The translations under genes and the position numbers were made by a program. From Nocardioides sp. S5 (GTDB taxonomy: Bacteria; Actinomycetota; Actinomycetes; Propionibacteriales; Nocardioidaceae): DNA of 64,000 bases. Where the stretch lies: assembly GCF_017310035.1 (NCBI RefSeq), contig NZ_CP022296.1:4216001-4280000 (forward strand). Direction: 5' to 3'. The notes under the pieces were generated by a model. The model was not told the origin of the DNA, did not search any database, and saw only the letters and a list, made by a program, of their open reading frames with translations. Shown piece by piece: positions 1 to 64,000 of the stretch (position 1 is the stretch's first letter; each line of letters opens with the position of its first letter).

Positions 1-101
1 ACCCACGGCCCATCCTAAGTCAAGTTGCCCCTGACGCAGCATCGTCTCGCGCGAAGTTCGCGCACGTCCGTCGTTGAAAACGGGGAGAACTCGAGCGCTC
101 G

Positions 102-1892
102 TCATCGCCCCTCCGCTCCGCCGCACGGGGCCGGCACGAACTGCTTGCCTCCTCCGCGCTGCACCCCTGGCGTGCTGATGAGCTCGACCCCGCCGGTGTG
201 CCCGGCGCCGGAGGTCGCTCGCCAGGTCAGGGTCACCACGTCGCCGGGCTCGAGCAGGATCGGCACAGAGACGACCGGGCGTCCTTCGAAGGTGCGGTTC
301 GTGCCGGTCGACTTCACCCCGTTGACGACAACATCGGTGATCTCGCCGCCGGTCGGTGCGACGAGGTCGAAGACGTTGAGGTGGTCACCGCGCGCGACGC
401 CGTACTCCCCCGACCCGGTGACCGTCGTCGGCAGCGATGCCGCGTCGGAGGGGGCGCTCGAGTGGATCCGGAGCTGGCCGCTGAAGCCGATCTCACCGGC
501 GGCACAGGAGACGCTGCTGATGCGCGCGTCGTAGTCGAGGAAGTAGCCCATCTTGGAGCCGGTCGCGTCATTGACGTAGACACCGGCCTGGGCAGCGCCG
601 CCGTCCTCGCTCGGGAAGGCTCCGGCGACGCGGGTCCCGGCCAGTCGATCCTGCTCCGCGTCGATCGTGGAGTGCACCAGCAGCCGACCCTCGGTGGCCC
701 CCCGCGAGAGGGCGGCGACCAGCGCGGACGGGTCGGTCCGCGGGTCGAGGAGCCGGTCGAACGTCGAGGTCAGCACCTCGGCGAAGAAGGCGTCCTCCGC
801 GGCGGGGTCGTCCGCGTAGCGCAGGTAGGGCTCGTGCAGGATCTCGTCGACGAAGTTCGAGCTCGTCAGTCGTCGGCCGTCGACCGTGAGTGGGCCAGTG
901 GCCTTGACCAGGTAGGACAGGGTGACGGGGTCGACCGACAGCACCCCGTCGACGTCCCGGCCGGTCTCCAGCTTCCACCGCGCGGCCATCAGCTCGCCCG
1001 CCCGCTCGAAGTCGGGGATGAAGACGGAGTCCTGGAACCACGTGCCCGGCTGCTCGAACCAGATGGCACGCTCCTGCTCGGTCAGCGGCAACACCGGCTC
1101 GGCGAGCTCGCCGAACTCGCTGGCCGCCACGGTCCTGCCGAGCGTGACGGTGCCCTCGTCGGCGCGCAGCGGGGCCATGAGGCCCGGCATGCCGCCGAGC
1201 GAGCGGGGCTCGGCGTTGTTCTGGAAGACGAGGAGGTAGTCGCGGGCGCCGTCGCGTCCGAGCATCGCCGGCAGCAGCTCAGCCGCCCTGGTCGCGCCGT
1301 CGAGCGTGTCGACGCCCTCGTCGACCTGGCGGATCAGGGCCTCGAGCTGCGGGCGGAGCTCGCGCACCAGCCCGCCCACGCGGATGTCGTCGAGCTCGTC
1401 CTGCGCGCGGACGAAGCCGTCGCGTGCCTCGGCCAGCGGCGCGGCTGCGCGCGCCACCCGGTCGACCGGGATCCGGCCGCCCCGCGGGGCGAACGTCTCG
1501 GCGCTCAGCCCGCTGTCGACCAGCGGGCCGGCGCCTTCACGGGCGACGATGTCGACAGCGCGGGCGACCGCGGCAGTCGCGTCGAAGTCATCGCCGAGGG
1601 CCGGGAGCGCACTGAGCACCTGCCACGTGGGCCCCGACGTACGCTCGGCGGCCGCACTGGCATGCGACTGCAGCGAGTCGACGACCGCCGCGGCGCCGTT
1701 GGCGTTACCGGCCAGCGCGGCGGGCAGCGCGACGGCCTGCGACCGAGCGGCGCTCAGGTCGCGCTGCACCTGCCAGACCGTCCAGCCGGACCAGAGCGCG
1801 CCGGCGACCAGCACCGCGAGCGCCGTCGCGAGCCCCCAGCGCCACCGGCGCCGGGAGGCGCTGACAGCGCGCTCACGCGTGGTTCTCGCCAC
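102..1892 (-). CDS. DUF4012 domain membrane-anchored protein
   Basis: 596-residue protein. An Arg-rich N-terminus (RERAVSASRRRWRWG) is followed by one transmembrane helix at about residues 18-38, so nearly all of the chain is expected outside the membrane. The body matches what I recall of DUF4012 proteins (segments RDYLLVFQNNAEPRSLGGMP and WFQDSVFIPDFERAGELMA), a family common beside actinobacterial exopolysaccharide genes. Its biochemical role is not known to me. It lies next to a tyrosine-autokinase gene, which fits a part in polysaccharide export or attachment (inference). The stop is near the window edge; bases 1-101 downstream hold no gene, only a small GCGCGAA/TTCGCGC inverted repeat at 49-63. 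Confidence 0.85.
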   Translation of the reverse strand: MARTTRERAVSASRRRWRWGLATALAVLVAGALWSGWTVWQVQRDLSAARSQAVALPAALAGNANGAAAVVDSLQSHASAAAERTSGPTWQVLSALPALGDDFDATAAVARAVDIVAREGAGPLVDSGLSAETFAPRGGRIPVDRVARAAAPLAEARDGFVRAQDELDDIRVGGLVRELRPQLEALIRQVDEGVDTLDGATRAAELLPAMLGRDGARDYLLVFQNNAEPRSLGGMPGLMAPLRADEGTVTLGRTVAASEFGELAEPVLPLTEQERAIWFEQPGTWFQDSVFIPDFERAGELMAARWKLETGRDVDGVLSVDPVTLSYLVKATGPLTVDGRRLTSSNFVDEILHEPYLRYADDPAAEDAFFAEVLTSTFDRLLDPRTDPSALVAALSRGATEGRLLVHSTIDAEQDRLAGTRVAGAFPSEDGGAAQAGVYVNDATGSKMGYFLDYDARISSVSCAAGEIGFSGQLRIHSSAPSDAASLPTTVTGSGEYGVARGDHLNVFDLVAPTGGEITDVVVNGVKSTGTNRTFEGRPVVSVPILLEPGDVVTLTWRATSGAGHTGGVELISTPGVQRGGGKQFVPAPCGGAEGR

Positions 1893-1912
1893 AGTCCCTT
1901 ACCCCATCATGG

Positions 1913-1945
1913 CTGCTGCCCACCGGCGATGCCAGTGGGCAGCAG
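1913..1945 (-). terminator. Stem-loop after the 138-aa secreted-protein gene
   Basis: Perfect 11-bp arms CTGCTGCCCAC (1913-1923) and GTGGGCAGCAG (1935-1945) around an 11-nt loop. It sits 30 nt beyond the stop of the minus-strand gene at 1975-2391 and before the DUF4012 start. There is no T-run, which is usual for high-GC actinobacterial terminators. Confidence 0.5.
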
Positions 1946-1974
1946 ATCGATTGTCGAACCTGTGAAGCTCTGGA

Positions 1975-2391
1975 TCAGAACTTCTTGCGCACCTTGATCT
2001 TCTCGGTGCTCGCCGAGCAGTTGCGGAAGATCGAGGTGGCCTTGGCCTTGGTCTGGAACTCGACGTAATAGTTGCCGGTGCGCTTGAAGCGGAAGAAGCG
2101 CTTCTGGGTCCGGTTGGCGGCGCCGCTCCAGAAGGTGCCCGTCTCGACCGTGCCGGTGCGCACGCGGGTGACGGTGTACTTCACCCGGCCCTTGGGGACG
2201 ATGTTGCCGTCGGCGGTCCACTTGAACTTGACCTTGACGCGGTCGCCCGGGCCGACCTTGGAGTCGGCGGCGACCGCGACGCACGCGGTGTCGACGCTGC
2301 GCGGGTAGGGGGCGGCCTGGGCCGCAGGAGCGATCAGCATCGAGCCGAGCGCGGCGAACGTGGTGGCGGCGGCGATGGCCGTCTTCTTCAT
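1975..2391 (-). CDS. Small secreted protein, function unknown
   Basis: 138 residues from the ATG at 2391. This start is chosen because GGAAGG lies 8 nt upstream and a classic signal peptide follows at once (MKKTAIAAATTFAALGSMLI, then an APAAQAA cleavage region). The longer in-frame extension to 2568 has no such features. The mature part is a basic, beta-rich domain of about 110 residues with two cysteines (DTACVAV and RNCSAST), possibly one disulfide. I do not recognise the family. Divergent from the autokinase gene with 213 nt between the starts. Confidence 0.75.
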   Translation of the reverse strand: MKKTAIAAATTFAALGSMLIAPAAQAAPYPRSVDTACVAVAADSKVGPGDRVKVKFKWTADGNIVPKGRVKYTVTRVRTGTVETGTFWSGAANRTQKRFFRFKRTGNYYVEFQTKAKATSIFRNCSASTEKIKVRKKF

Positions 2392-2604
2392 CTGAAGAAC
2401 CTTCCGATAAGTGCGGGTGGGACCGTCCCCTGTGTGTCGATCCGAGCCGTCTGCGACAAGGAGGCCCTGACGCCGATGACAGGGGAACGGTAACCCAGGA
2501 TGTGCACAGATCGGTAAACACCCGAGAAACGTGGTCGAGTTGCCCCGGCCCTCGCCAGTGGCTGACACTGACCGTTCATCTCAGACCCGGGGGACCAACA
2601 CATC

Positions 2605-3999
2605 GTGGAACTGTCCGACTACCTGCGCATCCTGCGCCGTCGCTGGCGCCTCGTGGTCGCCACCCTCCTGGTCGTGCTCGTGGGTGCCGCGCTCGTCACC
2701 TGGCGGACCACCCCGCAGTACCAGTCCACGACGCAGCTCTTCATCTCCACCAACGCCTCGTCCTCGGCGGAGGCCTACCAGGGCAACCTCTTCAGCAGCC
2801 AGCGCCTGTCGTCGTACGCCGACCTGGCCGGCGGCACCGAGCTCGCCACCCGCGTCGTCGCGGCGACCAGCAGTGACCTGACGCCCGCCGAGCTGGCGGC
2901 CAAGGTGACCGCGCAGGCCTCCCCCGAGACCGTGCTGCTCAACATCTCTGTCACCGACCCCGACCCGGTCGTGGCCCAGCAGCTCACCCAGACCTACGGC
3001 GAGGAGCTGATGGCGCTGGTCGCTGAGCTCGAGACGCCGCCCGGACGCAACCAGCCCGTCCTCAAGGCCACCGTCACCGACGCGGCCACGCTGCCCGGCG
3101 CGCCGATCTCACCCAACCCTGTGCGCAACCTCGGCCTCGCCTTCGTGCTCGGCCTGCTGCTCGGCGTCGGCCTGGCCGTGGTGCGCGAGCTCCTCGACAC
3201 CAGCGCCAAGTCGGCCGACGACGTCACCACGTCGCTCCAGGCCCCGATCCTCGGCACCTTCGTCTTCGACCCCGAGGTCGGCAAGCGCCCGCTCCTGACC
3301 GAGATGTCGTCGCACGAGCCGCGCGCCGAGGCCTTCCGCGTGATGCGCACCAATCTGTCCTTCGTCGACGTCGACGCCGAGTCCAAGGCGATCGTGATCA
3401 CCAGCTCGCTGCCCGGCGAGGGCAAGTCGACCACCGCGGTGAACGCCGCCCTCGCGCTCCAGCAGGCCGGCGAGCGCACGCTCCTCATCGACGGCGACCT
3501 ACGTCGTCCCCAGGCCGCGGCGATGCTCGGGCTCGACCCGACCATCGGCCTCACGACCGCACTCGTCGGCAAGGTCACGGCCAGCGACGTCATCCTCACC
3601 CACGCTTCCGGACTGCACGTGCTGGCCTCCGGCGCGGTCCCCCCCAACCCGTCGGAGCTGCTCCAGTCGCAGGCCATGGCCGGCGTGCTGCGCGAGCTGC
3701 GGGCGGCGTACGACGTCATCATCATCGACGCCCCGCCGCTGCTTCCCGTCACCGACGCCGCACTGATCGCCTCGCAGGTCGACGGCGCCGTCGTCGTCGT
3801 ACGCCACGGCCGGACCACCCGCGAGCAGCTAGCCGCCGCCCGCGAGCGCCTCGAGGCCGTCGGCGCGGTCGTCATGGGCTCGGTCTTCAACATGGTGCCG
3901 CGCAAGGGACGCGGCAACTACGGCTCGGGCTATGGCTATGGCTATGGCTATGGCTACGGATACGCCCCGGAAGACAAGCAGCCCGGCGCCCACCGCTGA
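2605..3999 (+). CDS. Wzz/bacterial tyrosine autokinase fusion (polysaccharide co-polymerase)
   Basis: 464 residues from a GTG start. The N-terminal Wzz-type chain-length domain has membrane helices at about 15-33 and 176-194. The C-terminal BY-kinase domain shows Walker A SSLPGEGKSTT (267-277), Walker A' LLIDGDLRRP (293-302) and Walker B VIIIDAPP (371-378). The tail carries a Tyr cluster with Tyr-Gly repeats, the expected autophosphorylation site. In this family the cluster's phosphorylation state controls assembly and chain length of capsule or exopolysaccharide. Joining the Wzz and kinase halves in one chain is common in actinobacteria. Its neighbours are polysaccharide genes up to 23 kb. 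Confidence 0.93.
   Translation: MELSDYLRILRRRWRLVVATLLVVLVGAALVTWRTTPQYQSTTQLFISTNASSSAEAYQGNLFSSQRLSSYADLAGGTELATRVVAATSSDLTPAELAAKVTAQASPETVLLNISVTDPDPVVAQQLTQTYGEELMALVAELETPPGRNQPVLKATVTDAATLPGAPISPNPVRNLGLAFVLGLLLGVGLAVVRELLDTSAKSADDVTTSLQAPILGTFVFDPEVGKRPLLTEMSSHEPRAEAFRVMRTNLSFVDVDAESKAIVITSSLPGEGKSTTAVNAALALQQAGERTLLIDGDLRRPQAAAMLGLDPTIGLTTALVGKVTASDVILTHASGLHVLASGAVPPNPSELLQSQAMAGVLRELRAAYDVIIIDAPPLLPVTDAALIASQVDGAVVVVRHGRTTREQLAAARERLEAVGAVVMGSVFNMVPRKGRGNYGSGYGYGYGYGYGYAPEDKQPGAHR
3928..3963 (+). repeat. Hexanucleotide repeat coding the Tyr-Gly tail
   Basis: Four exact GGCTAT units (3928-3951) are followed by GGCTAC and GGATAC. They encode alternating Gly-Tyr at the C-terminus of the autokinase. 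The four identical codon pairs contrast with the C-ending Tyr codons used elsewhere, which suggests expansion by slippage. Confidence 0.9.
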
Positions 4000-4036
4000 G
4001 CCGCGACGTCGAGAGCGGACCCGTCGCCCGCCTTGC

Positions 4037-4861
4037 TCAGGACAGCCCCAGCAGCTCGCGGCACTGGGCGGGCGTCATCGGCGTACGCTGCGCGATCCGT
4101 CCCAGGTCGACCGCGCGTGCGACGAGCTGGGCGTTGGATTCCACGGGCACGCCGCGGCTGATGGTGAGCACGTCCTCCATGCCGACGCGCAGGTGCCCGC
4201 CCATGGAGAGGGAGGCCATCGCAACCGCGAGCGTCGAGCGCCCGATGCCGGTGGCCGACCAGGAGGTGACCTCGGGCGGCAGGGCCGCGACGCCGGCGAC
4301 GAGGGCCGGCGCGGTGCCGGGCATGCCGCCGGGCACGCCCATCACGAAGTCGACGTGCACCATGGCGCCCGCGGGCGTGCCGTACTCCCGCAGCAGCCGA
4401 CCCAGCGCGTGCACCTGGCCGAGGTCGAACAGCTCGAACTCCGGGGCCACGCCGCGCTCGAGGGCGAGCTGGTAGAGGTCCTTCACGAAGGGCCAGGGAT
4501 TGAGGAAGACGTCGTCGCCGAAGTTCGTGGTGCCCATGGTCAGGCTGCACGAGTCGGGCCTCGCGTCGAGCACCTCGAGCCGCTCGTCCAGCGGGTCGTG
4601 CACCGACCCGCCCGTCGAGAGCTGCACGACGAGCGAGGAGCTCGAGCGCACGGCGTCGACCCACTCGCGCAGCAGCGACTGGTCGAGCGTCGGCGCGTGC
4701 TCGCCGTCGCGCACGTGGAGGTGGATCATCGCCGCTCCGGCGGCCTCGCACTCGGCGGCCGTGCGCGCGATCTCCTCCGGGGTGGTGGGGAGCTGCGGGC
4801 AGTCGGCCTTGGCGGTCTCGGCCCCGGTGGGGGCGACCGTGATCAGCAACGCGTCAGACAT
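4037..4861 (-). CDS. Beta-keto acid cleavage enzyme (BKACE, formerly DUF849)
   Basis: 274 residues, a typical family length. Family members are zinc TIM-barrel enzymes that condense a beta-keto acid with acetyl-CoA and release acetoacetate and a CoA ester; 3-keto-5-aminohexanoate cleavage is the founding case. Visible hallmarks are the zinc-binding HLHVRD near residue 47, SLTMGTTNF and HLRVGMED towards the C-terminus. The substrate cannot be told from sequence. The start ATG has AGGA upstream; it is divergent from dtd with 17 nt between the start codons, so the two probably share a promoter region. No lysine-fermentation genes are nearby, so a KceF role is unlikely. Confidence 0.88.
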
Positions 4862-4878
4862 GGCGGCATCCTTGCACC

Positions 4879-5307
4879 ATGCGTGCGGTCATCCAGCGGG
4901 TCCTCTCCGCCAGCGTCCGGGTCGACGGCGAGGTCGTCGGGAGCTTCGACGTCCCGGGGCTCCTGGTCTACCTCGGCGTCACGCACGGCGACGGACCGGA
5001 CGAGGTGGTGTGGACCGCCCGCAAGATCTGGGACCTGCGCCTGCTGCGCGACGAGCAGAGCGCGAGCGACGTCGGCGCCCCCGTGCTCGTGGTCAGCCAG
5101 TTCACGTTGTACGGCGACGCCCGCAAGGGCCGCCGCCCGACCTGGCAGGCCGCAGCACCGGGACCGGTCAGCGAGCCGGCCTACGACGCGGTGTGCGCCG
5201 AGCTCGAGCGTCTCGGCGCCCATGTCGAGCGCGGCCGCTTCGGGGCCGACATGCGGGTGGAGAGCGTCAACGACGGCCCGATCACCCTCGTCCTGGACAG
5301 TCCCTAG
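4879..5307 (+). CDS. dtd: D-aminoacyl-tRNA deacylase
   Basis: 142 residues, the usual DTD length. The enzyme removes D-amino acids (and glycine from tRNA-Ala) from mischarged tRNAs in the cytoplasm. Visible motifs are the start MRAVIQRV, the catalytic SQFTLYGD segment and the C-terminal NDGPIT, which corresponds to the family's cross-subunit Gly-Pro motif. The stop TAG overlaps the stop of the convergent GH16 gene through a shared CTAG (5304-5307). Confidence 0.95.
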
Positions 5308-6458
5308 CGCGGACCGGTCTCCCAGACCCGCGCCCAGTCGACGTCCATGTGCTGGGGCAGCTCGCCGTTGAAGCGCGGCAGCTCGTAGTCCGACGACAGC
5401 AGGCTGAGGATCAGGAACTCCGGGCGCCCGGACGTCTCCCCCTCGATGCGCTGGGTGACGCGACCGTCGATGCGGAAGACGTACTCCTCGGGGGTCCACT
5501 CGACGGAGAAGACGTGGTAGTCGCTCGCCCAGTCGTCGCCGAGCTCGTCCACGTCGGGCAGCCAGCCGCCGAGCGTCTGCTTCTTGCCGGCCTTGTCGAG
5601 GAAGTAGGTGAAGCTGGTCAGGCCGCCCTCGGGGTGGTCGTCGCCGAAGTACTCCATGACGTCGATCTCGGCACCACCCTTCGCGGGGCCGCCGGGCTGC
5701 TGGCCGCCGACGGCCTGCATCCAGAAGGCCGAGTGCTGCCCCCGCGCGGCCTGGGTCCTGATCCGCGCAGCCGCGAAGCCGTAGGTGAAGGCGTACGAGC
5801 CCTCCGTGCCGACGTGGCCGTTGAGCCGGTAGGGGAACTTCTTGCGCCGTCCCGGCAGTTGGCACTCGTCGCCGGGCCGGTCCGGGTCCTCGAGGACGCT
5901 GAGCCGCAGCACGCCGTCGCCGACCTCGGCGGCCTCCTGCGCGGCGCGCGAGCAGGTGCGTACGCCGATGTAGCCCTGGTCGCGGGTGGCCCAGCGGCCG
6001 TCCGCCTCGTCGACGGAGTCCTCATCGAAGTCGTCGGTGAAGCTGGCCTCCGGGGCGTCGGTGGTGTCCACGGCGGCGCCGATCGCGTCCTCGCCCTCGC
6101 CGACCACGACGTGGAGCTCGCCGTCCTCGCGCGAGGTCAGCGCGACGCGGCCCTGGTCGTCGGTCTCTGCCTCCGAGACCGTCTCCCACTCGCTGTCGCC
6201 GGTCTGGGCGACCAGGGTGACGGCCGTGCCGGCCTCGACGTCGGCCACGGTCGCGTCCACGACCCAGGCGGCCTCGTCGGCCGCCTCGACGTCCTCGCCG
6301 GTGGCGGCGAGCTGGGGCAGCACACGGGCCTGCACAGCGTCAGTCGCGTCGTACGTCGGCGGCGCGGGCGTGCTCTCGGCAGACGAGCACCCTGTCATGG
6401 TGACCACCATGACGGTAGCAACAGCTATGGCGGGATGAAGCAAGGTGTTCACATGCAT
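5304..6458 (-). CDS. Secreted GH16-family glycoside hydrolase, lipoprotein
   Basis: 384 residues. The N-terminus has a hydrophobic stretch and the lipobox VTMTGC at about 19-24, so the protein is probably lipid-anchored outside the membrane. A Glu/Asp-rich linker domain of about 120 residues precedes the catalytic jelly roll. The GH16 motif ExDxxE is present as E264-I-D266-V-M-E269, giving the nucleophile and acid/base. GH16 enzymes cut beta-1,3/1,4-glucans or galactans. Beside polysaccharide synthesis genes, a role in trimming or releasing the self-made polymer is plausible (inference). Its last codon overlaps the dtd stop. Confidence 0.88.
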
Positions 6459-6504
6459 TCGGCCGATCTTGGCCGACAGATCCGCGACAAAGTGAATTCA
6501 GGTG

Positions 6505-7761
6505 TCAACTTCTCATGACCTCGATCATCACCGGGGCCCGTCCTACCCGCAAGAAGCGCCCGGGTCCGATCTCACGTACGGCGCCAGACGCGCTCGTCCG
6601 AGTCACTGCACCAACCGGCGCACGCACCGCGCGCCGCTTCCCTGAACCCGACCACACCACGACCCGGTCCACGCCACCGCGGGCGCGGAAACGACAGGTC
6701 CGGACGCCGGCACTCCAGGAGCATCCCTTCGGCTTGGTGCCGAGCAGCCAGCCCTTGACCACACCGTAGGCGACCCCGGCCCGGGTGAGGCCGCCCTCGC
6801 CGTCCTGAAGCTGCGTGTTCACCGTCTGGTGCCCCTCCCACCGCCACCAATAGACGCGCTCTGCACCGTCGGCGGCATGCAGCACATAGGTCTGCACCAC
6901 GAAGGCTGCTTGACGGCGCGCGGGGATCCGCGGCGTAGGCGCCAGACCATTGGCGCCGTAGTTGATCTCGCTCGCCCACAGGGGGCCGTCGAAGCCTTCA
7001 CGGGCAACGGCACGTTGCGCCCACTGCGCCAGAGCAAGTCCTTGCTCAGGCCCCTTCTCCGGGAACGGATAGGCGCTGATGTTGGCAGCATCGACGAAGT
7101 CAGCGACGCGCTTGCGGCCCAGGCGTTGGGACCAGTAATCCTTGAACCAAGCCCGGTCGGTGTCGTGGCGCACCGTGAACGACGGGGCAACCACCGTGGC
7201 GCCAGGCGCGAACTTGCGCACCGACTTGCCTGCGATCTTGGTCATCTTCGCCGCGTGCGCAGGCGTCCCCGTGTAGAAGAGCGGCACGTTGGGTTCGTTC
7301 CACACCTGGTAGTCGACGCGATCTCCGTAGCGGGCCGCCAGCCTCCGCACGAACCTTCCGTACGAGTGCAGGCGGGGCGGCGACGCGTTGGTGGCATGCG
7401 CCGGATACGAGGTATGAAAGATCGGAGTATCGACTATGACCAGCAGCGGTTTGGCACCGTGCGCCTCGGCAATGGCGATCTTCGCGTCCGTCTCGGTCCA
7501 GTCAAAGGTCCCGGGACTGCGCTCCACACGGTTCCAAGCCAGATGGATGCGGACGGCTCCCGGTGTGAACTGCGGCCACGAAAAGGCTTCCGTGGATCCG
7601 ATCGAGATGTCCATACCGAAGAACTCGGCCCCGATCTTGCTGGGCCTTGCGCGATCCTGGGCCGTGGCCGCGCCGGTTGGTGCCGCCGACAAAGTCGTCG
7701 CGAGAAGCCCGGCTAGGACTACTCCGATCAACCTGCCGCGACCAGACTGGACGTGCGTCAC
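6505..7761 (-). CDS. Secreted clan GH-A glycoside hydrolase (GH39/GH5-like)
   Basis: 418 residues from the GTG at 7761, preferred because AAGGGGG lies 4 nt upstream; ATG 7779 is in frame but has no ribosome site. A signal peptide is clear (hydrophobic LIGVVLAGLLATTLS then APTGAATA). The TIM barrel carries VWNEPN with acid/base Glu156 and WASEINYG with the probable nucleophile Glu265, the usual pair at strands 4 and 7 of clan GH-A. The C-terminal 90 residues form a small beta domain with one Cys pair (GCSWSAGVRTC). Substrate unknown. Its base composition is slightly lower in GC than the flanking cysD, like the glycan genes downstream. Confidence 0.8.
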   Translation of the reverse strand: MTHVQSGRGRLIGVVLAGLLATTLSAAPTGAATAQDRARPSKIGAEFFGMDISIGSTEAFSWPQFTPGAVRIHLAWNRVERSPGTFDWTETDAKIAIAEAHGAKPLLVIVDTPIFHTSYPAHATNASPPRLHSYGRFVRRLAARYGDRVDYQVWNEPNVPLFYTGTPAHAAKMTKIAGKSVRKFAPGATVVAPSFTVRHDTDRAWFKDYWSQRLGRKRVADFVDAANISAYPFPEKGPEQGLALAQWAQRAVAREGFDGPLWASEINYGANGLAPTPRIPARRQAAFVVQTYVLHAADGAERVYWWRWEGHQTVNTQLQDGEGGLTRAGVAYGVVKGWLLGTKPKGCSWSAGVRTCRFRARGGVDRVVVWSGSGKRRAVRAPVGAVTRTSASGAVREIGPGRFLRVGRAPVMIEVMRS

Positions 7762-7890
7762 GCTTCCCCCTTGATTCATGCAACCGAAAGGAAAAGTGTA
7801 GTTCGTCGCGCCGTTCGAGCATGATGCGGGGATCGCGCTCACCCTCGCTACGATGGTCGCTGCTGTCCCTAGAGAGGTCCTTGCCACGTC

Positions 7891-8805
7891 ATGACCAACA
7901 CCCACGTCGACTACCAGCTGAGTCAGCTGGACCAGCTCGAGGCAGAGTCGATCCACATCTTCCGCGAGGTAGCCGCCGAGTTCGAGAAGCCGGTGCTGAT
8001 GTTCTCCGGCGGCAAGGACTCGATCGTCATGCTCCGTCTCGCGGAGAAGGCGTTCTTCCCGGCCAAGCTCCCCTTCCCGCTGCTCCAGGTCGACACCGGC
8101 CTGGACTTCGACGAGGTGCTCTCCACGCGTGACTCGTGGGTCGAGCGGCTCGGCGCGCGGATCATCGTCGCCACGATCGACGAGGCGATCGCCGCCGGTC
8201 ACGTGGTCGACGACGGCAAGACCAGCCGCAACCGCATGCAGATCGGCACGCTGCTCGGCGCCATCGAGGAGAACGGCTTCACCGCCGCCTTCGGTGGTGG
8301 TCGCCGCGACGAGGAGAAGGCCCGCGCCAAGGAGCGCGTCTACTCCCACCGCGACGACTTCGGGCAGTGGGACCCCAAGATGCAGCGCCCCGAGCTGTGG
8401 AGCCTCTACAACGGCCGCATCCACGCCGGCGAGCACATGCGGATCTTCCCGCTGTCCAACTGGACCGAGCTCGACATCTGGCACTACATCCACCGCGAGC
8501 AGATCGAGATCCCCTCGATCTACTTCGCCCACGAGCGCGAGGTCATCGAGCGCGACGGGATGCTGCTGTCGCTCGGCCCGGAGATCCAGCCCAAGGGCAA
8601 CGAGCAGGTCGAGAAGAAGATGGTGCGCTTCCGCACCGTGGGTGACCGCACCCAGACCGGCTGCGTCGAGTCGGTGGCCACCGACACCGCAGCCATCATC
8701 GACGAGATCGCCATCGCGCGCGTGACCGAGCGTGGTGCCACCCGTGGCGACGACCGGTTCTCCGAGGCCGCCATGGAAGACCGCAAGAAGGAAGGCTACT
8801 TCTGA
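7891..8805 (+). CDS. cysD: Sulfate adenylyltransferase subunit 2
   Basis: 304 residues. With CysN it forms APS from ATP and sulfate in assimilation. It is a PP-loop ATP pyrophosphatase: the SGGKDS motif sits near residue 33, and QVDTGLDFDEV and FGGGRRDEEKARAKER are family signatures. AGAGAGG lies upstream of the ATG. Its stop overlaps the cysN ATG by one base (TGATG), so the two are translationally coupled. No reductase (cysH) or APS kinase (cysC) gene follows. Confidence 0.96.
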   Translation: MTNTHVDYQLSQLDQLEAESIHIFREVAAEFEKPVLMFSGGKDSIVMLRLAEKAFFPAKLPFPLLQVDTGLDFDEVLSTRDSWVERLGARIIVATIDEAIAAGHVVDDGKTSRNRMQIGTLLGAIEENGFTAAFGGGRRDEEKARAKERVYSHRDDFGQWDPKMQRPELWSLYNGRIHAGEHMRIFPLSNWTELDIWHYIHREQIEIPSIYFAHEREVIERDGMLLSLGPEIQPKGNEQVEKKMVRFRTVGDRTQTGCVESVATDTAAIIDEIAIARVTERGATRGDDRFSEAAMEDRKKEGYF

Positions 8806-10106
8806 TGGCCAGCACCCCCCAGACCTCTGACTCCCACACCATGGCCCAGGGCGAGATGGACCTGCTCCGCTTCGCGACCGCCGGCTCGGTCGACGACGGC
8901 AAGTCCACCCTCATCGGGCGGCTGCTGCTCGACTCCAAGTCGATCTTCGAGGACCAGCTCGAGGCGGTCGAGTCCACCAGCCAGTCCAAGGGCTACGACT
9001 ACACCGACCTGGCGCTGCTGACCGACGGCCTGCGCTCCGAGCGCGAGCAGGGCATCACCATCGACGTGGCCTACCGCTACTTCGCCACGCCCACGCGCAA
9101 GTTCATCATCGCCGACACCCCCGGCCACATCCAGTACACCCGCAACATGGTCACCGGCGCCTCGACCGCCGACCTCGGCCTCGTGCTGGTCGACGCCCGC
9201 CAGGGCCTCACCGAGCAGTCGCGCCGCCACGCGGTGCTGCTGTCGCTGCTCCGCGTCCCGCACCTCGTGCTCGCGATCAACAAGATGGACCTCGTCGACT
9301 GGTCGGAGGAGGTCTACGAGAAGATCCACCGCGAGTTCACGACCTTCGCGACGAAGCTCAACATCCCCGACCTCGAGGTCATCCCGATCTCGGCGCTGCA
9401 GGGCGACAACGTCGTCAACCGATCCGAGAACACCCCGTGGTACTCCGGCCCCACGCTCATGCACCACCTCGAGCACGTCCACGTCGCCTCCGACCGCGAC
9501 CTGGTCGACACCCGCTTCCCCGTGCAGTACGTCATCCGCCCCAAGTCCGACGCCTACCACGACTTCCGTGGCTACGCCGGCCAGGTGGCCGGCGGCGTGC
9601 TGAAGAAGGGCGACGACATCGTCGTGCTCCCCAGTGGGATGCCGTCGAAGATCGCCAAGGTCGAGCTCTTCGACCAGGAGGTCGCCGAGGCCTTCCCGCC
9701 CATGAGCGTCACGGTGCACCTCGAGGACGACGTCGACGTCTCGCGCGGCGACATGATCGCCCGTCCGAAGAACGCGCCCAAGCCCAGTCAGGACATCGAC
9801 GCGATGATCTGCTGGATGACCAACGAGCCGCTCAGGCCGCGGCAGAAGCTGGCCATCAAGCACACCACCCGCACGGGCCGCGCGATGGTCAAGGACATCC
9901 AGTACCGCCTGGACGTCAACTCGCTGCACCGCGACCAGGACACCAAGGAGCTCGGCCTCAACGAGATCGGCCGCGTCCAGCTGCGCACCACGGTGCCCCT
10001 GCTGTGCGACCCCTACTCGAAGAACCGGACCACAGGCTCCTTCATCCTGATCGACGAGGCCACCGGCGTGACCGTCGGCGCCGGCATGATCAACTCCGGC
10101 AGCTGA
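8805..10106 (+). CDS. cysN: Sulfate adenylyltransferase subunit 1 (GTPase)
   Basis: 433 residues, the length of a stand-alone CysN without a fused APS kinase. EF-Tu-like GTPase motifs are visible: P-loop AGSVDDGKST (G1), DTPGHIQYTRNM (G3) and NKMDLV (G4), followed by two beta-barrel domains. GTP hydrolysis drives APS formation by CysD. Starts on the last base of the cysD stop. Ends 9 nt before a glycan gene of visibly lower GC. Confidence 0.96.
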   Translation: MASTPQTSDSHTMAQGEMDLLRFATAGSVDDGKSTLIGRLLLDSKSIFEDQLEAVESTSQSKGYDYTDLALLTDGLRSEREQGITIDVAYRYFATPTRKFIIADTPGHIQYTRNMVTGASTADLGLVLVDARQGLTEQSRRHAVLLSLLRVPHLVLAINKMDLVDWSEEVYEKIHREFTTFATKLNIPDLEVIPISALQGDNVVNRSENTPWYSGPTLMHHLEHVHVASDRDLVDTRFPVQYVIRPKSDAYHDFRGYAGQVAGGVLKKGDDIVVLPSGMPSKIAKVELFDQEVAEAFPPMSVTVHLEDDVDVSRGDMIARPKNAPKPSQDIDAMICWMTNEPLRPRQKLAIKHTTRTGRAMVKDIQYRLDVNSLHRDQDTKELGLNEIGRVQLRTTVPLLCDPYSKNRTTGSFILIDEATGVTVGAGMINSGS

Positions 10107-10115
10107 CTTTCACTT

Positions 10116-11183
10116 ATGGGGCCGGAGCGCCGTCGCGTCCTCATCTCCGCGGAGGTTCTCGAGGAGATCGAAGAGGTCTATGGCCTCTTGGAGCGGGCAG
10201 AACAACCCTTCACTGAGATTGTCATCGACGGCCCCGATGCTGTGCTGCAGAGGTTGAAGCCCGAGATAGTGGACGATCGTCGGGTGGCTCTTAGGCCGTA
10301 CACGCTCTCCACGAGATCCAGCGTGCGGAACAAGCTGCTCGGTCTGATCTCGTTCGCGTGGCTCATGCTGCGCGAACGACCTCAGTTGTTGTTCTCGGGT
10401 TTCTCGATGATGAAGCATCGCGCTGTGTCCGGTCTGCTCCATGTGCCGCACTTCGCCTACATCCGGGGAGTGACGTTCGACCCCGCCACATCGGTCGGCA
10501 TCTCGGACGGCGTCCGTCAGGGTCGATTTCGCCGTCTCGTGCCTCAACGCGTCGTAGCGACGTACCACGCTGACGAGGTCTTCACCGTAGGCGAGATCAA
10601 TCGACGCTTCATCGTCGGACGAGGGATGCCGGATTCACGCGTGCATGTCGTCGGACCGGTATGGCTCGACCAAGCACGATCCGCGCGTTCAGCTAGCAAG
10701 TCTCCTGCGACATACGTCGTCACAGGCGCGTGGGCAGCCCACGGCTTCCACGACGAGCACGACGCTCAGACATCCATGCTTGCTGACGTCGCAGCGACGT
10801 GGCACGACGAGTCAGAGCTGGTCATTCGGGTGCACCCGCGAGACGACTTTCCCTACTCCGCTGATCCTCGGTTCTCCGGAGTGCACCTCAGCACTGAGCC
10901 TCCCGCTGAGTTTCTCGCTTCTCTCGGGCCCGCCGACGTGGTCGTAGCACCATTGTCGACTCTCGCCTTCGAGGCCCTCCATCTGGGTGCACGGGTGGCG
11001 TTCTACGCCGATGAGCACGCGACCCGAAGCTACAACCACGTCTACAAGTGGCTGGGCATAGTGCCGTGCACAGGTCAACAGATCGCCGAAGGTGACGTGC
11101 ACCCCATCACCTCGACTGAGGTTGACGTCTTCAGCCCGGTGGAACTGGCCCCGGTGAGGCGCGCTTTCGCGACGTTGCGCTGA
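10116..11183 (+). CDS. Putative GT-B glycosyltransferase
   Basis: 355 residues, not matched with certainty to any family. The C-terminal half reads as a GT-B nucleotide-sugar domain: VIRVHPRDDF contains an HP motif, and PADVVVAPLSTLAFEALHLGARVAFY has the Ser/Glu pattern of the donor site. HP plus a downstream Ser motif also marks CMP-sialic acid-dependent GT-B transferases, and a CMP-nonulosonate pathway lies next door, so this is a candidate nonulosonate transferase (inference, weak). No ribosome site precedes the ATG, so the true start could be internal. It runs convergently into the flippase gene and overlaps it by 53 nt. GC is lower than in cysN. Confidence 0.6.
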   Translation: MGPERRRVLISAEVLEEIEEVYGLLERAEQPFTEIVIDGPDAVLQRLKPEIVDDRRVALRPYTLSTRSSVRNKLLGLISFAWLMLRERPQLLFSGFSMMKHRAVSGLLHVPHFAYIRGVTFDPATSVGISDGVRQGRFRRLVPQRVVATYHADEVFTVGEINRRFIVGRGMPDSRVHVVGPVWLDQARSARSASKSPATYVVTGAWAAHGFHDEHDAQTSMLADVAATWHDESELVIRVHPRDDFPYSADPRFSGVHLSTEPPAEFLASLGPADVVVAPLSTLAFEALHLGARVAFYADEHATRSYNHVYKWLGIVPCTGQQIAEGDVHPITSTEVDVFSPVELAPVRRAFATLR

Positions 11184-12411
11184 AGAGCATCCACTTCGCT
11201 GCGCCACCTGCGACCAAGCAGGCCGTCATCGTCCACGGCACCGCCACCGGGCCGCCCCCCTCCGCCAAGAGCACTGCCGATGCACCGATGAAGCCGGCAG
11301 CCATGCACGAGTTCACTGCGAGCAACGGGCGGTCGCGGCCGTAGGCATAGAGCCCGTAGTGCGGCACCAAGGACAGGGCTAGCGCCGACATCGCGAGCAG
11401 CGCCGGGAGCAGCACATCTGCGTGCTCGGCGTAGACTGCCTCGTCGAGCATCGTGAGAAGCGGATCCCGGAGCAGCATGGCCACACCGATGAACGGCACC
11501 GCGACGACAAGGATCGCGACGGACATGTGCTTCATGGCCCGACGAAGAGTTGCGAACTCACCCGCGCTGACCGCGCGGACCATCGCCGGGTAGTAGTACA
11601 CAACGACGCCTGATTCGATGAGCGCCAGCAGCGCGGCGGCGATGCCCATGAACAACACGTAGGCACCGACTACCTCGAGCCCGCCGAGCCCTTGAACCAC
11701 GAAGCGATCCAGGTTGAGCAGCGATCGAAGCGCCAAGGTCGCCAGCAGCAATGGCAGCGCGACTCGGGCGCCCCGGCGGACCCATGCCCAATCGACGGGA
11801 TCCCTCCACCCCGGAAGGGACTGCCCCGCAAGGAGCGCGCCGCCAACGCCGATGCCCAGCAGCAGCGAGCCGACCCACAGCGCGAGAACGACGTCGAGAT
11901 CACGCGCAGCCGGGATGAGCCACAGTGCCGGGATGGCCACCACACACCATCCTCCGACGCGGAAGAACATGATGAAGGTGGCCGCAATCTGCTTCTCCAT
12001 CGTCACGAACAGCCGGTTCATCTCCTGGGCCAGGTGCTCCAGCACAAGGATCACCCCGAACCACGCGACGAGCCCTGCGTCGGCAAACAGCATCGCCAGC
12101 AGAACGAAGGGGACGACCACGGCATACTGCACGAGCATCAGAGCGCCTTGCGAATGAATCATCTGAGCCCAGCGGGCTTGTGGCGCCCTCAGCATCTCCC
12201 GCGTGGTGTACGTGTAGAAGTCGAGACCCACGACCAAGAGCAGGTAGCCCGTGCCAGACGCAATCAGTCCATAGATGCCGACCTCTCTGGCGCTCAGGTA
12301 CTTCGCCATCAGGAGAACGACGAGGAACTTGCTCCCGAGGCTGAGCACGCGGAGGCCGAGACTGACGGCTTGCCGCAACACCCTGTTGCTGGCCGACGCG
12401 GTCGGACTCAC
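11131..12411 (-). CDS. Wzx-type polysaccharide flippase
   Basis: 426 residues with about 12 to 14 predicted membrane helices spread evenly through the chain (for example LLVVGLDFYTYTTREMLRAP near the third helix, a pattern typical of oligosaccharide flippases). It should move lipid-linked repeat units across the membrane. The start is GTG at 12411 and overlaps the DUF4422 gene stop as GTGA, so it is coupled to it. The C-terminus is Pro/Gly-rich and overlaps the convergent glycosyltransferase gene. Confidence 0.82.
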   Translation of the reverse strand: MSPTASASNRVLRQAVSLGLRVLSLGSKFLVVLLMAKYLSAREVGIYGLIASGTGYLLLVVGLDFYTYTTREMLRAPQARWAQMIHSQGALMLVQYAVVVPFVLLAMLFADAGLVAWFGVILVLEHLAQEMNRLFVTMEKQIAATFIMFFRVGGWCVVAIPALWLIPAARDLDVVLALWVGSLLLGIGVGGALLAGQSLPGWRDPVDWAWVRRGARVALPLLLATLALRSLLNLDRFVVQGLGGLEVVGAYVLFMGIAAALLALIESGVVVYYYPAMVRAVSAGEFATLRRAMKHMSVAILVVAVPFIGVAMLLRDPLLTMLDEAVYAEHADVLLPALLAMSALALSLVPHYGLYAYGRDRPLLAVNSCMAAGFIGASAVLLAEGGGPVAVPWTMTACLVAGGAAKWMLFSATSRKRASPGPVPPG

Positions 12412-13175
12412 TTGGCTCCGCGAAGTTTTCGCCGCAGCAGGTCGACACCCTTCTTGAGCACCGGCTCACCCTCCACCTGGACCACCTTGCGATACGTAAG
12501 ACCCAGGTCGTCCGCATGGTGCATCGCCCAGACGTTGAGCAGCCTCTCGCCCAAGAACCCGATCGCCCGCTTGTCCTGATCGCTGTAACCCGTCATGTCC
12601 AGCTCACCATGAACACGCTCCAAGATGCCGAACACCCACGGGCAGTACGCATGGAAGGCGTCTGAGCGCATGAGGAACATGTTGTAGAGCGACAGGGACC
12701 GGCTATCCATCAACCGATCAAAAGCCGGAACGTAGTCCGGCCATCCGTCTGCGATCACCTTGCGCGCAAGGTCGAGATCCTTCTCATGGTGCGCATGGGC
12801 GTAGTGACTACGCACAGTCTCAATCCCGTAGAGGCGGCGGCGGGCGAGGACGACGCTTGCCTCTCCCAATGCCTCGTTGACGTCCTCGTGTCCGAGAATG
12901 TTGGGGCCGGAGGGGTGCGGCGCTGTCCCCGAGAAGAAGCGTCGGTAGTGGGCTAGCCCGTAGATGTCTGCCTCTGGTCCGTTCTTCCAGAGCCAGTAGA
13001 GCCCCGTCAGCTCGCAGTACGTCGAGTTCAGATCCGAGATCTGGTCGCCGACATCGTCGCGGATCGCGTGCGGCACCGTGTCACGGCCAACGCTGCCGAC
13101 ATGTATGGGCGTGTAGATGGGGTCGCTCGGGAAGTCGTAGGGCTTGTGTGCCGCGATCAGGATGTGGGCCTTCAA
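12408..13175 (-). CDS. DUF4422 protein, probable glycosyltransferase
   Basis: 255 residues from a TTG at 13175. This start is chosen because GGAG lies 8 nt upstream and TTGA overlaps the stop of the polymerase gene by 4 nt. The longer in-frame version to 13400 would run deep into that gene. DUF4422 hallmarks are visible: ILIAAHKPY at the start, CELTGLYWLWKN and IYGLAHYRRFFS. Such proteins sit in capsule and O-antigen clusters and are treated as GT-A-like transferases, with no settled substrate. Second gene of a four-gene minus-strand run (legF, polymerase, this, flippase). Confidence 0.85.
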   Translation of the reverse strand: MKAHILIAAHKPYDFPSDPIYTPIHVGSVGRDTVPHAIRDDVGDQISDLNSTYCELTGLYWLWKNGPEADIYGLAHYRRFFSGTAPHPSGPNILGHEDVNEALGEASVVLARRRLYGIETVRSHYAHAHHEKDLDLARKVIADGWPDYVPAFDRLMDSRSLSLYNMFLMRSDAFHAYCPWVFGILERVHGELDMTGYSDQDKRAIGFLGERLLNVWAMHHADDLGLTYRKVVQVEGEPVLKKGVDLLRRKLRGAK

Positions 13176-14425
13176 GACGCGGACTCCACCCGTGAATTGC
13201 GTGCATCCTCGCGGGCTGCGCCCGAGCCCACTCGGCTCGCCTGCGTGCCGTGCCGTGCCGAGTACGAATGCCAGACCAGAAGGAGTAGACCGAACGACGC
13301 GTAACTGAGGTAGTTGTTCGCTGCATTCGCCACGACCACCATCACCACAACAGACAACCCCAGCCATCTCCGGGCGATGAGGCAGATCGCGAGTGCCCAT
13401 ATGACCACCACGACGATTAACGCCACGCCGATGAGTCCTCGGTCGAAGTAGATTTGCACGAACCCATTGTGAGAATGCACCGCATTGGATAGACCATCGA
13501 AGTTCGGCTCCACGCCAGCACCTTTTCCGAGCCAGACCGAGTCTCTCGCCTGCTCAAGCGTCGACTCCCACAGATCGACACGCCCCGTCAGGGTTGTGGA
13601 CCTTCCCAGAAGACCAAGGGCTCTGTCAGCAAGACCCTGGACACCAAATGACAGAATTCCCCCGACCAGACCAGCGACGGCCACGAAAAGCGCCGGTAGC
13701 GACGTCTTACGGTGCGCAGTGAGCAGAATTACGGTTAGCCCCGCAACGAGAACGAGAACGGCCGTGGCGGCATTCGAGATCCAGACCAACCCAGCATGGA
13801 ACGCCGCCAAGATGAAGAAGGCCCAACGCCGTTTCGGCCGTTTGCGGATGAACATCGAAAGAGCAATTACACACCCGAGAGCCGCAGAGAATCCCAGGTC
13901 GCTGTTCCAGATGAAAACTCCGATTGGCTGAACGATGGTTCCTTCGGTGGGGTGATCGACCGTCACGGTCCCAACCCCGGGAGCAAGGAAAATGACCAGA
14001 TACGATGCCACGCTCGTGCAAGTCAGAGCCCACAGCACGACGGCGTAGGAGTCGTACCGCAACTCCATGAGGGCCAGCACGACACCAAACAGCAAGACAC
14101 CCCCGAGCCCCGCCAGCGTAGTGAACGTTTCTGAATGCGAGCGAGTCCAGAGGATAGAAGCAAAACTCCAGGCCGCGAAGGCAAGCAGCGCGGGATTGCG
14201 CGCACCTAAGTCGAGCACCGCGCGGGGCCGAACGAGAGCAAGCACCAAGCCCACCACGCAGACGAGGGCTCGGAGGGGCTGATACCCGCCCAACCCTGCA
14301 TCAGCCAGCCAGCCTGCACCGGCGCCCGCAACCGCCACGATCGCTATACCCGCGAGCCAAGGCTGCCACTCACGGGAAACGCGCAGCGAACTCCAAATCC
14401 TGAACCTTCCGACTTTGCTTGTCAT
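13172..14425 (-). CDS. O-antigen ligase/polymerase-like membrane protein (Wzy/WaaL)
   Basis: 417 residues from the ATG at 14425, which directly precedes the hydrophobic part; an in-frame ATG at 14518 would add 31 basic residues and overlap legF, and cannot be excluded. About 10 to 12 membrane helices and a large outside loop carrying GKGAGVEPNFDGLSNAVHSH, the region conserved in Wzy_C proteins, support polymerisation or ligation of glycan units at the outer face. It is coupled to the DUF4422 gene by a TTGA overlap. GC dips here below the window average. Confidence 0.82.
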   Translation of the reverse strand: MTSKVGRFRIWSSLRVSREWQPWLAGIAIVAVAGAGAGWLADAGLGGYQPLRALVCVVGLVLALVRPRAVLDLGARNPALLAFAAWSFASILWTRSHSETFTTLAGLGGVLLFGVVLALMELRYDSYAVVLWALTCTSVASYLVIFLAPGVGTVTVDHPTEGTIVQPIGVFIWNSDLGFSAALGCVIALSMFIRKRPKRRWAFFILAAFHAGLVWISNAATAVLVLVAGLTVILLTAHRKTSLPALFVAVAGLVGGILSFGVQGLADRALGLLGRSTTLTGRVDLWESTLEQARDSVWLGKGAGVEPNFDGLSNAVHSHNGFVQIYFDRGLIGVALIVVVVIWALAICLIARRWLGLSVVVMVVVANAANNYLSYASFGLLLLVWHSYSARHGTQASRVGSGAAREDARNSRVESAS

Positions 14426-14501
14426 GGGGTTCTCTCTGTCCGACTTTTTGCGTAGCTCGTCGGGCCGAGCTGCAACGACTGTTCGACTCCTGTCCATTCC
14501 C

Positions 14502-15248
14502 TCACGCTTTGCCACCATCGTGCAGCCAAGGGAGGCTCAGCAACCCACCATCAACGAGACATTGGATCATGTCGAACTCAAGCTGGTCGTCGACCGAGAA
14601 GGCATGGAGCTCGCTGATCTCGACGCCAAGATGGCGCCCCGAGTCAAACCACGAGCCCTCCAACTTCCGGATGAACTCAGTCCTCCATACGTAGAAGCTT
14701 CCGTTGATGCGGAGAAACCGGCCCTCGCTGTCCTGACGTCGAGTAACGCCTCTGCCCGCCTCGTCGTACCGGACGAGCGCACCTTCGACCTCTCGCACGC
14801 CGACCCATGCAGGTTGAAACATCGGTTCCGACACCGCGATGGCACCCACGAACTCTGGGGCCGCCCACAGCAGCTCCACGGCGCGGTCGATCTCTTCCGG
14901 TTGGCGCCCAGGACTAGTTGGGTCGCAGAGCACCAACAGGTCGTATTCGCGCGCCTCCGCTCGTTCAACCTGATCGAGTGCGTGGCGAAGCACCGGGCCC
15001 ATCGGGGTGTCGTCCGCCGCGAGATCGGCTGGTCGCCTGAAAGGAACGTCGCCGCCCCACTGCTTCGCTACGGCCGCGATGTGGGGGTCATCGGTGCTCA
15101 CGACGACCCGATCAACGCGCGTCGCCATCTCAAGGGCACGGACGGCGTGAACCACCAGGGGCACTCCTGCCAGGGAGAGAGTGTTCTTGCCGGGTAAACC
15201 TTTGGACCCGCCTCGCGCGGGAACGACCCCAAGAGTGAGCGGCTTCAT
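14502..15248 (-). CDS. legF: CMP-nonulosonic acid cytidylyltransferase (legionaminate type)
   Basis: 248 residues. It should activate a nonulosonic acid with CTP. The N-terminal signature RGGSKGLPGKN and later CDPTSPGRQPEEID and NGSFYVWR are those of the NeuA/PtmB/LegF family. Divergent from the acetyltransferase gene with 135 nt between, and first of the minus-strand run that ends with the flippase. Sugar identity is inferred from the neighbouring PtmE-, LegB- and LegC-like genes; by itself this protein could equally act on sialic acid. Confidence 0.85.
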   Translation of the reverse strand: MKPLTLGVVPARGGSKGLPGKNTLSLAGVPLVVHAVRALEMATRVDRVVVSTDDPHIAAVAKQWGGDVPFRRPADLAADDTPMGPVLRHALDQVERAEAREYDLLVLCDPTSPGRQPEEIDRAVELLWAAPEFVGAIAVSEPMFQPAWVGVREVEGALVRYDEAGRGVTRRQDSEGRFLRINGSFYVWRTEFIRKLEGSWFDSGRHLGVEISELHAFSVDDQLEFDMIQCLVDGGLLSLPWLHDGGKA

Positions 15249-15383
15249 GGTTGCCCTTCGAGCAGCTTTGGTGACTCGATTGAGTCGGCGGATGCGACGC
15301 TCAGCCTAACTGCGAACGGGTACTCTCCCGCACGAGGCTCTCCCTAGAGCCTGACCCGACTTGACTGACATGGAGATCATTTG

Positions 15384-16013
15384 ATGGCGACGTCGACCGC
15401 CACCTCGGGCGGACGTTGGGTCGTCCTCGGGGCGGGCGGTCACGCATCGAGCATCTGCGACGTGCTCCGTTCCTCGGGGCACACGGTGATCGCCGTCTCC
15501 GGCGAAGCCACCTCACGATGGGACGTAGTGGTCTTGCCCTCTGACGAGACGGCTCTCGCCATGGCGGTCGAGCAGGACGCTTCTGTGGCCCTAGGTATCG
15601 GCGACAACGCCGTCCGACTTGCCCTCACACAGACGATTCCTCACCCGCTTCTCCGTCCCGCTGTGAGTGTGATGGCCACGTGCTCGGACCGTGCGGAGCT
15701 CGGTCTCGGTGTCTCCGTCCTCCATCACGCGCACGTGGGTCCAGGGGTCAAGCTCGGTGATGCCGTCATCGTCAACACCGCCGCCATCGTCGAGCACGAC
15801 AGCGTCGTTGGGGACGGCGCCCATGTCGCGCCGGGCGCCTGCCTGCTCGGAGGAGCCACCGTGGGACGGCGCACGCTGGTCGGCAGTGGGGCGCGAATTC
15901 TGCCTGGCGTGAGCGTGGGGGACAATGTGCTGGTGGGCGCTGGCGCGGTCGTCGTGGACGACGTGCCATCCGGGACGACAGTCGCAGGCGTGCCCGCACG
16001 TCCTGTTACGTGA
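15384..16013 (+). CDS. NeuD/PglD-type sugar O/N-acetyltransferase
   Basis: 209 residues from the ATG at 15384, with GGAG 8 nt upstream (a TTG directly before it is in frame). An N-terminal nucleotide-binding PglD_N domain (VVLGAGGHASSICDVL) is followed by left-handed beta-helix hexapeptide repeats from about residue 100 (GVSVLHHAHVGPGVKLGDAV, GDNVLVGAGAVVVDDVP). PglD relatives acetylate C4-amino groups of nucleotide-activated 4-amino-4,6-dideoxy sugars. That is the one step otherwise missing between LegC and LegG, so it likely fills the LegH role (inference). An O-acetylating NeuD role is the alternative. Confidence 0.8.
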   Translation: MATSTATSGGRWVVLGAGGHASSICDVLRSSGHTVIAVSGEATSRWDVVVLPSDETALAMAVEQDASVALGIGDNAVRLALTQTIPHPLLRPAVSVMATCSDRAELGLGVSVLHHAHVGPGVKLGDAVIVNTAAIVEHDSVVGDGAHVAPGACLLGGATVGRRTLVGSGARILPGVSVGDNVLVGAGAVVVDDVPSGTTVAGVPARPVT

Positions 16014-16037
16014 CCCAACGAGGGAGGCATCGACGGC

Positions 16038-17063
16038 GTGGCCCATCTTGACCTCGACCAAACCGACGACGTGCTCGTCATCGCCGAAGCAGGCGTCAAC
16101 CACAACGGCAGCGAGGACATCGCACACCAGCTCATCGACGTCGCTGTGGCATCGGGCGCTCAGGCGGTCAAGTTCCAGACCTTCGACCCGAGTGCCCTGA
16201 CGTCGGCCTCCGCTGAAGCCACGCCGTACCAGATGGAGCGATCAGGCGCCCGCGACCAGCAGAGCCTGCTGCAGGAGCTGACGCTGCCGGAGTCTGCTTG
16301 GCGTCGCCTCAAGGACCACTGCGACTCAGTGGGTATCCGCTTTCTCAGCACGCCGTTCGACATGGGCAGCGCACGTCTCCTCGTGGACCTGGGGGTTGAA
16401 GGCCTCAAGGTCTCGTCCGGCGAACTCACCAATCTTCCTATGCTCTCCGAGTTGTCGGCCCTCGGCCTCCCCCTTCTGGTCTCAACCGGCATGGGCGACG
16501 CCGACGAGGTGGCCGCGGCCGTTGCGGCGTGCGCCGCGGCTCCTCAACTTCTCATCTTCCACTGTGTCTCGGCCTATCCGGCACCGCTCGATCAGTGCAA
16601 CCTCACGGTCATCCCGGCCCTCATGCGGCAGCACGCCATCCCGGTCGGCTGGTCGGACCACACCCCCGGGCTGGCGTCGGCGGTCGCGGCGGTCACGCTA
16701 GGGGCGCGCGTGGTCGAGAAGCACTTCACCCTCGATCGTCAGATGGAAGGCCCCGACCACCTGGCCAGCCTCGAGCCCGAGGCGCTGACGGACTACGTCA
16801 CCACTCTGCGCGCCATTCCCGCGGCGCTCGGCAACGGCGTCAAGCGGCGTATGCCGGCGGAGGAGGAGAACGCTCCCCTGGTGCGGAGGTCGTGGCATGC
16901 CGCGCGAGACCTCGAGCCCGGCCACGTGTTGACGCCCGGCGACCTCGTCGCCCTGCGACCGGAAAGCGGCATCCGACCGGACAACGACATCGTCGGGCGC
17001 ACCATGGCTGCCACCGTTGCCGCCGGGCAGAGCGTGGCTTCAGAGGCGCTGGTGAACGGTTAG
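16038..17063 (+). CDS. legI: Legionaminic/N-acetylneuraminic acid synthase
   Basis: 341 residues from a GTG with GGGAGG upstream. It condenses a mannosamine-type sugar with phosphoenolpyruvate. NeuB barrel motifs are VIAEAGVNHNG (about 14-24), KFQTFDPSAL, STPFD and VVEKHFTLDR. A C-terminal SAF (antifreeze-like) domain includes the ARDLEPGHVLTPGDL stretch. Its stop overlaps the next GTG by one base (TAGTG). Confidence 0.92.
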   Translation: MAHLDLDQTDDVLVIAEAGVNHNGSEDIAHQLIDVAVASGAQAVKFQTFDPSALTSASAEATPYQMERSGARDQQSLLQELTLPESAWRRLKDHCDSVGIRFLSTPFDMGSARLLVDLGVEGLKVSSGELTNLPMLSELSALGLPLLVSTGMGDADEVAAAVAACAAAPQLLIFHCVSAYPAPLDQCNLTVIPALMRQHAIPVGWSDHTPGLASAVAAVTLGARVVEKHFTLDRQMEGPDHLASLEPEALTDYVTTLRAIPAALGNGVKRRMPAEEENAPLVRRSWHAARDLEPGHVLTPGDLVALRPESGIRPDNDIVGRTMAATVAAGQSVASEALVNG

Positions 17064-18220
17064 TGCGCCGCATCGCCCTCTTCGTCGGGACCCGGGCAGA
17101 CCTCGGGCCGCTCATGTCCGTGATCTCCGCGCTGGAGGATCATCCAGACGTCGAGCTCCACCTTCTGGTTGGCGTGGCGTTCGGCGCCGACGAGCTGCAC
17201 GCGCAGCTCCACCGCAGCCTCGCCGTTCCCCCCGACGTCAACCGCGTGCATGAGCTCACCCACCGCATGACAACGGTGGACGACGACAGCGTGCTGGCCC
17301 ACGGCCCAGTCCTCAGCGCAGCGATGCCGGCGGTCATCCACGACGTTGCTCCGGAAGCGTTGATCGTCCTCGGCGACCGGTGGGAGCTGCTCTACGTCGT
17401 CCCGCCCGCTTTCCTGGCCGGCGTCCGGATCATCCATCTGCACGGCGGCGAGGTCACCGAGGGGGCCCTTGACGAGCGTGTCCGGCATGCCGTGACCAAG
17501 CTCGCCGACCAGCACTGCGTAGCCTCGGAGGACTCCGCTCGCCGGCTCCGTCAGCTGGGCGAACCAGCCGAGCGCATCCACGTCACCGGCGCTCCCGGCC
17601 TCGATCTCTACAGCGGCGTCGCTGCGCTCACGGACGACGAGTTCGTGGAGCGGTTCGGACGCTCCCTTGCTCGTCCCTTGGCGCTCTTCACCTACCACCC
17701 GCCCACTGCCGAGAACGTCTCACAGGCAGGACCGTGGGCATATGGGGCACTGGTAGCAGCGCTCGAGCACTGCAAGACGGTCGTCGCCACCTATCCCGGC
17801 ATGGACGTCGGTCGCGAAGCGGTGCTGGAGGCGCTGACCCATCTGGCGTCCGACCACCGCGTCATCCTGGTCGAGGCCCTTGGGCCCGCCTACCCACGCA
17901 TGCTCGCCACGGCCGACGTGGTCGTGGGCAACTCGTCGTCGGGCGTCATCGAGGCCGCCAGCGTCGGGGTGCCCGCGGTGGACATCGGCGAACGTCAGCG
18001 TGGGCGGCTCAGGGGCCCCAACGTCCTCCACGCAGAGGAGGGGCGTGAGTCTGTCGGCGACGTGCTGGCTACTGCACTAACCGACAGCTTCCGCAAGACC
18101 GCACGGGCCACGTCGAACCCTTACGGCGACGGGCGGTCAGCTCTACGGATTGTCAATGTCGTTCTGGCGGCACGTGACGTGCCGCGCACCAAGGTCTTCC
18201 ACAATTGTGAGGTCCCATGA
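17063..18220 (+). CDS. legG: Hydrolysing UDP/GDP-sugar 2-epimerase (NeuC/LegG type)
   Basis: 385 residues from the GTG at 17063. The family epimerises C2 and hydrolyses the nucleotide to give the free mannosamine-type sugar used by NeuB/LegI. The beginning RRIALFVGTRADLGPLMSV, HLHGGEVTEGALDE, VTGAPGLD and the donor-site segment VVVGNSSSGVIEAASVGVPA are NeuC hallmarks. It ends in ATGA, overlapping the next gene. An open frame extends back into legI, but this is only the antisense-like coding bias of GC-rich DNA. Confidence 0.9.
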   Translation: MRRIALFVGTRADLGPLMSVISALEDHPDVELHLLVGVAFGADELHAQLHRSLAVPPDVNRVHELTHRMTTVDDDSVLAHGPVLSAAMPAVIHDVAPEALIVLGDRWELLYVVPPAFLAGVRIIHLHGGEVTEGALDERVRHAVTKLADQHCVASEDSARRLRQLGEPAERIHVTGAPGLDLYSGVAALTDDEFVERFGRSLARPLALFTYHPPTAENVSQAGPWAYGALVAALEHCKTVVATYPGMDVGREAVLEALTHLASDHRVILVEALGPAYPRMLATADVVVGNSSSGVIEAASVGVPAVDIGERQRGRLRGPNVLHAEEGRESVGDVLATALTDSFRKTARATSNPYGDGRSALRIVNVVLAARDVPRTKVFHNCEVP

Positions 18221-19275
18221 TCGACACGCACCTCGACCAGATCTGTGTGCCCCCCGACGCCACGCTCCTTCAGTCCATCGCTGCGATCGACCACGGAGCC
18301 AATGCTCTCTGCTGCGTGGTCGACGAGGAGAACCGTCTGCTTGCCGTGCTGACCGATGGAGACGTGCGGCGAGCACTTCTCGGCGGAGCGGCGCTCGACT
18401 CCCCGGCGCTGCCTCACGCCACCAGGGACCCGCGGACGGTCGAGTCGGGGACGCCGCGGGCACTGGTGATCGACGTGATGAGGTCGGTGCGGATCTCGGC
18501 AGTTCCGGAGGTCGACGACCAGCGCCGCCTGGTGGGTCTGCACACCCTGTCCGACGTGCTCGGCGCGCCGCAGTTGCCCAACGTCGCCGTCATCATGGCC
18601 GGCGGTCGGGGATCACGACTGGGCGACCTCACCGCCTCGACCCCGAAGCCCCTCATGACCGTTGCCGGGCGCAGCATCATCGAGTGGTCGGTGCTCGGCC
18701 TCGTCGGCGGAGGAGTGCGACACATCTTCGTCAGCGTCAACCACTTGGCAGAGCAGATCATCGACCACCTCGGAGACGGCTCGCGTCTCGGTTGTCGCAT
18801 CGACTACCTCCACGAGCAGGTGGACAAGCCGCTGGGCACCGCGGGCTCCTTGACGCTGCTGCCCGACGCGGTGCGGCATGCACCCCATCCACTCATCGTC
18901 ATGAACGGCGACTTGATGGTCGAGTTCGAAGCGGAGCGCCTCGTCGAGCACCACCGCCGAAGCGGAGCCGAGCTGACGATGGGGGTGCGTGCCTACACGC
19001 ACACGGTGCCGTTCGGGGTCGTGCAGACCGACACCGCCCACCGGGTCACCAGCATCGCCGAGAAGCCGGAGATGCGCGTCGAGATCAACACCGCCGTCTA
19101 CTGCCTCGACCCGCAGCTGATCCAGCTTCTGCCGACCGGCGAGCACAGCACCATGCCCGAGCTCGCCCAAACCTGCTTGGACGATGACCGGTCGGTCGCT
19201 GCATGGACCATGAACGCCGACTGGATCGATGTCGGAACACCCGCTGACCTCGCCCGCGCGAAAGGACAAGCATGA
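18217..19275 (+). CDS. ptmE: CBS-domain nucleotidyltransferase, PtmE-like
   Basis: 352 residues. Two N-terminal CBS motifs (about 1-118, with VVDEENRLLAVLTDGDVRRA) precede an NTP-transferase domain starting AVIMAGGRGSRLG, with TPKPLM and a C-terminal NTAVY...DIGTP-like end (DWIDVGTPADLARA). This two-part layout is that of Campylobacter PtmE, the GlcN-1-phosphate guanylyltransferase that opens the GDP-linked legionaminate route. Its presence is the main reason to prefer legionaminate to sialic acid here. Overlaps both neighbours by ATGA. Confidence 0.85.
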   Translation: MIDTHLDQICVPPDATLLQSIAAIDHGANALCCVVDEENRLLAVLTDGDVRRALLGGAALDSPALPHATRDPRTVESGTPRALVIDVMRSVRISAVPEVDDQRRLVGLHTLSDVLGAPQLPNVAVIMAGGRGSRLGDLTASTPKPLMTVAGRSIIEWSVLGLVGGGVRHIFVSVNHLAEQIIDHLGDGSRLGCRIDYLHEQVDKPLGTAGSLTLLPDAVRHAPHPLIVMNGDLMVEFEAERLVEHHRRSGAELTMGVRAYTHTVPFGVVQTDTAHRVTSIAEKPEMRVEINTAVYCLDPQLIQLLPTGEHSTMPELAQTCLDDDRSVAAWTMNADWIDVGTPADLARAKGQA

Positions 19276-20312
19276 GCGCAAGACCCCTGACCGAGAGCGA
19301 CCCACAAGAGACCGTGGCGGGCAAGAAGGTGCTGGTCACCGGATCAGACGGCTTCATCGGGTCCCACGTGGTCGAGCGCTTGCTGGCCCACGGCGCGCAC
19401 GTGCGGGCATTCTGCCTCTACAACTCGTTCAGCTCCACCGGCTGGCTCGAGGAGTCCGAGGCGTTCCAGCAGGCACTACGCGACGGCCAGGCAGAGATCG
19501 TGCTCGGCGACGTCCGCGACGCTGAACACGTTATGAGCGCTGCTACCGATGTCGACGTCGTGCTCCACCTGGCTGCCCTCATCGCCATCCCTTACTCCTA
19601 CGTCGCTCCTCGCTCCTACGTCGACACCAACATCACGGGAACGCTCAACGTGCTCGAGGCCGTACGCCGACACGGAACACCGCGCCTGGTGAACACCTCG
19701 ACCTCGGAGGTCTACGGCACCCCGGACTCGGTGCCGATCACCGAGGCTCACGCCCTCCGCGGCCAGTCTCCGTACTCCGCCACCAAGATCGGCGCCGACA
19801 AGCTCTGCGAGTCCTACGCCCTCTCTTTCGACCTCCCCGTCACGATCCTGCGTCCCTTCAACACGTTCGGGCCCCGCCAGTCGGCTCGCGCCGTCATCCC
19901 GACGGTGCTGTCGCAGCTGCTGGCAGGTGCTGAGTCGCTGCGTCTCGGCGCGGTGTCCCCCAAGCGCGACTTCACCTTCGCCACCGATACCGCCGAGGGA
20001 TTCGTGCGGGCAGCCACGGCGCCGCTCGCACCGGGCGAGACAGTCCAGCTCGGCACCGGCCGGACGGTGTCCGTCGGCGAGGTCGTCGAGATGTGCAAGA
20101 CGATCACGGGAAACGACGCGGAGGTCCTCACCGATGAGGCTCGACTGCGTCCCGACGGCTCGGAGGTCGAGATCTTGCTCTCGGACCCCAGCCGCGCCAA
20201 GGAGCTGCTCGACTGGACGCCCGAAGTGTCACTCGAGGACGGCCTGCGCCTGACTGCCGAATGGCTCGAGGGACGCACGGACGTCGACACGGCGGGCCGG
20301 TACCACCGATGA
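19272..20312 (+). CDS. legB: NDP-N-acetylglucosamine 4,6-dehydratase (LegB-like)
   Basis: 346 residues, extended SDR fold. The NAD-binding motif GSDGFIGSHVVERL is near residue 24; catalytic STSEVYG and YSATK (the YxxxK) follow. The FCLYNSFSSTGWLEE stretch resembles the LegB/PglF-like subgroup that acts on GlcNAc-type nucleotides. It should make the 4-keto-6-deoxy intermediate. Starts by ATGA overlap with ptmE and ends by ATGA overlap with the aminotransferase. Confidence 0.87.
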   Translation: MSARPLTESDPQETVAGKKVLVTGSDGFIGSHVVERLLAHGAHVRAFCLYNSFSSTGWLEESEAFQQALRDGQAEIVLGDVRDAEHVMSAATDVDVVLHLAALIAIPYSYVAPRSYVDTNITGTLNVLEAVRRHGTPRLVNTSTSEVYGTPDSVPITEAHALRGQSPYSATKIGADKLCESYALSFDLPVTILRPFNTFGPRQSARAVIPTVLSQLLAGAESLRLGAVSPKRDFTFATDTAEGFVRAATAPLAPGETVQLGTGRTVSVGEVVEMCKTITGNDAEVLTDEARLRPDGSEVEILLSDPSRAKELLDWTPEVSLEDGLRLTAEWLEGRTDVDTAGRYHR

Positions 20313-21508
20313 CGAGCGCCAACGACCCCACGATCGTCTTGGCCGGGGAGACACACGCCCCGGGCGCGCCTGCGCCTGCCGGCGGAATCCCACTTGCCAC
20401 TCCGGACATCGGGCCTCTCGAGAGGGCTGCGGTAGTAGACGCCCTCGACTCGGGCTTCGTGTCCTCGGTGGGCCCGGCCGTGGGTGACTTCGAGCGAGAG
20501 TTCGCCGAGGTGGTCGGTTCCCGCTTTGCCGTGGCCTGCTCGAGCGGCACGGCAGCACTGCATGTCGCTCTTCGGGTCCTCGATGTCGGCCCTGGCGACG
20601 AAGTGGCGTGCTCCGACTTCACGTTCGTCGGTTCGAGCAACCCGATCGCCTATCAGGGGGCACGGACACTGCTGATCGATTCGGAGGCAGACACCTGGAA
20701 CATGAGTCCCGAGCTGCTGCACGCGGAGCTCTCCCGACGGGCGGCAGCTGAAGAGCCCCAACCCAAGTGCGTGGAGCTCGTGCACGTGCTGGGACAGCCG
20801 GCGAAGGCCGACGAGATCCTCGACGTGTGCAGGCAGTTCTCCATTCCCGTGATCGAGGACGCTGCTGAGAGCCTCGGTGCGGGATGGTCCACTGGGCTGC
20901 TTGCGGGGCGCCAGACAGGCTCCGTCGGGCTCTTGGGGTGCTTCTCGTTCAACGGCAACAAGATTGCCACTGCTGGGGGCGGCGGGATGGTCGTCACCGA
21001 CGATCCGTTGCTCGCGCAAAGGGTGCGACACCTCACGACGCAGGCGAAGGTTCCAGACGTCGGGTACTTGCACGACGAGGTGGGGTACAACTACCGGTTG
21101 ACCAACCTCGCGGCCGCACTCGGGCGGGCCCAGCTGAGTCGACTGACAGACTTCGTGGAGGCGAAGCGCGCCATCGCAGGCCGGTACGACGATGCGTTTG
21201 CAGACCTGCCACTCGTGCTGCCCCCGCGGCTCCCCGGTCACGACGCGACGTACTGGCTCTACTCAGTGCTCCTGCGCGACGCCGCCGAGCGGGGTCCTTT
21301 CCTTGACCACCTCGGCGCGCACGGGGTGGGCGCACGTGCCTTGTGGAGACCGCTACATCGCCAACCTCCGTTCGCGAGTTCAGCGCTCGTCGGCGGGGCT
21401 GTTGCTGATGATCTGTTCGACCGAGGTGTGTCGCTGCCTTGCTCGACCCACCTGACCGGTGTCGACCAAGCGCGAGTTATCGACGCAGTTCGCTCGTACT
21501 TCGGCTGA
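20309..21508 (+). CDS. legC: DegT/DnrJ/EryC1-family sugar aminotransferase (LegC-like)
   Basis: 399 residues from the ATG at 20309 (ATGA overlap), a PLP enzyme that aminates C4 of the 4-keto sugar. The Schiff-base lysine lies in FSFNGNKIATAGGGGM; CSSGTAALHVAL and IEDAAESLGAGW are cofactor-site signatures, and NYRLTNLAAALG is the usual C-terminal-half motif. Last gene of the leg operon, with a 62-nt convergent gap to the phosphotransferase gene. Confidence 0.9.
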   Translation: MTSANDPTIVLAGETHAPGAPAPAGGIPLATPDIGPLERAAVVDALDSGFVSSVGPAVGDFEREFAEVVGSRFAVACSSGTAALHVALRVLDVGPGDEVACSDFTFVGSSNPIAYQGARTLLIDSEADTWNMSPELLHAELSRRAAAEEPQPKCVELVHVLGQPAKADEILDVCRQFSIPVIEDAAESLGAGWSTGLLAGRQTGSVGLLGCFSFNGNKIATAGGGGMVVTDDPLLAQRVRHLTTQAKVPDVGYLHDEVGYNYRLTNLAAALGRAQLSRLTDFVEAKRAIAGRYDDAFADLPLVLPPRLPGHDATYWLYSVLLRDAAERGPFLDHLGAHGVGARALWRPLHRQPPFASSALVGGAVADDLFDRGVSLPCSTHLTGVDQARVIDAVRSYFG

Positions 21509-21570
21509 CGTTCCCTTGCGGGGCTGACTGGTGCGACCGCACGCTGCGCGCTGACCGCTTGGTGGCGCCG

Positions 21571-23100
21571 TCAGTAGGCACCATCGGAGGCCACGACAGC
21601 CTTGGCGGTGCGCCACAGGATCATCAGGTCCGCCGTCATGGACCAGTTCTCCACGTAGTGCACGTCCAGTCGAATCGCCTCGTCGTACGACAGGTCGGAG
21701 CGACCGGAGACCTGCCACAGACCGGTCATCCCGGGGAGCACGCTCAACCGACGGGTGGCGACGTGGTCGTAGCCGTCGACCTCGAAGTCGCGCTGCGGTC
21801 GCGGGCCTACCAGGCTCATGTCGCCCCGGAGGACGTTGATGAGCTGGGGAAGTTCGTCGATCGAGAAGCGGCGGATGAACACCCCCACCCGGGTCACGCG
21901 CGGGTCACGCGTCAGCTTGGGCAGCTCAGCGAGCGTCCTGCCCTCGGCAGCAAGCAGCGCCTGAAGCTCGGCGTCCGCTCCGACCTTCATCGAGCGGAAC
22001 TTGATCATGCCGAAGGCTGCCCCATCACGACCCACGCGCTCTTGCCGGTAGAACACCGGGCCCGCGCTGGTGAGCTTGACCGCGAGTGCCGTGGCGATGA
22101 AGAGCGGTGAGACGAGGAGCAGGATGACGCAGGCTCCAACGCGATCGAAGAGCGTCTTGGCGAGACGGCTCGCGCCGGCGTACTGCGGCTCGCTCAGGTG
22201 CAGCAGCGGCATGCCCGACACGTCGTGCAGGCTCATCCGCGTCGACGACACGTCGAGCACGTTGGGTGACAGCAGCAGATCGATGCCGGTGCCCTCGAGC
22301 TGCCAGGTGAGGTCGCGCAGCGACTCGTGGCCCAGGTGCTCGGTGTCGGTCACCACCACGGCTTCGGCCCCCGACGCGGACAGCGCCTCGTCGAAGTCGA
22401 CGTCTGCCGACATCATCGGCACCCGCCGCAGCGCCGGGCTGAACGGCGTGGACAGGTGGGAGGTGCTGTCCGGGACCCAGACACCGCTGACGACATATCC
22501 GCTGGCAGGGTGGCGGGAGAACCATCGGGCAAGATCGTTGGCAGACCTCTCGCCACCGACGACCAGGACACGTTCGAGCGACCGGCCCTTCGCGCGCGCC
22601 TTCTGCAAGCCCACGCGTGCGACCTTGCGAGCAACCAGCAGGCCCACCAGTCCCAGGGGAAGCGCGATGGCGATGTAGAGGCGGGAGGCGTCGATCTTGA
22701 ACGCGACCGACACGAAGGCAAGCACGGCGAACGCACGGAACGTCGCGACCAGCACGCGGCGGTATTCCTCGGAACCGTTGCCGATGATGCGGGAGCTCCG
22801 CACCCTGTGGACCTGCAGTGACGTCCACCAAGCGGCCGCGAGCGCGACGCCCAGGACCGGGTAGGGCACGTAGAGCCCGTCGACAGGGGGGCCGGAGGTC
22901 GCCCCGAAGCGGACGAGCTGGGCCGCCATGAGCGCAACGAGCAGCACGACGAAGTCGGCGACGAGGAGGCGACGCTTGTAGGCGCTGCGCCAGTCGGAGC
23001 CCTGCCCATCACCGGGGACAGGATGCGCGGGAGCGGCGCTGTTGCCGTGCGCGAGGTCGACACCATCATGGTGAACACGGAAAAGGTCGACCTGCGTCAT
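21571..23100 (-). CDS. Polyprenyl-phosphate sugar phosphotransferase (initiating enzyme)
   Basis: 509 residues. Four or five N-terminal membrane helices (about 45-150) and a central Rossmann-like CoA-binding domain ([17 protein letters not shown]) precede the bacterial sugar transferase domain with its membrane entry ([18 protein letters not shown]), [18 protein letters not shown] and [19 protein letters not shown]. It should put the first sugar-1-phosphate on the lipid carrier. GGGGGA lies 5 nt before the ATG. Donor sugar unknown. Confidence 0.93.
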
Positions 23101-23222
23101 TCATCCCCCACGGATGCCTTGCTTGGCGATCACGTTGATCGCGACTCCTACCTGAACCGACGAGGTCCCGGAGGGTCAAGGGTATGTTGACATGGCGTGG
23201 AGGTGTGGCCAAATTCAACCAA

Positions 23223-23240
23223 TGGACAGCTGAATGTCCA
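23223..23240. promoter_or_regulatory. Inverted repeat upstream of the phosphotransferase and XRE genes
   Basis: Perfect 6-bp arms TGGACA and TGTCCA with a 6-nt spacer, in the 278-nt divergent gap between the sugar phosphotransferase and the XRE/TPR regulator. A possible operator; no further copy was seen. Confidence 0.3.
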
Positions 23241-23307
23241 CTCCTGCAGCTGTCGGGACTCACCGTCCCTGCGTCAGCACGCGGCGCTCGCAGGCAACGA
23301 CCCCGAC

Positions 23308-23378
23308 GTCAAGACAATTTTGACGGTCTCTTGACCTAATTCGACACCCGGCCGGTAAACGTGCCGCACAATGTGCGG
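23308..23378 (+). promoter_or_regulatory. Promoter/operator region of the XRE-TPR regulator
   Basis: Arms GTCAAGA (23308-23314) and TCTTGAC (23329-23335) form an inverted repeat that overlaps a possible -35 TTGACC (23331-23336). A weak -10 TAAACG (23356-23361) follows after 19 nt. Directly before the ATG lies the palindrome CCGCACA-A-TGTGCGG (23364-23378), well placed for autoregulation at the transcription start. Promoter assignment is inference; both palindromes are exact. Confidence 0.45.
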
Positions 23379-24737
23379 ATGGACGCGCGTCATGCCGAGC
23401 TGCTGGGCCGCACCGACCGTGAGGCGCTGGGTCGCCGACTCCGGTCCGCACGCCAGGCACGGGGGCTCACCCAAGGTCAGGTTGCGGACGAGCTGATGTC
23501 GGTCGCCTACCTCTCCCGCATCGAGAGCGGCCACCGCCGCCCCACCGCACCTGCGCTCGAGACCCTCGCCGAGCGCCTCGGCGTCACCGTCGACTCGCTG
23601 CTCGGCGAGCCCGAGCGCCACGTGGTCGACGAGATCCGCCTCGCCCTCGACTACGCCGAGCTCTCCCTGGAGTCCGGGCAGCCCGAGGACGCCGAGCGCC
23701 ACCTGCACAAGGCCCTCGACACCATGGCGGCCTCCCGCATGGCCGGCCTCCGCGAGCGCGCCCGCCTGCTCCACGCCCGCGCCCTCGAGGCCACCAACCG
23801 CGAGGACGACGCCGTCATCGAGCTCGAAGCGATCATCGACGACCGGTCCGCCGACGGGCTGACCCGGATCAGGGCCGGCATCGCCCTGAGCCGCATCTAT
23901 CGCGAGACCGGCGACCTGGGCCGCGCCATCGAGTGCGGCGAGCGGGTGATGGCCGACATGGAGGAGTCCGGGCTCGAGTCCTGCGACGAGGCGGTCCAGC
24001 TCGCGGTCACCGTTGCCGCCGCACACTTCGAGCGCGGCGACACCGCCCACGCCGTACGCCTGTGCCGCAAGGCGATCACCCGGGCCGAGTCGCTCGGGTC
24101 GCCCCGAGCGCGCGCGTCCGCCTACTGGAACGCCAGCGTCATGCAAGCGAACCGAGGGGACGTGGCTGCGGCCGTGCCGCTCGCGGAGCGCGCCCTGGCG
24201 CTGCTCGGCGAGGGTCAGGACGCCCGCAACCTCGCCCGCCTGCGCACCGAGGTCGGACGCCTCCAGCTCGAGCTGGACCCGCCCGCCATCGACGAGGCGC
24301 GCCACAACCTCGAGCAGGCGGCCGCGGAGATGGAGTGGAGCAGCGCCTCCCCCGTCGACCGCGCGTGGACGCTGCTGGGACTGGCTCGCGTGGGCTTCCT
24401 CGCCGGTGACCTCACCGGCAGCCGCGCCCTTGTGGCGCAGGTGCACACCACCGCCGACGGGCACGCCCCGCTGGCCGAGGCCGAGGCGCTGACCCTCGAG
24501 GGCAGGACGTACGCCGCCGAGGGCGCGACCGAGCTCGCCGCACGGTCCTACCAGGCCGCCGTCCTCCGGCTCTCCGCCATCGGTGCCGACCAGAGCGCGG
24601 CCCAGCTGTGGTTCGACCTCGCCGACCTGCTGGAGGGCGTCGGACTGGCGGAGGAGGCGCTGGACGCCTACCGCCGTGCTGCGGCGTCGACCGGGCTGCG
24701 GGCTCGGGTCACCTCGACCACCCTCGCCCGCAGCTGA
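23379..24737 (+). CDS. XRE-family HTH regulator with TPR domain (RRNPP-like architecture)
   Basis: 452 residues from the ATG at 23379; GTG codons at 23361 and 23373 are in frame but lie within a palindrome. The XRE helix-turn-helix is at about 17-70 (LRSARQARGLTQGQVADELM, YLSRIESGHRRP). The remaining 380 residues are alpha-helical TPR-like repeats (LALDYAELSLESGQPEDAER, ALSRIYRETGDLGRAIECGE). HTH plus TPR is the layout of peptide-sensing regulators such as PlcR, Rgg and NprR. A secreted-peptide gene ends 18 nt from its stop, converging on it. No ligand or target is known; other HTH-TPR proteins have no peptide partner. Confidence 0.85.
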   Translation: MDARHAELLGRTDREALGRRLRSARQARGLTQGQVADELMSVAYLSRIESGHRRPTAPALETLAERLGVTVDSLLGEPERHVVDEIRLALDYAELSLESGQPEDAERHLHKALDTMAASRMAGLRERARLLHARALEATNREDDAVIELEAIIDDRSADGLTRIRAGIALSRIYRETGDLGRAIECGERVMADMEESGLESCDEAVQLAVTVAAAHFERGDTAHAVRLCRKAITRAESLGSPRARASAYWNASVMQANRGDVAAAVPLAERALALLGEGQDARNLARLRTEVGRLQLELDPPAIDEARHNLEQAAAEMEWSSASPVDRAWTLLGLARVGFLAGDLTGSRALVAQVHTTADGHAPLAEAEALTLEGRTYAAEGATELAARSYQAAVLRLSAIGADQSAAQLWFDLADLLEGVGLAEEALDAYRRAAASTGLRARVTSTTLARS

Positions 24738-24755
24738 CCCTGAGGTCGCTCGGGA

Positions 24756-24878
24756 TCAGCAGCACCACACGTTGCGCATCTGCTGCTGGGCAGGCGCGGC
24801 CTCGGCCGGCGAGGAGAGACCGATCATGCCGATCAGGGCGATCGAGGCGACGAGGATGCGGGGGGCCTTGCGGTTCAT
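24756..24878 (-). CDS. 40-residue secreted peptide precursor, candidate pheromone
   Basis: The ATG at 24878 has GGAG 5 nt upstream, a strong ribosome site. A complete signal peptide is present: basic MNRKAPR, hydrophobic ILVASIALIGMIGL, then SSPAEA. Cleavage after AEA would release APAQQQMRNVWCC, a 13-residue peptide with an aromatic residue and two terminal cysteines. Codon usage is native (C/G-ending). An in-frame ATG at 24956 would bury the signal peptide and is rejected. Convergent to the XRE-TPR gene, and preceded by three small palindromes. Likely a signalling peptide (inference); a tiny secreted structural peptide is the alternative. Confidence 0.72.
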   Translation of the reverse strand: MNRKAPRILVASIALIGMIGLSSPAEAAPAQQQMRNVWCC

Positions 24879-24948
24879 GGTGACTCCAGGGGCTAGGTGT
24901 GCTGTGTGGGGTTGGTTGGCAGGCGTCCCGAGCCCCTGCCTGAGAAAC

Positions 24949-25015
24949 TTTGTCAAAACTAGTGCTGAGTGTCGTCCGCTTTGACAAACTTGGGCAAGTG
25001 CGATGACAAATCATC
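24949..25015 (-). promoter_or_regulatory. Three palindromes upstream of the peptide gene
   Basis: TTTGTCAAA (24949-24957), TTTGACAAA (24980-24988) and GATGA-CAAA-TCATC (25002-25015). The first two are the same palindrome with the central base changed, 31 bp (about three helical turns) apart. Read on the minus strand, the first contains an exact -35 TTGACA. AT-rich sites in otherwise GC-rich DNA make binding-site or promoter function likely. Confidence 0.5.
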
Positions 25016-25088
25016 TTGAGATGCCTCGCACCAGCCCCGCGGGAACCCACCCCTGCGGGACACGCGCCGGACCCCACCCGGTCGCCCC

Positions 25089-25115
25089 GGACCCCCTGCC
25101 CCCCGCAGGGGGTCC
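25089..25115 (-). terminator. Terminator after the PAS histidine kinase gene
   Basis: Perfect 11-bp stem GGACCCCCTGC / GCAGGGGGTCC with a 5-C loop, 28 nt beyond the kinase stop. No T-run. Confidence 0.65.
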
Positions 25116-25142
25116 TCGCACGTGCGGGCGCGCAGGGGAGCC

Positions 25143-26621
25143 TCAGAGCGGCAGCGCCACCCGCACGGTGGTGCCGGCGCCGGGGGCGCTGTCGAGCGAC
25201 ACCTGGCCGGCGTGGGCCTCGACGATGGTGCGGACGATGTCCAGGCCGAGGCCGGCGCCGGGCACCTGGAGACGGCGCGCGTTGGCGCCGCGGAAGAAGC
25301 GGGTGAAGACGTCGGCGACGTCGAGGCGGTCGATGCCGACCCCTTCGTCGGCCACGGTGAGCACGACATGGTCACGGTCCTCCGACAGGGTGACGCGGAC
25401 CAGGTCACCGGCCCGGCTGTAGGCGATGGCGTTGGCGAGCAGGTTGTCGAGCACCTGCCGCAGGCGCATGCCGTCGGCGACAGCCACCAGCGAGGAGGGC
25501 CCGTGCCACTCCACGCGTACGCCGGATCCCGACGCGTCGAGCCCGGCGGCCTCGACGGCCTCGGTGAGCACCGCTGCGACGTCGAGACGGTAGCGGTCGA
25601 CGACCGACGACCCGGCTGACACGCGGGCGGCGAGGAGCAGGTCGGCGACGAGGTGGGACAGCCTCAGCATGTTGCGCCGGGCGGCGCCGACCTGCTGGCG
25701 CCCCTCGGCGCTGACGTCGCCGGAGTCGTCGAGCAGCTCGAGGTAGGCGAGCGCGGAGGTCAGCGGCGTACGCAGCTCGTGGGACACGATCGCGACGAAG
25801 TCGTCCTTGGCCCCCACCGCCCGCAGCAGGTCGGTGACGTCCTGGAGAGCGACCACGGCGCCGGTGAGGCGTCCGATCCGGTCACGGACCGGACGCGCGG
25901 AGACCGACAGCGCGCGCCGGGAGTCCGGGTCCTCCCCGACCCACAGCATCACGCCGTCGAACTGCTCACCTCGTGCGGCTCGCACCGACGGCAGCTCGTC
26001 GACGGGCAGCCGGCGCAGGTCGAGGTCGTAGACGAAGGCGTCCGGGCCCGCGTGGCCGTCGTGCCCGCGCGGGTAGGCCAGGTCGAGGATGTCGGAGAGG
26101 CGGTTGTTGAAGGCGAGGTAGGCACCGTCGGCGTCGACCTGAAGCAGCCCGACGGCCACCGACTCGAAGAGGGCCTCGGTGCGTTGCTGCTCCGCCTCCA
26201 CCGCGGCCTCGGCCGCGTCGAGCCGCTCGACGAACGCGTGCCGCTCGGTGATGTCGGCGACCTGGGAGATGAAGTGGACCGGCGATCCGTCCGGCGCCCG
26301 CAGCAGCGCGACCGACAGGTCGCCGATCGCCACGGTGCCGTCGGCGCAGATGTAGCGCTTGGTGATCCGGTAGGAGCTGATGTCGCCCGCGATGGTCTGG
26401 TCGAGCAACCGCAGGTCGCTCGCGAGGTCGTCGGGATGGGTGATCGACCGGACGTCGAGGGTGGCGAGCACGTCGGGCTCGTAGCCGAGCATGTCGCACA
26501 GCGCTGCGTTGACGGTGAGGAACGCTCCCGCGGGAGAGACGATCGCCATGCCGACGGGCGAGTGCTCCATGGTCAGCCGCCACAGGTCGTCCGTCTCGGC
26601 CACATGGGTCTGTGCCGTCAC
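25143..26621 (-). CDS. Soluble PAS-PAS sensor histidine kinase
   Basis: 492 residues from the GTG at 26621, which follows AAGGAGGG by 4 nt; the in-frame extension to 26873 looks non-coding. PAS domain 1 is at about 15-130 (VNAALCDMLGYEPDVLATLD), PAS 2 at about 148-265, then HisKA with SHELRTPLT and phospho-acceptor His281, and HATPase with NLLANAI, DEGVGI and GAGLGLDIV. No membrane helix, so it senses a cytoplasmic or diffusible cue. No response regulator is adjacent. It shares a neighbourhood, but not an operon, with the XRE/peptide pair. Confidence 0.9.
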   Translation of the reverse strand: MTAQTHVAETDDLWRLTMEHSPVGMAIVSPAGAFLTVNAALCDMLGYEPDVLATLDVRSITHPDDLASDLRLLDQTIAGDISSYRITKRYICADGTVAIGDLSVALLRAPDGSPVHFISQVADITERHAFVERLDAAEAAVEAEQQRTEALFESVAVGLLQVDADGAYLAFNNRLSDILDLAYPRGHDGHAGPDAFVYDLDLRRLPVDELPSVRAARGEQFDGVMLWVGEDPDSRRALSVSARPVRDRIGRLTGAVVALQDVTDLLRAVGAKDDFVAIVSHELRTPLTSALAYLELLDDSGDVSAEGRQQVGAARRNMLRLSHLVADLLLAARVSAGSSVVDRYRLDVAAVLTEAVEAAGLDASGSGVRVEWHGPSSLVAVADGMRLRQVLDNLLANAIAYSRAGDLVRVTLSEDRDHVVLTVADEGVGIDRLDVADVFTRFFRGANARRLQVPGAGLGLDIVRTIVEAHAGQVSLDSAPGAGTTVRVALPL

Positions 26622-26713
26622 GCAACCCTCCTTCACACGCACCGCCGGATCGTCACCGTACGAGGCCGGAGGGAGGTGGCGCAGGCACTGTGGGAGAACC
26701 GTGTGAAAAATGA

Positions 26714-26747
26714 GAGGAACGCCCCGCGCTCGCAGCGCAGGGCGTCC
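26714..26747 (-). terminator. Intrinsic terminator of the sulfur operon
   Basis: Stem ACGCCC-C-GCGCT / AGCGC-A-GGGCGT (26718-26744), extended by AGG/CCT, with a CGC loop. On the minus strand it is followed closely by TTTTT (complement of 26706-26710). Ends transcription after the DUF1416 gene. Confidence 0.75.
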
Positions 26748-26760
26748 TCCTTGACGAACG

Positions 26761-27078
26761 TCAGGCGCTGACGAGCACCTGGACCTCGGCCACGGACCCG
26801 GTCGCCGCGACGACGCGGGTGTCCACCGGCTGCGCCTTCGGAGCGAGGGTGCGCAGCGTCCACTCACCGTCACCGGCGAAGAAGCGGAAGTGCCCGGTGG
26901 CCGACGTCGGCACCTCGGCGGTGAACTCGCCGGAGCGGTCGAGCAGCCTCACGTAGGCGTTGGGCACCGGCTCGCTCTCCTCACCGGCACCGCCCCTCAG
27001 GACCTGGCCCTGGATCACGGCCTCCTTGGCCACGTTGACGCCGTCGAGCGACAGCCCGCCCTCGGTTGCTCCGCACAT
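26761..27078 (-). CDS. DUF1416 protein
   Basis: 105 residues, the standard family length. Starts MCGATEGGLSLDGVN and has a beta-sandwich-like body (GQVLRGG, VRLLDRSGEFTAEVPTSATG). In actinobacteria it regularly follows the rhodanese gene, as here with one base between stop and start, so a function in sulfur transfer is inferred. The CxGA start could carry a functional Cys2. Last gene of the operon. Confidence 0.9.
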   Translation of the reverse strand: MCGATEGGLSLDGVNVAKEAVIQGQVLRGGAGEESEPVPNAYVRLLDRSGEFTAEVPTSATGHFRFFAGDGEWTLRTLAPKAQPVDTRVVAATGSVAEVQVLVSA

Positions 27079-27079
27079 C

Positions 27080-27928
27080 TCAGGCCTCCCCGGGCTCGTC
27101 GCCGAGGGCGACGGGGACGCCGACGAGGGAGCCGTACTCGGTCCACGAGCCGTCGTAGTTCTTCACGTTGTCGTGGCCGAGCAGCTCCTTGAGCACGAAC
27201 CACGTGTGCGAGGAGCGCTCGCCGATGCGGCACAGCGCGATGGTGTCCTTGGAGTCGTCGAGGCCGGCGGCGCCGTAGATCTCGCGCAGCTCGTCATCGG
27301 ACTTGAAGGTGCCGTCGTCGTTGGCCGCCTTGCTCCACGGCACGTTGATCGAGGTCGGGACGTGACCGGCGCGCTGGGCCTGCTCCTGCGGGAGGTGGGC
27401 CGGGGCGAGCAGGCGTCCGGCGTACTCGTCGGGGCTGCGCACGTCGACCAGGTTCTGGGTGCCGATGGCCGCCACGGTCTCGTCGCGGAAGGCGCGGATG
27501 GAGTGGTCCTGCTCGGTGGCGGTGTACGACGTCTGCGCGCGGCTGGGCAGCTCGTCGGTCAGCTCGCGCGAGTCGAGCTCCCACTTCTTGCGGCCGCCGT
27601 CGAGGAGCTTGACGTCCTGGTGGCCGTAGAGCTTGAAGTACCAGTAGGCGTAGGCGGCGAACCAGTTGTTGTTGCCGCCGTAGAGCACGACGGTGTCGTC
27701 GTTGGACACCCCGCGCTCGGACAGCAGCGCCTCGAACTGCTCCTTGCTGACGAAGTCGCGACGGACCTGGTCCTGGAGGTCGGTGGTCCAGTCGAGCTTG
27801 ATGGCGCCACGGATGTGGCCCTTGTCGTAGGCGGTGGTGTCCTCGTCGACCTCGACGAGGACGATGCCGTCGGTGTCGAGGTTGTCCTCGACCCACTGGG
27901 CGGTGACGAGCGAGTTCTCACGGCTCAT
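27080..27928 (-). CDS. sseA: Thiosulfate sulfurtransferase (two-domain rhodanese)
   Basis: 282 residues from the ATG at 27928, with AAGGAG 9 nt upstream. Two rhodanese domains: the inactive N-terminal one (about 1-130, VLVEVDEDTTAYDKGHIRGA) and the active C-terminal one with catalytic Cys in ALCRIGERSSHT near residue 234. Transfers sulfane sulfur, probably from thiosulfate, to a thiol acceptor. The mycobacterial counterpart is called CysA/SseA. Confidence 0.92.
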   Translation of the reverse strand: MSRENSLVTAQWVEDNLDTDGIVLVEVDEDTTAYDKGHIRGAIKLDWTTDLQDQVRRDFVSKEQFEALLSERGVSNDDTVVLYGGNNNWFAAYAYWYFKLYGHQDVKLLDGGRKKWELDSRELTDELPSRAQTSYTATEQDHSIRAFRDETVAAIGTQNLVDVRSPDEYAGRLLAPAHLPQEQAQRAGHVPTSINVPWSKAANDDGTFKSDDELREIYGAAGLDDSKDTIALCRIGERSSHTWFVLKELLGHDNVKNYDGSWTEYGSLVGVPVALGDEPGEA

Positions 27929-27963
27929 GGTGGTGTGCTCCTTGTGATGGAAACTTCGGGCGA

Positions 27964-28440
27964 TCAGGCGGTGGCGATGAAGCGGCGGACGAGCAGGTAG
28001 ACCTCGCATCCCAGGCAGAAGGCGAAGAGGGCGTTGAGCAGGGCGGCGACCAGGGCGAACCCGACCGCGACCTGCCCGAGCACCGTCGCGCCCGCCAGGA
28101 ACGCGACGAGGCCGACGAGGGCGAAGGCCAGGCCGACGGCCTGGGCGAAGCGCGGCGGCTCCGGCGCCTCCCATTCGGTGGGCGGCGCCAGCCGTGGGCG
28201 TACGAGGGTGCGGAACAGCCACGCGTGCGGCGTGGCCTGCACCCCGCGGACCGCGCCGACGGCGAAGAGCGCGGCCTGGACCGCGAGCAGGACGACGTTG
28301 GCCGGCGACGGCAGCAGCAGCACCGCCACCAGCACCACGGCGGTCAGGGCCGCCGCGAGCTGGGGGCTGCGCGGGTCGATGGCTCCCTCCGGACGACCGG
28401 TGACGGTCGTGGAGGAGCGGGGCGTGGCGGTGGTGGACAT
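27964..28440 (-). CDS. DUF4395 membrane protein
   Basis: 158 residues. Four hydrophobic helices are visible, with DPRSPQLAAALTAVVL near the N-terminus and FAFCLGCEVYLLVRRF at the C-terminal end; the CLGCE cysteines are the family's hallmark. The gene sits between a thioredoxin gene and sseA, the usual actinobacterial order, suggesting membrane-linked sulfur or redox work. A leader-peptide gene and a hairpin precede it. Confidence 0.88.
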   Translation of the reverse strand: MSTTATPRSSTTVTGRPEGAIDPRSPQLAAALTAVVLVAVLLLPSPANVVLLAVQAALFAVGAVRGVQATPHAWLFRTLVRPRLAPPTEWEAPEPPRFAQAVGLAFALVGLVAFLAGATVLGQVAVGFALVAALLNALFAFCLGCEVYLLVRRFIATA

Positions 28441-28478
28441 GTCTCTCCCGGGGTGGTCGGCGCGGCACTAGGCCAGGC

Positions 28479-28499
28479 GCGCTGGGGGCAACCCAGCGC
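28479..28499 (-). promoter_or_regulatory. Hairpin between leader peptide and DUF4395, possible attenuator
   Basis: Perfect 8-bp arms GCGCTGGG / CCCAGCGC with a 5-nt loop, 64 nt after the leader-peptide stop and 38 nt before the DUF4395 start. A second stem CTCCCG/CGGGAG lies just upstream on the transcript. The position fits attenuation or start-site masking controlled by leader translation (inference). Confidence 0.45.
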
Positions 28500-28562
28500 C
28501 GAGTCCCACCGGAGCAGGCCTCCCGGACGGGAGACGGCTGCGCTCAGGTCAACGGCGGGACG

Positions 28563-28688
28563 TCACGACATTCGACACAGCGCCGAGCGCACGCGGCAGT
28601 GGTCCACTGCGCGGCGCTTGGTGAGCATGGTCGACGACATGGCCACGACAGTAGGCCGTCGCCGACGGGTCTCGACCGTCTGTCTCAT
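28563..28688 (-). CDS. Cys-containing leader peptide of the sulfur operon
   Basis: 41 codons from an ATG with AAGGA 7 nt upstream. The N-terminus is Arg-rich; the C-terminal part MLTKRRAVDHCRVRSALCRM resembles the short 'putative leader peptides' annotated before cysteine and sulfur genes in Streptomyces and relatives (pattern R-x-V-D-x-C-R...S-A-x-C-R). Cys codons at 31 and 38 would make translation slow when charged tRNA-Cys is scarce. Lies 30 nt after the thioredoxin gene and 122 nt before DUF4395. Internal ATGs at codons 17 and 21 could also serve as start. Confidence 0.7.
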   Translation of the reverse strand: MRQTVETRRRRPTVVAMSSTMLTKRRAVDHCRVRSALCRMS

Positions 28689-28717
28689 GATGTGGTCCTT
28701 GCATCCATATCGTGAGA

Positions 28718-29182
28718 TCAGACCTGCGCCACGGCGCTCAGCACCTGGTCGCGCGACGGTGCGCCCGTGGCGCGGGTGACCTCGGCGCCGGTGGCGTCGA
28801 GCACGACCGTGGTCGGCGTACGGAGGATCCCGAAGGCACGGGTGGCGTCCAGGTGGTGCTCGGCGTCGACCTCGACGTGGCGTACGCCCTCGACCAGGTC
28901 GGTGACCTCACCCAGCACCCGCCGCGTGGCGCGGCATGGGGCGCAGAAGGCACTCGAGAACTGCAGGAGCGTGGCGCGCTCCCCCAGCTGCTCGCCCACC
29001 GCGGTGACGAGCTCGGCGCCGGGAGGTCTCGTGACAGGACCTCGTCCTTCCTCGACCGGCGGTGGGTCCGACTGGCGTACGGCGTGGGTGCCGCGGAAGC
29101 GCCCGTCGGTCGCGAGCCGCCAGAGGCCGACGACCAGGGCGAGCGCGACGGCGCCCACCGCGATCCATGCTCCCGTGCTCAT
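28718..29182 (-). CDS. Membrane-anchored thioredoxin-family protein
   Basis: 154 residues: one N-terminal membrane helix (WIAVGAVALALVVGLW) followed by a short linker and a thioredoxin domain with the active site FCAPC near residue 80 and the cis-Pro segment RTPTTVV. CAPC, not CGPC, suggests altered redox potential. It precedes the sulfur operon and may reduce or reload the rhodanese (inference). Confidence 0.88.
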   Translation of the reverse strand: MSTGAWIAVGAVALALVVGLWRLATDGRFRGTHAVRQSDPPPVEEGRGPVTRPPGAELVTAVGEQLGERATLLQFSSAFCAPCRATRRVLGEVTDLVEGVRHVEVDAEHHLDATRAFGILRTPTTVVLDATGAEVTRATGAPSRDQVLSAVAQV

Positions 29183-29224
29183 GACGGACCCAACGTCGCG
29201 TGGTGCCTCGCGTGTTCCCGAGCG

Positions 29225-29509
29225 TCAGGACCGGTCGCCCACCCGCGCGAGACGGGCTCGCAGGCACTGGTTCTCCTCCTCGAGCTCCAGGACGGCCGCG
29301 ATGCCTGCGAGGTTGAGCCCCGCGGCGAGCAGGTCGCGGATGCGGTGCAGCCGCTCGATGTCGTCGGAGCTGTAGAGCCGCGTGCCGCCGGACGTGCGGT
29401 CCGGGGCGACCAGCCCACGACGCTCGTAGACCCGGAGGTTCTGCACCTGCATCGACGTCATCTCGGCCGCGACCGAGATCGCGAAGACCCCGACCTCCCG
29501 TCCCGCCAC
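29225..29509 (-). CDS. MerR-family regulator, HspR-like
   Basis: 94 residues from the GTG at 29509, with GGGGAGG 5 nt upstream; the in-frame extension to 29602 runs through the hsp20 promoter and is rejected. It has the MerR winged helix (FAISVAAEMTSMQVQNLRVY, ERRGLVAPDRTSGGTRLYS) and a short C-terminal coiled coil (AAVLELEEENQCLRARLARV). Divergent from hsp20 with the promoter between them, so it probably represses hsp20 and itself. It lacks the longer tail of DnaK-operon HspR. Confidence 0.83.
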   Translation of the reverse strand: MAGREVGVFAISVAAEMTSMQVQNLRVYERRGLVAPDRTSGGTRLYSSDDIERLHRIRDLLAAGLNLAGIAAVLELEEENQCLRARLARVGDRS

Positions 29510-29540
29510 CGCCGCCTCCCCACTTCTTCGCCTGGAGGTC

Positions 29541-29569
29541 TTGATTCTGCCTGATCTCTGGAATATAAG
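29541..29569 (+). promoter_or_regulatory. Sigma-70-type promoter of hsp20 with flanking inverted repeat
   Basis: TTGATT (29541-29546), a 17-nt spacer and TATAAG (29564-29569) make a near-consensus housekeeping promoter, rare to see so clearly in this GC-rich window. CTGATCT (29551-29557) and AGATCAG (29590-29596) form inverted arms flanking the -10, a candidate operator for the divergent MerR protein. Confidence 0.7.
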
Positions 29570-29647
29570 AAACCTATACCGCGTGTTACAGATCAGAGGC
29601 ACTCACGCAGGGCCTCGACCGATCCCAGAACCAGGAGGAAGACCGCC

Positions 29648-30076
29648 ATGTTGATCCGCAACGCCGACCCGTTCCGTGAGTTCGACCGGCTCACCCAGCA
29701 GCTCATGGGCACCACCAACCGACCCGTCGTCATGCCGATGGACGCATGGCGCGAGGGAGACCGCTTCGTCCTCGAGTTCGACCTGCCGGGGGTCAGCCCC
29801 GACTCGGTGGACCTCGACGTGGAGCGCAACGTCCTGACCATCCGCGCCGAGCGCGTGGCGCAGAGCAACGGCGACTGGCAGATGCTCGCCTCCGAGCGGC
29901 CGCGCGGTGCGTTCAGCCGCCAGCTCGTGCTCGGCGACAACCTCGACCTCGACCACATCGACGCGACCTACAGCGACGGCGTGCTCCGGCTCGTCGTACC
30001 GGTCGCAGAGAAGGCGAAGCCGCGCAAGATCGAGCTGCGCACCGACAGCGACTCGCGCCAGGCGATCGAGGCCTGA
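29648..30076 (+). CDS. Hsp20/alpha-crystallin small heat-shock protein
   Basis: 142 residues with an AGGAGG ribosome site. The alpha-crystallin core spans about 30-130 ([58 protein letters not shown]), followed by the KPRKIEL tail in place of the usual IXI. ATP-independent holdase chaperone in the cytoplasm. Driven by the promoter at 29541 and probably repressed by the divergent MerR gene. Confidence 0.92.
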
Positions 30077-30093
30077 GCCCTCGCGGGGGAAGG

Positions 30094-30132
30094 ACGACGG
30101 GCCCCGGGAACACGCTTCCCGGGGCCCGTCGT
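30094..30132. terminator. Bidirectional terminator between hsp20 and the secreted repeat protein
   Basis: A perfect 17-bp stem, ACGACGGGCCCCGGGAA / TTCCCGGGGCCCGTCGT, with loop CACGC. Lies between the convergent stops at 30076 and 30152. Confidence 0.85.
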
Positions 30133-30151
30133 GTGCGTGCGGTGGAACGCC

Positions 30152-32347
30152 TCAGCGCTTGAGCTTCACCGTCTTGGTGACCTCGGCGTTGCCGTACTTG
30201 CCGCCCTTCAGCGTGACCTGGAAGACCAGCTTGTTCTTGCCCTTGGCCAGCTTCTTGAGCGTCAGCGACGCCTTGCCGTTGCGCAGCTTGGCCTTGCCGA
30301 TCTTCTTGAGGACCGGCGCGCCGTACTCGTCCTCGCGGACGATCTTCTTCACCACGACGCTGCCCTTGAACTTCTTGGCCTTCACCTTCTTGGCCGAGAC
30401 GGTGATCGTCGCCTTGGTGCCCTTCACGGCGACCTTGACCTTCGGCTTCTTCTTGATCACCTGGCTGGCGACCACCGCCGTGCCGTTGAGGATGCCGTTC
30501 TCGGCGGTGACGCGCAGCGTGAGCCGCTTGTTCTTCGCCGCCTTGGTCACCTTCCAGGTGGCGCCGGTGCCGACGACGGTGTCGCCGACGAGCCACGCGT
30601 AGGAGTAGGTGGTGCCGCTGTCGACGGACCACACGCCGGGGTAGGCCCGGACCTTGCCGCCGAGGTAGGGCTTGCCGTTGACCTCGGGCTTGCGGAAGGC
30701 ACGGAGGTCCTCCGACAGCGCAGCGTCGACGCCGGTCACGGTCTGACCGCTCTTGACGACGATCTTCTCGGCCTTCACGTAGGACGTGTCGTCGTACCAC
30801 TCGGGCGCGTGGCCGCGGGGCACCTCGTAGCCGAAGCTCCAGAAGCTCGACTGGTCGTAGTCGATGAACTGCGCCTTGTAGGTGCCCGGGACGAGGTTGG
30901 TGGCGGAGTAGGTGCCGTCACCCTCGGCGTAGGCGGTGGTCTCCTCGACCGGGTTGCCCTTCTCGTCGAAGAAGCGCACGGCGGTGCCCATGACCTCCAG
31001 GCCCGACTCCGAGGTGATGGTGCCGCTCACGCCACCGGTCAGGGGCAGCGTGATGGTGACCCCGCCGGTCGGCTTGCCGACCGTCGCGGCGACGTCGTAC
31101 GTCTGGGCGCCGCCGAACCAGCGGTCGAGGCGCTCGTACTGCCCCTCCTCGCGGCCGAGCCGGTCCTGTGCCTGGATCTTGAAGATCGACTCCGAGGTGC
31201 GCGAGAGCTCGGTGAAGCTGAACTGCCCGGCGCGACCCGACGTGACCCGGACCAGCGCGGCCGGCTTGTCGGCGTCGAGCGGGGTGTCGTAGGCGGTGAC
31301 GTCGGCGCCGATGACGGGCTGGCCCGCCGAGTCCACGACGGTGCCAGAGACGTCCACGGCGGCGGGGTCGACGTAGGCGTCCGGGTCGGGCGCCAGGGCC
31401 GCGTTGACGGTGGTGACTCCGTCGACACCGACGTCGACCGGGTCCGCGGTGTCACGCGAGGGCTTGTCGTTGAACCACTCGGGCAGGTATTCCTCGACCG
31501 GGTCGCTGAACTGCACGCGGTAGCTGCCCGGGTCGACGCCCTCGATGCGGTAGACGCCGGCGGCGTCGGTCAGGTCACTGCCCACCTGGCCGCCGTCCAC
31601 GGTGTAGACCGTGGCCTGCGCCCGCTCGAGCGGCGCGCCGCCGGTGTTGGTGACCGTGCCCTGCACCACGCCGCCACGCGACAGCGCCACCTGGCCCAGG
31701 TTGGCGCCGGCAGCGACCGCGTCGGCGGACGCGAGGGTCGCCTTGTTGCTGAAGTACTCGAACGCGTAGCCGTCGGCCGAGAAGTACGCCTTGTAGTCGC
31801 CGGGGTCCACGCCCGCCACCCACGAGCCGTCGGCCCGGGTGAGCACCGTCGTGCGCGGCGAGCTGGTCGCGACGTCGTAGATCGTGACCCGCGCGTCCTC
31901 GATCGGCCTGCCGGTCGGCGAGACCACCTGGCCGGAGAGCGTGGGGCGTGCCGCGAGGGCGACCGGCGCGAGGGCCGTCGGGCCCGCGACCGCGACCGCG
32001 TCGGCGGTCTCCATCGTCTGCTTGTCGTTGTAGTACTCACCGACGAAGACGCGGTCGTCGTCGCCGAAGTAGAACTTGTAGGTGCCCGGCTCGACGTCGA
32101 TGCGGACCTGGCCGTCGGCCACGACGGCCTGGTCGACATAGCGGTAGAAGCCGTCGGGCTGGAGGGCGTACGCCTCGACCTCGCCGTCCAGCGTGTTGCC
32201 GGCCGGGTCGGTGAGCGTCGTCGTGACGCTGACCGGGGCCGCGTGGGCCGGCGTCGCCAGCCCGATCGAGAAGCCGGCGACCATCGTCGCGACGGCTGCG
32301 CCACCGGCGACGAGGCGCGCGAAGGCTCCCCCGTGAGTGCTCATCAT
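30152..32347 (-). CDS. Large secreted protein with carboxypeptidase-regulatory-like repeats
   Basis: 731 residues from the ATG at 32347, with GAGGGGGA 7 nt upstream. A signal peptide ends at PAHAAP (about 36). At least five Ig-like carboxypeptidase-regulatory/Cna-B type modules follow, each with a V.G.V....G.P...A.V hinge and a DPG.Y...F strand (GVDPGDYKAYFS, GVDPGSYRVQFS, LVPGTYKAQFID). Most carry a W/Y-F-x-N/D-K/D segment such as PEWFNDK, EYFSNK and PEWYDD. The last 230 residues are a Lys-rich beta region ending in VKLKR, with no membrane anchor or LPXTG. Probably a surface or matrix protein; function unknown. Confidence 0.82.
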   Translation of the reverse strand: MMSTHGGAFARLVAGGAAVATMVAGFSIGLATPAHAAPVSVTTTLTDPAGNTLDGEVEAYALQPDGFYRYVDQAVVADGQVRIDVEPGTYKFYFGDDDRVFVGEYYNDKQTMETADAVAVAGPTALAPVALAARPTLSGQVVSPTGRPIEDARVTIYDVATSSPRTTVLTRADGSWVAGVDPGDYKAYFSADGYAFEYFSNKATLASADAVAAGANLGQVALSRGGVVQGTVTNTGGAPLERAQATVYTVDGGQVGSDLTDAAGVYRIEGVDPGSYRVQFSDPVEEYLPEWFNDKPSRDTADPVDVGVDGVTTVNAALAPDPDAYVDPAAVDVSGTVVDSAGQPVIGADVTAYDTPLDADKPAALVRVTSGRAGQFSFTELSRTSESIFKIQAQDRLGREEGQYERLDRWFGGAQTYDVAATVGKPTGGVTITLPLTGGVSGTITSESGLEVMGTAVRFFDEKGNPVEETTAYAEGDGTYSATNLVPGTYKAQFIDYDQSSFWSFGYEVPRGHAPEWYDDTSYVKAEKIVVKSGQTVTGVDAALSEDLRAFRKPEVNGKPYLGGKVRAYPGVWSVDSGTTYSYAWLVGDTVVGTGATWKVTKAAKNKRLTLRVTAENGILNGTAVVASQVIKKKPKVKVAVKGTKATITVSAKKVKAKKFKGSVVVKKIVREDEYGAPVLKKIGKAKLRNGKASLTLKKLAKGKNKLVFQVTLKGGKYGNAEVTKTVKLKR

Positions 32348-32457
32348 TCTGTTGTCCCCCTCGGACTCATGCCGGCACACGCGTGCCCGGCACGCAGGCC
32401 ATCCCCCGTAGGAGGCCTGTCGAAACGTAGTTCTATCGCATCGCCGCGTCCGCCCGC

Positions 32458-32754
32458 TCACCCTCCGGCGAACGGGGGCAGCAGCTCGACCACCGAGCCG
32501 GGCTCCACGACCACGGTCGCGGGGTCCTGCGACCGCACCGGCCGGTCCCCCACGAGCACCGAGCAGACACCCACCGTGCGGGCCATCCGGTCGTCGGGGT
32601 GCCGCTCGAGCACCCGGCGCACCAGCTCGGCGAGGGTGACCTCCCCGACGACCTCGAAGGTGTCCTCGGCGGTCCCGGCGGCCGCCCGTGCCCCCGCCCA
32701 GTAGCGCACGGTCACCGTCTCAGGTCCCCGGACTCGCCCGTCAGCGTCGCTCAT
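32458..32754 (-). CDS. MoaD/ThiS-family sulfur carrier protein
   Basis: 98 residues with a ubiquitin-like fold pattern ([20 protein letters not shown]) and the C-terminal PPFAGG, whose diglycine is adenylated and thiocarboxylated in this family. It could serve molybdopterin synthesis or another sulfur transfer; no moaE or moeB is beside it. Divergent from glnR with 43 nt between starts. Confidence 0.85.
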
Positions 32755-32797
32755 GAGGGATATCCTTGCTCATCGCCGGCACGAGGAGGGCCCCGCC

Positions 32798-33529
32798 ATG
32801 AGCACACTGCTGCTGCTCACGAGCGCGCTCCAGCCGTCGGCCGAGGTGCTCCCGGGGCTCGCACTGCTGTCGCACAGCGTCAAGATCGTCCCGGCCCAGG
32901 GCAGTGCGCTGCTCGACGCGCCGGACGCCGACCTGGTGCTCGTCGACGGCCGCCAGGACCTCGCCGCCGCGCGCGACCTGTGCCGCCTGATCCGCACCAC
33001 CGGCGTCGACGCACCGGTCCTGCTCGTCGTCACCGAGGGCGGCCTCGCCGTCGTCGCCCACGACTGGGGCATGGACGACGTGGTGCTCCACACGTGCGGC
33101 CCGGCCGAGCTCGACGCCCGGATCCGCCTCGCCATCGGCCGCGCCGGGGCCGCGTCGCCGGACGACCCCAGCGCCCACGTGATCCACCGCGGCGAGGTCG
33201 TCGTGGACGACGCCACCTACACCGCCCGCATCGGCGGCCGACCGCTCGACCTGACCTACAAGGAGTTCGAGCTCCTCAAGTACCTCGCCCAGCACCCCGG
33301 CCGCGTCTTCAGCCGCGAGCAGCTGCTGCAGGAGGTCTGGGGCTACGACTACTTCGGCGGCACCCGCACCGTCGACGTCCACGTGCGCCGCCTGCGCGCC
33401 AAGCTCGGAACCGAGCACGAGCACCACATCGGCACGGTCCGCAACGTCGGCTACCGCTTCGTCGTCCCCACCCGCGACAAGGACACCGAGGAGCAGCCCC
33501 GCTCCTCGCGCTCGACCTCCGACGCCTGA
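32798..33529 (+). CDS. glnR: GlnR-type nitrogen response regulator
   Basis: 243 residues from the ATG at 32798, with ACGAGGAGGG upstream. The beginning [20 protein letters not shown] and the OmpR-type winged helix ([36 protein letters not shown]) closely match actinobacterial GlnR as I know it. Asp50 is kept ([10 protein letters not shown]), but the usual acidic pocket is incomplete, in line with GlnR being an orphan regulator without a kinase. Expected targets are glnA and amtB; none is in this window. Confidence 0.92.
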
Positions 33530-33563
33530 GCCGGTCCCCGACCAGCGGGGCTAGGGTCGAGGC

Positions 33564-34376
33564 GTGGACGAGGTCGCCGAAGTCATCCGGATCGCCGAGG
33601 CGGCGGGCGCTGCCGACGGAGCCTCACCGCTCGACGAGGCCGCCCGGATGGCGCTCACCGACGGCACCGCGGCCGTCACGGTCCGCGACGGAGGCTTCTC
33701 GCTCGTGCACGACGGCGACCTGAGCCTGGCGGTGCACCCCGACCAGCGCAGGCGCGGTGTCGCGACCGCGCTGCTGCAGGGGACGGCGTACGCCGACGCG
33801 CGCACGGCCTGGTCCCACGGCAACCACCCGGCCGCGGCCCGGCTCGCCGCGGGGCACGGCTGGGAGCGGGTGCGCGACCTGTGGGTCATGCGCCGCGACG
33901 CGCGCCTGGAGCTGCCCCCGCTGGAGCCGCCGCCGGGGGTCACGATCCGCGGCTACCGCGACGCCGACGCGGACACGGTCGTCGAGGTCAACGCGGCGGC
34001 CTTCGCGAGCCACCCGGAGCAGGGCGCGATGGACGCCGACAACCTCGCTCGGCGGATGGCCGAGCCGTGGTTCGACCCGGCCGGGCTGCTCGTCGCCGAG
34101 GACGCGTCGGGAGTGCTGGGCTTCCACTGGACCAAGCAGCACGACGCCCGGCTGGGCGAGGTCTACGTCGTGGGCGTCGCGCCGGCGGCCCAGGGTCGCG
34201 GGCTCGGCCGCGTGCTGACCCTCGCCGGGCTGCACCACCTCGCGGGGCTGGGGGTGGAGGAGGTCCTGCTCTACGTCGAGTCGGACAACGCGCCGGCCGT
34301 CGCGGTCTACTCACGCCTCGGCTTCACCCACGCGGACGTCGACACCCACGTGCAGTACGCCCGCACGGACCGCTGA
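33564..34376 (+). CDS. mshD: Mycothiol synthase
   Basis: 270 residues with two GNAT domains. The C-terminal one binds acetyl-CoA through GVAPAAQGRGLGRVL, and the end LYVESDNAPAVAVYSRLGF is a MshD signature. It acetylates Cys-GlcN-Ins, the last step of mycothiol synthesis, and so marks the host as an actinobacterium. A -10-like TAGGGT lies exactly 6 nt before the GTG and no ribosome site is present, so a leaderless mRNA is likely. Shorter than the roughly 300 residues of Mycobacterium MshD. Confidence 0.88.
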   Translation: MDEVAEVIRIAEAAGAADGASPLDEAARMALTDGTAAVTVRDGGFSLVHDGDLSLAVHPDQRRRGVATALLQGTAYADARTAWSHGNHPAAARLAAGHGWERVRDLWVMRRDARLELPPLEPPPGVTIRGYRDADADTVVEVNAAAFASHPEQGAMDADNLARRMAEPWFDPAGLLVAEDASGVLGFHWTKQHDARLGEVYVVGVAPAAQGRGLGRVLTLAGLHHLAGLGVEEVLLYVESDNAPAVAVYSRLGFTHADVDTHVQYARTDR

Positions 34377-35312
34377 CTAGCGCAGCGGGCGCACGTGCAG
34401 CCCGACCTCGGGGTCGACGACGACCTCCTGGGCGGCCGGCATCTCGTCGACGGTGAGGGTCGCGTCGACCGGGACGTTGCGCTTCACGAGCGCGAGCGCG
34501 ATCGGGCCGAGCTCGTGGTGGCGGGCGCTCGAGCCGACGAACCCGACGTCGCGGCCCTCGTAGGACACCGGCGACCCGGCGGCGGGGAGGCGGTTCTCCG
34601 ACCCGTCGAGGTGGAGCAGCGCCAGCCGTCGCGGCGGACGGCCGAGGGTGTGCACGCGCGCGACCGTCTCCTGCCCGCGGTAGCACCCCTTCTCGAGGTG
34701 CACCGCCGGACCGATCCAGCCGACCTCGTTGGGGATCGTGCGGTGGTCGGTGTCGATGCCCAGGCGCGGCTCGCCGCGCTCGATCCGCAGCGCCTCGAAG
34801 GCCCACAGGCCGGCGGCCGGCTCGGCAGCTTCGGCGTACGCCGCCATGCGCTCGCGCGGGACGAGGTCGTAGCGCCCCGCGCCCTCGCCCGGGCGCCACA
34901 TCACAGCCAGGTCGTCGACCAGCGAGATCTCGACGCGGGTCATGAACTTCATCCGCTCCAGCCACTCCACCAGCGCGGCACCGGCGCCGGGCTCGGTGTG
35001 GGCGGTGAAGGACTCGCCGTCGTCGACGCCGGCGAAGGCGTGCTCGACGTGCCCCTGCGGGCTCAACACCAGGGCCTGGGTCCACACGCCGGGGGCGAGG
35101 CCGTCGAAGTACTGGGTGGTGAGGCTGTGCAGCCAGCTGAGGCGGTCGGGACCGGAGATCCGGAGGACGTCGCGGTGCGACAGGTCCACGAAGCCCTCAC
35201 CGCGGGCCAGGCTGCGCTGCTCGGTGTTGAAGGAGCCGTAGTGCGCGGCGACCGGGGCGTCGATGCCGTCGCCGGCGACGGCTCCGGGAAGGGCGAGGAA
35301 GGGGCTGGCCAT
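34377..35312 (-). CDS. ygfZ: YgfZ/GcvT-like folate-binding protein
   Basis: 311 residues. The family's hallmark K-G-C-Y-x-G-Q-E is present in VHLEKGCYRGQETVARVH. YgfZ proteins bind tetrahydrofolate and support Fe-S cluster enzymes. The stop abuts the mshD stop with no gap. Upstream, TAGACT sits exactly 6 nt before the ATG without a ribosome site, suggesting a leaderless transcript. Confidence 0.9.
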   Translation of the reverse strand: MASPFLALPGAVAGDGIDAPVAAHYGSFNTEQRSLARGEGFVDLSHRDVLRISGPDRLSWLHSLTTQYFDGLAPGVWTQALVLSPQGHVEHAFAGVDDGESFTAHTEPGAGAALVEWLERMKFMTRVEISLVDDLAVMWRPGEGAGRYDLVPRERMAAYAEAAEPAAGLWAFEALRIERGEPRLGIDTDHRTIPNEVGWIGPAVHLEKGCYRGQETVARVHTLGRPPRRLALLHLDGSENRLPAAGSPVSYEGRDVGFVGSSARHHELGPIALALVKRNVPVDATLTVDEMPAAQEVVVDPEVGLHVRPLR

Positions 35313-35343
35313 GCCTCGAGTCTAGGTCGCGGCACCGTGCTTG

Positions 35344-35373
35344 CCGGTTTCCCCGGCTACCCGGGGAAACTGG
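35344..35373 (-). repeat. Palindromic element in the fur-ygfZ gap
   Basis: CCGGTTTCCCCGG - CTAC - CCGGGGAAACTGG, 12 of 13 pairs matching. It lies just downstream of the Fur-family stop, so it may end that transcript. A second, partial copy of the same GTTTCCCCGG...CCCGGGGA block lies at 35408-35430, inside the last codons of the Fur-family gene. Confidence 0.6.
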
Positions 35374-35377
35374 AGCT

Positions 35378-35854
35378 TCACCCCCGAAGTTTCGCAGTGG
35401 AGGCTTCAGTTTCCCCGGGTGCCCGGGGATCCCTCGAGGCGCAGTCCGCGCAGACCCCGAAGATCGCGAGGTGCCCGACGTCGACGGTGAAGCCGTCCTC
35501 GCCCAGCGCCGCGACGAGCGGTGCGACGACCGCGGGGTCGTAGGAGCGTACGGCGTGGCAACGGCGGCAGACCGCGTGGACGTGCTCGTGCTCGCGGGTG
35601 GAGTGGTAGGTCGGCGCGCGGTCGCTGAGGTGGGTGTGGCGCACCAGACCGAGCTCCTCGAGGACCTCGAGGGTGCGGTAGACGGTGGAGGCGTTGACCG
35701 AGCTGACCTGGCTGCGCACGTGGGCCAGCACCTCGTCGGGCGTGGCGTGCCCGAGCTCCTCGACGGCGCGCAGGATCAGCTGGCGCTGCGGGGTGAGGCG
35801 CAGCCCCTGCTCGCGCAGCCGGGCAGCGAGGTCGTCGCTCATCGCAGGGCTCAC
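35378..35854 (-). CDS. Fur-family metalloregulator
   Basis: 158 residues from the GTG at 35854, which overlaps the upstream stop as GTGA; ATG 35842 is possible. Winged helix GLRLTPQRQLILRAVEELGH, then STVYRTLEVLEELGLVRHTH. Metal-site residues HEHVHAVCRRCH and CADC give two CxxC pairs, as in Zur and FurA types. Which metal or peroxide it senses cannot be told. The last dozen residues (PGETEASTAKLRG) come from the palindromic repeat described nearby. Confidence 0.88.
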   Translation of the reverse strand: MSPAMSDDLAARLREQGLRLTPQRQLILRAVEELGHATPDEVLAHVRSQVSSVNASTVYRTLEVLEELGLVRHTHLSDRAPTYHSTREHEHVHAVCRRCHAVRSYDPAVVAPLVAALGEDGFTVDVGHLAIFGVCADCASRDPRAPGETEASTAKLRG

Positions 35855-36345
35855 GCCCGCTGGAGGCGGGCCCAGGTGTGGGGCTGGAGGTCCTGGCCGA
35901 CCGCGGCCATGTCATAGGCGTAGAGGAGGTCGCCCTCGACGTTGCCGTACATCCGCGACCCGCCGGTGACCTCCTTCGCGGTCTCGGTGAAGGACACCCC
36001 GGCGGTGTGCATCTCGAGCTTGCCGCCCTCGGCGGCGCCGTACCAGACCTCGGAGAAGCCGATGTTGTGCGCGAGCAGCAGCTCGACCTTGCCCGGCTCC
36101 GGGCAGCGCAGGAAGCCGGTCTCCATCGCGGCGTCGCGGACGAACTCGCCGTCCTCGTCCTCGATCCACGCGCGCGACATGTAGTGGAAGAACGGCCGGC
36201 CGTCGTGGGTGAAGATCAGCTCCTGGCCGAAGTGGAACTTCTCGATCGTCGGGTAGTCGCCGTGGCCGTTGCCGCGCCAGGTGCCGAGCAGCCACGCCAC
36301 GGGGCCGCAGTTGGGGTGGAGGTTGTCCGGCAGCTCGAAGGGCAT
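35851..36345 (-). CDS. Nitrobindin-like heme-binding beta-barrel protein
   Basis: 164 residues from MPFELPDNLH; an in-frame ATG at 36381 would add 12 residues. The FABP-like family motif GTWRGNGHGDYPTI is present (GxWxGxG), as is the conserved late histidine region. Nitrobindins bind ferric heme and act on nitric oxide or peroxynitrite. Coupled to the Fur-family gene by a GTGA overlap and divergent from the DsrE gene. Confidence 0.87.
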   Translation of the reverse strand: MPFELPDNLHPNCGPVAWLLGTWRGNGHGDYPTIEKFHFGQELIFTHDGRPFFHYMSRAWIEDEDGEFVRDAAMETGFLRCPEPGKVELLLAHNIGFSEVWYGAAEGGKLEMHTAGVSFTETAKEVTGGSRMYGNVEGDLLYAYDMAAVGQDLQPHTWARLQRA

Positions 36346-36368
36346 GGACGTCACTCTAATGTGAGGCC

Positions 36369-36731
36369 ATGCCCCGATCACTGGTCGTCAAGGTCACCTG
36401 CGGCGCCGAGGATGCCGAGCGCCTCAACCAGGGCTTCACCGTCGCCGCCGCCGCAGCCGCCGCCGGGGCGGACGTCTCGCTCTGGCTGACCGGCGAGGCC
36501 GCGTGGTTCGGCGTACCGGGTCGGGCCGAGGAGTTCACCCTCGACCTCGCCACGCCGCTGGACCAGCTCATGGCGGTGGTGCAGACCAGCGGGACGATCA
36601 CCGTCTGCTCGCAGTGCGCCGCCCGCCGCGGGATCGTGGAGGGCGACCTGCGCGAGGGCGTGACCATCGCCGGTGCCGCGGTGTTCGCCGAGCAGGTGCT
36701 CGGCGAGGGCGTCCAGGCGCTGGTGTACTGA
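36369..36731 (+). CDS. DsrE/DsrF-family protein
   Basis: 120 residues: MPRSLVVKVTCGAEDAERLNQGF with Cys11 and the later CSQCAARRGI, residues typical for sulfur-relay or peroxiredoxin-like DsrE proteins. Exact partner unknown. The region before the ATG holds TCTAAT ending 8 nt upstream and no clear ribosome site. Confidence 0.82.
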   Translation: MPRSLVVKVTCGAEDAERLNQGFTVAAAAAAAGADVSLWLTGEAAWFGVPGRAEEFTLDLATPLDQLMAVVQTSGTITVCSQCAARRGIVEGDLREGVTIAGAAVFAEQVLGEGVQALVY

Positions 36732-36776
36732 CCCGTTGGCCATCCCCCGTTCACCAACCGGTGCCAGACTTGGCCC

Positions 36777-38954
36777 ATGAACGACCCGGCCACCCTCACC
36801 AGCGCTATCTCCCCGTCGGTCGACGAGGGTCCGGTGGCCCAGCCCTTCGGCCACCCCACCGACACCTTCGACGTCGAGCCGCCCTACACGCCCGACGCCG
36901 CCGCGATCGAGGCCGTGGAGAAGTTCGACGACCGGTTCATCGACCGCGAGATCTCCTGGTTGCACTTCAACCAGCGGGTCCTCGAGCTCGCCGAGGACCC
37001 GGGCCTGCCGCTGCTCGAGCGGGCTCGCTTCCTCGCGATCTTCGCCAGCAACCTCGACGAGTTCTTCATGGTCCGCGTCGCGGGCCTCAAGCGCCGGATC
37101 GCCGCCGGAGTCGCCGTACGTGCAGCCAGCGGGCTGATGCCGCGCGAGCAGCTCGAGCAGCTCTGGGTCAGCAGCCGCGACCTGATGGAGCGCCACGCCC
37201 GGGCGCTGGTCGACCTCCTGCCGGAGCTCGGCGGGCACGGCATCGAGATCCTGCGGTGGTCCGAGCTCGACCGCGAGGAGCAGAAGGTCTGCAAGAAGCT
37301 CTTCAAGGACCGGATCTTCCCCGTCCTCACCCCGCTGGCCGTCGACCCCGCCCATCCCTTCCCCTACATCTCCGGGCTCTCGCTCAACCTCGCGGTCGTC
37401 GTGCGTCACCCCGAGACCGGCACCGAGCACTTCGCCCGGGTGAAGGTGCCGCCGACGTTCGGTCGCTTCGTGGGGCTGGGCAACCAGCGCTTCGTCCCCA
37501 TCGAGGACGTGATCGGCGAGCACCTCAAGAAGCTCTTCCCGGGCATGGACGTGCTCGGCGCCCACACCTTCCGGGTCACCCGCAACGAGGACCTCGAGGT
37601 CGAGGAGGACGACGCCGAGAACCTCCTCAAGGCGCTCGAGAAGGAGCTCCAGCGGCGCCGCTTCGGCCCGCCCGTGCGCCTCGAGGTCGAGCAGTCGATG
37701 GACCCCAAGGTCCTCGACCTCCTGGTCTCCGAGCTCGGCGTGGGCCGCGACGAGGTCGTCTCCCTGCCCGGCCCCCTCGACCTCACCGGCCTGCACTCCA
37801 TCGCCGACCTGCCGCGTGACGACCTCAAGTACGCCGCGTTCCTGCCGACCACGCACCCGAGCCTGGCCGAGGTCGAGTCGTCCTCCCCCGTCGACGTCTT
37901 CGACTCCGTGGCGCGCCACGACGTGCTGCTGCACCACCCCTACGACTCGTTCGCCACGTCGGTGCAGCGCTTCCTCGAGCAGGCCGCCGCCGACCCGCAC
38001 GTCCTGGCGATCAAGCAGACCCTCTACCGCACGTCCGGCGACAGCCCGATCATCGAGGCGCTCATCGACGCCGCCGAGGCCGGCAAGCAGGTGCTGGTGA
38101 TCGTGGAGATCAAGGCGCGCTTCGACGAGCAGGCCAACATCCGCTGGGCCCGCAAGCTCGAGCAGGCCGGCTGCCACGTCGTCTACGGCCTCGTCGGGCT
38201 CAAGACCCACTGCAAGCTGTCGATGGTGGTGCGCGACGAGCCCGAGGGCATCCGTCGCTACGTCCACCTCGGCACCGGCAACTACAACCCGAAGACCGCC
38301 CGCGTCTACGAGGACCTCGGCCTGCTCACGGCCAACCCGGAGATCGGCGAGGACGTCGCGCTGCTCTTCAATAACCTCTCGGGCATCAGCCGCAACCGCA
38401 CCTACGACCACCTCCTCGTCGCACCGCACAGCGTGCGCGAGGGGCTCATCGCCCAGATCCACCAGGAGATCGCCCACCACCAGGCCGGCCGCCCCGCGGG
38501 GATCCGGATCAAGGCCAACTCGGTGGTCGACGAGGCGGTGATCGACGCGCTCTACCTCGCCTCGCAGGAGGGGGTGCGCGTGGAGCTGGTGATCCGCGGC
38601 ATCTGCGCGCTGCGCCCCGGCGTACCCGGCCTGTCCGAGACCGTGCGGGTGCGCTCGATCCTGGGCAGGTTCCTCGAGCACAGCCGGGTGTTCTGGTTCG
38701 ACAACGGCGGCGACCCGGCGGCGTGGATCGGCTCGGCCGACATGATGCACCGCAACCTCGACCGCCGCGTCGAGGTGCTCGTACGCCTGCGCGACCCGCA
38801 CGTCGTCGCCCAGGTGGGGGCGCTGCTCGACCTGTCGCTCGACCCGGACACCACCGGGTGGGAGCTGGGCTCGGACGGCGAGTGGCACCTCCAGGTCGGC
38901 GTACGCCACCTCCACGACGAGCTGATCGCCCGGCAGCGGGGCCGCCGCCGCTGA
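36777..38954 (+). CDS. ppk: Polyphosphate kinase 1
   Basis: 725 residues, the usual PPK1 length. Makes long-chain polyphosphate from ATP. N-terminal domain with [18 protein letters not shown], and two catalytic phospholipase-D-like domains carrying KTHCKL with His478 (autophosphorylated residue by analogy with E. coli) and LEHSRVFWF with His635. The start has no obvious ribosome site. Begins the phosphate block with DUF47, Pit and the Pst genes. Confidence 0.95.
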
Positions 38955-39060
38955 GCGCCGCGTCACACCCGCGCGACGACGTACGCCGCAACTTGCGTCG
39001 GAAGGCGGCCGACCCCCTAGCATGAACCACGGTTCATCCGCCCCCCGTTCGGAGTTCACC

Positions 39061-39678
39061 GTGCGTTTGAAGTTCCGCCCTGTCGACAGCTCGTTCTACG
39101 ACCTCTTCAGCGAGGCCGCCAACCACCTCGTCGTCGGCTCCCAGCTCCTCAACGAGATGCTGTCCGCCGGCAGCTCCAAGGCAGAGGTCGCCCAGCGCAT
39201 GCGCGAGGCCGAGCACGCCGCGGACGAGACCACCCACTCGATCATCCGACGGGTGAACAGCACCTTCGTCACGCCTTTCGACCGCGAGGACATCTACTCC
39301 CTCGCCTCGGCGCTCGACGACGTCATGGACATGATGGACGAGGCCGTCGACCTGGTCCTCCTCTACGAGGTCACCTCGCTGCCCCCGGAGACCACCCAGC
39401 AGGTCGAGGTCCTCCAGCGCTGCGCCGAGCTCACCGCCGCGGCGATGCCGCAGCTCGAGTCGATGGGCAAGCTCGACGAGTACTGGATCGAGATCAACCG
39501 GCTCGAGAACACCGGCGACAAGTCCTACCGCCGCATCCTCGCCAACCTCTTCAGCGGTGAGCACGAGGCGCTCGAGGTGATGAAGCTCAAGGACATCGTG
39601 GAGTCCCTCGAGGGGGCGATCGACGCCTTCGAGAAGGTCGCCAACATCGTGGAGCAGATCGCCGTCAAGGAGTCGTAG
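39061..39678 (+). CDS. DUF47-family Pit accessory protein
   Basis: 205 residues from the GTG at 39061, with CGGAG 6 nt upstream; ATG 39022 is the alternative. All-helical PhoU-like fold (EAEHAADETTHSIIRRVNST, FDREDIYSLASALDDVMDMM). DUF47 proteins are regularly encoded just before low-affinity phosphate permeases and help their activity or regulation. Five bases separate it from the permease gene. Confidence 0.9.
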   Translation: MRLKFRPVDSSFYDLFSEAANHLVVGSQLLNEMLSAGSSKAEVAQRMREAEHAADETTHSIIRRVNSTFVTPFDREDIYSLASALDDVMDMMDEAVDLVLLYEVTSLPPETTQQVEVLQRCAELTAAAMPQLESMGKLDEYWIEINRLENTGDKSYRRILANLFSGEHEALEVMKLKDIVESLEGAIDAFEKVANIVEQIAVKES

Positions 39679-39683
39679 GCCTG

Positions 39684-40679
39684 ATGGAGATCGGGATCAT
39701 CATCGCGGTCGTCGTCGTCGCCCTGGTGTTTGACTACACCAACGGCTTCCACGACGCCGCCAACGCCATCGCGACGTCCGTCTCGACGGGCGCCCTCAAG
39801 CCGCGCGTCGCGCTGGCCATGGCCGCCGTCATGAACTTCGTCGGCGCCTTCCTCGGCCAGAAGGTCGCCCAGACCGTCTCGGAGACGATCGACCCCGGCA
39901 CCGGCAGCCATGCCCTCGTGATCGTGATGTGCGGCCTCCTCGGCGCCATCACCTGGAACCTGATCACCTGGTACTACGGCCTGCCCTCGTCGTCCTCGCA
40001 CGCCCTCATCGGCGGCCTCGTGGGCTCCGCGGTCGCCGCGGGCGCCACCGCCAACTGGGGCGTCGTGCTGGAGAAGGTCGTCATCCCGATGTTCCTCTCC
40101 CCCATCGTCGCCTTCTCCCTCGGCTTCGTGCTGATGGTGGCGATCATGTGGATGTTCCGCAACGCCAACCCCGGCCGCGCCAACCGTGGCTTCAAGATCG
40201 CGCAGACGATCTCCGCAGCCGCGATGGCGCTCGGTCACGGCCTCCAGGACGCCCAGAAGACGATGGGCGTGATCTTCCTGGCGCTCCTCGCCGGCGGCTA
40301 CGTCGGTGCCGACGACCCGCTCCCGCTCTGGGTCATCATCGCCGCGGCCGCAGCCATCTCCGCCGGCACCTACTCCGGCGGCTGGCGCATCATGCGCACG
40401 CTGGGCCGTCGCATCATCCACCTCGACCCGCCCCGCGGCTTCGCGGCCGAGTCGGTGGCCGCATCGGTGCTGTACTCGACGGCGTACGTCTTCGAGGCGC
40501 CGATCTCGACCACCCACACCATCACCTCCGCGGTCATGGGCGTCGGCGCGACCAAGCGCCTGTCGGCCGTGCGCTGGGGCGTGGCGAAGTCGATCCTCAC
40601 CGCCTGGGTGCTGACCTTCCCGGCCGCCGGCTTCGCCGCCGCGGTCTGCTACTGGATCGCGCACCTCTTCCTGCCCTGA
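39684..40679 (+). CDS. pit: PiT-family inorganic phosphate transporter
   Basis: 331 residues with about ten membrane helices and the two PiT signatures DYTNGFHDAANAIATSVSTG (N-terminal) and MALGHGLQDAQKTMG (C-terminal half). Cation-coupled low-affinity phosphate uptake. Operon partner is the DUF47 gene; high-affinity pstSCAB follows on the other strand. Confidence 0.95.
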   Translation: MEIGIIIAVVVVALVFDYTNGFHDAANAIATSVSTGALKPRVALAMAAVMNFVGAFLGQKVAQTVSETIDPGTGSHALVIVMCGLLGAITWNLITWYYGLPSSSSHALIGGLVGSAVAAGATANWGVVLEKVVIPMFLSPIVAFSLGFVLMVAIMWMFRNANPGRANRGFKIAQTISAAAMALGHGLQDAQKTMGVIFLALLAGGYVGADDPLPLWVIIAAAAAISAGTYSGGWRIMRTLGRRIIHLDPPRGFAAESVAASVLYSTAYVFEAPISTTHTITSAVMGVGATKRLSAVRWGVAKSILTAWVLTFPAAGFAAAVCYWIAHLFLP

Positions 40680-40705
40680 CGGGGCTTTCGGGGGCTCGGG
40701 GTCCG

Positions 40706-40796
40706 GCTTCCGCCCCCGTCTTCCGCCCCCGGCTTCCGCCCCCGTCTTCCGCCCCCGTCTTCCCCCCCGTCTTCCGCCCCCGCCCCGCCCCCGCCC
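40706..40796. repeat. Pyrimidine-rich short tandem repeat
   Basis: About six degenerate 12-nt units of the form CTTCCGCCCCCG, then CGCCCC repeats, in the gap between pit and the AbiEi-like gene. One strand is almost purely C/T apart from spaced G. No coding or RNA function is visible; slippage-prone. Confidence 0.7.
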
Positions 40797-40798
40797 CG

Positions 40799-40859
40799 AT
40801 ATCTGAGGACGTCCTGAACGTCCCGGACCCCGATTCACGTCCCTCACGTCCTCAGATAT
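40799..40859 (+). repeat. 61-nt palindromic repeat, copy A
   Basis: Perfect 14-bp terminal arms ATATCTGAGGACGT / ACGTCCTCAGATAT. The 33-nt centre shares blocks TGAACGTC and CCGAT with copy B at 42033-42093 in the same orientation and register. Lies 15 nt beyond the stop of the AbiEi-like gene, so it may also act as a terminator for it and for pit. Confidence 0.8.
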
Positions 40860-40873
40860 GTCGGGTGGGCGGA

Positions 40874-41965
40874 TCAGGCCGCCCGCTGCCGATGGGCAAG
40901 CAGGCGCCTTCTCTCGTACGCCGACAGCGCGCGGCGAGCGGCCACGGTGGTGGTGTCCTTCCACCAGGTCGGGGTCACGAGCGTCCACTCGCGGTCCGAC
41001 GCCGGGCGGCGGCCCGCCCGGGCGTACGCGTCGCGCAGTCGCAGGCGGAAGGGGTCGCTGTCAGCGATGTCGCCGGACATCATCGTGACGCCCTCCAGGC
41101 CGAGCCGGCGGTAGGCAGCCTCCTTCGCCACGTCCGCGTGGCGCACCTTGCCGGCGAGGTGCAGTCCACCGTCGTACATGCCGTAGACCCCCGCGACGGG
41201 GTCGATCGCGTCCGGAGTGCCGACGAAGCGGCCACTCCGGTCGAAGACCGGCACGTTCATCAGGAGGCGGGGTCGGCCCATCTCCTCCCTCCACTCGCAC
41301 CTCAGCACCGGCTCCATCGGCGACCACGAATTCTCGTCGAGCTCCGGCAGGACCCGCCGTACGCGTTCGACCCCGCGCCGCGCGACGAGGTCGGTGTCGA
41401 CGTAGGCGGCGAGCTCGTCGATCGACACGAGGTCGTTGAAGGCCGCTATGTCGAAGGCCACGACCGCGGCCCGGTCATCCAGGGCGTAGCGCATCGCGTA
41501 GGCGACGCTCCACAGCGGCTCGGTGACCCGTACGCCACCGTGTCGGAGGACGTATCGCGGGGCGATGACCTCCTGCGACACCTCCAGGCCGAGGCGCGGC
41601 CGCATCCGGTGGCCGCTGCTGACCGCGACCGGGACGTCCAGCAGCTCGCCGCCGCGTCCCGCCCCACCGAACCAGACCCCGCCGAGCCACGACAACCCGG
41701 CCCATCCGGTCACCCCGCCATATCCCGGGAGGAGCGCCGCTGCCTCGACGATGCGCTGTGCGGGGTCGCTGACGTCGACCGATGCCGGCACCCACAGGTT
41801 GTCCCCGCATCGTCGCCACTCGCCGGAACGCGTGCCCCACGAGGTCGGTCCGTCCACGCCCAGCGGATCTCGACGCGACGGCCACCGCACGCCGGGCCGC
41901 AGGCCCTCACGCGGACCGATCCCACGCGCCGGCCAGGCGCCCGCCGTCCTGCCGTCCGAGTCCAC
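40874..41965 (-). CDS. AbiEi/DUF559-like hypothetical protein
   Basis: 363 residues from a GTG. It resembles a large actinobacterial family that I recall as AbiEi-antitoxin-like or DUF559-related: DPAQRIVEAAALLPGYG, GWAGLSWLGG, WSVAYAMRYALDDRAAVVAF, ENSWSPMEPVLRCEWREE, FVGTPDAIDPVAGVYGMYDG. The last stretch looks like a degenerate nuclease-type strand (D...E replaced by D..GMYDGG). The N-terminal 50 residues look irregular for the family, so the gene may start later or be decaying. No toxin partner is visible. It interrupts the phosphate block and is bracketed by two copies of a 61-nt repeat. Confidence 0.6.
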   Translation of the reverse strand: MDSDGRTAGAWPARGIGPREGLRPGVRWPSRRDPLGVDGPTSWGTRSGEWRRCGDNLWVPASVDVSDPAQRIVEAAALLPGYGGVTGWAGLSWLGGVWFGGAGRGGELLDVPVAVSSGHRMRPRLGLEVSQEVIAPRYVLRHGGVRVTEPLWSVAYAMRYALDDRAAVVAFDIAAFNDLVSIDELAAYVDTDLVARRGVERVRRVLPELDENSWSPMEPVLRCEWREEMGRPRLLMNVPVFDRSGRFVGTPDAIDPVAGVYGMYDGGLHLAGKVRHADVAKEAAYRRLGLEGVTMMSGDIADSDPFRLRLRDAYARAGRRPASDREWTLVTPTWWKDTTTVAARRALSAYERRRLLAHRQRAA

Positions 41966-42032
41966 GACTGCATCGTGGGCCGAACCTGTCGCCCCCCGCT
42001 CGAATCATCCACAGTCCCCCGACGGCCGGCGG

Positions 42033-42093
42033 ACATCTGAGGACAGGGTGAACGTCGGAGAGGCCGATCCCCGACCACCACGTCCTCAGATAT
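42033..42093 (+). repeat. 61-nt palindromic repeat, copy B
   Basis: Same length and orientation as copy A (40799-40859). Inner arms ATCTGAGGAC / GTCCTCAGAT pair perfectly over 10 bp. Lies 97 nt after the pstB stop and 68 nt before the AbiEi-like start. Confidence 0.8.
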
Positions 42094-42189
42094 CGGGGTG
42101 GCCGGGAACGCCCTGGTGGATCAAACCCCCGATCGACCCACCAGGACGTACCCGACCACCCCGACCCGTGCGAGGCCAAGGCCCATGGC

Positions 42190-43065
42190 TCAGCCGAAGC
42201 GGCCGGAGATGTAGTCCTCGGTGCGCTTGTCGTTCGGGTTGGAGAAGATCGTCGACGTGAGGTCGTACTCCACGAGCAGGCCGGTGCGGTTGCCGGTGGT
42301 CTCGTCCGGACGCGCGGTGAAGAACGCGGTGCGGTCCGAGACGCGGGCGGCCTGCTGCATGTTGTGGGTCACGACGATGATCGTGTACTCGTTGCGCAGC
42401 TCGAGCATGAGGTCCTCGACGCGCGCGGTGGCGATCGGGTCGAGCGCCGAGCACGGCTCGTCCATGAGGATCACGTCGGGCTTGGTGGCGATCGTCCGGG
42501 CGATGCAGAGGCGCTGCTGTTGCCCACCGGAGAGGCCGTACGCCGACTGCTTGAGCTTGTCCTTGACCTCTTCCCAGAGCGCAGCGCCCCGCAGCGCCTC
42601 CTCGACCAGGTCGTCCATGTTGTCGACCTTCATGCCGGTGACCCGCGGGCCGTAGGCGATGTTGTCGTAGATCGACTTCGGGAACGGGTTGGGCTTCTGG
42701 AAGACCATGCCGATCTGGGTGCGTACGGCGATCGGGTCGACGTTCTTCTCGTAGATGTCCTGCCCGTGGTAGAGCACGCCGCCCTCGACGTGGGCGCCGG
42801 CGACCAGGTCGTTCATCCGGTTCAGGCAGCGCAGCACCGTGGACTTGCCACAGCCCGAGGGGCCGATCATCGCGGTGATCTCGTGGCGGCCGTAGGCGAG
42901 GTTCACGTCGTGCACGGCGTGGAAGTCGCCGTAGAACACGTTGAGGTCGCGCGTCTCCATCACCGGGTTGACCGGGGAGTCGGGCAGACGCCGCTCCGCG
43001 CTCATGTGGACGTCGCCGAGCGAACCCATCTGCGGGAACGTGTCGGAGGAAGTGGCAGAAGCCAT
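42190..43065 (-). CDS. pstB: Phosphate ABC transporter ATP-binding protein
   Basis: 291 residues from MASATSSD at 43065, about 30 longer than usual at the N-terminus (MSAERR at about 43005 is an alternative). Walker [11 protein letters not shown]-loop FQKPNPFP, signature LSGGQQQR and Walker [14 protein letters not shown] are all intact. Powers high-affinity phosphate import. Last gene of pstSCAB, 14 nt after pstA. Confidence 0.95.
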
Positions 43066-43079
43066 GTCGTCAGTCTCTC

Positions 43080-43985
43080 TCACCAGGATCGCTGGAACTT
43101 GTTGCGGATGAAGATGGCCAGTGCGTTGAGCCCGAGGATCATCACGAGGAGCACGATGATGGCGGCCGAAGCGGCCTCCTGGAACGCGTCCTGCGAGCTC
43201 GAGCTGAGACCGTAGATCTGGATGGGCAGCGCCGTGATGGGGCTCATCATGCCCTCGGGGTCGAAGCGCACCGACGACGCGAGGCCCAGCATCAGCAGCG
43301 GGGCCGCTTCCCCGATGGCGCGCGAAAGGCCGAGGATCGTGCCCGTGGCGATGCCGGGAACCGCCGACGGCAGCACCTGCCGCCACGTCGTCTGCCACGT
43401 GGTGGCGCCTAGCGCGAGCGAGCCCTGACGGATCTCCTCGGGCACCGCTCGCACGGCCTCGCGGGTCGTGATGATGATGACCGGGAGGATGAGCAGGGCG
43501 AGCGCGATCGCACCACCCAGGACGATGCCCTTGCGCTCGATGCCGATCAGGGCCATCACCGCGACGGCCAGCAGGCCGTAGACGATGGACGGCACCGCGG
43601 CCAGGTTCTGCAGGTTCACCTCGATGATCCGGTTGTACCACCGACGTGAGTCGGCGAACTCCTCGAGGTAGACGGCGGCGGCGATGCCGAGCGGCACTGC
43701 CATGAGCGCCGTGAAGAGCATCAGCCACAGGCTGCCGAGGATGCCGGCGCGGAAGCCGGTGCGCTCGGGGAAGAGCGTCGAGTCGTAGCTCGTGACCAGG
43801 TCCGCGTCGAACCGACCGGCGCCGGCGATGGCGGTGTCGGCGATCAGCACGACGAGGACCATCACGCCGAAGAAGAGGGAGAACCACAGCAGGCCGAGGA
43901 ACACGAGCGACCCGGCGCTGCGCTCGCGGCTCCTGCCGGTCGCGAGCTGGACGGTCTCACGGGCGGTGGTGGTGGCGACGCTCAT
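43080..43985 (-). CDS. pstA: Phosphate ABC transporter permease PstA
   Basis: 301 residues, six membrane helices, with the permease EAA-type loop ([20 protein letters not shown]) and [15 protein letters not shown] typical of PstA. Its start overlaps the pstC stop by one base. Confidence 0.94.
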
Positions 43986-44923
43986 CAGTAGGCCTGCCTG
44001 TAACGACGGACGAGGGCGATGCTGATCATGTTGATCACGAAGGTGATCACGAAGAGCGTCAGGCCGACGGCGAAGAGCGTGTTGTACGACGTCGAACCCA
44101 CGGGGTTCTCACCGCCCGCGGTCGTGGCCATGAAGCCCGTCATGGTCTGCATGCCCTCGAGGGGGTTGAGGCTGAAGTTCTTCTGCGACCCGGCGGCCAG
44201 CGCCACGATCATGGTCTCGCCGACGGCGCGGGACAGGCCGAGCACGATGGCGGCCGCGACGCCCGAGAGGGCCGCCGGCAGCACGACGCGCAGGGTCGTC
44301 TGCATGCGGTTGGCACCCATGGCGTACGACCCCTGCCGCAGCGCCTGGGGCACGGCCGAGAACGCGTCCTCGGCCAGCGAGGCGATGGTCGGGATGATCA
44401 TGACCCCGAGCACGAGGCCCGCGGCCAGGGCGTTGGTGAACCCGACGCCGAGGCCAAGGATGTCCTGCAGCAGGGTCGGGGTGACGAACATGACCGCGAA
44501 GAAGCCGTAGACCACCGACGGGACGCCCGCGAGGAGCTCCACGGTGGGCTTGAGGACCTTGCGCGCACGCCGCGAGGCGTACTCGGAGAGGTACATCGCG
44601 GCACCGAGTCCGAGGGGTACGGCGACCAGCAGGGCGATGACGGTCGTGACCATCGTCGCGGTGATCAGGGGGAAGACCGCGAACCGGGTGCCTTCGTCGA
44701 AGGAGAAGAACTCCCCGAACGGCACCTCGGCGAAGAAGTGGACGACCGGCTCGACCAGTGCGACGAGGATCCCGATCGTGATGGCGACGGAGAGCATCGC
44801 CGACACGAACAGGACCACCTTGATCGCGGTCTCGGCCGGACGAGCCTTGCGGCCCAGGTCGATGGGGGCGCCGGGCAGGCCCGCCCCGAAGGACGGGCCT
44901 GCGCCGGTGTGAGTGCTGCTCAT
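43985..44923 (-). CDS. pstC: Phosphate ABC transporter permease PstC
   Basis: 312 residues, six membrane helices after a cytosolic N-terminus of about 30. GSYAMGANRMQTTLRVVLPA is the EAA loop, and LSRAVGETMIVALAAG is the matching PstC motif. Lies 22 nt after pstS. Confidence 0.94.
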   Translation of the reverse strand: MSSTHTGAGPSFGAGLPGAPIDLGRKARPAETAIKVVLFVSAMLSVAITIGILVALVEPVVHFFAEVPFGEFFSFDEGTRFAVFPLITATMVTTVIALLVAVPLGLGAAMYLSEYASRRARKVLKPTVELLAGVPSVVYGFFAVMFVTPTLLQDILGLGVGFTNALAAGLVLGVMIIPTIASLAEDAFSAVPQALRQGSYAMGANRMQTTLRVVLPAALSGVAAAIVLGLSRAVGETMIVALAAGSQKNFSLNPLEGMQTMTGFMATTAGGENPVGSTSYNTLFAVGLTLFVITFVINMISIALVRRYRQAY

Positions 44924-44945
44924 GAAGGGGTGACGACTCTTCCTG

Positions 44946-45902
44946 TCAGGAGGAGAGGCCCTCGAGGGCGCTCTGGGTCTCGCTGTAGAGCTCCTCGCTC
45001 AGCGGGATGTACTTCGCCGCCTCGGCGATCGTCTCGAGGTTCTCGATGTAGAAGTCGACGTACTCGGCGGTGGCGGGGTTGTCAGCGTAGGACGAGTTGC
45101 TGACGTAGATGAAGAGGGGGCGCGACAGGGGCGTGTACTCACCGGCCTGAGCGGTCTCGGCGGACGGTTCGACGCAGCCTGCGCCGTCGTCGATGGACAG
45201 CGCCTTGAGCGAGTCCATGTTCTCCTCGTAGTAGGTGTAGCCGAAGAAGCCGACCGCACCCTCGGTGCCGGAGATGCCCTGGACCAGGACGTTGTCGTCC
45301 TCGGAGGACTCGACGTCCTTTCGCAGCTCCTCGGACTCGTCCGCGACGACGTCAGCGGCCATGTAGTCGTAGGTGCCGGAGTCGGTGCCCGGGAAGAAGA
45401 AGGAGATCTCCTGGTCGGGGAAGCTCGGGTCCAGGTCGCTCCAGTTGGTGACCTCGGAGCCGGGACCGACGAGCTCGATGAGCTGCTCGGTGGTGAGGCA
45501 GTCGACCGCGAGGTCGGGGTGCACGGCCACGGTGAGGGCATCGGTGGCGACCTGGAGCTCGGTGTACTCGACCCCGCCCTCCTCGCACGCCGCGACCTCG
45601 TCCTCCTCGATCGGGCGGGAGGCGTCGGAGATGTCGGTCTGGCCCTGGCAGAACACCTCGAAGCCACCGCCGGTGCCGGCGGCGCCGACCGTGACGCGCA
45701 CGTCGGGGTTCTCCTCGGAGAGCAGCTCGGAGGCGGCCTTGGACATGGGCTCGACGGTGGAGGAGCCGTCGACGGCCACGGTGCCGCTGGCGCTGGAACC
45801 GCCCTCGCTGGCGCCGGCGTCGCCGCCACCACAGGCGGCGAGGGTGAGGGCCAGGACGGCCACGCCGGACGCGAGGGTCCAGCGGTGAGAAGTGCGCTTC
45901 AC
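44946..45902 (-). CDS. pstS: Phosphate-binding lipoprotein PstS
   Basis: 318 residues from the GTG at 45902, with AGGAGC 6 nt upstream. Lipobox LTLAAC, then phosphate-site motifs VDGSSTVEPMSKAAS and GTGGGFEVFCQGQTDISDAS, with SGTYDY later. Binds phosphate outside the membrane for PstCAB. First gene of the operon; the upstream region has a PHO-box-like direct repeat. Confidence 0.95.
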   Translation of the reverse strand: MKRTSHRWTLASGVAVLALTLAACGGGDAGASEGGSSASGTVAVDGSSTVEPMSKAASELLSEENPDVRVTVGAAGTGGGFEVFCQGQTDISDASRPIEEDEVAACEEGGVEYTELQVATDALTVAVHPDLAVDCLTTEQLIELVGPGSEVTNWSDLDPSFPDQEISFFFPGTDSGTYDYMAADVVADESEELRKDVESSEDDNVLVQGISGTEGAVGFFGYTYYEENMDSLKALSIDDGAGCVEPSAETAQAGEYTPLSRPLFIYVSNSSYADNPATAEYVDFYIENLETIAEAAKYIPLSEELYSETQSALEGLSS

Positions 45903-45975
45903 TTCGTTGCTCCTGAAAGTCTGATGTGTGCTGACACCAGTGAAGGTAGGGACGTCAGGAGAACGACCACGGCGC

Positions 45976-45997
45976 CGTCGGTGAACGCACGATGAAC
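45976..45997 (-). promoter_or_regulatory. PHO-box-like direct repeat upstream of pstS
   Basis: On the minus strand two adjacent 11-nt units, GTTCATCGTGC and GTTCACCGACG, match the GTTCACC-type direct repeats bound by PhoP in Streptomyces. Ends 74 nt before the pstS start. A further GTTCATGTGAT half-unit occurs about 40 nt upstream. Confidence 0.7.
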
Positions 45998-46102
45998 TGA
46001 ACCGGGCCGAATGGCGTCGCAGACTCGTGCGTGAGACGGCGATCACATGAACTCGTCACAGAGGCCTTGACGAGCAGGCCCGAAAAGTCTAGAACTCGCA
46101 GG

Positions 46103-46972
46103 TCAGAGGGCCAAAGGCTCGGTGGCGACGACCTTGCCGCGGCGGTGGTGCACCACCAGCATGCCGCCCGGCTCGAGGCGGACCTCGGACACCTCGAGCG
46201 CGTCGAGCACCGTCGGCAGCACCGGCCGGTGCGTGCACAGCACCGTGCTCTCGCCCGCGTCGAGCAGGACGTCGACGAGGTCGACCACGCCGTCGGTCGT
46301 CGCGCCCTCCTCGCTCAGCTCGTCGTAGGTCTTCAGGGGCCGACCGGTCACGTCGACGTACGGCGTCACGGTCTGCACGCAGCGGGTGCTCGACGAGCTG
46401 TGCGCCGACGTCACGTCGAAGGCCGACAGCAGCGGCACCAGGCGCTGGGCCTGGGCCTGCCCCGCCTGGAGGAGCGGGCGGAGCCGGTCGTCCTGGCGCC
46501 ACGCGCTGCGCGAGCGGGCCTTGGCGTGGCGCAGCACGACGAGCGTGCGCGTCTTGCGTCGCAGCGGACGTGCCTCGGCCAGGGTGTCGCGGTCGTAGAG
46601 GTAGGTGAGGCGGCGCTCGGCCTCCTTCCACGGCACCCACTCGACGGCGTCGATCTCCTCGTTGGGGCGGTAGCGGCCCACGTCGTCGCTGCCGACCACC
46701 CGCGCGGTCCAGTAGTCGACGCTCTTCCACCGCCCGTTGGACATCCGGTAGCGCTGCCGACCCAGCGCCGGGCCGAGCCGCACGTCGAGCCCGGTCTCCT
46801 CCGCCACCTCGCGCACCGCGGCGGTGACGACGTGCTCGCCGGGATCGAGCTTGCCCTTGGGGAAGGACCAGTCGTCGTACTTGGGACGGTGCACGAGCAG
46901 CACGTCACCACCCTTGCGCGTCACCACGGCACCGGCAGCACGCACGTCGCGGAGCTCACCACCCTGAGGCAT
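46103..46972 (-). CDS. Nudix hydrolase/histidine phosphatase fusion (MutT1-like)
   Basis: 289 residues from MPQGGELRD at 46972. N-terminal Nudix domain with GKLDPGEHVVTAAVREVAEETGLDV (full Nudix box, Gx5Ex7REUxEExGU) and C-terminal histidine phosphatase with LVVLRHAKARSR (RHG-like motif as RHA). This fusion corresponds to mycobacterial MutT1, which hydrolyses diadenosine polyphosphates and 8-oxo-(d)GTP. The neighbouring phosphate genes suit this role. Confidence 0.9.
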   Translation of the reverse strand: MPQGGELRDVRAAGAVVTRKGGDVLLVHRPKYDDWSFPKGKLDPGEHVVTAAVREVAEETGLDVRLGPALGRQRYRMSNGRWKSVDYWTARVVGSDDVGRYRPNEEIDAVEWVPWKEAERRLTYLYDRDTLAEARPLRRKTRTLVVLRHAKARSRSAWRQDDRLRPLLQAGQAQAQRLVPLLSAFDVTSAHSSSSTRCVQTVTPYVDVTGRPLKTYDELSEEGATTDGVVDLVDVLLDAGESTVLCTHRPVLPTVLDALEVSEVRLEPGGMLVVHHRRGKVVATEPLAL

Positions 46973-47013
46973 GGAAGTAGTCTCACACCCACCCCGACCG
47001 CTGAGGAGCCCCC

Positions 47014-48063
47014 GTGTCACGTCGCACCGCCGTGGGCCTGGTGGCCGTGGTCGTGCTCGCGCTGGTCGCGTGGCTCGGATGGCGCCTCCTCATCCCGGAC
47101 GACCCGCTCGCCAGGGCGTTGCGGATGGCGCCGGCGGAGACCAGTCGCGCCGCGTGGACCGACTGGGAGGGCGTACGCCGCGAGCTGGGCGCCGACGTCG
47201 ACGCCGACTCCTCCGCCGTGGAGGTGGACGAGTTCCTGGCCGAGGCCTTCGACCGCGACCTGTCCCCCATGTCGGCGCTCGGCACGTCCGCGGGCGTGAT
47301 GCAGGAGGAGCTCGGCTTCTCCCCCGCGACGCTCACGTGGGAGCTGCTGGCGCAGTCGCCGGGGGGTGCGGTGGAGATGATGGGCGTGGCCGACGACGTG
47401 GACCTCGACGCGATCGCGGAGCGCCTCACCGCGCTCGGCTGGACCGAGCCGGAGGACGAGGACGGCGTGTGGGTCGGTGGGCCCGACGTGCTGGCGGGAG
47501 TCGGGCCGGGACTGACCCCCGAGCTGCAGCACGTCGCGCTGCTGGCGGACCAGCAGGTCGTGCTCGCCTCCGACCAGGCGCCCTACCTCGAGCAGGTGCT
47601 GGCGGTGGTCGACGGTGACAGCGACGGCGCCGAGGACCTCGCCGAGCTCGCGGGGACGCTGGAGCAGCCGCTGGCAGCGGCGGTGTACGACGGCGCGTAC
47701 GCCTGCGAGACGCTCGCGATGTCGCAGGCCGACGACGACGCCCAGGCCGAGGCCGACCAGCTCGTGGCGGCGGCGGGCGGTGTGCACCCGCTGACGGGCT
47801 TCGCGATGGCGCTGCGTCCCGACGGAGACCTGCGCGCGATTCTCCAGGTCGAGGACGCCGACGACGCTCCCGCCGACGCGGACGCCCGGGCGCGGCTCGC
47901 GGCGGGGCCTGCGCCCGGACAGGGCGGCGACTTCACCGAGCGCTTCAGCGTCGAGCGCGCCGGAGCCGAGGGCCGCGAGGTCGTGCTCGACCTGCGACCG
48001 GTCGAGGGGGCGTACGTGCTCTCCGACCTCACGAGCGGGCCGGTGCTCTTCGCGACCTGCTGA
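47014..48063 (+). CDS. Membrane-anchored hypothetical protein
   Basis: 349 residues from a GTG. One N-terminal hydrophobic helix (VGLVAVVVLALVAWLGW) followed by an acidic, Ala-rich extracytoplasmic region with many short strands. Four-residue acidic runs such as SQADDDAQAE are frequent. Two cysteines (ACETL and the final TC) could pair. I do not recognise a family. Divergent from the Nudix gene with 41 nt between starts. Confidence 0.7.
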   Translation: MSRRTAVGLVAVVVLALVAWLGWRLLIPDDPLARALRMAPAETSRAAWTDWEGVRRELGADVDADSSAVEVDEFLAEAFDRDLSPMSALGTSAGVMQEELGFSPATLTWELLAQSPGGAVEMMGVADDVDLDAIAERLTALGWTEPEDEDGVWVGGPDVLAGVGPGLTPELQHVALLADQQVVLASDQAPYLEQVLAVVDGDSDGAEDLAELAGTLEQPLAAAVYDGAYACETLAMSQADDDAQAEADQLVAAAGGVHPLTGFAMALRPDGDLRAILQVEDADDAPADADARARLAAGPAPGQGGDFTERFSVERAGAEGREVVLDLRPVEGAYVLSDLTSGPVLFATC

Positions 48064-48078
48064 GCAGGGAGCGGCGGG

Positions 48079-48240
48079 TCAGTCCACCGGTCGACGCGGG
48101 GTGACCCCGAGCAGCTGGTCGATCTCCTCCTGCGAGAGGTGCTCCTCGGACTCGCTGGCCGCGATGATCAGCGTGGTGGTGAGCTCGACCTCGTTGAGGA
48201 GGTCGCCGTCCTCCAGGGTCACGTCGAACTGGTCGTGCAC
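48079..48240 (-). CDS. 53-residue acidic protein, unknown
   Basis: GTG start at 48240 with GGAGG 5 nt upstream. Peptide begins MHDQFDVTLEDGDLLNEVEL and ends in LGVTPRRPVD; the middle LIIAASESEEHLSQEEIDQL is helical and strongly acidic. All codons are native-looking. It has no signal peptide or membrane segment. I do not know its function; it could be a small regulatory or adaptor protein. Confidence 0.65.
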   Translation of the reverse strand: MHDQFDVTLEDGDLLNEVELTTTLIIAASESEEHLSQEEIDQLLGVTPRRPVD

Positions 48241-48339
48241 GTCACCCTCCCATCATCGTGGATCATCCGACTCTAGGCCGTTGGTCCAAGTCTCGCTCAC
48301 GACTGCCTCCGAGCCAATGACCCGAACGTGCTACTAGAC

Positions 48340-48383
48340 AAAAAAGATCCGACCCCACCCCCCTGGGGGGATGGGGCCGGATC
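48340..48383 (-). terminator. Intrinsic terminator of the cold-shock gene
   Basis: Long G/C stem with arms 48346-48363 and 48365-48383, nearly perfect. On the minus strand it ends directly in TTTTTT (complement of 48340-48345). The strongest Rho-independent terminator in the window. Confidence 0.92.
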
Positions 48384-48410
48384 TCGATCAGATCTGGAAC
48401 AGGTCCAGGA

Positions 48411-48614
48411 TCAGAGCGGGCGGACGTTCTCCGCCTGCGGGCCCTTCGGGCCCTGGGTGACGTCGAACTCGACCTTCTGGTTCTCGTCCAGCGACTTGTA
48501 GCCGTTGGACTGGATGGCCGAGTAGTGCACGAACACGTCGTCGCCGCCGTCCTCCTGCGCAATGAAGCCGAAACCCTTCTCGGCGTTGAACCACTTCACG
48601 GTGCCTTGAGCCAT
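48411..48614 (-). CDS. Cold-shock protein, CspA family
   Basis: 67 residues: [15 protein letters not shown] (RNP1) and DVFVHYSAI (RNP2) are intact. Single-stranded nucleic acid binding and RNA chaperoning in the cytoplasm. AGGAG lies 10 nt before the ATG. A long upstream gap may include a regulatory 5' leader. Confidence 0.96.
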
Positions 48615-48964
48615 GTGCTCGGTACTCCTGTTATCGGAACGAGAAGCCATCACTTCGACGACTCCGCATCAAGTGCGGTGACACGTCGCTCCGACTCACA
48701 AGCTGGAAGGCCCGAAGATGGAAACGCCGTTGGATCACAAACTCCGCTGGCGTCAACCTGCTGGAACTTGCACCTGTTGCACCACCAACCCTACCAACAA
48801 ATCGCCGGACGTCACGGTCTGCGTCACACCTGTGGGTGAACAGTCGGCCAACGGGGTCGCCGGGGTCGTGGCACCGCCCAGCTTTCACGCTCGCGGGGCG
48901 GCCGCCCCGCGGCCCGTCGGGTGCGGGATACTCGGTCGTGGACGCGGCCAGATCAGCGTGTCCC
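48615..48964. other. Intergenic stretch between cspA and tRNA-Lys
   Basis: 350 nt with no convincing gene. It should hold the cspA promoter and leader (the first 200 nt are clearly less GC-rich, about 55 percent by eye). An exact 20-bp palindrome, CGCGGGGCGGCCGCCCCGCG, lies at 48892-48911, and the tRNA promoter follows. Confidence 0.5.
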
Positions 48965-49037
48965 GGGCCTCTAGCTCAATGGGTAGAGCAGCGGACTTTT
49001 AATCCGTTGGTTCAGGGTTCGAGCCCCTGGAGGCCTA
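48965..49037 (+). tRNA. tRNA-Lys (anticodon UUU)
   Basis: Acceptor GGGCCTC pairs with GAGGCCT; D-arm GCTC/GAGC; anticodon stem GCGGA/TCCGT with loop CTTTTAA; T-arm CAGGG-TTCGAGC-CCCTG. Discriminator A. CCA is not fully encoded. Confidence 0.96.
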
Positions 49038-49152
49038 CCGACCTCGGTGTAGTGCTTCGCCTGACGGGTGACGGGTGACGAGCGCCGACAGCGATCGCGG
49101 CGACCCCGTCGTCCGCGAGCGTCGGGCACGTGCGGGCGCGTCTGGGCTCATG

Positions 49153-49842
49153 TCACCACTTGTGCATGGTGCCGTGCTCTATGTTGTAGTACATGCCGAT
49201 GTGGGTGTAGAAGTTCATCGCACCGAAGAGCAGGAACACTGTTCCGCCGACCACCCAGGCCCGCACTGCCCAGCGCAGCAGCTGCGGGCGATCGGTCCAC
49301 AGCGCGATCGCGAACAGCAGCGCGCCCAGGGCGACGATTCCCCACAGCCCGCCGAGGAACAGCGCCTCGAGGATGGGCAGGTGCCCGAACCGGCCGCTGA
49401 TGGGCTCCTCGGGCGGTGCCGCACCCAGCTGGAAACGTACGAACGCGATGGCCAGCACAGCCATGCCCAGGCCGAGGGCGCCGACGAAGATGCCCACCGG
49501 CTTGAACGCCCCCAGGGTGACCGCGTTCGCCTCGTCGATGTCACCGGCGTACAGGGTTCGGTGACGCCACAGATACACGGCCGCAAAGAGCAGCAGGGCG
49601 CCGAAGCCGGCAGCAGGTTGGCCGAAGGCGATGTTGGCGTACTCGAAGCCGTTGCCCCCGAAGGGCCACGTCACGGTGGTGTGGACACCCAGCACCAGCA
49701 GCAGCAGGCCAGTCACGCCGAAGAAGCCTGCCCAGCCCTCGCTGTCGATGCGCTTGGCCTTGATGACATAGGCCAGGAAGACGGCGAAGCCGAGAAGTCC
49801 GGCCCCGGCCGTCAGTGCGACCAGCTCGTTGTAGACGACCAT
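49153..49842 (-). CDS. DUF981 family membrane protein
   Basis: 229 residues from the ATG at 49842, with GGAAGGAG 10 nt upstream. Six or seven membrane helices with TVTWPFGGNGFEYANIAFGQ and NFYTHIGMYYN, which I recall from DUF981. Function unknown. Divergent from two small membrane-protein genes and a TetR gene; the shared gap holds two matching palindromic operators. Confidence 0.82.
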   Translation of the reverse strand: MVVYNELVALTAGAGLLGFAVFLAYVIKAKRIDSEGWAGFFGVTGLLLLVLGVHTTVTWPFGGNGFEYANIAFGQPAAGFGALLLFAAVYLWRHRTLYAGDIDEANAVTLGAFKPVGIFVGALGLGMAVLAIAFVRFQLGAAPPEEPISGRFGHLPILEALFLGGLWGIVALGALLFAIALWTDRPQLLRWAVRAWVVGGTVFLLFGAMNFYTHIGMYYNIEHGTMHKW

Positions 49843-49950
49843 GCCGTCCACGCTCCTTCCGTGCCGTTGCGGCACCGACTCGTGTGTGATCCCGCCACGG
49901 CCCGAGCCATCTCGGCGAGTAGACCTCCCTCTGGGAGGCACTGGGCATAA

Positions 49951-49969
49951 CGCTACGACGACCGTATCG
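49951..49969. promoter_or_regulatory. TetR operator, copy 1 (imperfect)
   Basis: CGCTACGACGACCGTATCG. The right arm CCGTATCG is identical to that of copy 2; the left arm differs at two positions. Lies 109 nt upstream of the DUF981 start. Confidence 0.65.
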
Positions 49970-50059
49970 ATTCCCGCGCGGGGCACCGACTTCCCGGCAG
50001 ACGCAGCTCCGCCGGCATGTAGAGCGAATCACCCATGACTTGGCCCTCGAGGGTTATTT

Positions 50060-50078
50060 CGATACGGTTGCCGTATCG
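50060..50078. promoter_or_regulatory. TetR operator, copy 2 (perfect)
   Basis: CGATACGG-TTG-CCGTATCG, exact 8-bp arms. Lies 43 nt before the small membrane-protein ATG, overlapping its likely promoter (TAATAA follows at 50080-50085). Confidence 0.75.
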
Positions 50079-50121
50079 TAATAAGCGGAGGGGCTCACAC
50101 CTCGGAAGGAAGGGGAACAGC

Positions 50122-50283
50122 ATGGAGGTCCTGGCATTCATCGTGGCGGCCCTTGTGGCCGGAGGACTGACGATGGGGGGCGTCACCTTGGTCTACTTCC
50201 TGGACAAGTGGCGGGCCGACCCCGACACACCAGTCGTCCACCGTGATGCCCGGGAGGCACGTCCGTTCGACCAGGCCGCGTGA
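50122..50283 (+). CDS. 53-residue single-span membrane protein
   Basis: GGAAGGAAGGGG precedes the ATG. Helix VLAFIVAALVAGGLTMGGVT then LVYFLDKWRADPDTPVVHRD and an acidic/basic tail on the far side. First gene of a three-gene run ending in tetR. Function unknown; perhaps a subunit or anchor for the DUF981 protein regulated with it (inference). Confidence 0.7.
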   Translation: MEVLAFIVAALVAGGLTMGGVTLVYFLDKWRADPDTPVVHRDAREARPFDQAA

Positions 50284-50287
50284 GCAC

Positions 50288-50530
50288 GTGCACCCCCTGA
50301 TCGTGCTGGTGGCCTTCGGGATGGCTGCTGTCGTCACCTACGTGACGGTCCTTCTCGCGCTCCACGTGGCTTCTTCAGTCTCGAGCAGGGACGGAAGGCA
50401 ACACGACCGTGAGGGCTCGGTGCCTCGCAGCGTGCCTCTGCCACCATGGGCAGCGTCCAGCGACAGAGTCCACCCCCTGTCGGGCAGCCCCGACGAACGC
50501 ATCCGTGAGCGGACCCATGACACCCACTGA
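50288..50530 (+). CDS. 80-residue single-span membrane protein
   Basis: From the GTG at 50288, 4 nt after the previous stop. Begins MHPLIVLVAFGMAAVVTYVT with a helix to about residue 27, then a Ser/Pro/Arg-rich tail. It overlaps the TetR start by 14 nt. Weak start signals keep confidence modest. Confidence 0.5.
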   Translation: MHPLIVLVAFGMAAVVTYVTVLLALHVASSVSSRDGRQHDREGSVPRSVPLPPWAASSDRVHPLSGSPDERIRERTHDTH

Positions 50531-51119
50531 GACTCCTTCCTCGCCGGCCAGGCCCGGACGTCCCCGCGAGGCTTCGGTCGATCAGCGCCTGCAGGCGAGC
50601 GTCCTGAAGCTCCTGCGAGACCGCGGGCCGGGGGCGGTCACGATGGACCGGGTCACCTCGACCTCGGGCGTCGCCAAGACGTCGATCTACCGCCGCTACC
50701 CCAACCGCGGCGCTCTCCTGACTGCTGTCCTCGCGCAAGCCATCGGAGCCCCTGACGTGCCACGCGAGGGGACTGTGCGGGACAAGATCCGCTTCGCTCT
50801 CGAGCAGGCATGGCACCAGATGGGAACTGTCCTGGGACCAGGAGGGCTGGCTGCGCTCGTCGGAAACACCGACCCCGAGTTCACGGAGCTCTTCCGAGCC
50901 GCGTTGCAGCCCTACGTCGACACCCTCGTGAGTCGAATCCGCGACGACGTCGATGCAGGGGCGCTGCGACCAGGGCTCGACGCCGAAGGGATCGTGAGCC
51001 TCATGGTCGGCGCCTATCTCGGCGAGCTGGTCCGCCGCGGCACGGTGGCGCCCGAGTGGATGGACCGAACCCTCGAGCTGCTGTGGCTGCTCATGGCCCC
51101 GCCCCCTCAGGCCGAATGA
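50517..51119 (+). CDS. TetR-family repressor
   Basis: 200 residues from MTPTETPSS. DNA-binding helices at about 20-65 (VLKLLRDRGPGAVTMDRVTS, TSGVAKTSIYRRYPNRGALL) and a TetR_C-like ligand domain. Likely binds the paired CGATACGG/CCGTATCG sites and so controls its own operon and the divergent DUF981 gene. Ligand unknown. Confidence 0.9.
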   Translation: MTPTETPSSPARPGRPREASVDQRLQASVLKLLRDRGPGAVTMDRVTSTSGVAKTSIYRRYPNRGALLTAVLAQAIGAPDVPREGTVRDKIRFALEQAWHQMGTVLGPGGLAALVGNTDPEFTELFRAALQPYVDTLVSRIRDDVDAGALRPGLDAEGIVSLMVGAYLGELVRRGTVAPEWMDRTLELLWLLMAPPPQAE

Positions 51120-51137
51120 GCGTCGCGAGGCACTAGC

Positions 51138-52850
51138 GTGCGGAGCGTGTCCACGAGCAGGCAGCGCTCCCGCCTGCGGGGCCTGGCACCCGGGCTCGCC
51201 GTGCTCCGCGGCTACCAACGGGGCTGGCTGCGCCCCGACCTCGTCGCCGGCGCCACCGTCGGGGCGATGCTGATCCCGCAGTCGATGGCGTACGCCGAGC
51301 TGGCCGGCATGCCTCCGGAGTACGGCTTCTACGCCGTCCTGGCCCCGTTGGTCGTCTACGCCCTGGTGGGCACCAGCCGGCACCTCGGCGTCGGGCCCGA
51401 GCCGGGCACCGCGATCCTGGCCGCCACCGGCGTGGGCGCGATGGCAGCCGGGGACCCGGCGCGCTACGTCGCGCTGATGGCCGCGCTCGCGCTCGTGGTC
51501 GGCGCGATCGCGATCCTCGGCGCCGCCGCACGGCTCGGCTTCGTCGCCTCGGTGCTCTCCAAGCCCGTGCTGGTCGGCTACATCACCGGGGTGGGCCTCA
51601 CCCTGCTCAGCAGCCAGATCGCGGCCTTCACCGGGGTGGCCATCGAGGCGGACCGGTTCTTCCCTCGGGTCACCGAGCTGGTCCGGGAGATCGGGGACGT
51701 CGACCCCGCCACGCTGGTCCTGGGCACCGCCGTGCTCGCGCTCCTGCTGAGCCTGCGGCGCTGGGCACCGACCTGGCCCGGCGCCCTGATCGCGGTCGCG
51801 CTCGCGACCGCCCTCGTCTGGTTGGTCCCGGGCGCAGGACCGATGGTCCCCGTGGTGGGCGCCATCCCCGAGGGACTGCCCACCCCCGGGTTGCCCGATG
51901 TCGGCTGGGCGGACCTGGTGGGCCTGCTCCCGGTGGCGGTCGGCATCGTGCTGGTCGGCTTCACCGACAACGTCCTGACCGGCCGGTCCGTCGCCGACCG
52001 CCTCGGCTACCGCGTCGAGCCCAACCAGGAGCTGCTCGCCCTGGGCCTGACCAACCTGGGCTCCGGCCTCTCCCAGGGCTTCCCCGTGTCGTCGTCCGCC
52101 AGCCGCACCGCCGTGCCCGCCTCCCTGGGCAGCCGCACCCAGGTGGTCTCGCTGGTCGCCGCCGGGCTGGTGATCGCGACGCTGGCGCTGCTCAGCCCGG
52201 TGCTGGGCGAGATCCCGCGCACCGCGCTCGCGGCAGTGATCGTCTCCGCCGCGATCGCGATCCTGGACGTCCCGGGCTACCGGGCCCTGTGGCGCGCCAG
52301 CAGGCAGGAGGCCCTGCTGGCGCTGGTCGCCACGCTGGGCGTCATCGCCTTCGACGTGCTGGTCGGCGTGGTCGTCGCGGTCAGCCTCTCCATCGTGGTC
52401 GCCCTGGGCCGGATCGCCCGGCCGCACGACGCGATCCTCGGTGACGCTCCGGACCTCGACGGCTGGGTGGAGGTCGACGCGCACCCCGAGGCCACCCCTG
52501 AGCCCGGCCTGCTGGTCTACCGGTTCGACGCTCCGTTGTTCTTCCTCAATGCCGACCGCTTCGCGGCCCGGGTCCTGGACGTGCTCGAGGTCAACCCCGG
52601 CGCCGAGGAGTGGCTGGTGCTGGACTTCGAGGGCGTCGGAGCGCTGGACGCCACCGCCCTGGACATGCTCACCACCCTGCTCGAGCGGCTGGGCGGGCTC
52701 GGCATCGAGGTGGTCGCCGTCGCCCGGGCCAACGACGACGTCGTACGACGCCTGCGACGGGTCGACCTGCTCGAGCCGCAGGGGCAGCTGCGCGACTTCG
52801 CCACGATCAACGCCGCCGTGCGGGCGTTCCGTCAGCGTCAGCGCGAGTAG
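51138..52850 (+). CDS. SulP-family anion transporter with STAS domain
   Basis: 570 residues. About 12 to 14 membrane helices: the SulP signature is near the start (GAMLIPQSMAYAELAGMPPE), with GFTDNVLTGRSVADRLGY and FPVSSSASRTAVPASLG later. A C-terminal STAS domain is at about 440-560 (LVLDFEGVGALDATALDML). Sulfate or bicarbonate are the usual substrates. Starts at a GTG 19 nt after tetR and may be part of that operon. Meets the DUF4832 stop with only 3 nt between. Confidence 0.92.
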   Translation: MRSVSTSRQRSRLRGLAPGLAVLRGYQRGWLRPDLVAGATVGAMLIPQSMAYAELAGMPPEYGFYAVLAPLVVYALVGTSRHLGVGPEPGTAILAATGVGAMAAGDPARYVALMAALALVVGAIAILGAAARLGFVASVLSKPVLVGYITGVGLTLLSSQIAAFTGVAIEADRFFPRVTELVREIGDVDPATLVLGTAVLALLLSLRRWAPTWPGALIAVALATALVWLVPGAGPMVPVVGAIPEGLPTPGLPDVGWADLVGLLPVAVGIVLVGFTDNVLTGRSVADRLGYRVEPNQELLALGLTNLGSGLSQGFPVSSSASRTAVPASLGSRTQVVSLVAAGLVIATLALLSPVLGEIPRTALAAVIVSAAIAILDVPGYRALWRASRQEALLALVATLGVIAFDVLVGVVVAVSLSIVVALGRIARPHDAILGDAPDLDGWVEVDAHPEATPEPGLLVYRFDAPLFFLNADRFAARVLDVLEVNPGAEEWLVLDFEGVGALDATALDMLTTLLERLGGLGIEVVAVARANDDVVRRLRRVDLLEPQGQLRDFATINAAVRAFRQRQRE

Positions 52851-52853
52851 GGC

Positions 52854-54191
52854 TCACCGGACCTTGACCGCCCCGACGCGGTAGGTGCCGGTGGCGGTGC
52901 GACCGGCGTTGGCCAGGTGCATCGGCGCGGAGTAGCCCGACGGGTCCACGACGGCGAGGTGGAGGTCATACCTCCCGGCCTTCATGCCCCTGGTGCTGAT
53001 CTTCGTGCTGTGCACGGCCGTGTCCACCAGTCCCTCGAGGGGCCGGCCGAGCGACCGCGTGACCGTCCGTCCGGTGGCGGCGTGGACGAAGGTGAGCCGC
53101 ACGTCCCAGGCGTCGTACGTCGGGGCGGCGCCCTGGTTGGCCCACGCGGTCCGGACCACGACCTTGCGTCCGGCGTCGAGGACGTCGGGCAGGGTGAGCG
53201 AGCGGACCTTGATCCGGTAGCCGGCGGTCGCGAGCGCCGTGCCGTACGCCGTGCGCTGGCGCCCGGTCAGCTCGGTGCCGCGCCACGGCATGTTGCCCGA
53301 GGAGAGGGTCGAGACGTGGAAGCGACGGACCTGCTGGGCACCCAGGACCGGGTCCGCGCGGGTGCACCACTCGGAGAAGAACGGTCGTGTCCTCCACACC
53401 GACTGCAGGCGCTTGTCGGTCGCCACCATGGAGTACATGTCCGGGCAGCCGAGGCTGTCGGTGCGCAGGCCGAGGTTGCGGTGGTTGCGCAGCGCCTTCA
53501 GCGTGAAGGGTACCGGCGTCATCGTGTTGAGCAGGACGTGCTTGGTGGGGAAGGCCGAGGCGACGGCATCGACCAGCGCGAGGCCGTTGGCGTCGGAGAC
53601 CCGCTCGCCCTCCCACACGTGCCACTCGCCGTAGGCCCCGTAGCCGCCGACGTCGACGTAGCCCAGCCGCGGGTCGTCGCCGTAGCGGCGACCGAGCTCG
53701 GCCATCAGCTCGCGCCACTGCGCGACGAAGGACGGGGCGTTCCAGTCCGGTACGTCGCTGCCCGCCTGCCGCGGCACGAACGCCGGGGTGACGGGCGGCA
53801 GGTCCGCGCGGCTCTCCATCCAGCAGCCCGGGCAGTAGGCCATGACGCGGAAGCCGAACTTGCCTCCGCGCGCTCCGGCGTCCGCGAGGCCGGAGTCGAT
53901 CCAGGAGAAGTCCCAGGCGTTGTCGGCCTTCTCGATCCGACCCCAGTAGACCTGGTCGCGGTAGTAGAGGTCGTTGGACGTGACGGTCGCGGGCGTCGGC
54001 TCGGCGCCGAGCCAGCGGTACTGCCCGCGCAGCGGGTTGGGCAGGTCGGCCGTCATGCCCAGTGGCGCCATGCGGAAGGTCCGCTCGCCCGCGCGGGCGG
54101 CGTCCGCCGCCGGCTGCGGCACGGCGGCCAGCGTGGCAGCGAGGCCGCAGACGGCCGCAGCCGACGCGAGGACGCGCCGGGAGAGCTTCAT
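52854..54191 (-). CDS. Secreted DUF4832 protein
   Basis: 445 residues. Signal peptide MKLSRRVLASAAAVCGLAAT ending near AADAA. The N-terminal domain resembles a glycosidase-like barrel (DUF4874: YYRDQVYWGRIEKADNAWDF, GYVDVGGYGAYGEWHVWEGE), followed by DUF4832 from about 250 with an Ig-like C-terminus. Extracellular polysaccharide binding or hydrolysis is likely, but no substrate is known. Confidence 0.85.
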   Translation of the reverse strand: MKLSRRVLASAAAVCGLAATLAAVPQPAADAARAGERTFRMAPLGMTADLPNPLRGQYRWLGAEPTPATVTSNDLYYRDQVYWGRIEKADNAWDFSWIDSGLADAGARGGKFGFRVMAYCPGCWMESRADLPPVTPAFVPRQAGSDVPDWNAPSFVAQWRELMAELGRRYGDDPRLGYVDVGGYGAYGEWHVWEGERVSDANGLALVDAVASAFPTKHVLLNTMTPVPFTLKALRNHRNLGLRTDSLGCPDMYSMVATDKRLQSVWRTRPFFSEWCTRADPVLGAQQVRRFHVSTLSSGNMPWRGTELTGRQRTAYGTALATAGYRIKVRSLTLPDVLDAGRKVVVRTAWANQGAAPTYDAWDVRLTFVHAATGRTVTRSLGRPLEGLVDTAVHSTKISTRGMKAGRYDLHLAVVDPSGYSAPMHLANAGRTATGTYRVGAVKVR

Positions 54192-54310
54192 CGTCAGGGG
54201 TCCGTCCGTCGGCCGGTCAGGTCACGGACCAGTGTGGGCGAACCGGCGCGCCCGGGTGGGGCGAATCCGCAGACTCGTGGACCCTCATCCGCGTCCGGCC
54301 CCGATCGGGC

Positions 54311-55780
54311 TCAGCGGGCCTCGGACACGCCTCGTACGCCGGAGTCGGTGAGCTCGGCCTCGCGCTGGGCGGCGGCCTCGAGCTCCTGGCGGCGCGTCTC
54401 CTCCATCATCGCCCGCGTGGCGTCGTAGATGCCCGGGTCGGAGACCAGGTCGGCGGCACCGCGCCGCAGCCGGGCCAGCGCGGCACGGGCGAAGATCTGC
54501 TGCTCGGTCGTGGTGCGCTCGGAGCGGTTGTTGCTGATGAAGGTGATCGCCCACCGCATCAGCGCGGAGACCTGGTTCTTGAAGCCGGTGAGGTAGACGA
54601 GGTGCACCCCGAGCCACATCAGCCAGGCGACGACGCCGGTGATCCGCAGCTTGCCGACCATCGCGACGGCGCGGAAGCGGCTGATGATCGCCATCGAGCC
54701 CTTGTCGAAGTACTTGAACGGCGCCTGCGGCTGCTTGCCCTCGAGGCGGTTGTTGATCTCCTTGGCGGCGTACTTGGCACCCTGGATGGCGACCTGCGCG
54801 ACGCCGGGGAGGTTGTCGAGGGCGATCATGTCGCCGACGACGAAGACCTCGGGGTGGCCCGGCAGGGTCAGGTCGGGGTTGACCGCGATCCGGCCGGCGC
54901 GGTCCAGCGGGGCGCCGGTCTGCTCCGACAGGGTCTTGCCGAGGGGGTTGGCCTGCACGCCGGCGGCCCAGATCTTGGCGACCGAGTTGATGCGCTCGAC
55001 GTGGCCGTCCTTGAACTTCACCTCGAGGCCGCGCTCGTCGACCTCGGTGACCATGCCGCCGAGCATGACCTCGACGCCGAGCTTCTCGAGCTCGGCCTTG
55101 GCCTTCTCCCCGAGCTTGGCACCGAAGGGCGGCAGCACCTGCGGGGCGGCGTCGACGAGGACGATGCGGGCGGTGCGGGTGTTGATCGCGCGGAAGTCCT
55201 TGTTGAGCGTGCGGTGCGCGAGCTCGGCGATCTGGCCGGCCATCTCCACGCCGGTCGGGCCGGCGCCGACGACGACGAAGGTGAGGAGGTGGTCGACGTC
55301 GTCGCCGCGGGTCGCCCCGAGCTCGGCCATCTCGAAGGCACCGAAGATCCTGCCGCGCAGCTCCAGGGCGTCGTCGATGCTCTTCATGCCGGGTGCGAAC
55401 TCGGCGAAGTGGTCGTTGCCGAAGTAGGACTGGCTGGCGCCGGCGGCGACCAGCAGCGAGTCGTACGACGTGACGGTGTCGCGCCCGAGGACCTGCGAGG
55501 TGACCGTACGGGCCTCGAGGTCGATGCCGGTGACCTCGCCGAGGATGACGCTGGCGTTGTCCTGGCTGCTGAGGATCTCGCGGGTGGGCGGTGCGATCTC
55601 GCCCTCGGAGAGGATCCCCGTCGCGACCTGGTAGAGCAGCGGCTGGAAGAGGTGGTGGGTGGTCTTGGCGATCACCGTGACGTCCACGTCGGCACGCCTC
55701 AGCGCCTTGGTTCCGAACAGTCCACCGAACCCGGAGCCGATCACGACCACCTTGTGGCGGGGTGCCTGCGTCGCGGTCAT
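54311..55780 (-). CDS. ndh: Type II NADH dehydrogenase (NDH-2)
   Basis: 489 residues from MTATQAPRHK at 55780, with AGGAG 5 nt upstream; ATG 55822 is possible but has no good ribosome site. FAD motif VVIGSGFGGLFGTKALRRAD, NAD motif VVGAGPTGVEMAGQIAELAH, and FVVGDMIALDNLPGVAQVAI near the C-terminus. The AIQGAKYAAKEI stretch is typical. A C-terminal membrane-contact helix (VAWLMWLGVHLVYLTGF) is present. Passes electrons from NADH to menaquinone without pumping protons. Confidence 0.93.
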   Translation of the reverse strand: MTATQAPRHKVVVIGSGFGGLFGTKALRRADVDVTVIAKTTHHLFQPLLYQVATGILSEGEIAPPTREILSSQDNASVILGEVTGIDLEARTVTSQVLGRDTVTSYDSLLVAAGASQSYFGNDHFAEFAPGMKSIDDALELRGRIFGAFEMAELGATRGDDVDHLLTFVVVGAGPTGVEMAGQIAELAHRTLNKDFRAINTRTARIVLVDAAPQVLPPFGAKLGEKAKAELEKLGVEVMLGGMVTEVDERGLEVKFKDGHVERINSVAKIWAAGVQANPLGKTLSEQTGAPLDRAGRIAVNPDLTLPGHPEVFVVGDMIALDNLPGVAQVAIQGAKYAAKEINNRLEGKQPQAPFKYFDKGSMAIISRFRAVAMVGKLRITGVVAWLMWLGVHLVYLTGFKNQVSALMRWAITFISNNRSERTTTEQQIFARAALARLRRGAADLVSDPGIYDATRAMMEETRRQELEAAAQREAELTDSGVRGVSEAR

Positions 55781-55926
55781 GGGAGCTCCTGGGGTCGTAG
55801 GTGCAGTCACGTCGGTCGCCATTGTCGTACCGCCACGCGCGCCAGTGCGAAACGCCGGGCGCGTCTGGTTGCTCACACCCACTACCCAGAGTCGCGAGAA
55901 ACTATGGTGTTGTCGAGGTTTGAACC

Positions 55927-55941
55927 ACCCGACGGTCGGGT
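55927..55941. promoter_or_regulatory. Palindrome between ndh and the HATPase protein
   Basis: ACCCGAC-G-GTCGGGT, exact 7-bp arms around one base, in a 206-nt divergent gap. A TATGGT -10-like site lies about 25 nt upstream at 55902-55907. Possible operator. Confidence 0.35.
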
Positions 55942-55986
55942 AATCAGGCTCCACTGGACTGCCCACCCCCCTCGAAATGAGTCCCA

Positions 55987-56919
55987 GTGCCGCTGAGCTC
56001 CGAGTTGACGCTGGCGTCGTCGCCGCGCGCCGCGGCTGACGCGCGCCGCTGGGTCAGCGACATCTGCCGTCGCCTCGACCGGCCCGACCTCGTCGAGTGC
56101 GCCGAGCTGGGTGTCTCCGAGCTCGTGGCCAACGCGATCCTCCACGGCGAGGCCCCCTACAAGGTGCGGGTCCGCGGAACCGCCAGCCACCCCCGCATCG
56201 AGGTCGTCGACGGCTCGACGAGGCCACCGGTGCCCCCCGCCCCGCTCGACCTCGACGACCTCGACCTGCTCCTCACCTTCGGGCGCGGCCTCGCGATCGT
56301 CTCCCAGTGCGCCCTCGCCTGGGGCGCCACCATCGAGTCCGACGGCAAGATCGTCTGGTTCGAGCCGTCGGCGCAGATGAGCGACGAGGGCTCGGCAGAC
56401 TGGGTGATCGACCAGCACGACGCCGACGCGCCCGAACCGACCAGCGAGACGGCCGTCGAGATCCGCCTGCTCGGCGTCGACGTACCGCTCCACTCCTCCC
56501 TCAACCGGCAGTACCACGAGCTGCGCCGCGAGCTGCGGTTGCTGTCGTTGTCGCACCAGTCCGACTACCCGCTCGCCGGCGACCTCACCTCGATGTTCGC
56601 CAACTTCGAGCGGCAGTTCCCGGCGTCCTTCCACCGGCAGATCCGTGACGCCGAGTCACGCGGGCTGCCGCGCGTCGACGTGGGCTTCCCGATGGTGCGC
56701 GAGGCCGGGCCGATCTTCGTGACGATGACCGAGATGTTCGACGTCGCCGACGCCTTCTGCCGCGCCGAGCGCCTGCTCTCCATGGCGCGCACGGCTGCAC
56801 AGCGCGCCTTCCACAACTGGATGCTCGGCGAGCTCGTCCACCAGCTCGACGGGGCGAGCGCCCGGCCGTGGACCGGGTTCCCCCGGGCGAGCGCAGCATC
56901 CACCAGTCGGGTCGGGTGA
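55987..56919 (+). CDS. HATPase-domain protein with a C-terminal domain of unknown role
   Basis: 310 residues from a GTG. The first 130 residues are an anti-sigma/SpoIIAB-like ATPase (ELGVSELVANAILHGEAPYK = N-box; GRGLAIVSQCALAWGATIES = G-box region). The remaining 170 are helical (YHELRRELRLLSLSHQSDYP, MARTAAQRAFHNWMLGELVH), of a kind seen in actinobacterial HATPase sensors. It may bind and restrain a sigma factor or regulator; no partner gene is adjacent. Overlaps crcB by GTGA. Confidence 0.8.
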   Translation: MPLSSELTLASSPRAAADARRWVSDICRRLDRPDLVECAELGVSELVANAILHGEAPYKVRVRGTASHPRIEVVDGSTRPPVPPAPLDLDDLDLLLTFGRGLAIVSQCALAWGATIESDGKIVWFEPSAQMSDEGSADWVIDQHDADAPEPTSETAVEIRLLGVDVPLHSSLNRQYHELRRELRLLSLSHQSDYPLAGDLTSMFANFERQFPASFHRQIRDAESRGLPRVDVGFPMVREAGPIFVTMTEMFDVADAFCRAERLLSMARTAAQRAFHNWMLGELVHQLDGASARPWTGFPRASAASTSRVG

Positions 56920-57317
56920 GCCCCCGCCCCCTCCGCGCTGCCGACCTGCTCCTCGTCGCAGCGGGCGGCGCTGCGGGAGCCGCGGCGCGCCACGGCATCG
57001 ACGTCGCGGCCGGGGACACCCTCTTCCCGTGGGCCACGCTCGCCATCAACGTGGTCGGCGCCTTCGCCCTCGGGGTCCTCCCCGCGGTCGCGGCGCTCGG
57101 GCGCGCACACCGGTGGTCGCTGTTCCTGGGCCCCGGCCTCCTCGGTGGCTTCACCACGGTGTCGGCGTGGGCCGGACAGGTGCGCGAGCTCGCCGCCACC
57201 GGCCATGCAGCGCTGGCCGGCCTCCACCTCGCCGCCACGCTCGGCGCGGGACTCCTCGCGGCCGCCCTCGGACAGCGGCTCGCGCACCGGCCGGAGCGCG
57301 AGGAGGCGACGCGATGA
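56916..57317 (+). CDS. crcB: Fluoride channel subunit 1
   Basis: 133 residues, four membrane helices. GGAAGAAARHGIDV and the core GGFTTVSAW correspond to the FluC/CrcB (G-G-x-T-T-x-S-x-x) motif. GTG start overlaps the HATPase stop. Exports F- as part of a two-subunit channel with the next gene. Confidence 0.9.
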   Translation: MSPRPLRAADLLLVAAGGAAGAAARHGIDVAAGDTLFPWATLAINVVGAFALGVLPAVAALGRAHRWSLFLGPGLLGGFTTVSAWAGQVRELAATGHAALAGLHLAATLGAGLLAAALGQRLAHRPEREEATR

Positions 57318-57646
57318 CAGCCCTCCTCGTCGCCCTCGGCGCGGCGGTCGGCGCGCCGTTGAGGTATGTCCTGAGCCGCAGCGACGGCGTGTTCCCCGTC
57401 GGCATGCTGGCGGTCAACGTCGTCGGCTCGGGCCTGTTCGGGGCGTTCGCCGCGATGTCGCTCGGCGGGACGTGGTGGGCACTGCTCGGCACCGGCCTCT
57501 GCGGCGGCTTCACGTCGTTCTCGTCGTTCGCGGTGCAGTCGGTGACCCGACCCGCGCGTACGGCGGCGGCGTACGTCGCGGCGACGACCGTCCTCTCCGT
57601 CGGGGCCTGCGCGCTCGGCTGGCTCCTCGGCGCCGGACTGGGCTAG
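57314..57646 (+). CDS. crcB: Fluoride channel subunit 2
   Basis: 110 residues from the ATG at 57314 (ATGA overlap). Four helices; AAVGAPLRYVLSRSD and GLCGGFTSFSSFAVQ are the FluC signatures. Paired non-identical FluC genes in Gram-positives form heterodimers. Ends in the convergent gap before the zincin gene. Confidence 0.92.
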   Translation: MTALLVALGAAVGAPLRYVLSRSDGVFPVGMLAVNVVGSGLFGAFAAMSLGGTWWALLGTGLCGGFTSFSSFAVQSVTRPARTAAAYVAATTVLSVGACALGWLLGAGLG

Positions 57647-57660
57647 ACGGGCACCTGCCC

Positions 57661-58014
57661 TCAGCCCCAACCCAGCTGGTGCAGCCGGGCGTCGTCGAGG
57701 CCGAAGTGGTGGGCGACCTCGTGGACCACGGTGATGCGCACCTCCTCCTCCAGCTCCTCCACCGTCTCGGCCATGTCGAGCAGCGGACCGCGGAAGAGCA
57801 GGATCCGGTCCGGGAGCATGCCGGAGTGGTTCGCCGGGCGCTCGGTCAGCGCCAGCCCGTCGTAGAGGCCGAGCAGGTCGGGGTCGTCGTCGGGGGCCTC
57901 GGCCTCGACCAGCACGACGACGTTGTCGACCAGGCGGGCCAGCTCGTCGGGCAGGCCGTCGAGGGCACGTCCCACCATCGCGTCGAAGGCGGCCGGGTCC
58001 AGGTCGAGGGGCAT
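57661..58014 (-). CDS. Zincin-like metallopeptidase family protein
   Basis: 117 residues. Zinc motif HEVAHHFGLDD (HExxH with the family's following D/D). Such short actinobacterial zincins have no known substrate. TAGGGT lies exactly 6 nt before the ATG, without a ribosome site, again pointing to a leaderless transcript. Confidence 0.88.
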   Translation of the reverse strand: MPLDLDPAAFDAMVGRALDGLPDELARLVDNVVVLVEAEAPDDDPDLLGLYDGLALTERPANHSGMLPDRILLFRGPLLDMAETVEELEEEVRITVVHEVAHHFGLDDARLHQLGWG

Positions 58015-58058
58015 GGCCCCACCCTAGGGAGGCACCAAAGCAGCCACAGAGGCCAGAA

Positions 58059-58100
58059 ATGCCGATCAGGGTGAGCCTGGTGGCTCACCCTGATCGGCAT
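58059..58100 (-). terminator. Terminator of tRNA-Asp
   Basis: A perfect 19-bp stem, arms 58059-58077 and 58082-58100, loop TGGT, starting 8 nt beyond the tRNA 3' end. Followed on the minus strand by TTTCTGG. Confidence 0.85.
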
Positions 58101-58107
58101 GCAATGG

Positions 58108-58181
58108 CGACCCCGACGGGACTCGAACCCGCGGCCTCCGCCGTGACAGGGCGGCGCGCTAACCAACTGCGCTACGGGGCC
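58108..58181 (-). tRNA. tRNA-Asp (anticodon GUC)
   Basis: Acceptor GGCCCCG / CGGGGTC, D-arm GCGC/GCGC with loop AGTTGGTTA, anticodon loop CTGTCAC, T-arm GCGGG-TTCGAGT-CCCGT; discriminator G. Confidence 0.96.
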
Positions 58182-58264
58182 AGGTTGTAACTGGTGAAGC
58201 GGGTGGAACTCTAACCCATGCTCTTCGGAGACCACCAATCGGCGCCCGCCCCCGAACCGGGCCG

Positions 58265-58337
58265 CACCCCCAACCGGATTCGAACCGGCGCTACCGCCGT
58301 GAAAGGGCGGGGTCCTGGGCCGCTAGACGATGGGGGC
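58265..58337 (-). tRNA. tRNA-Glu (anticodon UUC)
   Basis: Acceptor GCCCCCA / TGGGGGT, anticodon stem CCGCC/GGCGG with loop CTTTCAC, T-arm GCCGG-TTCGAAT-CCGGT; discriminator G. Upstream of tRNA-Asp on the same strand and probably co-transcribed. Confidence 0.96.
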
Positions 58338-58511
58338 CAGCTCGGTCGGGACACGCTCGACCGAGCGCGCCCAGCATAGGGCCAGCGGGGCCCGGCCCTC
58401 CAACCCGCAGCCCTCCCCGCCCGTCCCCCTGAGGATCACTTGAAGGGAAGTTTCGTCTCGAGTTACCCATCTGGCAGCGGATTGACACCGACTTTGACTA
58501 GTCTTGCCTCC

Positions 58512-58916
58512 ATGAGCAGGGAGGCTCGGCAGTTGCGCTTCCTCGTCGTCGATGACAACGAGGACATTCGTGACGTCTTCTGCCGTCTCGTCGAGCGGGC
58601 CGGCCACGACGCCGCCACCGCCGTGGACGGCATGGACGCAGTGGAGACGCTGCAGCGCGAGACCTTCGACGTGATGCTCCTTGACCTGACGATGCCGCGC
58701 ATGAGCGGTGTCGATGTCGTGCGCTGGCTGCGGGAGCACCCCGAGGTCGCGCCGGACGTGCGGATCGTCGTGATCAGCGCATGGGCGGGTGAGCACCGAG
58801 CTGTTCTCCAGGAACTCGGCATCGAGACAGTCATGCAGAAACCGCTGCGGATCCAGCAGCTGACTGACCTCATCGCCGAGACACTGCACGCCCTGGAGTC
58901 CGGAACTCGTCCCTGA
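58512..58916 (+). CDS. Single-domain response regulator
   Basis: 134 residues from MSREARQ. Receiver only, no output domain: acidic pair Asp14-Asp15, phospho-acceptor Asp58 (MLLDLTMPRMSG), Ser89 and Lys110 (VMQKP). No ribosome site precedes the ATG; TAGTCT ends 7 nt upstream, which could be a -10 for a leaderless mRNA. Its natural partner is the hybrid-less GAF histidine kinase encoded 1.3 kb downstream. Works as a phospho-relay or protein-interaction switch. Confidence 0.9.
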   Translation: MSREARQLRFLVVDDNEDIRDVFCRLVERAGHDAATAVDGMDAVETLQRETFDVMLLDLTMPRMSGVDVVRWLREHPEVAPDVRIVVISAWAGEHRAVLQELGIETVMQKPLRIQQLTDLIAETLHALESGTRP

Positions 58917-58956
58917 AACGCACCACCGGGTCCTCGACTCCCAGCAGTGCCACCCC

Positions 58957-58973
58957 CGCGCCACCTCGGCGCG
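58957..58973 (+). terminator. Weak hairpin between response regulator and peptide gene
   Basis: CGCGCC - ACCTC - GGCGCG, 6-bp arms. May partly end the response-regulator transcript before the small peptide gene. Confidence 0.3.
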
Positions 58974-59003
58974 AGGCCCCACCCCACCACCCTGGAGAAC
59001 ACC

Positions 59004-59099
59004 ATGATGAACCGCATCCGCACCGCCATCGAGACCAAGCGCGCCGCCACCCAGGTGCAGGCCCTCTACATGTGGCGCCCGGGCCCCGGCCGCCACTGA
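59004..59099 (+). CDS. 31-residue peptide, candidate P450 substrate
   Basis: ATG at 59004 (or 59007) with GGAG 6 nt upstream. The N-terminal half MNRIRTAIETKRAATQVQAL is helical and basic, like a leader. The C-terminal end LYMWRPGPGRH is aromatic, Pro/Gly-rich and unlike a helix. No signal peptide. The stop lies 24 nt before the P450 start. A leader-core pattern with Tyr and Trp two apart beside a P450 recalls P450-tailored ribosomal peptides (biarylitides, cittilins, tryptorubin type). This is inference only; no peptidase, exporter or RRE domain was seen, and the ORF could be a translational leader. Confidence 0.5.
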   Translation: MMNRIRTAIETKRAATQVQALYMWRPGPGRH

Positions 59100-59123
59100 C
59101 CTGCGAGTGATCCGCGCGCAGTG

Positions 59124-60224
59124 ATGCACGTGGACAGCGCCGAGTCGGCCGGCGGCCGGCTCGGCGCTGTCCTCTCTGCCCCACGCACGGGCGTCGTACC
59201 CCTGTCCCCGGTCGGGCCCTGGGTCGTCACCACCCACGCCGACGCCCGGCGCGTCCTCACCGAGCCGCACCTCTTCGACTTCCCCGGCGACGTCACCCGC
59301 AGCGGCGACCTGGCCGGGAGCACCGGCGACAGCCGCTCCGGCCACACCGTCTTCGCCCCGCTGACCCCCGACCAGGTCGCCCGGGGCGTCCTGGTCCTCG
59401 AGCACGAGTGGTCAGCGGCGCTCGACACGCACGATCGCGCGAGCCCGGAGCCGTACGACGCGATGGTCCTGCTGCGCCGTCCGATCGCCCGCTCCACCAC
59501 CGCCGCGGTGCTCGGGGCGCTCGAGCCCGCACACCGCGACCGCGTCGCCGACCTCGTGCTGGAATGGATCGACGCCCTCGCGCCCGTCATCGCCGCCCGC
59601 AGACCGCCTCGACGCTGGAGCCGCACCCGCCGCGTCGAGACGGCGGCCCGCCACGCCCTCGAGGACGAGCTCGCGCCGCTGGCCGGCGCCGAGGACACCC
59701 CGGCACAGGTGGCGACGCTCCTCGCCGCCGGCATCCAGGTCCCGATCGCCGCCGGCGCCTGGCTGCTGGCGTGGCTCGGTCAGCACGAGACCGGGGACGT
59801 CGACCCGACGTACGCCGTGTGGGAGACGCTGCGGCTCACTCCCCCGACCTGGGTCACCGCTCGCCTCACGACCGAGGAGGTGGAGCTCACCGGCGCTCGG
59901 GTGCCCGCCGGTCGCGTCGTGCTCGTCAGCCCGCTGCTGCTCGGGCGCTCGGACGACCTGGTGCCCGGCGACGACCCGGACCGCAGCACCTTCGACCCGG
60001 GCAGGTGGCACGACGACTCCCGGCGACCGGGTGCGTGGCTGCCGTTCGGGGCGGGGCCGCACGCATGCCCGGGCCGTACTCTGGGTACGGCCCAGCTGGT
60101 CCACCTCGCGCAGTGGGGAGTGGACCGGACAATCTCCTTGAGCGAGAGCGTGTCGATCGACCAGAGTCGGGGCATCCAGCCCTCACCGTGCCGTTTCACC
60201 GCCTCGCGAAGGGAGACGTCGTGA
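59124..60224 (+). CDS. Cytochrome P450, divergent
   Basis: 366 residues from the ATG at 59124 (a GTG directly before it is in frame); somewhat short for a P450 (usual 390-410). Heme signature FGAGPHACPGRTLG with Cys315, and ExxR as E234-T-L-R237 (WETLRL). The I-helix reads AAGIQVPIAAGAW: the usual acid-Thr pair (G-x-[DE]-T) is absent, so normal dioxygen activation may be changed. Substrate unknown. It overlaps the following kinase gene by GTGA, an unusual coupling of a P450 with a signalling protein. Confidence 0.85.
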   Translation: MHVDSAESAGGRLGAVLSAPRTGVVPLSPVGPWVVTTHADARRVLTEPHLFDFPGDVTRSGDLAGSTGDSRSGHTVFAPLTPDQVARGVLVLEHEWSAALDTHDRASPEPYDAMVLLRRPIARSTTAAVLGALEPAHRDRVADLVLEWIDALAPVIAARRPPRRWSRTRRVETAARHALEDELAPLAGAEDTPAQVATLLAAGIQVPIAAGAWLLAWLGQHETGDVDPTYAVWETLRLTPPTWVTARLTTEEVELTGARVPAGRVVLVSPLLLGRSDDLVPGDDPDRSTFDPGRWHDDSRRPGAWLPFGAGPHACPGRTLGTAQLVHLAQWGVDRTISLSESVSIDQSRGIQPSPCRFTASRRETS

Positions 60225-61546
60225 CCCAGCCGTCCGCGCTGCAGGACGTGTCCTCCCGCGGGCCGGTGTCCCCCGAGGCCGCGCGTCTCGCCGGAGTCGT
60301 CCTCGAGGGCGAGATCAGCGCCGACGAGGCCATCGTCCGCACCGCGGCGCACCTGCTGTCCTACGGCCGGGTCGACGCAGTGATCTCGTCGCTGACGATC
60401 TTCGCGCCCGAGGAACCGACCGGCTGGGTCCGGCTCGGGGGGCGCGCGTGGGTGCGCGAGTGGTTCCGACCCGAGGCTCCCCTCTCACTCCTGCCGCCAC
60501 CCGGCGCCGGCCCCGATGCGGCGCTGACCATGCCCTGGCTCTCCACGCACGCCCGCGCGCACGGTCTCGCCGCCCTCACCGACACCGAGCTCCTGCCCGA
60601 CGACGCCGCCCAGGACCGCGCCGAGCTGCAGCGCACTGGCGTGCGCAGCCTGGTCTCCACGACGCTGCTCTCGCGCGGCGAGATGTTCGGCAGCGTGTCG
60701 GCCGTGAGCCTGGGCGCAGGACCGTGGCCGGAGATCTTCATCGAGGACCTGCGCCTGCTGAACTCCGCGATCACCTCACGCATGATGCTCGAGCACTCGC
60801 GCCGGGCCCTGGCCGAGGCGATCGATGCGGGAGCCGAGGCACAGCTGGCCTACCAGCAGTTCTTCGGCGCGGTCGGGCACGAGCTGCGTACGCCCCTCAG
60901 CTCGGTCCTCGGCTACACCGAGGTTCTCCTCGACGACGCCGGCCGGTCGCCGCAGGACCCGGTGTCGGCGGCCCTGCTGCGCGACGGTCCGGCGATGGTG
61001 CGGGCCTGCGAGCAGGTGCTGACCGTGGTCGACCACCTGCTCGGCACCGGTCGCGCCCTGTCGAGCGACGACCAGAAGCAGGACGTCGTCCTCGCCGAGG
61101 CCGTGGCCGACGTCGTGCACTGGCACCGCAACCCGGCCCGAGCGGCCGGGGTCGAGATGCACGTCGACATCGACCCCGCCGTCACCGCGTGGGCGCACCC
61201 GTCCGGCGTACGCCAGGTGCTGGCCAACCTGCTCGGCAACGCCATCAAGCACCACCGCAACGGTGCGGGCGAGGTGCACCTGACGACCCAGGACCTGCGC
61301 GGCGAGAGCGGGCTGGAGATGGTGCGCGTCGTGGTGCGCGACGACGGGCCCGGGCTCGACGCCGACCAGCTGCTGCACGCCTTCGAGCCGTTCGTCCGGT
61401 TCGCGCCCCGCGACACCAAGGGCAGCGGGCTCGGGCTGTCGATGTCGCGCACCATCGCCGAGCGCGACGGCGGCGCGGTGCGCGGCGAGTCCACGCCCGG
61501 GGTCGGCTCGTCCTTCTGGCTCGAGCTGCCCGTGGGCGGCTCCTGA
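60221..61546 (+). CDS. GAF-domain sensor histidine kinase
   Basis: 441 residues from the GTG at 60221 (GGGAG 5 nt upstream; GTGA overlap with the P450 stop). A GAF-like domain is at about 40-190 (AAHLLSYGRVDAVISSLTIF, VRSLVSTTLLSRGEMFGSVS). HisKA follows with GHELRTPLSS and His220, and HATPase with NLLGNAIKHH, DDGPGL and GSGLGLSMS. No membrane helix, so it senses inside the cell. The nearby single-domain response regulator is the obvious partner. Confidence 0.92.
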   Translation: MTQPSALQDVSSRGPVSPEAARLAGVVLEGEISADEAIVRTAAHLLSYGRVDAVISSLTIFAPEEPTGWVRLGGRAWVREWFRPEAPLSLLPPPGAGPDAALTMPWLSTHARAHGLAALTDTELLPDDAAQDRAELQRTGVRSLVSTTLLSRGEMFGSVSAVSLGAGPWPEIFIEDLRLLNSAITSRMMLEHSRRALAEAIDAGAEAQLAYQQFFGAVGHELRTPLSSVLGYTEVLLDDAGRSPQDPVSAALLRDGPAMVRACEQVLTVVDHLLGTGRALSSDDQKQDVVLAEAVADVVHWHRNPARAAGVEMHVDIDPAVTAWAHPSGVRQVLANLLGNAIKHHRNGAGEVHLTTQDLRGESGLEMVRVVVRDDGPGLDADQLLHAFEPFVRFAPRDTKGSGLGLSMSRTIAERDGGAVRGESTPGVGSSFWLELPVGGS

Positions 61547-61597
61547 GGCGAGCCGATTCCGTCCCTGCCGCGCGACTCATGTATTCTCGTCCCGCTT

Positions 61598-61671
61598 GGG
61601 CAGGTAGCTCAGTTGGTACGAGCGATCGCCTGAAAAGTGATAGGTCGGCGGTTCGACCCCGCCCCTGCCCA
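61598..61671 (+). tRNA. tRNA-Phe (anticodon GAA)
   Basis: Acceptor GGGCAGG / CCTGCCC; anticodon stem ATCGC/GTGAT with one G-U pair and loop CTGAAAA; T-arm GGCGG-TTCGACC-CCGCC; discriminator A. Confidence 0.95.
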
Positions 61672-61678
61672 CAAGCAC

Positions 61679-61715
61679 AGAAGGGCCCCGATCACGTCCC
61701 GATCGGGGCCCTTCT
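61679..61715 (+). terminator. Terminator of tRNA-Phe
   Basis: Perfect 15-bp stem AGAAGGGCCCCGATC / GATCGGGGCCCTTCT with a 7-nt loop, 7 nt after the tRNA. Confidence 0.88.
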
Positions 61716-61728
61716 GCGACTCCCGGCC

Positions 61729-63069
61729 ATGATGGTCCCCGTGCTCCCCCGTCTCGAGGTCGTGCGCCGGTCGCGGCCGGTGGACCTCCTCGCGCCCGGC
61801 GCGGTCGATGTCAGGACCGACGGCGCCGCAGCGGTGGCGATGCCGGCCGTGGCGCCGTACGTCGCCGTGACCTCTCCGGCGATCGACGGGCCCGGCCCTG
61901 CGCTGCACCTCGGCCCACACCGCCTGGGGATGATCGTCACCGACGGCTCGGTGGCGCTCACCGTCGACGGCGACGGGGCCCGCCGCGAGCTGCGCAGCCG
62001 GCGCTTCCACCACGCCGAGGGGCCGACCGGCACCGCCCTCACCCTGACCGGGACGCACGTCACCGCGTGGACCCTCGAGCAGGCGGGCTGGGTGGCACGG
62101 GCGCGCCACGACCTGCGCGAAGTGCTCGACACCCGCGACGAGGCCGCCCTGGCCGACCTCGTCGTCGAGCTCCCGGCGGGCGGGGGCGCTGCCGGTCGCT
62201 TCGGCCAGCTCGGCCTGCGCGACACGAGGTTCGTCACCACGGAGGACGGGACTCTCCTGCGCGACGGCGACACCGCGTGGCTGACCGCGACGTCCGCCGG
62301 CCCGGGGTTCTTCGACACCGCGCACACCAGCGTGTGGTCGCTCGACCTCGGCACGCTCGACATCACCCACTCCGCCGACCTGTTCTTCCGACGCCCAGAC
62401 CGACCGGGCGTCTTCGGCGACCACGCCACCCACCTGGTCCGCACCGACGACGGCGGCTGGCTCGTGGCGACGAGCACGTGGGGAGACTTCGAGCGGCCGG
62501 CCACCCGCACGGGACGGCGTACGCCGGCGGGCCTGCGCGTCACGCTCGCCGAGTCGGGCGCCGACCTGCTCCACGGCGCCCACGTCCTCGACACCCGCGA
62601 GCTGCCCCTGCCCACCGACGGGCTCGCGTCCATCGCCACCTGGGACCCGCACCTGGTGCGCCGCGACGACGGGTGGCTGGTCGGCTTCGTCAGCGCCCGG
62701 CGGTTCTTCGACTTCCACCCGGCGCTCGCGGGCGGACCCGCCCTGGACGACCTGCGACTGTTGGGCGCGGCCACGGACCGGACCGCGACCGAGGGCACCA
62801 CCCTGGTGGAGGTCGACGGCCGGATGGTCGCGCTGGCCAGCGACGGCCGCGACTCCGCGCGAGGGCTCCGGGCCCGGTTCCCGGTCTTCGACCTGACGAT
62901 GACCGAGCGCGGCACCCTGGACGCGCCCTACCCGACCAACCTGCCGTGGCCGGCGCTCGCCGCCGTCGACGACGGCTGGGTGATGGCGACCTTCGACGGT
63001 CGCCCGGCGGGAGGGAAGCTGCTCGGCTACGGCACCCACGGCGACCTGGTGCTGATGCGGTCGCGGTGA
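61729..63069 (+). CDS. Predicted beta-propeller protein (GH43/GH32-like), unknown
   Basis: 446 residues from MMVPVLPR. No signal peptide. Repeated blades with W..D/T.DGGW and ATWDPH patterns ([60 protein letters not shown]) look like a five-bladed propeller as in GH43/GH32. The usual acidic triad cannot be assigned, and it may be non-enzymatic. Weak ribosome site. Stands alone between tRNA-Phe and the dehydrogenase. Confidence 0.6.
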
Positions 63070-63167
63070 CGCGGCGGGACTACGCTGGGAGTGACGGCGG
63101 TCACCACCCCTCGACCGCTCCGACCAGGTCCGCACACCCCGCGGCCGCACCCACCAGAAAAGGACGC

Positions 63168-64000
63168 ATGAGCATGTCTGGAGCCACCAGTTCGGGAGTC
63201 GACGTCTTCGAGCTCGGCAGCGAGCACGAGCAGGTCGTGTTCTGCAACGACCGCGCGAGCGGCCTCAGGGCCATCATCGCGCTCCACTCCACCGCCCTCG
63301 GCCCGGGCCTCGGAGGCACCCGCTTCTTCCCCTACGCCAGCACCGACGACGCGATCGCCGACGTGCTCAACCTCTCGCGCGGGATGTCGTACAAGAACGC
63401 GCTCGCGGGCCTCGACCTCGGCGGCGGCAAGGCCGTCATCATCGGCGACCCGGCCGAGCTGAAGACCGAGGCGCTCCTGCGTGCCTACGGCCGCTTCGTG
63501 CAGTCGCTCGACGGGCGCTACTTCACCGCGTGCGACGTCGGGACCTTCTCGGAGGACATGGACCACATCGCGCGCGAGTGCGACTACGTCACCGGCCGCA
63601 CCGTCGCCCACGGCGGCGCGGGCGACAGCTCGGTGCTGACGGCGTACGGCACCTTCCAGGGGATGCGCGCCGCGGCCGAGCACGCCTGGGGCGAGCCGAC
63701 GTTGGCCGGTCGCACCGTCGGCATCGCCGGTGTCGGCAAGGTCGGGCGCCACCTCGTCCGGCACCTCGTCGAGGACGGCGCCACCGTCGTCGTGACCGAC
63801 GTGCACGCCCCGTCGGTGGAGGCGATCCGCGCCCAGTTCCCGCAGGTCCGGGCCGTCGCCTCGACCGAGGAGCTGGTGGCGAGCGAGCTCGACGTCTACG
63901 CCCCCTGCGCGATGGGCGGCGCGATCAGCGACGAGGTGCTCGAGGTGCTGCGCGCCACGATCATCTGCGGCGCGGCCAACAACCAGCTCGCGCACCCGGG
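63168..64000 (+). CDS. Leu/Val/Phe dehydrogenase, truncated by the window end
   Basis: 277 residues visible from the ATG at 63168 (AAAAGGA upstream), running off the window with about 80 residues missing. N-terminal substrate domain with [17 protein letters not shown] and the catalytic-lysine motifs [20 protein letters not shown], then the NAD domain with [20 protein letters not shown] and [12 protein letters not shown]. Oxidative deamination of branched or aromatic amino acids, feeding branched-chain acyl-CoA formation. Confidence 0.92.

Follow-up and report, generated by a model that had tools for sequence, protein, structure and literature searches.

Within the window, the stretch of 64,000 nt (64 kb) that was analysed from Nocardioides sp. 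S5, a soil bacterium, a gene for an XRE-TPR regulator converges with a gene for a small secreted-type peptide, and only 18 nt separate their stop codons, an arrangement that had been read in the original prediction and agrees with the coordinates and domain matches reported here. The regulator gene (23379..24737, plus strand) encodes 452 aa from its ATG, and its open frame, which extends from a GTG at 23361 to the stop at 24737, matched HTH_31 (4.9e-14) and TPR_12 (1.4e-11) in a domain profile search. The HTH DNA-binding domain (23424..23600, plus strand), delimited by HTH_31, HTH_3 and HTH_19 matches at residues 22-80 of the 458-aa frame, precedes a TPR superhelix (23628..24698, plus strand) that constitutes the putative peptide-binding domain, and the AlphaFold2 model of the protein has a mean pLDDT of 90.9. 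By its domains and fold the protein is a cytoplasmic TPR receptor with an N-terminal XRE HTH, as RRNPP receptors usually are, peptide binding being putative; it is 95% identical to its counterpart in the nearest genus genome (G007; Nocardioides furvisabuli).

The hexamer CACAAT (23367..23372, plus strand), a putative -10 box, lies 6 nt ahead of the regulator ATG, and because a leaderless start would have its -10 box at this distance, the start was placed at ATG 23379. GTG 23361, 18 nt further 5', would give 458 aa and had been proposed as the start, but is less likely given the layout seen across the regulators: [GC]ACAAT followed after 4-8 nt by ATG or GTG was found at 61 of the 120 regulators tested, and in 53 of the 120 CACAAT stands 5-7 nt ahead of an ATG, against an expectation of ~0.008 CACAAT per 110 nt. 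This layout suggests that the regulator mRNA is leaderless. A sigma-70 consensus scan returned no promoter, and the single terminator-like site detected is close to the yield from shuffled sequences. The sequence CCGCACA-A-TGTGCGG at the regulator start, considered as a regulatory palindrome, shares bases with the putative -10 box and is not conserved in L002, the relative with 95% identity (GCGCACAATGACCCC), and for these two reasons it was treated as a chance occurrence.

The small gene (24756..24878, minus strand) encodes a 40-aa propeptide, MNRKAPRILVASIALIGMIGLSSPAEAAPAQQQMRNVWCC, from an ATG at 24876-24878 to a stop at 24756-24758. The ribosome-binding site GGAG (24884..24887, minus strand), a predicted Sec signal peptide covering residues 1-27 (24798..24878, minus strand) with n, h and c regions and an A-E-A end, and the predicted mature product APAQQQMRNVWCC are all as originally described; signal peptides throughout were assessed with a hydropathy heuristic. 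Among ORFs of 28-80 aa this one is alone in the 64-kb window in being signal-peptide-like and ending in CC, and the reversed window has none. The same propeptide is carried by the Nocardioides furvisabuli record (L287; MIRKAPRILVASIALIGMIGLSAPAEAAPAKQQMRNVWCC). In the clade to which the window belongs (30 loci) all 39 propeptides end in W-C-C and have R or K at position -6, with T, N, S or H at -5 and V, G or I at -4, the last six residues reading [RK][NTSH][VGI]WCC; positions -7 and -9 to -12 vary more and -8 is mostly T or Q. Clade conservation points to the C-terminal six residues, RNVWCC (24759..24776, minus strand), as the predicted pheromone core. The small ORF shows the protein-like substitution pattern expected if it is a real gene, with a dN/dS of 0.36 (0.26 for codons 1-27 and 0.48 for the remainder) over 25 gap-free pairs in which each sequence was used once and of which nine are tandem copies within one locus, and is thus under purifying selection. 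Since conservation is strongest in the last six residues and related propeptides carry repeated units, the mature peptide is putatively C-terminal, and we infer that the active unit is the C-terminal hexapeptide.

Regulator relatives (E up to 1e-15) are present in 100 of the 215 genus genomes, and the genus set analysed comprised 121 loci and 134 regulator frames (fragment G034:C35 was excluded, as was L012, which is covered by L142). A small secreted Cys-Cys ORF adjoins 101 of the 124 assessable regulators, that is, those of at least 380 aa and not at contig ends (8 of the 134 frames are shorter than 380 aa and 2 lie at contig ends), with the frameshifted L099 counted as a regulator without propeptide; an adjacent short propeptide with an export signal, here assigned by the hydropathy heuristic, is another feature that RRNPP systems have. 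In the 621,210 nt of these loci, 111 signal-peptide-like CC ORFs lie at most 700 nt from a regulator and one lies elsewhere, the latter being a further copy of a tandem propeptide. At the other 23 assessable regulators no Cys-Cys ORF was found within reach; several of these belong to tandem regulator arrays or are clustered on the tree, where the distribution of regulators without propeptide requires 13 changes, whereas 200 shuffles needed 21.5 on average and never fewer than 17. The assigned propeptides (n=116) are convergent in 108 cases and divergent in 8, the order having switched twice on the regulator tree, so the pair survives changes in gene order. Of them 112 end exactly in CC, by selection their most constant feature, and 77 in WCC, and two or three copies are found at 10 regulators. 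Propeptide tails, as read by eye, follow the regulator tree, with groups such as RxVWCC, ADRPSGCC and RWCC. When a propeptide profile was run over the same 215 genomes and compared by eye with the occurrence of the regulator, among the matches listed (to E 2.8e-4) those extending to the last position were found only in regulator-holding genomes, and those in genomes without a regulator were partial and signal-peptide-like. The gene pair is therefore real and its linkage far above chance, and with a small ORF both conserved and tied to the regulator, even on the divergent side, the proposal of a peptide-sensing system gains support. Tandem arrays of two to four regulators with one propeptide at one end were observed at L135, L137, L082, L109 and L113, some of the regulator copies in such arrays being shortened, and the propeptide at L134 (1864 onward) has the unit SLLGPHL twice ahead of its CC end.

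Palindromes had been predicted in both promoter regions, and the part of this claim that stands concerns the propeptide promoter, in which TTTGTCAAA (24949..24957) and TTTGACAAA (24980..24988) are putative regulator sites; next to the second lies, by eye, an imperfect palindrome, CTTGGGCAAG (24989..24998), which reads CTTGCCCAAGTTTGCCAAA in many clade relatives. The pattern TTTGNCAAA occurs at only two places in the 4.75-Mb genome, both in the propeptide promoter, and a control pattern at none. Across the loci, which are related to each other, this motif, itself derived from the window, was counted 27 times in 18,560 nt 5' of propeptides (24 of 102 loci), twice in 23,834 nt 5' of regulators and not at all in the remaining 485,865 nt, and the looser TTGNCAA is ~100-fold denser 5' of propeptides than elsewhere (61 of 102 loci). 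The palindrome is thus almost confined to propeptide promoters, and control of this promoter by the receptor is putative; as the genome has no other TTTGNCAAA site, no further target can be named by motif. The half-site-like TTTTGAC noted upstream of the regulator is present (23318..23324, plus strand), but for the window itself it is weak: TTTGCC...GGCAAA half-sites occupy its position in several clade regulator promoters, more clearly than in the window, and suggest self-control of the regulator.

Beyond the genus, a receptor profile searched against 5.8 billion proteins scored 7994 candidates, of which 1159 matched at E up to 1e-40. At the order level 85 of 391 genomes match, and at the class level 101 of 394 genomes, representing 37 of 137 genera. 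Nine loci were found in other genera of the family, as genera are grouped by the search tool (two of the nine are named Nocardioides in public records), and a CC propeptide is nearby in five and 1.6 kb away in a sixth (L176). From the places listed at the class level 41 loci were examined, 21 returned by the search and 20 picked for spread: Cys-Cys stands at or near the tail in 15 of the former and 7 of the latter, another 4 of the 20 have Trp-Pro tails, and nothing was recognised as a propeptide in 6 of the 21 and 9 of the 20. A scan of named genomes, a set biased toward close relatives by the shape of the query and including many genomes already counted, yielded 69 loci, 60 of them with a credible CC propeptide, which in L278 is 2.2 kb from the regulator; the candidate at L312, flagged by script, was judged not credible. 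Named holders of CC propeptides are Nocardioides, Jiangella, Phytoactinopolyspora, Haloactinopolyspora and one Streptomyces, the propeptide ORF of S. fuscichromogenes being on the same strand as the regulator, and CC propeptides also occur in metagenome bins labelled Streptosporangiaceae, Streptomycetales, Frankiales and Frankiaceae. The pairing extends to Jiangellaceae and other families of the class. In the Jiangella loci L273 and L274 a second, convergent CC propeptide (GSDYCC/GSDFCC) accompanies the receptor in addition to a divergent one, and in family f20 (L226, L230 and others) many regulator matches are reported as having one in-frame stop. One single-pattern scan of viral contigs detected no phage-borne relatives, which is weak evidence of absence.

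A second type of tail accompanies related receptors. At 17 of the 20 loci of family f2 the receptor is accompanied by a divergent ORF that has a signal peptide and, close to its end, Gly-x-Trp, which in 12 of these is Gly-x-Trp-Pro, and once the ribosome-site and hydropathy thresholds were relaxed a Gly-x-Trp ORF appeared at L192 and L196 too. Some f2 propeptides contain repeat units, GEGIWY three times in L186 and GGGIWPK five times in L182; at the class level L248 has three GNWPDPM units and L249 two, and L258 has two copies of a GWP unit. Repeated short units beside related receptors (L182, L186, L248) are expected of a precursor that is cut into short signals, and the two to five copies of one short unit seen in these five loci have the layout of a multi-copy pheromone precursor. 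As the Gly-x-Trp dialect lacks them, the two cysteines are not a general requirement of the receptor family.

The general machinery that export and re-import would need exists, since the genome encodes three SBP_bac_5 oligopeptide-binding proteins and signal peptidase I; a scan of 13 window neighbours revealed neither a modification enzyme nor a dedicated exporter. A polysaccharide locus (12408-23100 of the window) with NeuB, nucleotidyltransferases, an epimerase, a DegT aminotransferase, Wzy_C and DUF4422 adjoins the regulator, from which its polyprenyl sugar transferase gene is divergent, and a PAS histidine kinase (25143-26873) lies upstream of the propeptide gene. Among 24 loci compared by eye, a PAS histidine kinase is downstream in seven (L033, L034, L036, L040, L041, L044 and L049) and exopolysaccharide-type or CysN-like genes are upstream at some; neighbours vary from clade to clade and indicate no firm output, and the adjoining exopolysaccharide genes can be named as output of the circuit only as a guess.

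The computation establishes the gene pair with its conservation, selection and linkage, a promoter motif of near-exclusive location and the predicted fold of the receptor, and we consider it likely that the pair encodes a propeptide and the cytoplasmic receptor for the pheromone made from it, in the manner of PlcR-PapR or Rgg-SHP; the recurrence of the same pair in many related bacteria suggests that peptide signalling of the Bacillota type also exists here. The 40-aa propeptide would be exported by Sec, cut by signal peptidase and trimmed to a pheromone comprising roughly the last six residues, probably RNVWCC in this case, which would be re-imported by an oligopeptide permease and bind in the groove that the TPR superhelix forms in the adjacent cytoplasmic regulator. 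Once loaded, the regulator may act at the TTTGNCAAA palindromes of the propeptide promoter, most simply as an activator, creating positive feedback. Secretion, maturation, re-import, binding, the sign of regulation and the output genes are all predicted features of this scheme.

Among the other explanations, the one that survives best, unlikely as it is, takes the small ORF for a secreted effector, for instance an antimicrobial or a vicinal-disulfide peptide, whose expression the regulator controls without sensing it. A small, secreted product with a Cys-Cys tail, a mature part that changes faster (dN/dS 0.48) and putative regulator sites in the propeptide promoter would all suit an effector, but the 13 scanned neighbours lack a modification enzyme and a dedicated exporter, related receptors adjoin cysteine-free propeptides with repeated short units, what is conserved is the last six residues, and a TPR domain is present in the regulator. 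Slightly less probable again is a function of the Cys-Cys end as a thiol, metal or redox sensor for envelope oxidation or metals, with the regulator reading its state and not cell density. This would be in line with the constancy of CC (by selection; 112 of 116) and with the KatG-like gene that, by eye, adjoins L081, L093 and L114; yet family f2, L248, L249 and L258 keep the gene pair without a Cys-Cys tail, and the neighbours differ between clades. Cysteine-codon attenuators are known in actinobacteria, and the tandem Cys codons that end this short ORF recall the mycobacterial polycysteine short ORFs, but a leader peptide in place of a secreted signal is highly improbable given the ribosome site, the conserved signal peptide, the conserved W and R/K and the lasting association with one receptor family; such attenuators lie upstream of, and are cotranscribed with, the operon they regulate, whereas the ORF in the window is convergent with the regulator gene, and along its strand 1.65 kb separate it from the next called gene, whose start is at 23100.

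If the receptor-pheromone reading is correct, a conserved receptor-propeptide pair would give Nocardioides and other families a genetically encoded, species-tunable signal; as the ligand is predicted from sequence, it is directly testable with synthetic hexapeptides, and such peptides could supply simple inducers for actinomycete regulators and gene clusters. A bolder extension, which we put forward tentatively and regard as rather doubtful, is a class-wide linear peptide pheromone language that Nocardioidaceae, Jiangellaceae and other Actinomycetes would share and a single XRE-TPR receptor superfamily would recognise, in Cys-Cys and Gly-x-Trp dialects. The Cys-Cys signal would be read in one redox state only, either as free dithiol or as vicinal disulfide, and the receptor would thereby report density and redox jointly.

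One source (PMC10075063) describes Actinomycetota as signalling typically via enzyme-made small molecules and reports RRNPP-type receptor-propeptide pairs from Bacillota. In the open-access literature, with preprints outside the scope and few subscription papers covered, no such system was found reported for Actinomycetota. Two families of TPR proteins known from actinobacteria, the FxSxx-COOH system TPR protein (NF040586; E 1.2e-5, 24 bits against a curated cut-off of 300) and the NsdA family (NF053720; E 1.4e-4, 21.5 bits against 75), matched the regulator far below their cut-offs. Foldseek placed the PlcR-PapR7-DNA structure at rank 3 (E 1.9e-7); LGN, a generic TPR protein, came top in the fold comparison, which did not single out RRNPP receptors. 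The regulator has low identity (14-15%) to the receptors of NprR-NprX and Rap-Phr, LGN scoring higher, and Rap, unlike the regulator, has no DNA-binding HTH. In Rgg-SHP and ComR-ComS of streptococci, as in the pair described here, a small peptide gene lies next to that of a cytoplasmic XRE-TPR regulator; ComR was found in the profile search via its HTH (E 2e-8), and ComS has a WW motif, a conserved Trp thus being common to ComS and the propeptides of this family. A classical Sec signal peptide is not known from SHP or ComS, and the Cys-Cys or Gly-x-Trp tails distinguish the present propeptides from both. Of the natural proteins with solved structures, PlcR scores best by sequence profile (E 1.1e-14); the match covers profile positions 14-234 of 453, from the HTH through half of the TPR region, and engineered TPR proteins score better in the same search. 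The gene layout matches that of Rgg, PlcR and NprR, as originally proposed. PlcR-PapR, the RRNPP system of the Bacillus cereus group, belongs to another phylum and has a receptor of 293 aa instead of 452 aa, and the pair in Nocardioides differs from it in its [RK]xxWCC tail, its convergent or divergent gene order and a receptor mRNA that is probably leaderless; the two nevertheless share a receptor with XRE HTH and TPR domains, an adjacent short exported propeptide, a predicted signal formed by the C-terminal residues of that propeptide and a palindromic site in the propeptide promoter.
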